Virus record (IMG/VR): IMGVR_UViG_3300041402_000209
Coordinates: 1-23,345 of that record
Reading direction: 5' to 3' (one strand)
DNA from: a virus
DNA length: 23,345 nucleotides
The position numbers and the translations under genes were made by a program. Below the pieces are notes generated by a model. The model saw only the letters and a list, made by a program, of their open reading frames with translations, ran no database searches and was not told the origin of the DNA. Below are positions 1 to 23,345 of this stretch, piece by piece. Each line of letters opens with the position of its first letter. The first letter of the stretch is position 1.

Positions 1-4
1 GGTC

Positions 5-20
5 CACGTCACCTCCTCCT
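5..20 (-). promoter_or_regulatory. Ribosome binding site of the next downstream gene
   Basis: On the minus strand AGGAGGAGG is followed after four bases by GTG at 7-5, so the next gene probably starts here and runs off the window edge. An in-frame ATG at 43 (and another at 37) is a possible earlier start, but it would place the strong ribosome site inside the gene. Only two codons are visible, so no product can be named. Confidence 0.5.
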
Positions 21-46
21 GAGGATAGGCCCCACATTAACATGAA

Positions 47-505
47 TCACTTCTTGCTCCAATCCTCTACCCACGTGTGAGGACAACGGGTGCACCTTCG
101 CCCCACACGGGACATCGAGGGAGTGGAGAACGTAGTCTCCGCGTCATGCCCATGCTCCTGACACAGGCTCTTTTTCTTGCTCTCATGCCGAGGAGGAGTG
201 GTCCGCGTTGCAAACAGTGTCTTCTCATCGCTATTGAGTTGGAAGGACTCTCGCCTGCGCGTCTGGTCCCTGGCTTCCAGGGTCTCCGGGGATACCTTGC
301 GCTTCTCGACGCACGTGTACGTGGCCGTGATGCGTGCGGCCCATCGGGGTCCCACCCCAGGGAGGTCCCTGAGGGTCCCGTCTCTCACTTTACTGTGTAC
401 GGCTTCACAGGTATAGAGACCAGCCCTCTTGAGCTTGTTCTCCATACCAGCCGGTAAGTGGGCGGGAATAATGTAGTGCAGGGTCTTCAGAATAGGGGGA
501 GACAT
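47..505 (-). CDS. Small helix-hairpin-helix / alpha-CTD-like protein with C-terminal CxxC
   Basis: This 152-residue protein has near residues 20-60 a helix-hairpin-helix pattern (LKRAGLYT, then LPGVGPRWAARI). It resembles the fold of the RNA polymerase alpha C-terminal domain and other nonspecific DNA-binding HhH modules. The C-terminus has a CTRCPH cluster that could bind a metal, though only one CxxC pair is clear. The ATG at 505 shares its A with the TGA of the upstream gene, which indicates translational coupling; a TTG one codon upstream is the alternative. It lies at the end of the portal-MuF operon, so it may be a head-associated or DNA-binding protein, but no specific function can be assigned. 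The middle, roughly residues 65-130, is polar and rich in Lys, Arg, Ser and Thr and looks disordered. Confidence 0.75.
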   Translation of the reverse strand: MSPPILKTLHYIIPAHLPAGMENKLKRAGLYTCEAVHSKVRDGTLRDLPGVGPRWAARITATYTCVEKRKVSPETLEARDQTRRRESFQLNSDEKTLFATRTTPPRHESKKKSLCQEHGHDAETTFSTPSMSRVGRRCTRCPHTWVEDWSKK

Positions 506-765
506 CAAGCATTCTGCAACTTACGGACGGCTGCGTTGAATTGCTTCTTCGTCACTTGCTCCGTGCCACTCTCCGAGAAGGAACCGGAACCTTCCACAGG
601 AACCCCAGTGGACAACCCCACGACATCATTCCAGCTCGCCGCCGCATGAGTCATCTTCTTTTTCTTGAAGTCCCAGCCGAGGAGAAGCGCACCCCCGCTC
701 TCGGTCTTCTCGAAAGACACGGGCTTTTCACCCACAATGAAATACAGAGGGAGGTTGAGTCCCAT
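505..765 (-). CDS. Small hypothetical phage protein
   Basis: This is an 86-residue protein that I do not recognise. Its N-terminal half has alternating hydrophobic stretches (LPLYFIVGEKPVSFEK, then GALLLGWDF) that suggest a beta-rich fold, followed by a Lys-rich turn and a Ser/Gly-rich segment. There is no signal peptide or membrane segment. Two ATG codons lie in tandem at 768 and 765. AGGAGG at 777-772 is only 3 bases from the first but 6 from the second, so the second is preferred. Its start overlaps the TGA of the MuF-type gene, and its own TGA overlaps the next ATG, so it is translated within the head-gene operon. A minor head or completion role is possible but is inferred from position only. 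Confidence 0.7.
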   Translation of the reverse strand: MGLNLPLYFIVGEKPVSFEKTESGGALLLGWDFKKKKMTHAAASWNDVVGLSTGVPVEGSGSFSESGTEQVTKKQFNAAVRKLQNA

Positions 766-2369
766 CATGTGCCTCCTAGTATTTCGGCCATCACTGCTCC
801 GTAGGATACCTGTTGGATAGACACTAGATCGTCGATCTCTCTCAGCTCCAGCAAGGTAAGCTCTCGTCCGTCAATTTGGGCCTGATCGCTAATCGTCCGC
901 TGCCTCTCGTACAAGAGGTGATTCAGCTCTTTGGTGTTCCTCATACTGGACACATGTAGTTGAAGCTCCACCACATGCCCTCCTGGCATTTCCACCCCGA
1001 GGATGATGTCCCTATACCCTTCCGGGGTGGGGTTAAAGAAGCGATCGTTGATTCGCACAATACTGAGCACAGTGTCCGTGAGGTAGTCAAGTGTTGCGTA
1101 CACTCCCTCCAGGGTATTGAACTCCAACGTCGCGCGAGAGATGTCAGTGATACCCGCAAAATCTCCACCATACCGGGCCTCCGCCTTCTCAATAACCCGA
1201 GCCCTGCTCTTGAGACCATCGACGGGGAACACTGCGGTCCCACCCGTGTCATCCGCGGCCTCTGAAACGGCTTGCTTAAATATCGGATCGATTTCCGCGG
1301 CCTGTTCATACAAGACATCCAAATCATCTGTGTTCTGCTTCGCTTTCGATCCTGTGAGGTCACTGGCCACCCCTTGTGAAATGGCTTCGTACTCCGAGGG
1401 GATCTCATTCACCACGGACTCTACAGGGGCCAAGGCCGGGTCCGCAGGGGCCGTGAACTTCGAGAAGCCCACTACCTCTACGCTATGCACGGTTCCCACG
1501 GGTACAAGGATTCCCCTGCACAGAGGGTGATAGGGTGGCGTGTCCCAACCCATATCCGCGAGATGTTGGTCTGTCATCCCCGCGAGGTTCCGCAAGCCCT
1601 GCTTCGATTGATTCGGAAACGGGGCTGCGCCCTTCAGTTCATCCCCTGTCATTTGGAGTTGTTGGAACAAGCGCCGTTCAGCCTGCTCCACACTGAAGGT
1701 CTTACCGTGCATCCCACGACACACAGGACACGTCCGGTTATCCATCACTTCACTGACTTGGAAGGTGGTAACGCCGGTCTCTATGGCCTCGGCCACATAA
1801 CCATACGATACAAGGCGAGAAGTTGCGAGGTTCGCCCCCGCATCCATCAACCCACTACCCGTCCCCATCACCGCGGCATTCATCTGCCGAGCCAGCTCTT
1901 GATCGGCCACCTTGTAGAGCGTGTCGAAGACAATACTCCCGTCCTCAATCTCGCCCTCCTGCTCCTGCCGCTCCCGCTCAGCCATCTGGGACACGACCGT
2001 GCACGCGCGTGCACTTATGGCCTTCTGACTGGCGACGACGATGGTTTGCAGTTGGATCACCGCGAGGTCTACGGCCTTGGGGATCTCTCCTCTCTTGAAG
2101 AGGTCGGTACTGCGCACGGTCCCACGGAATAGCCCCGCACCCAAGAGCATCGCTTGGAGGAAATGGGTCTCCAGCTTGGGACGTACCTTCTTCGCGACGG
2201 TGACCGTATCAATGCCCTGATTGGCCACCTTCTCCGCTTCCGCGAAGTCCCCACCCACAACCAAGGTTTCTAGTTCCTTGACGGTCTCTTTGTTGGCCTT
2301 TGCGAATTCGGTTTTTAGAGCACGCTGGAGAGATGCTTCCAGAGTGAGGAATGATTCAACGCTCGGCAC
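765..2369 (-). CDS. MuF/SPP1 gp7-type head protein with C-terminal RelA/SpoT-like domain
   Basis: With the GTG at 2369 the protein has 534 residues. The first ~200 are helical. Residues 211-291 carry the MuF/gp7 minor-head signature: NRTCPVCRGMHGK (Cys214, Cys217) and, after a spacer, PPYHPLCRG (His281, Cys284). In relatives this metal-binding part belongs to a minor capsid protein next to the portal. After a linker, residues ~350-495 look like a RelA/SpoT nucleotidyltransferase domain: GLKSRARVIEKA (386-397), ITDISRA (407-413), NPTPEGYRDIILGV (446-459) and VVELQLHV (466-473). Asp409 and Glu468-x-Gln470 match positions conserved in (p)ppGpp synthetases. MuF proteins fused to toxins are known in phages. 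An ATG 25 codons upstream gives an Arg/Trp-rich extension over portal codons and is rejected; AGGAAG sits just before the GTG, which overlaps the region of the portal TGA. Confidence 0.85.
   Translation of the reverse strand: MPSVESFLTLEASLQRALKTEFAKANKETVKELETLVVGGDFAEAEKVANQGIDTVTVAKKVRPKLETHFLQAMLLGAGLFRGTVRSTDLFKRGEIPKAVDLAVIQLQTIVVASQKAISARACTVVSQMAERERQEQEGEIEDGSIVFDTLYKVADQELARQMNAAVMGTGSGLMDAGANLATSRLVSYGYVAEAIETGVTTFQVSEVMDNRTCPVCRGMHGKTFSVEQAERRLFQQLQMTGDELKGAAPFPNQSKQGLRNLAGMTDQHLADMGWDTPPYHPLCRGILVPVGTVHSVEVVGFSKFTAPADPALAPVESVVNEIPSEYEAISQGVASDLTGSKAKQNTDDLDVLYEQAAEIDPIFKQAVSEAADDTGGTAVFPVDGLKSRARVIEKAEARYGGDFAGITDISRATLEFNTLEGVYATLDYLTDTVLSIVRINDRFFNPTPEGYRDIILGVEMPGGHVVELQLHVSSMRNTKELNHLLYERQRTISDQAQIDGRELTLLELREIDDLVSIQQVSYGAVMAEILGGT
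1999..2014. repeat. GCACGCGCGTGC palindrome, coding copy in MuF-type gene
   Basis: The 12-base core (2001-2012) is extended to a perfect 16-base palindrome, GTGCACGC-GCGTGCAC. It lies in codons for residues 119-124 of the head protein. Confidence 0.75.
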
Positions 2370-2370
2370 A

Positions 2371-4248
2371 TCAGTCTTCCTGCGAGTGTTGGGCCACCAA
2401 GGCAAACGCACACGAAGCCAACTCCGCAGCCCCCGACGGGTCATTAGCCAGCTCAGGGAACATTTCCAGAGTGAGCATCGCGCGGAACATGGTGCGCTCC
2501 GATGAAGTCATCGAGTTGATCTGCGTCAGGAGGTTGGCGTATGCAGCACTGTGCTCCCCTGCTGCATCGATACCGTTCTCCAGCAACCCACTCGCTTCCT
2601 GGGCTATGGACGCCAGGCCCGTCGTGATGCCCCCAGCCTTCGCCATATTCATCACCGGGGAAGGTCCACCAGGGGCAGGCTGCTCCCCGGGCACCGCGTT
2701 GGGAACCACACCTTCCGCGGGTGGCGTAGTCCCGCCTCCGTTCATAGCGGCCAGCCTGTCAAGATTGTCCTGACGATCCCGCTCCTTGTCTTCCTCGTCC
2801 TTCTGGATCTTATCCTCATCGAGCACGAGGGAGAGGTTCGTGATCTGGTTGATTGTCTCGACCAGCGATTTCGGTGTGATCTTCTCGGCCACGGTTCCGA
2901 TCGCATCGAGCTGTTGTGCTGTATCCCGGACACTCAGGGGCAGGGACTTGTACTTGAGACCCTCTGCGCCGATTAGCTCGGGCATGAGCAAGAGATTGAT
3001 CTTCTCGTCGAACTCTTCCCGCTCGGGTTGGAATACCTGCGCTTCCGCCACCGTGTAGGAAGCGAACGCGGTTGCGAAGCTGAAGTCCTGCGCGTTGCCT
3101 GTGAAGATCGGGGGAAGCCTGAATGCACGTCGCACGCGCTCATCACACGCGGCCCCGTACTTCTCGAACATGCTGTCTTGCTGTCGCTCGGCCCCGAACC
3201 GCTCCACGGTAACCCGAACGCTCTGGTTGCTTTCCACGTCTCCGGTTGCGGCAAATGCTTCCAGAATCGCCGCAGAATGTCGGGCCTCTCCAGTAGACAT
3301 GAAGTGATCGCGCAGTGCACGTTCGGCGTCCGCCGCGAGCTTCCCACCTTGCACGATCAGAAGGAGTGGAGGGACGCCTCCTGAATCGAAGAACTGAAGA
3401 TTGAATTCTTCAGCCTTGCGGGAGCCCGTGACGGACGGAGAGTTCGACCACCAACGGGGCAATCCGTAGGGGGTGTCCACATCGTCGATCGCTGTGAAGT
3501 GAATGATCTCAGTTGCACGATCAGCGATGTCCACGCGCTCACCGTCCCGATCAGGCCCACCCTCAGACCACTTACCCGTCTTCTTATTCAAGTCCCGGGT
3601 AGCCTGGAAATCTTTGAAATAGATCAGCTTGCCCACAAGAATCTGGGCGTACCTGCGCTCCCGCACTTCACAGGTCAAATCCGTGTCTTCCCCATTGCGC
3701 AGCACCGTCTTGACGACTTCGACAGGATCATCCAATCGGATCATCCGCATGTCCACGGAGTCCAAACGACGCGCACCCCGGATCTCATCCTTGGCGTTGC
3801 GGATCACTTCCATGTATCCGTTGCCCGTTTCCTCTTCGTCCAACCGAATGCTCTTGCGCACGGTGGTGAACGAGACTCCAGGCCACGGCTCGTCAAAGAA
3901 GTCTTCCACCCCTTCCGTGGCTACTTCCTCTTCCTCGGTCTCCTCTTCCGCCTCTTCGATGGGAACAATCTCCCACCCAGTGCCATCGATGTTCGTGGCA
4001 TAGGCGTCAATGAGCGGTCGAAGGATGCTGTTGCGCTGAACGAGAAGTCTCAGGTCCCGCGGGTCTATCGGCGGTTGAATCGTGGTAGGGCCATCCGCGC
4101 CCGCGGTAGTTTCAAGAGCCTGAAACCGATCTTCCTTGGGACCTGCATCTGACTGAACAAGGTCCTCGGCCTTCATCACCGAATTGATAAAGAAGATGCG
4201 GGGCTCGGGGGCCGGAGCCGCTTCCGGGGGACTCTCGTTCTCTGCCAT
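2371..4248 (-). CDS. Phage portal protein (PBSX/P2-like family)
   Basis: This 625-residue protein forms the dodecameric ring at the capsid vertex through which DNA enters and leaves in this family. The recognisable pattern is the conserved core: IIHFTAIDDVDTPYGLPRW at about 248-266 and FFDSGGVPPLLL at about 286-297, followed by the long helical stem/crown part. The N-terminus is Pro/Ala/Glu-rich, and residues ~98-112 form a strongly acidic insert. The C-terminal ~130 residues begin with a Gly/Pro linker and are probably a family-specific crown or a tail that contacts the head protein. The ATG is preceded by GAGGAA with a 6-base spacer. The stop lies against the GTG start of the MuF-type protein, the usual portal-MuF pairing. 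It directly follows the DNA polymerase gene, and no terminase gene is found between them. Confidence 0.92.
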   Translation of the reverse strand: MAENESPPEAAPAPEPRIFFINSVMKAEDLVQSDAGPKEDRFQALETTAGADGPTTIQPPIDPRDLRLLVQRNSILRPLIDAYATNIDGTGWEIVPIEEAEEETEEEEVATEGVEDFFDEPWPGVSFTTVRKSIRLDEEETGNGYMEVIRNAKDEIRGARRLDSVDMRMIRLDDPVEVVKTVLRNGEDTDLTCEVRERRYAQILVGKLIYFKDFQATRDLNKKTGKWSEGGPDRDGERVDIADRATEIIHFTAIDDVDTPYGLPRWWSNSPSVTGSRKAEEFNLQFFDSGGVPPLLLIVQGGKLAADAERALRDHFMSTGEARHSAAILEAFAATGDVESNQSVRVTVERFGAERQQDSMFEKYGAACDERVRRAFRLPPIFTGNAQDFSFATAFASYTVAEAQVFQPEREEFDEKINLLLMPELIGAEGLKYKSLPLSVRDTAQQLDAIGTVAEKITPKSLVETINQITNLSLVLDEDKIQKDEEDKERDRQDNLDRLAAMNGGGTTPPAEGVVPNAVPGEQPAPGGPSPVMNMAKAGGITTGLASIAQEASGLLENGIDAAGEHSAAYANLLTQINSMTSSERTMFRAMLTLEMFPELANDPSGAAELASCAFALVAQHSQED

Positions 4249-4299
4249 GCAGGGTTCCTCGCAGGGGGTTCCGACCCGTGTAGACTACCGAATATGCCT

Positions 4300-6687
4300 T
4301 CAGCAAGCCACCACAACCTTCTTCAGGGATGACCAATTCACCCCCAATTCCCAATCGACAGGGAACTCAAGCTGTGGCTGCCAGTCAAATTCCTTGTCCA
4401 AGATACCGGGTATCGCGCGCACGCGCGCATCCGCACGCTGAAGGGAATCCGTCACACAACCCTCCCGCACGTATCCGTACAGAGCGTCGTGGCTGCTCCC
4501 ACGTACGCTGAACGTGTCTTCTTCGTACTGGAACTCGTCCTCGACCTCGATCGCCGCCAGTAGGGCGATGTCGTTGAGTGTGGTCTGTGTGGGGGCGTTG
4601 AGACCCTGGCGCTCAGACCGTGCGCACATGTCCTTCGCGGGGCCATTGATGAGGGGGAGGTGCCGCACACGTCCCAGCGGGGATTCGACGTACTCGTGCT
4701 CCCTCGCGAAAGCGATCTGCGTTTCGTGGTAGACCCCGATGCCCGGGTACAATTCGTGAAGGAACTTATGCCGGAACTCCGCCGCGGCCTTCGGGCTGAT
4801 GACAACCCCGTACGAGTTGAACGCATACTCCACAAAGCCGCCCCCGCTCATCCCGTACAGCAAACCGAAGTTCCCGGCTTTCCCTCCCTGGCGAAGCAGT
4901 TCATACTTCGCGTGGAATTTGTGGTCCTCCGGTTTCCAGCTCAGGAATTCCTCCAACGGAATATCATTCACTTCCGCCGCGGTCTTGGCGTGCAGGTCGA
5001 TCCCCGCTTTGTATGCCGCAATCATGGTCAGCTCATTGGCCAGACATGCGATGACGCGCAGCTCCCCCTGACTGAAGTCCATTTGCCAGAACTTGTATCC
5101 GGCAGGAGCGGGGTAACACTTGCGAAGCTCCTTCGTCCAGATCGTGTGCTTGGGGAGGGTCTGGATCGCGGGGTTCTTGGCCGCAAGCCTACCCGTCACC
5201 GTGCCACTGTCATCGTCATCGTCCTCGTACAAGCCCCCTCGATAGAGGGCATAGGTGGGATGGAACAGCCCATCCGGTCGCAGGTGAACGAGGAAGCCTT
5301 TGACGTACGTGCTCAGCGTCTTCTGCGCCGCCTTGAGTTTCGTGTACTCCTTCAGGAACTTGTCTACACCCTTGTGCCCCTTGAACTTCTTGAAGTGATC
5401 CAGCGAGGTCTGCGGTTCCTGCTTCTTGGTCGTCATGTTCTCTTTGAACGGTTTCAGATTCCAGCCGTCAGGAGAGAAAAACGTGTCACGCAGAATACAG
5501 GGCCGCGTGAGCTTCAGGTCGTCGGCATACTTGGCCCGCACTTTGAGGGGGATGGTCTTGATTGCCTTCTCCGTTGAATCCTCGATTTCAATGTAGAGTT
5601 TGATCTCCAGCTTCTTGAATGCCTTCTCGTCTACCTCCAGCCCGCGGATCTCCACCTTCTCGAATACGCGACACGCGGGGTGGAGGATCTTCCGGTAGAA
5701 CCGGGCAAGGTTAGGTTGTTCATAAAGCTGCTTCCGAATTGCGAACGCGGATTGAATCGTGGCGTCTGAGTCCCCACCCGCATAGTCGAGGAAGAGTTCG
5801 TGATCGAGATATTCCTCCATGTGACCCTTGTGGTGTTTCTTTCCCTTCGGGGTGAGCGAGTTGAACTCGTGCTCGTAGCCCCCGATGGTCGTATAGATGC
5901 GACCGTGCCAGTCCAGGGAGTTCGAGCGGTTCTCGTTGACGATGCTCCCGCCTAGCAGTGTGTCGAATGTGAAGTTCGTGCAATGGATCTTCCACTTCAC
6001 TGCCATCCAAACGAGGTCGAACTTGAGACCCGCACCCCATATCCGAACTCTCGGGTTCGTGAGCAACCACTCAAGCTTGACCTTATCCAACTTCAGCTTG
6101 ACCCCCTGTAACCCACCGAAATCTTTATAGTGCCGGACGACAATGCTGTGCCCCGCACTCCCGACGGTCCACTGTGAGCTGATGATGTGCTTGTCCGGGT
6201 AGAACGGGAACTTGCCCATCGTTTCCAGATCGAGAGCCACGGGTACGAACTCCGCTCCCGCATCCAGAGCTGCTTCCACCCCGGCTTTTACTGCGTCCAG
6301 CGTTCCCCACTGATAGTCCCCCAGAAGTGGATTTAGAGAACCGGTTTCGTGATAGCGGATGGCAAGCTTGGCGTCCCACAGGACCTCCTCCGCCTTGTCC
6401 GCTTCACGAAAACGTATCCTCGGATCGTAGGTCAGGAGCGTCCTCGTTCCGCCCGGAGAGGCGAACGCATAGCCTCGGCTTGCTCCGAGTCCTCTGTTCT
6501 TGGGGATAATTCCTACCGCGTGGAATTTGGAGAGAACCCCCGTACCCACGCCTAACATCACGTCACCGGGCTTACAATTGGGAGCGTCCTCTATACGGAC
6601 GTATCGAACCGGCACTCCCTCAGCTAGGAAGACCGTATTGAAGTGACTGCGAGCATCCTCTGGGTCAGCACACCAAACGATAATCAA
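4300..6687 (-). CDS. polA: Family A DNA polymerase with 3'-5' exonuclease domain
   Basis: This replicative DNA polymerase has 795 residues. The proofreading exonuclease appears complete: VALDLETMG (Asp153, Glu155), GLKFDLVW (Asp224) and YAGGDSDAT (Tyr302, Asp306). The polymerase domain has TGRLAAKNPAIQTLP (498-512), motif A QMDFSQGELR (Asp537), motif B RQGGKAGNFGLLYG (Arg599, Lys603, Phe607, Tyr611) and motif C SHDALYG (His733, Asp734). The residue equivalent to E. coli Pol I Phe762 is Phe607, the ancestral-type residue. No 5' nuclease domain is present. The first ~140 residues precede the exonuclease and are not assigned. The likely start is a TTG that overlaps the TGA of the upstream gene; TGGAG lies 6 bases before it, and the first ATG is 43 codons in. 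The gene ends about 50 bases before the portal. Confidence 0.96.
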   Translation of the reverse strand: MIIVWCADPEDARSHFNTVFLAEGVPVRYVRIEDAPNCKPGDVMLGVGTGVLSKFHAVGIIPKNRGLGASRGYAFASPGGTRTLLTYDPRIRFREADKAEEVLWDAKLAIRYHETGSLNPLLGDYQWGTLDAVKAGVEAALDAGAEFVPVALDLETMGKFPFYPDKHIISSQWTVGSAGHSIVVRHYKDFGGLQGVKLKLDKVKLEWLLTNPRVRIWGAGLKFDLVWMAVKWKIHCTNFTFDTLLGGSIVNENRSNSLDWHGRIYTTIGGYEHEFNSLTPKGKKHHKGHMEEYLDHELFLDYAGGDSDATIQSAFAIRKQLYEQPNLARFYRKILHPACRVFEKVEIRGLEVDEKAFKKLEIKLYIEIEDSTEKAIKTIPLKVRAKYADDLKLTRPCILRDTFFSPDGWNLKPFKENMTTKKQEPQTSLDHFKKFKGHKGVDKFLKEYTKLKAAQKTLSTYVKGFLVHLRPDGLFHPTYALYRGGLYEDDDDDSGTVTGRLAAKNPAIQTLPKHTIWTKELRKCYPAPAGYKFWQMDFSQGELRVIACLANELTMIAAYKAGIDLHAKTAAEVNDIPLEEFLSWKPEDHKFHAKYELLRQGGKAGNFGLLYGMSGGGFVEYAFNSYGVVISPKAAAEFRHKFLHELYPGIGVYHETQIAFAREHEYVESPLGRVRHLPLINGPAKDMCARSERQGLNAPTQTTLNDIALLAAIEVEDEFQYEEDTFSVRGSSHDALYGYVREGCVTDSLQRADARVRAIPGILDKEFDWQPQLEFPVDWELGVNWSSLKKVVVAC

Positions 6688-7139
6688 ACGGGACTCCAGA
6701 CTCCTTTCACCCGCTGGAACGTACCTCTGTTCGCTGCGTCCGTATGGTCGAGGAACGATTGGGACCCTACCACATCATATCTGATATGGGACCACCACTT
6801 CGCAATCGTAGGGCGGCCCCCATCCAAGTCCCTGATGTCCAGAAGGCGGAAAAGAAACTCCTCGGAATCCCTGGAACCCTTATGCCCCTGTCTCCGCACA
6901 AGGGCCACGCCCATCGAACCCGGTCCCTGGAGGATCAACCCTGCGTCGGCACCCCCTGTCTTCGTATCTCCGAACCAGCCCTTCACCTCCAGCTCAACCG
7001 GAAGCGGAACACCCCCGAGGTCGAGAAGCACGCGCTTCTTTCCAACCACGCGATCCTTGTAGATTTCAATCTTCATGTAGAGCGAGTCCGCGCACTTCTC
7101 CGCGAAGCGCCGCGTGATAGGGCCTGTCAATGTTGTCAT
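6684..7139 (-). CDS. Hypothetical protein upstream of DNA polymerase
   Basis: This is a 151-residue protein that I do not recognise. Residues ~20-75 alternate charged and hydrophobic residues (KIEIYKDRVVGKKRVLLDLGG) and look like a beta-sheet domain. Later there are Gly-rich turns and a Trp-containing stretch (AKWWSHIRYDVVG) near residue 115. It has no Cys motif, signal peptide or membrane segment. The ATG overlaps the TGA of the preceding gene as ATGA, with GGAG six bases upstream, and its own TGA overlaps the TTG start of the polymerase. This strict coupling suggests it is made in proportion to the polymerase, perhaps as a replication accessory protein, but that is inferred from position alone. 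Confidence 0.75.
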   Translation of the reverse strand: MTTLTGPITRRFAEKCADSLYMKIEIYKDRVVGKKRVLLDLGGVPLPVELEVKGWFGDTKTGGADAGLILQGPGSMGVALVRRQGHKGSRDSEEFLFRLLDIRDLDGGRPTIAKWWSHIRYDVVGSQSFLDHTDAANRGTFQRVKGVWSPV

Positions 7140-7408
7140 CGCTTACTCCGTGCCGCTTCCACGTCCATCCACGTCGTGGGGAAATCGTCTTGCATCATGT
7201 CCACCTTGCAGGCCCACTCCCCAATCGGGATCGAGTGGTACCAGACCTCGAAGGTGAGAATCTCGCGATCGATCCGATCAGCAACCCGGCGAGTGCCGCG
7301 GGCCGTTAGCTTGAAACAGATTGGCTCATCGGAAATACCCTGGAACAGGGGTCCCGCTTCAATCACGTCACCCACGCTCAGTTCGAGTAGATCCTTGCCC
7401 GGGAGCAT
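7136..7408 (-). CDS. Small hypothetical protein, ASCH-like in outline
   Basis: This is a 90-residue protein starting MLPGKDLLELSVGD. The ATG at 7408 shares its A with the TGA of the upstream gene. An open frame continues further upstream, but that part is Arg/Gly/Ser-rich and only mirrors the neighbouring gene, so it is not included. The sequence FKLTARGTRRVADRIDREILTFEVW followed by HSIPIGEWACKV suggests a small beta-barrel. The pattern of a short domain with a GD turn followed by strands loosely recalls ASCH/PUA-like RNA-binding domains, but the match is too weak for a call. It stands between an unknown protein and the two genes leading into DNA polymerase and is translationally coupled on both sides. 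Confidence 0.7.
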   Translation of the reverse strand: MLPGKDLLELSVGDVIEAGPLFQGISDEPICFKLTARGTRRVADRIDREILTFEVWYHSIPIGEWACKVDMMQDDFPTTWMDVEAARSKR

Positions 7409-8076
7409 CAGGAACCCTTCTCGGTGAACAAACTGATGTCGGGAAGAGCCGTGGCCCAACCGTCTACCGACAAACTGAGCAGCGTGGCTCCGATGGTCTT
7501 GGCTTGCAGGGTTTCGGACTTCGCTTCCACGTGGAACGAACCGTACTTTTCCGTCACGTTGCTGAAGCCCACACCCTTCAGGTGGCTGCGAATCTCTTCG
7601 TCCTCCAGACCCGTACCCTCGACGCGAATAGAAACAGTTCCGGCGCGGATGCGGCACGCGAGCTTGAGACCCTCGCAAATGCCAACCACGAAATACCGGG
7701 AAGAGCTTCCGCTCCCCCGCACGGGCTCATACAGCTTGGTTGCTGCGCTGAGCTTGACGGGAGTCACAGTCTGTAGCTCCTCGATCGGGAACACTCCCGC
7801 CTCGGTGCCCTTCAGTTTCAGCTTCACCATTTTGGCCTCCTTGCCGTGGGATTTCGTGTAGGCAGCCAGGGCATCTTTAACCTGCTGCTTGAACATAGTT
7901 GCCAGGAGAGAATCATAGTTCCCTGCGCACAGAGCCTCCGTCAAGCGATCACTGACCTCTGCAAGAACCGTCATTCCATCGGGGGCAACAACAACGTATC
8001 CACCCTCTTCCACCCGGATGACAACCTTAGCCGCGAGATGTGGTCCCAACAGATGTTTGAGTTCCGCGATTGCCAT
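7408..8076 (-). CDS. Hypothetical protein with an internal in-frame start
   Basis: This 222-residue protein is not recognised. It starts MAIAELKHLLGPHLAAKV behind AGGAGG with a 5-base spacer, and the ribosome site lies in a short hairpin loop. Residue 83 is a second ATG (at 7830) preceded by its own hairpin-type site, AAGGAGG, with the same flanking bases as those before neighbouring genes. Two products are therefore likely: the full protein and a 140-residue C-terminal version starting MVKLKLKGTEAG. The first 82 residues are one mixed alpha/beta unit. The rest contains repeated beta-type segments (RYFVVGICEGLKLACRIRAG; VSIRVEG). Alternatively, two ancestral genes were joined when a stop codon was lost. 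A promoter-like sequence with an inverted repeat lies just upstream. Confidence 0.78.
   Translation of the reverse strand: MAIAELKHLLGPHLAAKVVIRVEEGGYVVVAPDGMTVLAEVSDRLTEALCAGNYDSLLATMFKQQVKDALAAYTKSHGKEAKMVKLKLKGTEAGVFPIEELQTVTPVKLSAATKLYEPVRGSGSSSRYFVVGICEGLKLACRIRAGTVSIRVEGTGLEDEEIRSHLKGVGFSNVTEKYGSFHVEAKSETLQAKTIGATLLSLSVDGWATALPDISLFTEKGS
7834..7845 (-). promoter_or_regulatory. Internal ribosome site in hairpin loop (start at 7830)
   Basis: On the minus strand GGC-AAGGAG-GCC can form a 3-bp stem with the hexaloop AAGGAG, three bases before the in-frame ATG at 7830. The loop fits ANGGAN, the shape bound by CsrA/RsmE proteins. As DNA it also encodes the residues GKEA inside the longer protein. 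The same hairpin type stands before several other genes of the cassette. Confidence 0.5.
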
Positions 8077-8078
8077 CC

Positions 8079-8091
8079 TGGCCTCCTGCCA
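8079..8091 (-). promoter_or_regulatory. Hairpin ribosome site of the 222-residue protein gene
   Basis: UGGC-AGGAG-GCCA on the minus strand forms a 4-bp stem with the ribosome site in the loop, just before the ATG at 8076. Its outer stem pair (U-A) differs from that of the neighbouring hairpins (C-G, G-C) but still pairs. Confidence 0.55.
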
Positions 8092-8127
8092 TGTGGTAAC
8101 TCTACCACAGTCTCAATCTCGAATCAA
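8092..8127 (-). promoter_or_regulatory. Promoter with operator-like inverted repeat
   Basis: On the minus strand TTGATT (8127-8122) and TAGAGT (8104-8099) are separated by 17 bases, like a sigma70-type promoter. The -10 box is embedded in an 18-base inverted repeat, TGTGGTA-N4-TACCACA (8092-8109), a probable operator. The -35 box overlaps the stop codon of the upstream phosphatase gene. The same arrangement occurs upstream of three other units. Confidence 0.6.
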
Positions 8128-9029
8128 TAGCTCTCCGGGTCCAAGGTATCCCCCCACACATTCGCGCTCGTTGGCGTGGGCTTGACGACGTGCGGTTTCT
8201 CTTCCGCCTTGGGAGTGCCGTACTTGTTCCGATACTTCTCCACCGGAGAACGCCACGTGATGTCCCCCTCCGGCCAATCCTTGTCGGTGCCCCCACCGAT
8301 GCCGAGGCCACCCCTGTGCTTGGCAGGTTCCGCATCTACTTCACACCCGAAGTTCTCATGCAGGAACTTCACCTGCTCTATGCTCTCGGTTGCTCGGTCA
8401 CAATAGTGTTCGCGGGTCCAGGCAATCGGGTTCTCTTCCCCCAGTCTTGCCATGATGGCGGCGAGGAACATTCCTGTCCGACCGTGGCCACCGATGCAGC
8501 CCGCGTGAACCCGTGTACCCGAAGCCAACTGCTCCACCGTCCAATCCACCAGCTCGATATAAGCCTTCGTGTGTTTCTTGTCGGGAGCGTGGAAGTCCGT
8601 CACCCGGAACTCGATGTCGTGCCCCGAGGTCCACGGCCACTGCCGGTTCGTCTTGAGCATCCCGCTCTGGAATCCGATGTAGATGTCACAGTCGTCAATG
8701 ATCGGGCTACTGCATGACCCCCCGTAGAACACACCCCCACCAATCTTCAGTTCAGGGTGACTGTCCAAGCACCGGGTGAACTTCTGCTTCTCGAAGTTCT
8801 TCGATTTCGTGTTCTTGGGCTTGTCCCCCTTCCCCAGTGCAGGGATGGGAGCGGGTAGCTCGTCATCCAATGAAAACGGAGGGGGTTGGTTGTTGCTCAG
8901 GTATCCAGGAGCGCGTGTGCACACGGGCTTCTTGTGCTCGTTCACTTCCTTCAGCCCACAGTACACGCATTTCCGGGTTCCGACTTTGGACCCTCCCGGG
9001 AACAGGTGAATGAAATTCTTTCGAGCCAT
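8124..9029 (-). CDS. C(X)5R-type protein phosphatase with N-terminal zinc-like segment
   Basis: This 301-residue protein carries the cysteine-phosphatase P-loop VHAGCIGGHGRTG (nucleophile Cys178, Arg184) after TDFHAP, whose Asp145 is placed to be the general acid of the WPD-type loop. This is the protein-tyrosine / dual-specificity phosphatase layout, hydrolysing phosphoester bonds through a phosphocysteine. The N-terminus has CVYCGLKE and a further Cys at 37, a possible metal site, followed by a Pro/Lys-rich linker. The C-terminal ~60 residues are Gly/Pro-rich and probably disordered. The gene has its own hairpin-type ribosome site. The second phosphatase two genes upstream is clearly a paralogue, sharing the loop and the EF...Y..HA/CD-type segments. 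Targets are unknown and could be host or phage phosphoproteins. Confidence 0.85.
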   Translation of the reverse strand: MARKNFIHLFPGGSKVGTRKCVYCGLKEVNEHKKPVCTRAPGYLSNNQPPPFSLDDELPAPIPALGKGDKPKNTKSKNFEKQKFTRCLDSHPELKIGGGVFYGGSCSSPIIDDCDIYIGFQSGMLKTNRQWPWTSGHDIEFRVTDFHAPDKKHTKAYIELVDWTVEQLASGTRVHAGCIGGHGRTGMFLAAIMARLGEENPIAWTREHYCDRATESIEQVKFLHENFGCEVDAEPAKHRGGLGIGGGTDKDWPEGDITWRSPVEKYRNKYGTPKAEEKPHVVKPTPTSANVWGDTLDPESY

Positions 9030-9031
9030 CT

Positions 9032-9045
9032 CGGCCTCCTTGCCG
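9032..9045 (-). promoter_or_regulatory. Hairpin ribosome site of phosphatase gene
   Basis: CGGC-AAGGAG-GCCG on the minus strand gives a 4-bp stem and an ANGGAN hexaloop holding the ribosome site, just before the ATG at 9029. Confidence 0.55.
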
Positions 9046-9051
9046 TAACCC

Positions 9052-10107
9052 TTACGGGCGTTTGACCTTCTTCAGTTTCAGCTTCGAGTTAATCTCGAAC
9101 CACTGCTTCGCCGCATCCCGCAGGGCCTTGGACTCTGCCTTCTGCGCTTTCGCCGCGTACTCCGAAGACTCGGCTCCGTACACGGTGAGCTGATGCTGTT
9201 TCTGCGTGGCGTAATAACCTTTTCCCATAGCTTCGACGGCGAACCAATCAACCGGCTTGGTGAAGTCAGATCCCACGGCTTTGACACACATTGCGTGGAG
9301 TGATTTGATCTGTGCGGTGATTGCTTTCTTCCCCGACTTGGCTTCATGGATGAGCTGCGGAACCTGACCCGCCGCTTGCACGTCCAACACCATCTTGAGA
9401 ACCCCTTGATCCTGATTCTCGAACATCATCCCTTTGTTGAAGATCGGGGCGCAGTTGTGCTCCAAGCTGAACACGCGATCCAACATCTGCTCCGGGGAGC
9501 GTTCCCCTACCACGAACAGTCGCAACGTGTCAGCGATCTCGGCCCACATCGCTCCACCGAATTGAGAACCCCAACTGCCATGATTGAACGAATACACGAG
9601 GGCCTCGCAGAACCGCTTCACCGGAACATTCGGGGCGTTGGTGAGAAACTTCTTCCCCGCGGTATGGCTACTCGACGGCAGATCCCGCAGCAGCAGCGCA
9701 ATCTCGGAACCGAACATGCTTTCGAGCTTCGCATACCAACTGGAACCGCCTTGGATGTGCCGCGCCTCGCGCGTGCAGATCATTATCAGGTAGTAGAACA
9801 TCCGAATCGCTAGGTCGTTGCACTCCGCGTGATACCGCTCCACCACTTCGAGCACGTGCGGGGGGAGGATCTGCGCGGGTAGATACTTCTGCCGGATGTC
9901 GGACATCGCATGTTGGAGCAGATAGAACCGCAGGGCCTCAACCTCGGGGACCGCTTGTACGGAGCAGAACGTATTCGGTTCCGCGTCATAGTGCGGGGTG
10001 ATCTTCTCAGCCAGCTTGGGCACCAGAACGCCACCCATATCTCGGGGGACGCACAGAGGCCGTGCCAGTTGGAAAGCCAGGGTTGCTTGGTGGGACGTGA
10101 TGCTCAT
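9052..10107 (-). CDS. Hypothetical phage protein, 351 residues
   Basis: I do not recognise this protein. The true start is MSITSHQATLAFQ at 10107, behind AAGGAGG in a hairpin; the open frame reaches further upstream only through the promoter region. It is predicted mostly helical and soluble, without a signal peptide or membrane segment. A central stretch (NHGSWGSQFGGAMW, then FSLEHNCAPIFNKGMMF, about residues 173-245) is rich in Gly, Asn, His and Phe and looks like a conserved core or active site. The C-terminus is Lys-rich (KLKLKKVKRP) and may bind nucleic acid. It has its own promoter, operator-like repeat and palindrome upstream, so it seems to be an independently controlled unit lying between the two phosphatase genes. 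Confidence 0.8.
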   Translation of the reverse strand: MSITSHQATLAFQLARPLCVPRDMGGVLVPKLAEKITPHYDAEPNTFCSVQAVPEVEALRFYLLQHAMSDIRQKYLPAQILPPHVLEVVERYHAECNDLAIRMFYYLIMICTREARHIQGGSSWYAKLESMFGSEIALLLRDLPSSSHTAGKKFLTNAPNVPVKRFCEALVYSFNHGSWGSQFGGAMWAEIADTLRLFVVGERSPEQMLDRVFSLEHNCAPIFNKGMMFENQDQGVLKMVLDVQAAGQVPQLIHEAKSGKKAITAQIKSLHAMCVKAVGSDFTKPVDWFAVEAMGKGYYATQKQHQLTVYGAESSEYAAKAQKAESKALRDAAKQWFEINSKLKLKKVKRP

Positions 10108-10108
10108 C

Positions 10109-10124
10109 TCGGCCTCCTTGCCGA
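10109..10124 (-). promoter_or_regulatory. Hairpin ribosome site of the 351-residue protein gene
   Basis: UCGGC-AAGGAG-GCCGA forms a 5-bp stem and an ANGGAN hexaloop directly before the ATG at 10107. It is the longest fully paired stem of the hexaloop set. Confidence 0.6.
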
Positions 10125-10127
10125 TGT

Positions 10128-10139
10128 GCACGCGCGTGC
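10128..10139. repeat. GCACGCGCGTGC palindrome, intergenic copy
   Basis: This perfect 12-base palindrome lies in a 20-base run of strictly alternating purine and pyrimidine (10124-10143), between the promoter and the ribosome site of the 351-residue protein gene. It is one of four copies in the window. Confidence 0.75.
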
Positions 10140-10145
10140 GCGCCA

Positions 10146-10180
10146 TGTGGTAACAGTACCACACCTCCCAGGGGTGGCAA
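10146..10180 (-). promoter_or_regulatory. Promoter with operator-like inverted repeat
   Basis: On the minus strand TTGCCA (10180-10175) and TACTGT (10158-10153) are 16 bases apart, and the -10 box lies inside TGTGGTA-N4-TACCACA (10146-10163), a perfect 7-base-arm inverted repeat. The palindrome copy at 10128 follows immediately downstream. Confidence 0.6.
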
Positions 10181-10183
10181 GGA

Positions 10184-10687
10184 TTATCTTTTCCCGAACT
10201 TCAACCTCAGTGCAATTCGTATCCGGGAGAAGGTGACGCCGAATCCCTCAACGAACTTCTCCTGCCCAACTGTCTCAACCGCGTGTTCGTTGTAGGTGGC
10301 GCGAACGAATTCAATCGGTTGCGGGTACCCACACATCTTTGCCATCACCGCCAGGAACGTCCCTGTGCGCCCCTGTCCCATGAAGCAGCCCACGTAGACC
10401 TGCTCCCTGCGCAGTACGCGAACCACTGCGTCCTCCGCAACCTTGCGATAGATGCGCAGTGTGGACTTCGTAGGAGTTGAGAAATCCCTGATCCCGAGTT
10501 CCACGTGAGCCACGTCTTTGATCTCGTCGGCTAGGTTAATCCCGAACGCATCCGGGTACTCTTTACACTTGTCCTCGTAGGGACCTCCCAGCACGAAACT
10601 ATTCCTGCCGAACGCATCCAGAACCATCGCTCGATGTCTGGGTCGGGCCGCGGCCTTGGCCTGTTGGTTGATCTGTCCGTTGTTCAT
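10184..10687 (-). CDS. C(X)5R-type protein phosphatase, second paralogue
   Basis: This 167-residue protein has the P-loop VYVGCFMGQGRTGTFLA (Cys101, Arg107) and the preceding IRDFSTP (Asp68 as likely general acid). It is the short, single-domain relative of the phosphatase encoded downstream and lacks that protein's N-terminal Cys segment and C-terminal tail. The core of PTP/DSP enzymes is present, so activity is plausible; the substrate is unknown. The ATG at 10687 lies one base after the TAA of the Cys-rich gene, with a G-rich ribosome site four bases upstream. An in-frame GTG/ATG further upstream lies in the neighbour's coding region and is not preferred. Its coding end contains a 15-base sequence that also occurs in the promoter of the dikinase-like gene. 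Confidence 0.85.
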   Translation of the reverse strand: MNNGQINQQAKAAARPRHRAMVLDAFGRNSFVLGGPYEDKCKEYPDAFGINLADEIKDVAHVELGIRDFSTPTKSTLRIYRKVAEDAVVRVLRREQVYVGCFMGQGRTGTFLAVMAKMCGYPQPIEFVRATYNEHAVETVGQEKFVEGFGVTFSRIRIALRLKFGKR

Positions 10688-10688
10688 C

Positions 10689-11096
10689 TTACCCCCTGTC
10701 CAGCGCGTCAGAGCAGACCTCATTGCCTGCCTTGCGCGATGCAGGGCAGCGACGCTCTACACGCACTTGCCCGTCCTGGCATTTCTCACACCCGCGCCCT
10801 TCGCACGGATCGTGATCTTCATAAAATGTCATCTTCAGTGTACCACGGCAAATCGTGCATCGTTGTGCCCACGCGGCCACCTTGAATCCTCGTTTCACGC
10901 TCACCGGGATGACGCCGAACTCCATCACCAGCTCGTTCTCAATACGCAAGGCCCAACCCTCGAACCTGCGGTTCCACTTCGGGTGAGTGAATGGGGCCGA
11001 TTGACGGGCCATTGCCACGGCCTGTCTGCGATCAACCCCATGTTCTTCCACCTGCTGGTAGGCGAGCTGACTCCACGTGTACTTTCGGAACGCCAT
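10689..11096 (-). CDS. Small Cys-rich zinc-binding-like protein
   Basis: This 135-residue protein has a Cys cluster at residues 80-117: CTIC (80, 83), CEGRGCEKC (98, 103, 106) and Cys117. The CxGxGCxxC part recalls the zinc fingers of DnaJ-type proteins, and a zinc ribbon is likely. The N-terminal 75 residues are helical and basic-aromatic (KYTWSQLAYQQVEEHG). The ATG shares its A with the TGA of the CsrA-like gene, so the two are probably translated together, and its own stop is one base from the phosphatase start. Function is unknown. Because it is coupled to the CsrA-like protein, a nucleic-acid or RNA-related role is possible, but that is inferred from neighbourhood only. Confidence 0.78.
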   Translation of the reverse strand: MAFRKYTWSQLAYQQVEEHGVDRRQAVAMARQSAPFTHPKWNRRFEGWALRIENELVMEFGVIPVSVKRGFKVAAWAQRCTICRGTLKMTFYEDHDPCEGRGCEKCQDGQVRVERRCPASRKAGNEVCSDALDRG

Positions 11097-11371
11097 CAGC
11101 CTTGAGCCCTGCGGTACGCTTGCCCGCGTAGAATGATAATGTCGCGCGGTGCATCAATCACAATCCGCACGACCCCGTTGAGCCCGCGATCCCCCGAACT
11201 GATGAATACGTCCGGGGCCACTTCAGCCATTCGATCTTGAACGATTTCATAATGGGTCCCTTCAGAAGTCTCCAGAACGAAATGCTTGTTGGAGTAAACC
11301 TTGCGGACCATGACTCGTTCCTGCCCGAGGAAGAAATCTTCCCCCTGTCTCAGCGAGAGTATCAACGCCAT
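11096..11371 (-). CDS. CsrA-like RNA-binding regulator with insertion
   Basis: This 91-residue protein aligns with both halves of CsrA/RsmE. The start ALILSLRQGEDFFLG matches the LILTRRVGE...IG pattern, and the end VVRIVIDAPRDIIILRGQAYRR matches VRIGVNAP...V.RE.IY.R, including the Arg before the last helix that contacts GGA in known CsrA structures. Between them are ~37 extra residues (about 28-64) that ordinary ~60-residue CsrA proteins do not have, so it is an extended form. CsrA dimers bind ANGGAN loops, often over ribosome sites, and block or change translation. Its own ribosome site is in such a loop, suggesting autoregulation. It is followed, with overlap, by the Cys-rich gene and preceded by the dikinase-like gene. 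Confidence 0.82.
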   Translation of the reverse strand: MALILSLRQGEDFFLGQERVMVRKVYSNKHFVLETSEGTHYEIVQDRMAEVAPDVFISSGDRGLNGVVRIVIDAPRDIIILRGQAYRRAQG

Positions 11372-11376
11372 ATCTT

Positions 11377-11390
11377 GGGCCTCCTTGCCC
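11377..11390 (-). promoter_or_regulatory. Hairpin ribosome site of the CsrA-like gene
   Basis: GGGC-AAGGAG-GCCC on the minus strand is a 4-bp stem with an ANGGAN hexaloop, 5 bases before the ATG. Compared with CGGC/GCCG at other genes, both sides of one pair changed together. Confidence 0.6.
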
Positions 11391-11398
11391 GTTGGAGA

Positions 11399-13531
11399 TT
11401 AGCTGCCGAAGGTCTCGGCCACCACTTGCTCCGTACTCATACTCACCGGCATCGGGGTTACCTCCTTCCCCGCGGCTTTGAAGGTGTCGATCAGCTCTGC
11501 GTAAACCGCAGGGCCTCCAACCACATTCTCGATGAAGCTTTTAGGAACCTCAACCGGCCCCGTGGAGTGCAGCAAGTCCGCCAGGGTTTCAACCTCGCGT
11601 CCCACTTTGTACCCCGCAGCTTCCAGTCGAACAGCGTGCTCTTTCAGTGCCCCTTCCAATGAAACCACAGCACCCTTGAACCCGTGGGCTTCCAGAAGAT
11701 CGATCACTGCAACTACTTCCGCGTCATCCCCCTTGTCGGGCTCATCCCCGAAACACTCCCACAGGGACACATCTTCTTCTCTTCGGAAACTCAGTGTGCC
11801 CCGCACATCCAGAACGACCTTGCTGCGCTCATCCTCTTTCATGTTAGCCAGCGCGTCGAGAGAGTCTGCTTTCGCTCCCTCGTCGGACAACCACTCGGTG
11901 ACCATGACCCTCTGCTCGGGTCGTTCAACCCGTGCGCTCTGGTAGATGGCCCCAGTCTTTTCGTAGCCCCACTTCACCAAGTCGGCCACGTAAGGATCAT
12001 CCACGCCGGAGACTGTGGGAACCTCAGTACCGATCCACACGCGCCCGGTCGAACCATCTATCGTTACGATGGTCCCTTCCTTGATCTCACTGCCGATCCA
12101 TTCCCCCACTTTTCCAAGACCCACAACACACGGGGTCTTGAATGAGAGCGAATTGACCGCAGCGTGGCAGGTAGCTCCACCGGTTGAGGTCAGCACCCCT
12201 GCACTCGCGTTCATTCCGGGTAGGTCGTCCGCCTCGGTATCGAGGGTGACCAAGATCCCCGGAACGGGGGAGGCCAGAGCTTGCTCGTTGTTGAACACTG
12301 CGGGACCCGACGCGAACCCGGGGCTTGCGTTGATGCCCTTACCATTCGGTTCCACGGTGAACGCGGGATCAACGATGTCCCGTTGCATCCACGCATAATC
12401 GTCGGCACTGACTTTGCTCAGTGCTTGCTCCTTCGTCCAACTACCGGTCTCGACTTGCTCCGACGCGATGCGGAACGCGGCTACCGGGGAACGCTTCCCT
12501 GTGCGAGTTTGAAGGATGTAGGTCTCTCCATTCTGGATCGTGAACTCCACGTCCTGCATGTCCCCATAATGGGCCTCCAGCACGGAAGCGATAGAAATCA
12601 GCTCAGCGAAGTTCTCGGTGAACCCCTTCTTCTGCATCTCGGCCAGCTCCATCGGAGTGACGATGCCCGCTACCACATCCTCCCCCTGTGCGTTCTGGAG
12701 AAAGTCACCGTGGATTTCGTTAGCGCCCGTGGCGGGGTTCCGGGTGAACAGAACGCCGGTCCCACTGCCCTTGCCAGCGTTACCAAAGACCATCTGCTGG
12801 ACGTTGACCGCGGTGCCCATACTGTGGTCGATATTTTCAATGTTGCGGTATGCGATGGCCCGCGGATTGTTCCAGGAGCACAACACCGCCTCGATGGCTT
12901 CAATCAACTGATCCTGCACATCATCCGGGAACGGGTTACCCACATGCTGCGCGTAGACCGTTTCGTACACGAGGCACAGATCTTCAAGCTCCTTTGCCGT
13001 CATCCCATGCGGGGGATGGAGCGTGGCCGTCTTGAATCGGTCTGCCGGGATACCCTTGACGATGGTCCCGAACTCAACGATGAAACGTCGTCTGCAATCG
13101 TATGCCGTGCGGGAACCCAGCTCCTTCTTCCAGAACGCCATGTTCTCGGAAGTCAGACCCACGTTCGAGATCGTATCCATCATCCCCGGCATGGAAACCG
13201 GAGCGCCACTCCTTACGGAAACGAGCGGGGCATGTCCCAGCTTCTTGGACATCGCCGCATACGCTTTGAGGACACGGAAGCCCAAGTATCGGACGGTGAT
13301 CGTGTCTCGGTAGTTGTACCGGGTGCTCACATCCGTGTCGATTGTGAACCCCATCGGAACAGGAAGTCCCAGGTTGCACATCTCCGCGAGATGCGCGCCC
13401 TTGCCACCCAGCAGGGCTACGTCTTTGGCCGACCCATCCGCTTCACCCTTCTCGAAGTAATGAATGGGCGTCCAATCCGTCTTGCCCCACTTGAACGGTG
13501 AATTCGTATACTTTTGATTCTCGGTTGACAT
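11399..13531 (-). CDS. Pyruvate phosphate dikinase-like protein lacking the PEP/pyruvate barrel
   Basis: This protein has 710 residues. Its first ~500 match pyruvate phosphate dikinase: LLGGKGAHLAEM (40-51), VSVRSGAPVSMPGMMDT (104-120), GTGVLFTRNPATGAN (257-271), DVEFTIQNGETYILQTRTGKR (327-347, split by a short run of other residues in relatives), and the swivelling domain with GMNASAGVLTSTGGATCHAAV (439-459), where His456 is the phosphorylated histidine. The usual ~340-residue C-terminal barrel that binds PEP/pyruvate is absent. Instead ~210 residues of unrecognised sequence follow. The ATP half-reaction could therefore be intact while the acceptor is different or missing. Domain replacement with a new acceptor is known in the related rifampin phosphotransferases. 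ATG at 13531 follows AAGGAG by 8 bases; a GTG three codons earlier is less likely. Its own promoter lies upstream and the CsrA-like gene downstream. Confidence 0.9.
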   Translation of the reverse strand: MSTENQKYTNSPFKWGKTDWTPIHYFEKGEADGSAKDVALLGGKGAHLAEMCNLGLPVPMGFTIDTDVSTRYNYRDTITVRYLGFRVLKAYAAMSKKLGHAPLVSVRSGAPVSMPGMMDTISNVGLTSENMAFWKKELGSRTAYDCRRRFIVEFGTIVKGIPADRFKTATLHPPHGMTAKELEDLCLVYETVYAQHVGNPFPDDVQDQLIEAIEAVLCSWNNPRAIAYRNIENIDHSMGTAVNVQQMVFGNAGKGSGTGVLFTRNPATGANEIHGDFLQNAQGEDVVAGIVTPMELAEMQKKGFTENFAELISIASVLEAHYGDMQDVEFTIQNGETYILQTRTGKRSPVAAFRIASEQVETGSWTKEQALSKVSADDYAWMQRDIVDPAFTVEPNGKGINASPGFASGPAVFNNEQALASPVPGILVTLDTEADDLPGMNASAGVLTSTGGATCHAAVNSLSFKTPCVVGLGKVGEWIGSEIKEGTIVTIDGSTGRVWIGTEVPTVSGVDDPYVADLVKWGYEKTGAIYQSARVERPEQRVMVTEWLSDEGAKADSLDALANMKEDERSKVVLDVRGTLSFRREEDVSLWECFGDEPDKGDDAEVVAVIDLLEAHGFKGAVVSLEGALKEHAVRLEAAGYKVGREVETLADLLHSTGPVEVPKSFIENVVGGPAVYAELIDTFKAAGKEVTPMPVSMSTEQVVAETFGS

Positions 13532-13536
13532 GACCT

Positions 13537-13548
13537 GCACTCCTTTGC
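13537..13548 (-). promoter_or_regulatory. Hairpin ribosome site of the dikinase-like gene
   Basis: GCA-AAGGAG-UGC on the minus strand gives a 3-bp stem with an ANGGAN hexaloop 5-8 bases before the ATG. The stem sequence differs completely from the GGC-type set, yet it pairs. Confidence 0.5.
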
Positions 13549-13586
13549 TTCCCGTATTCCGGGGGTCGATGCTCTGTGTAGTTTAC

Positions 13587-13622
13587 TGTGGTTTTTATAC
13601 CACTGCAAGGATTATCTTTCAA
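13587..13622 (-). promoter_or_regulatory. Strong promoter with operator-like repeat before dikinase-like gene
   Basis: TTGAAA (13622-13617) and TATAAA (13599-13594) are separated by exactly 17 bases on the minus strand, the best sigma70-like match in the window. The -10 box lies in an inverted repeat of the same design as at the other promoters (13587-13604, arms TGTGGTT/TACCACT). The leader between it and the ATG is about 50-60 bases. Confidence 0.7.
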
Positions 13623-13639
13623 TCCTCCGATTTTTCTTT

Positions 13640-13661
13640 GGGGAAGGGTGATCCCTACCCC
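13640..13661 (-). other. Stem-loop after the small membrane protein gene
   Basis: GGGGTAGGG-ATCA-CCCTTCCCC on the minus strand pairs with one mismatch and starts just after the TGA of the 43-residue gene. It is followed by A-rich sequence rather than a T run, so it is not a classical intrinsic terminator. It may be a transcript-end or processing hairpin separating that gene from the strong promoter downstream. Confidence 0.35.
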
Positions 13662-13663
13662 AC

Positions 13664-13795
13664 TCACCAAAAGATCCAACACAGAATAATCATCACCACC
13701 GCCGCCTCGTAGATAAGAACACCGCCCAACATTCGAGTGCTGTCCCATGCCTCCTCGGCAGGAGTCTTGCCATCCGGGTATCGATACTCTTCCAC
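13664..13795 (-). CDS. Small single-pass membrane protein, 43 residues
   Basis: The frame starting at GTG 13795 reads MEEYRYPDGKTPAEEAWDST and then a hydrophobic segment, LGGVLIYEAAVVMIILCWIFW, split here for clarity as LGGVLIYEAA and VVMIILCWIFW, before TGA. A G-rich ribosome site (GGAGGGGGG) lies 6-10 bases upstream. The polar N-terminus followed by a ~20-residue hydrophobic helix ending in aromatic residues is a typical tiny phage membrane protein with the charged part probably on the inside. No function can be assigned; membrane interference, exclusion and lysis-related roles are all possible. It fills what would otherwise be a ~280-base gap. A competing longer frame here lacks a well-spaced ribosome site and runs through the promoter. 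Confidence 0.55.
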   Translation of the reverse strand: MEEYRYPDGKTPAEEAWDSTRMLGGVLIYEAAVVMIILCWIFW

Positions 13796-13824
13796 AATGC
13801 ACCCCCCTCCAGGAGTCTTGCAGG

Positions 13825-14088
13825 TTATTCCGTCATGCCTGAATCTGGATCGACTTTGATTTCATTCGGATCAATTGCTCGGAGTGTTAGGCCATCCCAC
13901 TCAAATGAAAAGATGCGGTGCTCTTCCTCAGATTCGGCTGCTTCAGTGCTGTTGAGCAGGGCCGCGAGGGTTTCCGCGGTATCTTCCAGAGTAGCTTTCA
14001 CGTCAGAGGGGATGTCATCACACAACCCTAACGTGGCCTCGACTCGTCCGTGTAAAGAATTGATCCGCTCAACCAATTGCCTCTTCAT
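13825..14088 (-). CDS. Small acidic hypothetical protein
   Basis: This 87-residue protein is strongly acidic, with a helical first half (MKRQLVERINSLHGRVEATL, then DVKATLEDTAETLAALLNST) and an acidic run EAAESEEEH before a short beta-like end (FSFEWDGLTLRAIDPNEIKV). I do not recognise it. It has no membrane segment. The ATG follows AGGAG by 8 bases, and that site can be drawn in a weak loop (GAGU-UAGGAG-ACUU). The start overlaps the upstream gene by 20 bases. Small acidic phage proteins are often anti-host inhibitors or DNA mimics, but nothing specific supports that here. Confidence 0.65.
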   Translation of the reverse strand: MKRQLVERINSLHGRVEATLGLCDDIPSDVKATLEDTAETLAALLNSTEAAESEEEHRIFSFEWDGLTLRAIDPNEIKVDPDSGMTE

Positions 14089-14260
14089 TGGAAAGTCTCC
14101 TAACTCGGATCTTCCTCTTGGGGGGGAGAACCAGACACTCCCCGGAGAAATGCACAGGCTGCACCTTACCCCGGATCATCGCGAACGTGTATCGCCCGGT
14201 TCCTCTCCCCACAATCTTCGTCACCTCGTCACAACGGAAACATCGCCACGAGCTAGTCAT
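14069..14260 (-). CDS. Small basic protein with CxxC
   Basis: This 63-residue basic protein starts MTSSWRCFRCDEVTKIVGRG. The CFRC pair and a later Cys (near residue 42) could form part of a metal site, with a beta-rich middle (RYTFAMIRGKVQPVHF) and a basic tail (PPKRKIRVRRL). It resembles small zinc-ribbon proteins common in phages, but no family is recognised. The ATG overlaps the TGA of the upstream 76-residue gene (ATGA), with only a distant ribosome site, so translation probably depends on coupling. It ends 20 bases into the next gene. Confidence 0.6.
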   Translation of the reverse strand: MTSSWRCFRCDEVTKIVGRGTGRYTFAMIRGKVQPVHFSGECLVLPPKRKIRVRRLSNEEAIG

Positions 14261-14487
14261 GGGAGAAATTCCACCTCAATCCCGTGGGACCCCACGACGT
14301 TCGCAACACCTTCTTTCTCGGACAACATGGTTCTGAGCTTAGCCACCAGCCCATCCATGCCTCCTGCTTTATGAACGCCGATGAGGTCTTCCCTCAGTTC
14401 TTCTCCGACCACCACGTTAGCCTCCACCTTGTAGTCGGTGATCGTGTGCACACGAACCCTGAACCGCTGGAGACTTGCTGCTCCCAC
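14257..14487 (-). CDS. Small hypothetical protein, 76 residues
   Basis: This protein starts with GTG immediately after the TAA of the SAP-domain gene, with GAGG eight bases upstream. It reads as one small alpha/beta domain: strands RFRVRVHTITDYKVEANVVVG, broken by turns, then a helix GLVAKLRTMLSEKEG and a final strand HGIEVEFLP. I do not recognise a family. The arrangement suggests a small ferredoxin-like fold. The coding region contains the palindrome CGTGTGCACACG. It is coupled to genes on both sides and has no own promoter signal. Confidence 0.65.
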   Translation of the reverse strand: MGAASLQRFRVRVHTITDYKVEANVVVGEELREDLIGVHKAGGMDGLVAKLRTMLSEKEGVANVVGSHGIEVEFLP

Positions 14488-15489
14488 TTACTCAACCTCA
14501 ATGGCATCCGGGAACGCTGTGGTGAACGCCGCGATGATGGAATCGCACAGGGCTTGCTGATGCTTCTTGGGCGTGTGCTTCTTGGCGTGTGCGATTGCCT
14601 CGGCTGCGGTCATCCGCTTGGGCTTCGGCTTTGCCCCTGAGGCCAGGTAGTCCAGACACACGTACTCCAGCGCAGGTCCATCGAACTCCGTGTTTCCCTC
14701 TTCCTTCGCTTTCGCGAGGGCGAGCTGAATGGTTTCCTTCTGGTCCTCGTGTACCTGAAAGGACAGGCGCGTGATAGGCGTTGATCCGTCCTTGGCGTTG
14801 ATCCCCTTCCCACCTTCCTTCGTCTTCCAATCCCGGACGAAGTTGGTCACCTCGAACAGGTTCTTCAGAGGAAGCACCTTGGCCATGATCTCAGCCACGT
14901 TGTCCTCATCGAGGATGGCGTGGATGAGTCGCAGCTTGCTCCATCCGAGCTTGTTTGCTGCGTTCCAAGGGATGTCCAGCTCCACGAGCTTTTCGTAGAT
15001 GCCGATCGCGTACTGGGCTTTCCGCTTCTTCATGCCCAGTTCGGTCTCAACAAACTCGAAGAAGTCGTCAGCCTCCCCCTTCCAATCCTTGGCCTTCATC
15101 TTTCCGAGGATGCCGCCCGTGCGGAACAGAGCGAAGTTCCCCTCGTCCTGCACTGCGTTGAGCTTGTTGATGGCCTCCTTCTGGGTCTTGATTTTTTGGA
15201 TCTGCGCAACGACCTCATGGATCGTATTGCCCTTCTCAATACCCGGGGTGACCTTCTTCTCCGTCTTACCTGTCTTCGTTTTCGGAACGTGTTGACCGAA
15301 CAGACCTGCGACTTTGTTCCGCAGTTCTCCAAGCTTCAACTTGGCGGCGTCCTCAATCGGAACGTCGTGCTCGTCAACGAAGGCCAGTAGATCTGCCTTC
15401 GTCATCTTTGCGAAATTCGGTGTTTCCGCGGCTTCTGCTTTCGCTTCTTCCTCACCGGGGAATTTCACCTGTAGCTTTGCTGATGCCAT
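14488..15489 (-). CDS. SAP-domain-like putative DNA-binding protein
   Basis: This protein has 333 residues. Residues ~28-64 (MTKADLLAFVDEHDVPI, then KLKLGELRNKVAGLF) match a SAP/Rho-N type helix-turn-helix DNA- or RNA-binding module. A Lys/Thr-rich linker follows. Residues ~115-230 form a helical domain (DDFFEFVETELGMKKRKAQY, then GWSKLRLIHAILDEDNVAEI) of a type seen in phage and plasmid proteins of uncertain function. The C-terminus is Lys/Ala/His-rich. It could be a replication-associated or nucleoid-type protein; the DNA-binding role rests on the SAP match. It is the first gene after a promoter with the operator-like repeat and the palindrome, and it has the best-paired hairpin ribosome site. 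It leads the accessory cassette. Confidence 0.8.
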   Translation of the reverse strand: MASAKLQVKFPGEEEAKAEAAETPNFAKMTKADLLAFVDEHDVPIEDAAKLKLGELRNKVAGLFGQHVPKTKTGKTEKKVTPGIEKGNTIHEVVAQIQKIKTQKEAINKLNAVQDEGNFALFRTGGILGKMKAKDWKGEADDFFEFVETELGMKKRKAQYAIGIYEKLVELDIPWNAANKLGWSKLRLIHAILDEDNVAEIMAKVLPLKNLFEVTNFVRDWKTKEGGKGINAKDGSTPITRLSFQVHEDQKETIQLALAKAKEEGNTEFDGPALEYVCLDYLASGAKPKPKRMTAAEAIAHAKKHTPKKHQQALCDSIIAAFTTAFPDAIEVE

Positions 15490-15494
15490 AGACT

Positions 15495-15509
15495 CATGCC
15501 TCCTGCATG
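15495..15509 (-). promoter_or_regulatory. Hairpin ribosome site of the SAP-domain gene
   Basis: CAUGC-AGGAG-GCAUG is a perfect 5-bp stem with the ribosome site as a 5-base loop, 5 bases before the ATG at 15489. The stem sequence is unrelated to the GGC-type hairpins, which argues that pairing itself is conserved. Confidence 0.6.
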
Positions 15510-15513
15510 TTGT

Positions 15514-15525
15514 GCACGCGCGTGC
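15514..15525. repeat. GCACGCGCGTGC palindrome, intergenic copy
   Basis: This is a perfect 12-base palindrome within a 20-base alternating purine-pyrimidine run (15511-15530), placed between promoter and ribosome site exactly as in the copy at 10128. Confidence 0.75.
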
Positions 15526-15535
15526 GCGTGGCTCT

Positions 15536-15571
15536 TGTGGTTACTCTACCCCAACACTGCGGGGATGGCAA
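15536..15571 (-). promoter_or_regulatory. Promoter with operator-like inverted repeat
   Basis: On the minus strand TTGCCA (15571-15566), 17 bases, TAGAGT (15548-15543). The -10 box lies in an inverted repeat (15536-15553) with arms differing from TGTGGTA/TACCACA at one base each. It overlaps the stop codon of the RuvC-like gene and drives the SAP-domain gene. Confidence 0.6.
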
Positions 15572-16079
15572 TCAAGTCCAACACTTCCCGCTCCCGCTTT
15601 TTGACACTTACACTCTCTCCTCGGTGATAAGAAATCGCGGTCGCTCCCACACGTGCAAGCGCATACGCATCCACAACATCATGGGATGTATGAGTGAAAT
15701 CCCACCGCGCTCCCACTGCAACAGCCATCCCAATCTTGGTCGCGTTGCCATCATCTGCCACGTACTTTTTCAACGATGTGGGGTGAATCGTGGTGAACGG
15801 AATACCGGCTTCGTGCAAAGCCCACCGGTACAGGGTGCCCACTTCCACAAGCGTAGCCCGCTGCCCCTGCGCTCCGTGTGGGTAGGCTTCAATGAACGCA
15901 CACACTGGATTCACTTCCCCGAGCATGGGAGCGAAGGTCTCATAATGCACGAGGCTCCGTTCCCATCCCCGCAGATCCTTGTCGGGGGTGATGGTCACCG
16001 CGGCCACACTGAATGTCGTGTTGGCATAAACGACCACGCCCGTTGACGTGGCGGAGATGTCCAGCCCCATCGTAATCAT
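15546..16079 (-). CDS. ruvC: RuvC-like Holliday junction resolvase
   Basis: This 177-residue protein resolves branched recombination or replication DNA by paired nicking in the RuvC family. The RNase H-like acidic residues are in order: MGLDISATSTG (Asp7), AFIEAYPHG (Glu64) and HDVVDAYALA (Asp134, Asp137). Length is close to cellular RuvC (~170). The ATG at 16079 overlaps the TGA of the Cas4-like nuclease gene, with GAGG seven bases upstream; a longer open frame upstream is only the neighbour read in another frame. Its C-terminal tail is basic (VSVKKRERE). It would clear junctions before packaging, working with the RecA-like protein and the nucleases beside it. Alternative RuvC-fold nucleases cannot be fully excluded. 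Confidence 0.85.
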   Translation of the reverse strand: MITMGLDISATSTGVVVYANTTFSVAAVTITPDKDLRGWERSLVHYETFAPMLGEVNPVCAFIEAYPHGAQGQRATLVEVGTLYRWALHEAGIPFTTIHPTSLKKYVADDGNATKIGMAVAVGARWDFTHTSHDVVDAYALARVGATAISYHRGESVSVKKREREVLDLIAIPAVLG

Positions 16080-16984
16080 TGGAAAGCCTCGAAGTTCCCG
16101 AAACATTGCTTTCGCACGTTGCACCGCTGCGCGCGATGGCACATCGAAGTCGAACAGATCCCTTTCGGGAATGGGCCGTCCTTCTCTTTCCAGAGGAAGT
16201 AGGTGCGCGCGAGTTCCGAATGCGTGTTCGTCTGCTCGTCGTCGCGAATGATCTCGTACTCCTTGAACGGAGTCCAATCCGCATCATCAAAGCCCCATGC
16301 TTTCGGGTCCCCGCACTTAATCCCCCACCCGCCTTTCGTCAGGTAGAGGATCTTCCCCCGCGCAGTATCGATCCGATCTTGGTACCCCGCCTCCTCCACC
16401 AACCGCATGTAGAAGTTCGTGCGCAGGCGATGCTCTTGCAGGGGCATGAGTAGGGCTTGGAAGGCTTCCTTCTGCAAGGTCTTCAGCTCAACTACGGTGA
16501 GCAGGTCGGACCCGGGAAATCTCACGAGCATGTCGATCCCACCACTGACGCCACTGTATTCGGAGGTGAAGCGGTGTTCGTGGTACTTCATCCTCCCGCG
16601 ATAGCAGTTATCCCCCTGACACTCTTCGGGGCGTGGTTGGAATTCGTGCATGAACTCACAGGTCGTACACTCCCAATCGCCCACCACCTCCAGCACATCA
16701 GCGAGAGTTTGAATCACGAACTGCGCGAGCTGATTGCCTTGGAAGTAGACAAGGGAGTTCGCGGTAGAGATGTTCTCGGGGTCAGGCTTCTGATGCTCCT
16801 GCACTTTGATAGCCACCGCTCGCGGGCACCACCAGCCTTCATCATCAATCACATCGCTCGCGTGCAGGTGCTCAAACGATCGACCGGGACGGCGGCCTGA
16901 CAGGTGCTTGTGAAGGTGATACCGAAGTTCACCCCTCTCTTCCGGTGGCTTCAACTTTTCAAGCCAGTCGGGCTTACCAGTCAT
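16076..16984 (-). CDS. Cas4/AddB-like PD-(D/E)XK nuclease with Fe-S cysteines
   Basis: This protein has 302 residues. The RecB-type nuclease core is SGGIDMLVRF (Asp151) and TVVELKTLQ (Glu166, Lys168). Cys53 (EGWWCPRAV) with Cys282, Cys288 and Cys294 (MCHRAQRC, KQC) fits the one-plus-three pattern that holds a 4Fe-4S cluster in Cas4 and AddB nucleases. A separate set, Cys106, Cys109, Cys122 and Cys127 (ECTTC ... ECQGDNC), looks like an inserted zinc ribbon, unusual for the family. There is no CRISPR array or cas1/cas2 nearby, so an exonuclease role in phage recombination is more likely than spacer acquisition. Both ends overlap neighbours by four bases (ATGA type), placing it in a tight recombination operon with the RuvC-like gene. 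Confidence 0.85.
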   Translation of the reverse strand: MTGKPDWLEKLKPPEERGELRYHLHKHLSGRRPGRSFEHLHASDVIDDEGWWCPRAVAIKVQEHQKPDPENISTANSLVYFQGNQLAQFVIQTLADVLEVVGDWECTTCEFMHEFQPRPEECQGDNCYRGRMKYHEHRFTSEYSGVSGGIDMLVRFPGSDLLTVVELKTLQKEAFQALLMPLQEHRLRTNFYMRLVEEAGYQDRIDTARGKILYLTKGGWGIKCGDPKAWGFDDADWTPFKEYEIIRDDEQTNTHSELARTYFLWKEKDGPFPKGICSTSMCHRAQRCNVRKQCFGNFEAFQ

Positions 16985-17298
16985 TCGTCTTCCGTGAGTT
17001 CCTTAAACGCCCACTCCGGGATCACCATCCATGATCCGTTCGGTCGGGGTTGTCCATTGCCTTCCGCGAACACGATCTGCAACGCAGGGGTCCTTCCCTC
17101 GTTTGCCGCTTCGTGTGTGATCTTCTGTAGCTCAATCATGGAAATGCTGCGAGTCGCCTTCTGGGTTGCCTTCACATCCACTTTGAACTCGGGGAGGTTG
17201 TAGTCCCCCTTCGCCCCGGGTAGTGCCCCCGATGCGGGCATTGCTTGTCCCCTCAGCCGCTTCCGTGCGCGCTCCTCAGCCTTCGCCCCCATGCTCAA
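16981..17298 (-). CDS. Small PD-(D/E)XK nuclease, possibly a Holliday junction resolvase
   Basis: This 105-residue protein carries GAKGDYNLPEFKVDVKATQK (residues 28-47), where Asp32 and Asp41-x-Lys43 match a PD-(D/E)XK active site. A later ISMIELQKITHEA and PALQIVFAEG complete the usual alpha/beta core. Small proteins of this type act as Hjc-like resolvases or restriction-type endonucleases. The start is a TTG with GAGGAG five bases upstream, overlapping the TGA of the preceding gene; ATG at 17292 is the alternative. It is followed, with overlap, by the Cas4-like nuclease. With the RuvC-like gene nearby there may be two junction-processing enzymes. Confidence 0.72.
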   Translation of the reverse strand: MSMGAKAEERARKRLRGQAMPASGALPGAKGDYNLPEFKVDVKATQKATRSISMIELQKITHEAANEGRTPALQIVFAEGNGQPRPNGSWMVIPEWAFKELTEDE

Positions 17299-17528
17299 GA
17301 CATCTCCTCCCCAAGATGACGCTCGTGGAAAGCCCGCATGTACTTCTTCCCATTTTGGTCAATCCACGCGATGGTCCAGTCACAGTTAGAACCCGTGTCG
17401 GTACAGAACACACACTCGTTCGTAGGCACCGCCCCCTTCGCTATGAGGACGCGCTCCGGGTTGACTCCAGGGTGATCGAACACAAGCCGAACGAACTCCA
17501 CTGGGGATCTGTACGGTCTTGTCGCCAT
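17295..17528 (-). CDS. Small hypothetical protein with Cys cluster
   Basis: This 77-residue protein contains ECVFCTDTGSNCDW (Cys39, Cys42, Cys49) and HERHL near its C-terminus, so a zinc site formed by Cys and His is possible. The N-terminal part (VEFVRLVFDHPGVNPERVLIA) is a helix-strand unit. No family is recognised. A GAGGG ribosome site lies four to six bases before the ATG. It sits between the RecA-like gene and the nuclease genes and overlaps the start of the small nuclease, so it probably belongs to the recombination operon. Confidence 0.7.
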   Translation of the reverse strand: MATRPYRSPVEFVRLVFDHPGVNPERVLIAKGAVPTNECVFCTDTGSNCDWTIAWIDQNGKKYMRAFHERHLGEEMS

Positions 17529-17535
17529 CGCTCCC

Positions 17536-18585
17536 TCAATCTTTGGGTCCGTTCTGCGGGTGCACCTTCAAAGGCTCAATCAACATCTCCAGAAGTTCCG
17601 ACATGCAGTTCACTCGAAGATGCTGCCACAACTGCGCCTGAGTTCCCCATGACATCCCTTTCGCGAGTGCTGGCACATGATAGCCCTTCTTGTCCTTGGT
17701 CATCAGCCCAGCCGCGTTGAGCTGTGCCTTGACCACCGGCCAATCATTGGCATAACCGACGGTGAGACCTTTGTGTGGGACCATTGCCATCTCATACTCG
17801 AACCCCGTCGAGAAGATAGGCTGCTTCCATTTCTGGATGATTCCCTTCGCGTACTTACGAACGGGCATTGCTTTGTTGACCGACTCATCCACGATGTTCT
17901 TTCCCGATAGACGAACGCGCAGTGCGGCCATGAACTTCTGCCCATTGCCACCCGGGAAGGTTTCGGGGTTACCGAACTTCACCCCAATGTTGAATCGGAT
18001 CTGGTTAATCCAAACGATGGTCGGTACCGCTTCCCAGTCTTCCGCCTTCGCCGCCTTTGCCAGGATTGACGTGCACTGACGAACAAGGTTCCCCACCACC
18101 CGAGAACTTCCACCAACATTCGCTACCTCCGCAGATCGCTCCAACTCTGCCATGTTGCACAGGGCCGCAATCGAATCAATCACCAACAACCCACAGTCAT
18201 CCGCCTTGAGAACTTCCACCACAATGTCCGCGGCCTGCTCTGCGTAGTCGGGACGGATCACCACGAGCTGATCCACGTCCACTCCCAGGGCCGCAGCCCA
18301 ATCGGTGGTCAGAGTGCCCTCGATGTCTACGAACACACACGTCTGATCGGGCCATTGCATTTGATGCTGACGTATCAAGCAGAGTCCAGTGTTGGTCTTG
18401 TTGGAGGATTCGGTTCCGTAGATGATGGTCAGTCGGTTCTTGGGGATACCCCCACCCGTGGCAAGGTCGAACGCGAAGATGCCTGATTGAAGCCGCGGTA
18501 CCTGTGCGAGGTAAAGCCCCCGCCCTGCTGTGTTCTCCCCGTGCTCCTTATTGAGCTTCGGGATCAATTGATCCATCGTAGGCAC
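17536..18585 (-). CDS. recA: RecA/UvsX-type recombinase
   Basis: This 349-residue strand-exchange ATPase matches cellular RecA in size and order. P-loop: YGTESSNKTN (57-65), with Asn62 where most RecA proteins have Gly. VFVDIEGTLTTDWAAALGV corresponds to the RecA IDAEHALDP segment (Glu89). Walker B: LLVIDSIAAL (133-142). NQIRFNIGVKFGNPETFPGG (194-213) matches the signature around loop L2. RecA forms filaments on single-stranded DNA and would work with the SSB, the helicase and the resolvases here. The GTG start follows GGAGGTGA by about five bases; ATG three codons later has a poorer spacing. The N- and C-terminal extensions of E. coli RecA are shortened. The Asn62 change may alter nucleotide turnover but keeps the Lys-Thr pair. 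Confidence 0.93.
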   Translation of the reverse strand: MPTMDQLIPKLNKEHGENTAGRGLYLAQVPRLQSGIFAFDLATGGGIPKNRLTIIYGTESSNKTNTGLCLIRQHQMQWPDQTCVFVDIEGTLTTDWAAALGVDVDQLVVIRPDYAEQAADIVVEVLKADDCGLLVIDSIAALCNMAELERSAEVANVGGSSRVVGNLVRQCTSILAKAAKAEDWEAVPTIVWINQIRFNIGVKFGNPETFPGGNGQKFMAALRVRLSGKNIVDESVNKAMPVRKYAKGIIQKWKQPIFSTGFEYEMAMVPHKGLTVGYANDWPVVKAQLNAAGLMTKDKKGYHVPALAKGMSWGTQAQLWQHLRVNCMSELLEMLIEPLKVHPQNGPKD

Positions 18586-18600
18586 TACTCACCTCCCTAG

Positions 18601-18801
18601 TCACAGCTTGTACGTGGGTTTCTCTCCAGCACGAAACTCGATTTCCCGAACGATATGAAGTGGAACCCGCCATCGCTCCGCAGTCTGTTTGAATGTGTGG
18701 TCACTGAGATAGTGTTTGATCCGCCTAACAGTCGTCGAATCCAAATCTTCCAGGCTTTCAATCTTTCGGTTGCACGCTTTTCTGTAGTCTTCGATCTTCA
18801 T
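18601..18801 (-). CDS. Small helix-turn-helix-like protein
   Basis: This 66-residue basic protein starts MKIEDYRKACNRK. Residues ~35-57 (FKQTAERWRVPLHIVREIEF) look like a helix-turn-helix: a small helix, the turn at VPL, and a recognition helix. The ATG at 18801 has a weak AGAAG upstream; another ATG at 18816 adds five basic residues and has no better site. It overlaps the upstream coiled-coil gene by tens of bases and ends just before the ribosome site of the RecA-like gene. It may be a local transcription regulator, but the HTH call is tentative. Confidence 0.6.
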   Translation of the reverse strand: MKIEDYRKACNRKIESLEDLDSTTVRRIKHYLSDHTFKQTAERWRVPLHIVREIEFRAGEKPTYKL

Positions 18802-18991
18802 TTTTCGTCTTCTCATACGCGCGTTGAAGATAAGTCAAATAGCCCCCCAACCGGCACGCTTTCAAAATACGCCGAACAACCATGTGCAATTCCTGCGCGG
18901 CCTGCCATCTTGCTCGGAGAAGTTCAACCTCGGCTTCCAGCTCCGCAACGCGGGACCGGAGCAACCCCAACTCACTTTCCACCGATTCCAT
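18758..18991 (-). CDS. Small coiled-coil protein
   Basis: This 77-residue protein starts MESVESELGLLRSRVAELEA and keeps a heptad pattern of Leu and Val to about residue 50, so it should form a coiled coil. The basic C-terminus (YLQRAYEKTKNEDRRLQK) may bind nucleic acid. The ATG has GGAG seven bases upstream and lies 20 bases inside the preceding gene. The frame continues upstream without a stop, but that part is Trp/Arg-rich shadow sequence. No specific function is recognised. An oligomerisation adaptor in the replication region is possible. Confidence 0.6.
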   Translation of the reverse strand: MESVESELGLLRSRVAELEAEVELLRARWQAAQELHMVVRRILKACRLGGYLTYLQRAYEKTKNEDRRLQKSVQPKD

Positions 18992-19283
18992 CAGTGATCT
19001 CCGCCATCTTGCTTTCCACCCACTCCAACGCAGACGCGAAGGTTTCGTCCACATCCTCTTCCTTGCACGGGCAAGTCAGAGATACGAAGCACCCGGCGCT
19101 GCTGTAATTAGGCAATCCAATCTTAGCATCAAGCCCAACCACCACCTTGAACGGTTCCTCAGTGAACACCATTGCCGGTCCAGTCACAGTCTCTTCCTTT
19201 TCTACCTCCGGTTCTGCCCCCGGTTCCTTCACACGGGTCAACTTCATTTTCCCCGTTGCTTTGTCCACGATCAGTTTTTTCAC
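18972..19283 (-). CDS. Conserved-looking phage protein, 103 residues
   Basis: The likely start is GTG at 19283, eight bases after AAGGAG; a TTG six codons earlier lies on the ribosome site itself. The sequence KIGLPNYSSAGCFVSLTCPC followed by DVDETFASALEWVESKMAEI recalls a type of small phage replication-region protein whose beta-strand core begins with an LPNYSS-like motif, but I cannot name the family. The N-terminal third is charged (Lys/Glu-rich) and probably flexible. It follows the helicase gene closely and overlaps the coiled-coil gene. A DNA- or SSB-associated role is guessed from position only. Confidence 0.68.
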   Translation of the reverse strand: MKKLIVDKATGKMKLTRVKEPGAEPEVEKEETVTGPAMVFTEEPFKVVVGLDAKIGLPNYSSAGCFVSLTCPCKEEDVDETFASALEWVESKMAEITDGIGGK

Positions 19284-19297
19284 TTGGCCCACTCCTT

Positions 19298-20605
19298 TCA
19301 ATACTGGTGCGTTTCCGCTCCGAGTTCTAGGTACAAATCCATTCGGCGTTCTGCATACCGGGCAAACACTGGGCTATGTCCATCAACGATGTCAAGAATG
19401 ACGGGCTGGGGTTTGCCCGGGTACTCCCTCAAAATTCTACCAATCGGTTGTTTCACTTGGCTGCGCGGGGTTGCCAGCACACAACAATCCAACCAGGGAA
19501 TATTCGTACCCTCTGCCATCATGCCCCACGTGGCAAAGATGAGCGAACGGGATTTGATCTGCTCCCTCTTCTTGGCTGGAGTCGCAGAAATATAAAGCCC
19601 CGTTTCCTTCGGTGGGACACCCAGGGAGTGCATCGTATGTTCAAGAAGCCTCAGGTGTGCAACCAACGACGAGAAAATGACTGTCTTCCGACCCTTCTGG
19701 AAACACTGATGCAGGAGCTTGACGAGCAAGATATTCCGCTCCTCATGCGTAGCCAGGGTCTTCTCGACGTGCATAGTTTTCCCCGCGGTGTGCCGCATGT
19801 ATTGCCCGTTGTTCCAGCGGGGAACGCGCCACGGGGAACGATAGAGTCCAACGATGGGTTTCAGATTGATGAACTCAGAGGAAACTCTCACCTGCCCGAT
19901 ATGAGCGTGGATCGTTCGTTCCTTCCCATCCGCACGTTCCGGCGTAGCAGAAAGTCCCAAACGAATCTTCCCAAAGAAACGGCCCGCGGTATAGGAGAAC
20001 GTGTCCGCCGGGAGCCGATGAACCTCATCCCAAATCACCACGCCGAACTCATGTCCAATTGTGCTCGGGTACTTCTCCATCTTCGCAAGCGAGTGGATCA
20101 TCCCCAGTACGACCTTCTTGCCCGCCACGTTGTACTTGTCCTGCCGGATGATTCCGATGTCCGATTCCTTCATGTCCGTGAACTTCAGGATGTCCTTGTG
20201 CCACTGATCCAACAGGTCTTCCTTTGGAACGATGACAAGGGTTTTCCGCCCGACATGACAGATCAGATCCGCCGCAACCACAGTCTTGCCAAATCCGGTG
20301 GGAGCCTCAATTACGAAGGATTCCTCCTGATCGAGCAGTTTTCGGCTTTCGAGGATCACCCGTGCTTGCTCTTCTGACCTGGGTTGGACCTGGGATACCG
20401 ACCCAATCTCGGCCCCGTCTATGCGGAGGTCTTCGTGTCCCATAGGGCACGCCGCACGTGGGAGACGCATCTTGGTCTTGCCCTTACAAACAAGATCCAC
20501 CACATCTCCGAAGCGACTCGTGTAGACGAACTTCGCGGCCAGTGCAGGGTCGATGTCGTAGAGGGCACTGGCCCCCGTACTGATCGGAATAATATCAGTC
20601 TTCAA
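19298..20605 (-). CDS. SF2 (DEAH-like) DNA helicase
   Basis: This 435-residue ATP-dependent helicase has the superfamily 2 motifs: I APTGFGKTVVA (101-111), II WDEVH (192-196, a DEVH variant), III LGLSATPER (217-224) and VI QPIGRILRE (386-394). An extra Cys-containing N-terminal part (residues 1-75) precedes the Q-motif region (QPRSEEQ). It resembles the UvsW/RadD/ComF-A type of phage repair or branch-migration helicase rather than a hexameric replicative helicase. The start is uncertain: TTG at 20605 overlaps the sulfotransferase end by 11 bases and lacks a good ribosome site, and the first ATG is 45 codons in. It would process forks or recombination intermediates with RecA and the SSB. Confidence 0.9.
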   Translation of the reverse strand: MKTDIIPISTGASALYDIDPALAAKFVYTSRFGDVVDLVCKGKTKMRLPRAACPMGHEDLRIDGAEIGSVSQVQPRSEEQARVILESRKLLDQEESFVIEAPTGFGKTVVAADLICHVGRKTLVIVPKEDLLDQWHKDILKFTDMKESDIGIIRQDKYNVAGKKVVLGMIHSLAKMEKYPSTIGHEFGVVIWDEVHRLPADTFSYTAGRFFGKIRLGLSATPERADGKERTIHAHIGQVRVSSEFINLKPIVGLYRSPWRVPRWNNGQYMRHTAGKTMHVEKTLATHEERNILLVKLLHQCFQKGRKTVIFSSLVAHLRLLEHTMHSLGVPPKETGLYISATPAKKREQIKSRSLIFATWGMMAEGTNIPWLDCCVLATPRSQVKQPIGRILREYPGKPQPVILDIVDGHSPVFARYAERRMDLYLELGAETHQY

Positions 20606-21182
20606 AGCTGTAACCGTATTCTTGAATCACCCACCACTGGACTCCTTGCACGTAGCCCCGACAGAAATCGTCATACAGTTCTTGATACGGAATCGGAGGT
20701 CTTCGACGGTCGTGGTTCTCATGTATCTCGGGCTTCCCTGGAACGCCCAAATGATTCGCAATGTCTTTCCACGCAAATCCATACTCCTCGAACCGGTACA
20801 CATGATCCACCATCAGCTTGCCTTCGGTATCACATAACATCGTATGGAAGTTCCGATCCTGCTTTCCGATATGATCGTGTCCGTACTGCTCAAGCCATTC
20901 CCGGAACATCCTTTGCAGGGTAGGAAGGTCAGCCTTGAGAATTGCCGCAGGCATCCCTTTCGTCTTCTTAGATCTAAAGAAGAACCAGGACACCGCGTGC
21001 GCCCACGGGTTCCGCACGAACGCGAACTTCCACGATCGCTTGAACTTATCCGGCCACCGCTTCCGAACATGGAGTGCAGAGCTGTGTCCCGCGTAAGCCA
21101 ACGTCACACCCCGGTGATCGCGGTAGCCACGCATGATCGACGTACCCCCCGTCTTGGGGATGTGGATAAAGATTGCACTCAT
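20595..21182 (-). CDS. Sulfotransferase family protein
   Basis: This 195-residue protein has both cofactor motifs of PAPS-dependent sulfotransferases: AIFIHIPKTGGTS (3-15) for the 5'-phosphosulfate and FAFVRNPWAHAVSW (53-66) for the 3'-phosphate of PAPS. A later DHVYRFEEYGFAWKDIANHL segment fits the family's C-terminal helices. The enzyme would move a sulfate group to a hydroxyl or amine of an unknown acceptor, perhaps a host surface glycan or lipid, or a phage structure. The sequence resembles the glycan-type (Sulfotransfer_2-like) branch more than the cytosolic one. The start ATG has no clear ribosome site. Sulfotransferases are known as auxiliary genes in some phages, but placement between SSB and helicase is unusual. 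Confidence 0.88.
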   Translation of the reverse strand: MSAIFIHIPKTGGTSIMRGYRDHRGVTLAYAGHSSALHVRKRWPDKFKRSWKFAFVRNPWAHAVSWFFFRSKKTKGMPAAILKADLPTLQRMFREWLEQYGHDHIGKQDRNFHTMLCDTEGKLMVDHVYRFEEYGFAWKDIANHLGVPGKPEIHENHDRRRPPIPYQELYDDFCRGYVQGVQWWVIQEYGYSFED

Positions 21183-21253
21183 GGCCGAATCAGGCCGGGG
21201 GGCGGGTACCGTATTTCATCCCGCTGTGACGGAACTCCCCCGGCCCTTCCCTC

Positions 21254-22033
21254 CTAGAACGGCACGTCGCCTTTGCCGGGTGTCGTACCCACGCCTTCAC
21301 TACCGACAGACTCACCCCCCGTCAGGGTTCCCTGTAGGAGTTCGTGAATATCGTCCGCAGTGCGGAGGGTGATCTCTTTGCTGTAGTCCGCGGGGAAGAT
21401 GTGCTCCGCCCCGAAGTTCTCAGCCAACTCCTCTTCCGAAAGCTTCCCCTCGAAATCGAATTGATCCCCTACCCGTGCCGCTCGTTCGTCCGAGCGACTC
21501 ACCTCAAACACACATCCCCGCAGACCACCACGCTTGGTTGCAATCTTCTGGAGTTGTGTGATCGTGCGCTGCTTCGCGATAAACAGCTTCGGCTCATTCT
21601 CGTACACCTTATTCCGTCCCTGGATCTTGCGCGTGTCAATCACCGTGAACGCGGCCACAAGCGAACGCTTATCGTCGGCCTCACAGAGCGGGCAAATATC
21701 CCCCGACTCCTCGGCGCAGACGATGTTCATCCACTCACCTTTGTGTTTGACCGTGTGCTCGTAGAACGGGTGAACGTCGAGCTTGCCTTCCTCGGAACCG
21801 GAATCAACGAGATCACCGTCGAGAAACACGATGGTCGCATCTTCCTTTTCCTTCATCCAGTACCGCCACATCTTGTTCCGCTCGGCGGCACGTTGCTCTG
21901 CTTCAGCACGTTCTTGATCGAGTGCGTCCTGTGCTTTCTTACCGGACTTCATCCACGACGGAAATTTCCCAGCTCCCCCACCAGACTCCTTCTGGTCATC
22001 CTTCTTGTCCTGCTTCTTCAATTTCAATGCCAT
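21254..22033 (-). CDS. gp32-like single-stranded DNA-binding protein
   Basis: This 259-residue protein has a Lys/Asp-rich N-terminus, then a core with His88, His93, His97, Cys106, Cys114 and Cys117 (CPLC), a His-Cys-CxxC metal site as in T4 gp32. Strands (LVAAFTVIDTRK, KLFIAKQRTITQL) follow, consistent with an OB fold. It ends with GKGDVPF, resembling the acidic DxxPF-type tail of bacterial SSBs that docks partner proteins. The start ATG at 22033 follows GGGAGG; the frame extends upstream only as non-coding leader. The leader has a 9-base tandem repeat, discussed separately. It should protect single-stranded DNA during replication and recombination with the RecA and helicase here. Other SSB families are less likely because of the zinc site. 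Confidence 0.82.
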   Translation of the reverse strand: MALKLKKQDKKDDQKESGGGAGKFPSWMKSGKKAQDALDQERAEAEQRAAERNKMWRYWMKEKEDATIVFLDGDLVDSGSEEGKLDVHPFYEHTVKHKGEWMNIVCAEESGDICPLCEADDKRSLVAAFTVIDTRKIQGRNKVYENEPKLFIAKQRTITQLQKIATKRGGLRGCVFEVSRSDERAARVGDQFDFEGKLSEEELAENFGAEHIFPADYSKEITLRTADDIHELLQGTLTGGESVGSEGVGTTPGKGDVPF

Positions 22034-22133
22034 TAGATGGCCTCCCTCACTCAGTGGTTTCAGTGGTTTCAGTGGTCCCATATCGGAACATGGCGACTCT
22101 ACCATAAGAACCTTCGTGCGACCATGTGTTCCC
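22034..22133 (-). promoter_or_regulatory. Leader of SSB gene with weak promoter and tandem repeats
   Basis: An inverted-repeat promoter variant lies at 22089-22106 (TAGAGT as -10, degenerate arms, no clear -35). Downstream, ACCACTGAA occurs three times in tandem (22052-22078; the copy nearest the promoter, read first, has GGGACCACTG), ending before the ribosome site GGGAGG. Confidence 0.5.
22052..22078 (-). repeat. Three tandem 9-base repeats in SSB leader
   Basis: On the plus strand CAGTGGTTT, CAGTGGTTT and CAGTGGTCC follow each other without a gap. They lie in the transcript leader of the gp32-like gene. Confidence 0.8.
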
Positions 22134-22349
22134 TTACCCCCCGCCGCGCTCCACCAACTTCGGAGCCTCAACAGAAATATCAGCCTCCACATTTCTGTCT
22201 TCAACTTCCGGGCGCACGCGCGTGCGCGACTGTTGCTCCTCGAAGATCGTTACCACGAACTGATCCATCGGACGGTTTTCCCCAACCCAACCTTTGACGA
22301 TTTCCAACAGAGTTTTGTCCGACAGAATTGCCAACGGTATCTCGCGCAT
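22134..22349 (-). CDS. Small hypothetical protein, 71 residues
   Basis: Three start codons follow in a row (GTG 22355, ATG 22352, ATG 22349). The GGGGAG ribosome site is best spaced for the last, giving MREIPLAILSDKTLLEIVKG. The protein has one helix (KTLLEIVKGW), a strand (MDQFVVTIFEE) and an acidic, Val-rich tail. I do not recognise it. The stop of the primase gene overlaps the second ATG, so it is coupled to primase and precedes the SSB promoter. Part of its middle (SRTRVRPEVE) is encoded by one of the 12-base palindromes. Confidence 0.65.
   Translation of the reverse strand: MREIPLAILSDKTLLEIVKGWVGENRPMDQFVVTIFEEQQSRTRVRPEVEDRNVEADISVEAPKLVERGGG
22214..22225. repeat. GCACGCGCGTGC palindrome, coding copy
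   Basis: This copy lies inside the 71-residue gene and is extended to a perfect 16-base palindrome at 22212-22227, within a 17-base alternating purine-pyrimidine run. Confidence 0.75.
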
Positions 22350-22351
22350 CA

Positions 22352-23302
22352 TCACTCCCCAAGATGTTCATGCAACAATTCTGCAATCGACCGCACGTGC
22401 ATATTGCCGGGGTCCCTCCCCTCCGGCGGCCAGATTGCGAACACGTTGTTCCAAGCTTTCTCTTTTCGGAATCCATCCTTCACACGCTCGAAGGCGTGGT
22501 GCCCTGCCTCATCATTGTCAAAGAAGCAGATCACATTCCGCGCCCACCGGACGCGCGATAGCTGGGCCGCATTGATCCCCGACCGCAGGGGGCTCATCAC
22601 GTTCTCGTAGACCTCCCACACCCGGGCGAGGTCAAACACGCTCTCCACGAAGACCACAGGCTCATTCCGGTCCACAAGGTGCTCCCCAAGCCACACATTC
22701 GGGTTGGAGCGCGTTTCGTGCGTGTAGACGAGGTAACGTGGCTCTTGATCGCCGATCGCGCGACCGTGGACGCCTGTCAGCTTTCCGTGATAATCCCGGA
22801 TCGGGAAGCAGATACGATGGCGATGCGGGTCGTACCGCAGGTCCCACTTCTCGGCGAACTCATAAGGGACCTCCCGTTCCAGTTCCAGATACGGATGAAC
22901 CCGCCCCTCAAAATAAGCCTTCTCGAAGTTGTCCACATACCACTCCGGGAAGGGTTCCACCTCCTGCACGTTGCGGAGTTCGTCGTAGCTGAAATCGAAG
23001 TCCTCGAAATCCCCGGGTCCTTCCAGGGAGACCGCGCGCAGGGCTTGCGCGAAATCAAACTCAAAGCCCACCTTGCTGAGTTCGTAGAGGAGAGAGATTT
23101 GAGTCCCGCCATAATGGCAGGAGAAGCACCACACCTGCGAATCACCCGGTTCAATGCGAACGCCGAACGACGGGTTCTTGTCACTTCCTGTGCGATGACG
23201 CCACGGAGCCAGCGGGCACCTACACTCTAACCAACCCGCTCCTTGACTTGTGACGGCCACGCCTAACAGCGGAAGCCACTTCTCGATTGCTGATCCCCTC
23301 AC
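22352..23302 (-). CDS. DnaG-type DNA primase (zinc and TOPRIM domains)
   Basis: This 316-residue protein makes RNA primers for replication. The N-terminal zinc site has CRCPLAPWRH (Cys27, Cys29, His36) and WCFSCHYGG (Cys59, Cys62), the CHC2-type layout. RICFPIRDYHGKLTGVHGR (163-181) is the conserved RNA-polymerase basic region. The TOPRIM domain has VVFVESVFD (Glu220) and CFFDNDEAG (Asp262, Asp264). It ends soon after GRDPGNM, so no helicase-interaction or helicase domain follows; a separate helicase would be required. The start is GTG at 23302, just inside an in-frame stop at 23311, with GAGG four bases before. It appears complete and heads the replication genes seen here. Confidence 0.92.
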   Translation of the reverse strand: MRGSAIEKWLPLLGVAVTSQGAGWLECRCPLAPWRHRTGSDKNPSFGVRIEPGDSQVWCFSCHYGGTQISLLYELSKVGFEFDFAQALRAVSLEGPGDFEDFDFSYDELRNVQEVEPFPEWYVDNFEKAYFEGRVHPYLELEREVPYEFAEKWDLRYDPHRHRICFPIRDYHGKLTGVHGRAIGDQEPRYLVYTHETRSNPNVWLGEHLVDRNEPVVFVESVFDLARVWEVYENVMSPLRSGINAAQLSRVRWARNVICFFDNDEAGHHAFERVKDGFRKEKAWNNVFAIWPPEGRDPGNMHVRSIAELLHEHLGE

Positions 23303-23345
23303 CCCACCTCACCATGCCGTGCCTTACCACGCCGAACCCCACCTG

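Follow-up and report, generated by a model that had tools for sequence, protein, structure and literature searches.

Ribosome-site hairpins of the accessory cassette

The window, that is, the whole stretch of 23,345 nucleotides of viral DNA that was analysed, carries on its minus strand a cassette in which the ribosome sites of several genes lie in the loops of short hairpins. A megablast search of the cassette against phages gave no match. Its genes are listed below:

14488..15489, minus strand: phrog_17202 protein (7.8e-34), putative regulon member
11399..13531, minus strand: pyruvate phosphate dikinase (PPDK)-like protein, putative regulon member (Pfam PPDK_N 5e-46, PEP-utilizers; phrog_18609)
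11096..11371, minus strand: CsrA-like protein of 91 aa (Pfam, PDB profile search, AF2, Foldseek)
10689..11096, minus strand: small protein 3' of the csrA-like gene, stop/start coupled, without hairpin
10184..10690, minus strand: DSP/PTP-type phosphatase 1, coupled to the preceding gene, without hairpin (Pfam Tc-R-P/PTP-SAK)
9052..10107, minus strand: g10, putative regulon member (phrog_20946, 2.4e-60)
8124..9029, minus strand: DSP/PTP-type phosphatase 2, putative regulon member (Pfam Tc-R-P)
7408..8076, minus strand: g12, putative regulon member (phrog match, phrog_25950)

The hairpins were read from the sequence, the first also being recovered in the scans:

15495..15509, minus strand: CATGC-AGGAG-GCATG, pentaloop, 5' of gene 14488-15489
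13537..13548, minus strand: GCA-AAGGAG-TGC, 5' of the PPDK-like gene (start 13531)
11377..11390, minus strand: GGGC-AAGGAG-GCCC, 5' of the csrA-like gene (start 11371)
10109..10124, minus strand: TCGGC-AAGGAG-GCCGA, 5' of g10 (start 10107)
9032..9045, minus strand: CGGC-AAGGAG-GCCG, 5' of the second phosphatase-like gene (start 9029)
8079..8091, minus strand: TGGC-AGGAG-GCCA, pentaloop, 5' of g12 (start 8076)
7834..7845, minus strand: GGC-AAGGAG-GCC, 5' of the internal g12 ATG 7830

The initial annotation had described these seven hairpins, and direct reading of the leaders found all of them in place with the stems that it gave. The AAGGAG hexaloop that it assigned to the set is present in five of the seven, those at 15489 and 8076 being AGGAG pentaloops, and of the seven starts that it placed behind them, 7830 is an internal in-frame ATG and no obvious gene start. 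It had also claimed that the hairpin is lacking at genes that begin by stop/start overlap and at replication and head genes, and this is what the leaders at 10690, 11096, 14260, 14487 and 16984 show, as well as those of the window's polymerase and portal genes.

Chance expectation was obtained by swapping the 5' arms among called leaders in 2000 permutations and counting Watson-Crick pairs. Stems of at least three pairs occur 7 times in the window versus 1.5 expected, and stems of at least four pairs 5 times versus 0.38 expected, values reached in none of the 2000 permutations. A scan free of gene calls, for A(N)GGA-loop stems of at least 3 bp with a start codon behind them, returned 11 on the coding strand and 0 on the opposite strand; the same scan of dinucleotide shuffles of the window (n=500) gave a mean of 1.7 and a maximum of 6. 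Folding energy was rejected as evidence, given that shuffled sequences fold at least as well as the leaders and the single hairpins are of ordinary stability; in two leaders, 11371 and 15489, a structure other than the hairpin has the minimum energy. For this reason, the case rests on number, position and covariation instead. The presence of the hairpins in the window is confirmed.

Hairpins, covariation and loop signature in related phages

Relatives were picked via the csrA-like gene, and ten of them, which share the CsrA-like gene and the cassette with the window, have hairpins throughout the genome. Combined, these ten hold 93 stems of at least four pairs versus about 8 expected from arm swapping, which with the window makes 98 stems of at least 4 bp in 11 phages; the number of hairpins per genome in this group is about 10-25. 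In RcZahn, about 23 genes are led by a hairpin. On its coding strand, each of the 18 sites of at least 4 bp has a start codon behind it at Shine-Dalgarno spacing, while the opposite strand has 3 such sites, 0 of which are placed at this spacing before a start. The distance between GGA and start is that of a Shine-Dalgarno in all sites listed, from the window and the relatives. The sites favour the first gene of an operon, being found at 39 of the 116 starts that have a gap of at least 15 nt and at 5 of the 179 that have none.

At the orthologous leaders of five cassette genes, stems are present in 38 of 57 versus 6.6 expected, and the 20 distinct stems among them are all paired (arm-swap permutation, p <= 0.0002 for each cassette gene). 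By gene, a stem is found in 9 of 11 usable leaders of g10 orthologues, with 6 distinct stems, in 8 of 11 for the second phosphatase and in 6 of 9 for g12, and PPDK orthologues have leaders with other, still paired, stems. Phosphatase 1 has a hairpin in 8 of 13 orthologues and none in the window. The leaders of control genes (DNA polymerase, portal, terminase and others) carry stems in 2 of 44 cases versus 1.1 expected. The initial annotation had made conservation of the stems in relatives the test of its reading, and they are conserved both as paired changes at orthologous genes and as genome-wide enrichment.

The variable-stem hairpins were not found in L012 and L015 (small contigs with the csrA-like gene), VH2 and DLP5. 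Fixed repeated copies of CAATGGAGTG occur at starts in DLP5 and L016, and VH2 has a repeated AGTCAGGAGACG. Hairpins were not enriched in two csrA-free Rhizobium phages and lambda, nor were ribosome-site hairpins enriched in four phages with an ordinary csrA, and a general habit of phages was therefore rejected as an explanation.

The loops have a signature of their own. Position 1 of the hexaloop is A in 97% of hairpins versus 36% in hairpin-free leaders, position 2 is variable (A 74, C 18, G 4, T 4%), and the closing 5' base is C in 79% of hairpins versus 22% in hairpin-free leaders. Of the 77 hexaloops, 61 are closed by a C-G pair, as are 15 of the 21 pentaloops. RsmE binds with high affinity to ANGGAX where it sits immediately on a stem closed by C-G, and A-GGA-X pentaloops are bound too (PMC4005645). 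The hairpins combine an ANGGAX or A-GGA-X loop on a stem, C-G closure and overlap with the ribosome site, as in CsrA-type targets, and their loops fit the published CsrA/RsmE site rather than plain Shine-Dalgarno pairing.

The CsrA-like protein

The 91-aa protein is probably laid out as CsrA strands 1-2 (residues ~3-22), an insert of about 44 aa between strands 2 and 3 (~23-66), and strands 3-5 with the helix (~67-90). Pfam CsrA (PF02599) matches its C-terminal half only (residues 65-90) with 28.4 bits versus a cut-off of 27; in a six-frame search of the DNA the score is 22.1 bits, below this cut-off, and several of the relatives' proteins fall below it or have no score. All 9 matches at E<=1 in the PDB profile search are CsrA/Rsm proteins (best E 0.017), and in the top matches residues 3-22 and 67-90 are colinear with CsrA 2-22 and 28-51. 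Similarity to CsrA at the sequence level is thus weak: the hhalign value is 59% over the C-terminal 26 columns, and rises to 91.9% with an alignment that took in Vibrio phage proteins. The AF2 monomer model has a pLDDT of 94.3, and its best CsrA-family matches in Foldseek are the RsmN/RsmF structures 4k59, 4krw and 4kji, with probabilities of 0.90-0.97 and E values of 0.18-0.53, which are not significant. Arg82 aligns with the RNA-contact residue Arg44 of CsrA (strand 5) and is kept in at least 90% of 14 sequences; Arg6 of CsrA is not conserved in the CsrA-like proteins.

Sequence and modelled fold place the protein among remote relatives of CsrA/Rsm, in a divergent, insert-bearing family; its counterparts are gp7 in RcZahn and EVC30_139 in Y1_11. 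The CsrA-like gene that the initial annotation saw behind one of the hairpins codes for this remote relative and not for an ordinary CsrA, and the divergent insert may set it apart as a new subfamily of CsrA. A single-sequence search of viral contigs with the protein gave no match, and a small-alignment search gave 11 loci; the small-alignment patterns found no relative in the cellular genomes searched. With E. coli CsrA as tblastn query, no phage of this group was among the matches listed.

The csrA-like leader of the window has a hairpin, from which the initial annotation had proposed autoregulation, yet only 2 of 14 csrA-like leaders, including that of the window, have one. Conserved autoregulation was therefore rejected, and autoregulation in the window is possible from its own leader. 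A search for a CsrB-like sponge RNA found none: the window gave no Rfam match, and in none of 14 genomes or fragments did sites cluster more densely than 2 per 200 nt.

A putative self-directed regulon and its alternatives

It is likely that these phages encode a CsrA-type regulon acting post-transcriptionally on their own genes. The phage would make the insert-bearing protein, which probably acts as a dimer and would bind the short hairpins at their loops, hexaloop ANGGAG or pentaloop AGGAG. These would present the Shine-Dalgarno of the first gene in many phage operons, so that bound protein would cover the ribosome site and the operons would be held down, rather than activated, or timed together during infection; coupled downstream genes without a hairpin would follow the first gene of their operon. 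Apparently, a single protein of the phage can thereby set translation for many of its operons together. The regulon proposed by the initial annotation is supported by the covarying stems, the loop statistics and the remote CsrA protein; the autoregulation that it proposed is not conserved. A broader claim, which we hold to be reasonably probable, is that of a complete, self-contained Csr-type circuit in which an insert-bearing CsrA subfamily and 10-25 cognate operon-leader hairpins form a genome-wide translational switch on the phage's own genes, in CsrA-less hosts at least for the Rhizobium members, with sites of this kind also in the outlying members DLP_5 and L016, in the form of their fixed repeats.

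The hairpins could instead serve another RNA-binding protein, of phage or host, the CsrA-like gene of the cassette being coincidental. The presence of this gene without hairpins in L012 and L015 would agree with this, as would the further cassette proteins of unassigned function. Nonetheless, three independent features of loop and closing pair fit the published CsrA/RsmE site, and sites and gene occur together in 11 of 11 site-bearing phages, a sample drawn via the gene. Moreover, CsrA is absent in 199 of 199 sampled genomes of the order to which the hosts of the Rhizobium phages belong, which leaves the phage protein as the only CsrA-type candidate known there. Another binder is thus unlikely. 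That the protein acts mainly on host mRNAs, with the phage hairpins as side targets, is quite unlikely, given that tens of covarying sites on these phage genomes, and none enriched in phages with ordinary csrA, form a self-directed pattern; such a role has precedent in the plasmid protein RsmQ, which rewires host translation (PMC9928087), and host manipulation is proposed for phage CsrA in PMC11879866. The two uses are not mutually exclusive.

A function without any protein, in which the open-loop Shine-Dalgarno raises or times translation or the hairpin protects the mRNA 5' end, would suit short stems (3-5 bp) of ordinary stability at operon-first genes, given that structure at the 5' end affects how stable an mRNA is. 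It predicts neither the 97% A at loop position 1 next to a variable position 2, nor the C-G closing pair, nor the ACGGAG loops of Y1_11 and L014, which pair less well with 16S rRNA than AAGGAG would, and the hairpins are absent in csrA-free Rhizobium phages and lambda; we regard it as improbable. Several window leaders do share GGCAAGGAGGCC (repeat family D2), as expected if the hairpins were copies of one repeat with accidental stems. This origin by chance or copying was rejected as extremely improbable: it is contradicted by the relatives, where arm-swap permutation across orthologues finds the many distinct stems all paired, and the opposite strand and control phages are empty or at chance level.

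The self-directed regulon resembles the Csr/Rsm systems (E. coli CsrA, Pseudomonas RsmA/RsmE, and the ribosome-site hairpins of RsmE-hcnA) in its ANGGAX or A-GGA-X loops on short C-G closed stems over the ribosome site, and in a protein that has the C-terminal core of CsrA and an equivalent of Arg44; it differs in being phage-borne, with the phage's own operons as putative targets, the ~44-aa insert and no sponge RNA found. RsmN/RsmF of Pseudomonas aeruginosa, a CsrA-family protein with a helical insert of ~16 residues between strands 2 and 3 and Arg62 as its Arg44 (PMC3791407), shares the insert position and the conserved arginine, whereas the longer phage insert is modelled as strands and the phage protein apparently keeps a C-terminal helix. 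RsmQ is likewise a CsrA-type regulator on a mobile element and binds ANGGA loops, but it is described as acting on the host proteome, while the sites here are on the phage genome (PMC9928087). Thirty csrA genes are reported from phages (PMC7366521), and knock-down of gp28, the csrA of PTXU04, gives small plaques (PMC11879866); these are also csrA-type genes in tailed phages, and a phage-side regulon is not described in the accessible parts of the two reports.

In cluster K mycobacteriophages, Start-Associated Sequences also place a GGG/CCC dyad around AGGA just 5' of the starts of a subset of genes. According to the accessible part of that report (PMC3203893), they are a conserved 13-bp GGGATAGGAGCCC with no binder or function assigned and no CsrA reported. 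Here the stems vary and covary, the loop is ANGGAG and there is no conserved 13-bp GGGATAGGAGCCC, and membership in that family was rejected.

In this group the putative targets, operons of the phage itself, can be read from the sequence, and they covary between diverged phages without losing their pairing. If true, the reading would add a rare example of a single phage RNA-binding protein that times translation across the genome. The claim is testable at once, given that RcZahn of Rhodobacter capsulatus and RHph_Y1_11 of Rhizobium phaseoli exist as isolates with annotated genomes.

A minor observation concerns the hairpin at 7834..7845, which may mark an internal start of g12 or be a coding coincidence. 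The ATG 7830 is codon 83 of the ORF starting at 8076; g12 of L012 consists of the C-terminal domain only, and g12 of Y1_11 also has an internal hairpin start.

Ribosome-site hairpins in the cassette and its relatives

The genes of this 23,345-base virus record lie on the minus strand. The cassette at 7408-15489 encodes, together with a small protein and a phrog_17202 protein, the following products:

Main genes of the cassette
11399-13531 (-), pyruvate phosphate dikinase (PPDK)-like kinase
11096-11371 (-), CsrA-like protein
10184-10690 (-), DSP/PTP-type phosphatase PTP1
9052-10107 (-), g10 (phrog_20946), flanked by the two phosphatases
8124-9029 (-), DSP/PTP-type phosphatase PTP2
7408-8076 (-), g12

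DNA polymerase and portal genes come after the cassette. The gene order common to the group is PPDK, CsrA-like, small protein, phosphatase, g10, phosphatase, g12, polymerase and portal, and the same cassette order is found in Rhodobacter phage RcZahn, in Rhizobium phages RHph_Y1_11 (Y1_11) and RHph_TM16 (TM16), and in most of eleven IMG/VR loci (L numbers), of which L007 and L011 are one sequence in two copies. Both phosphatases fall under PHROG 17568, labelled thymidylate synthase, and are placed by Pfam with DSP-type phosphatases; that label, which some phage records carry as well, is probably an error.

The seven ribosome-site hairpins claimed in the initial annotation are all present in the window sequence, with the positions and stems described. 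Two of the loops are pentaloops, and the hairpin at 7830 precedes an in-frame ATG within g12, not an obvious gene start. Pairing was tested independently of base composition by cutting the leaders at the GGA of the ribosome site and shuffling the 5' halves among leaders, counting Watson-Crick stems that immediately flank a loop of 5 or 6 nt. In the window, seven stems reach at least 3 bp versus 1.5 expected, and five reach at least 4 bp versus 0.38. The counts observed in the relatives tabulated here were matched by none of 2000 permutations; the TM16 part alone gave 2 stems versus 0.7 expected, which is not significant.

Stems in relatives, observed versus expected (shuffling test)
RcZahn, 25 vs 4.0
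Y1_11, 21 vs 4.8
L006, 23 vs 4.3
L008, 15 vs 3.3
L009, 22 vs 4.0
L013, 17 vs 4.6
L014, 23 vs 3.5
L010 (smaller contig), 8 vs 2.0
L011 (smaller contig), 7 vs 1.2

Restriction to annotated starts left 23 stems versus 3.5 expected in RcZahn and, with a gap of at least 15 nt, 20 versus 3.7 in Y1_11. A gene-call-free scan of the RcZahn coding strand found 18 sites of at least 4 bp, every one with a start codon behind it, and the opposite strand gave three, none with a start codon. The placement is operon-first: in RcZahn and Y1_11 pooled, 116 starts lie behind a gap of at least 15 nt and 39 of them carry a hairpin, versus 5 of 179 closely packed starts.

Orthologous leaders were picked by orthology, not by hairpin, and permuted inside each gene; on unannotated contigs the start codons were assigned with a basic Shine-Dalgarno criterion, which will have misplaced some of them. 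A ParB-labelled set was left out because non-orthologous genes were mixed in for the window.

Stems at orthologous leaders (p <= 0.0002 for each gene)
PTP1, 8/13, 1.2 expected
g10, 9/11, 2.9 expected
PTP2, 8/11, 2.1 expected
PPDK, 7/13, 2.5 expected
g12, 6/9, 2.0 expected

Conservation of the stems in relatives, which the initial annotation had named as one of its tests, is thus observed: the five genes pooled have stems in 38 of 57 leaders versus 6.6 expected, with 20 distinct stems. Control leaders (DNA polymerase, portal, terminase, g5 and small protein) have 2 in 44, versus 1.1 expected. The autoregulation also proposed is not borne out as a conserved feature, given that only 2 of 14 csrA-like leaders carry a stem. 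By computation, the CsrA-type ribosome sites are structured, conserved and operon-first, and a remote CsrA protein is encoded in the same cassette.

No hairpin enrichment was seen in lambda, in two csrA-free Rhizobium phages (first 40 kb of each) or in the ordinary-csrA phages F116, PhiXhv-12, Pondi and 431E45.1 (about 49 kb of each). Because these last four show none, possession of CsrA is insufficient for the enrichment. Host CsrA was found in 0 of 199 sampled genomes of Rhizobium's order (GTDB-based, with Rhizobium's membership taken from NCBI); across the class, it is present in 42 of 192 sampled genomes.

Loop pattern and the CsrA-like protein

Hexaloops on stems of at least 4 bp (n=77) have A at position 1 in 97%, A, C, G and T at position 2 in 74, 18, 4 and 4%, and C as the closing 5' base in 79%; the corresponding values for stemless leaders of the same phages are 36% (A, position 1), 47% (A, position 2) and 22% (closing C). 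If plain Shine-Dalgarno pairing were the constraint, position 2 would be the fixed one, not position 1. The RsmE site is defined as ANGGAX straight on a C-G-closed stem, the N-less A-GGA-X pentaloop being bound too (PMC4005645), and the phage loop pattern follows this definition. At locus L008, 10 of 12 stems carry pentaloops, mostly C-AGGAG-G, where its relatives have hexaloops, a possible shift in site preference.

The Pfam CsrA match to the window protein covers residues 65-90 (28.4 bits), and a PDB sequence search with a profile of 11 relatives returned nine entries at E <= 1, CsrA/Rsm only (best E 0.017). Residues 3-22 and 67-90 are collinear with CsrA 2-22 and 28-51 in the two alignments examined, which puts about 44 inserted residues between strands 2 and 3. 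RsmN/RsmF likewise has an insert there and retains the Arg44 equivalent, but its insert is of 16 residues (PMC3791407). In the phage protein Arg82 (CsrA Arg44) is retained and CsrA Arg6 is not. The AF2 monomer model (pLDDT 94.3, pTM 0.84) has RsmF/RsmN structures among its best Foldseek matches (probability 0.90-0.97, E-values not significant), and profile-profile comparison with three ordinary CsrA sequences gave a probability of 59% across the 26 columns at the C-terminus. These comparisons point to a remote, insert-bearing CsrA relative.

Proposed mechanism

The phage protein would bind the leader hairpins as a dimer and, once bound, would block initiation; repression is likelier than activation, since the ribosome site is the very GGA that the loop displays. 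A published catalogue lists csrA in 30 phages, with no phage-side regulon in its relevant passages (PMC7366521), and a 2025 paper states that a csrA role in the phage life cycle was previously untested (PMC11879866). A search of the open-access literature turned up no account of phage genomes carrying covarying CsrA-type hairpins; the words CsrA and stem-loop are both absent from the RcZahn genome paper (PMC8601537).

Neighbouring elements and fixed repeats

A DNA dyad, TGTGGTA-nnn-TACCACA, lies just upstream of three hairpin leaders of the window (8088-8109, 10142-10163 and, degenerate, 15532-15553), and other palindromes occupy the equivalent position in L013 (CTAGTATACTAG) and in L006, L007 and L010 (TGCAATTAATTGCA-like); these are possibly promoter or operator elements. 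The palindromic repeat GCACGCGCGTGCGCG occurs three times (10128-10142, 15514-15528 and 22214-22228), two copies directly before a hairpin. In the minimum-energy fold of leader 15489, the hairpin 5' arm pairs with sequence adjoining GCACGCGCGTGCGCG, a possible competing structure in this predicted fold. The internal in-frame hairpin start of g12 is found in the window (7830) and in Y1_11 (L003 15760), and g12 is reduced to its C-terminal domain at L012 12971-13414, suggesting that a shorter product may be made as well.

Stenotrophomonas phage DLP_5 (L041, L042) encodes a CsrA-like protein (HMM E 5.8e-11). Rather than variable stems, it has CAATGGAGTG in 15 exact copies, every one before a start codon on a single strand, versus 0.09 expected. 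The IMG/VR locus L016 has 13 such copies, likewise all before start codons on a single strand (0.09 expected), and CAATGGAGTG may be a fixed CsrA-like site in both. Vibrio phage VH2_2019 (L063, L064) has nine exact copies of AGTCAGGAGACG before start codons. This GTC/GAC dyad around AGGA is also repeated in V-YDF132 (L005), and both phages encode a longer CsrA-domain protein, of about 160 aa, at the same cassette position.
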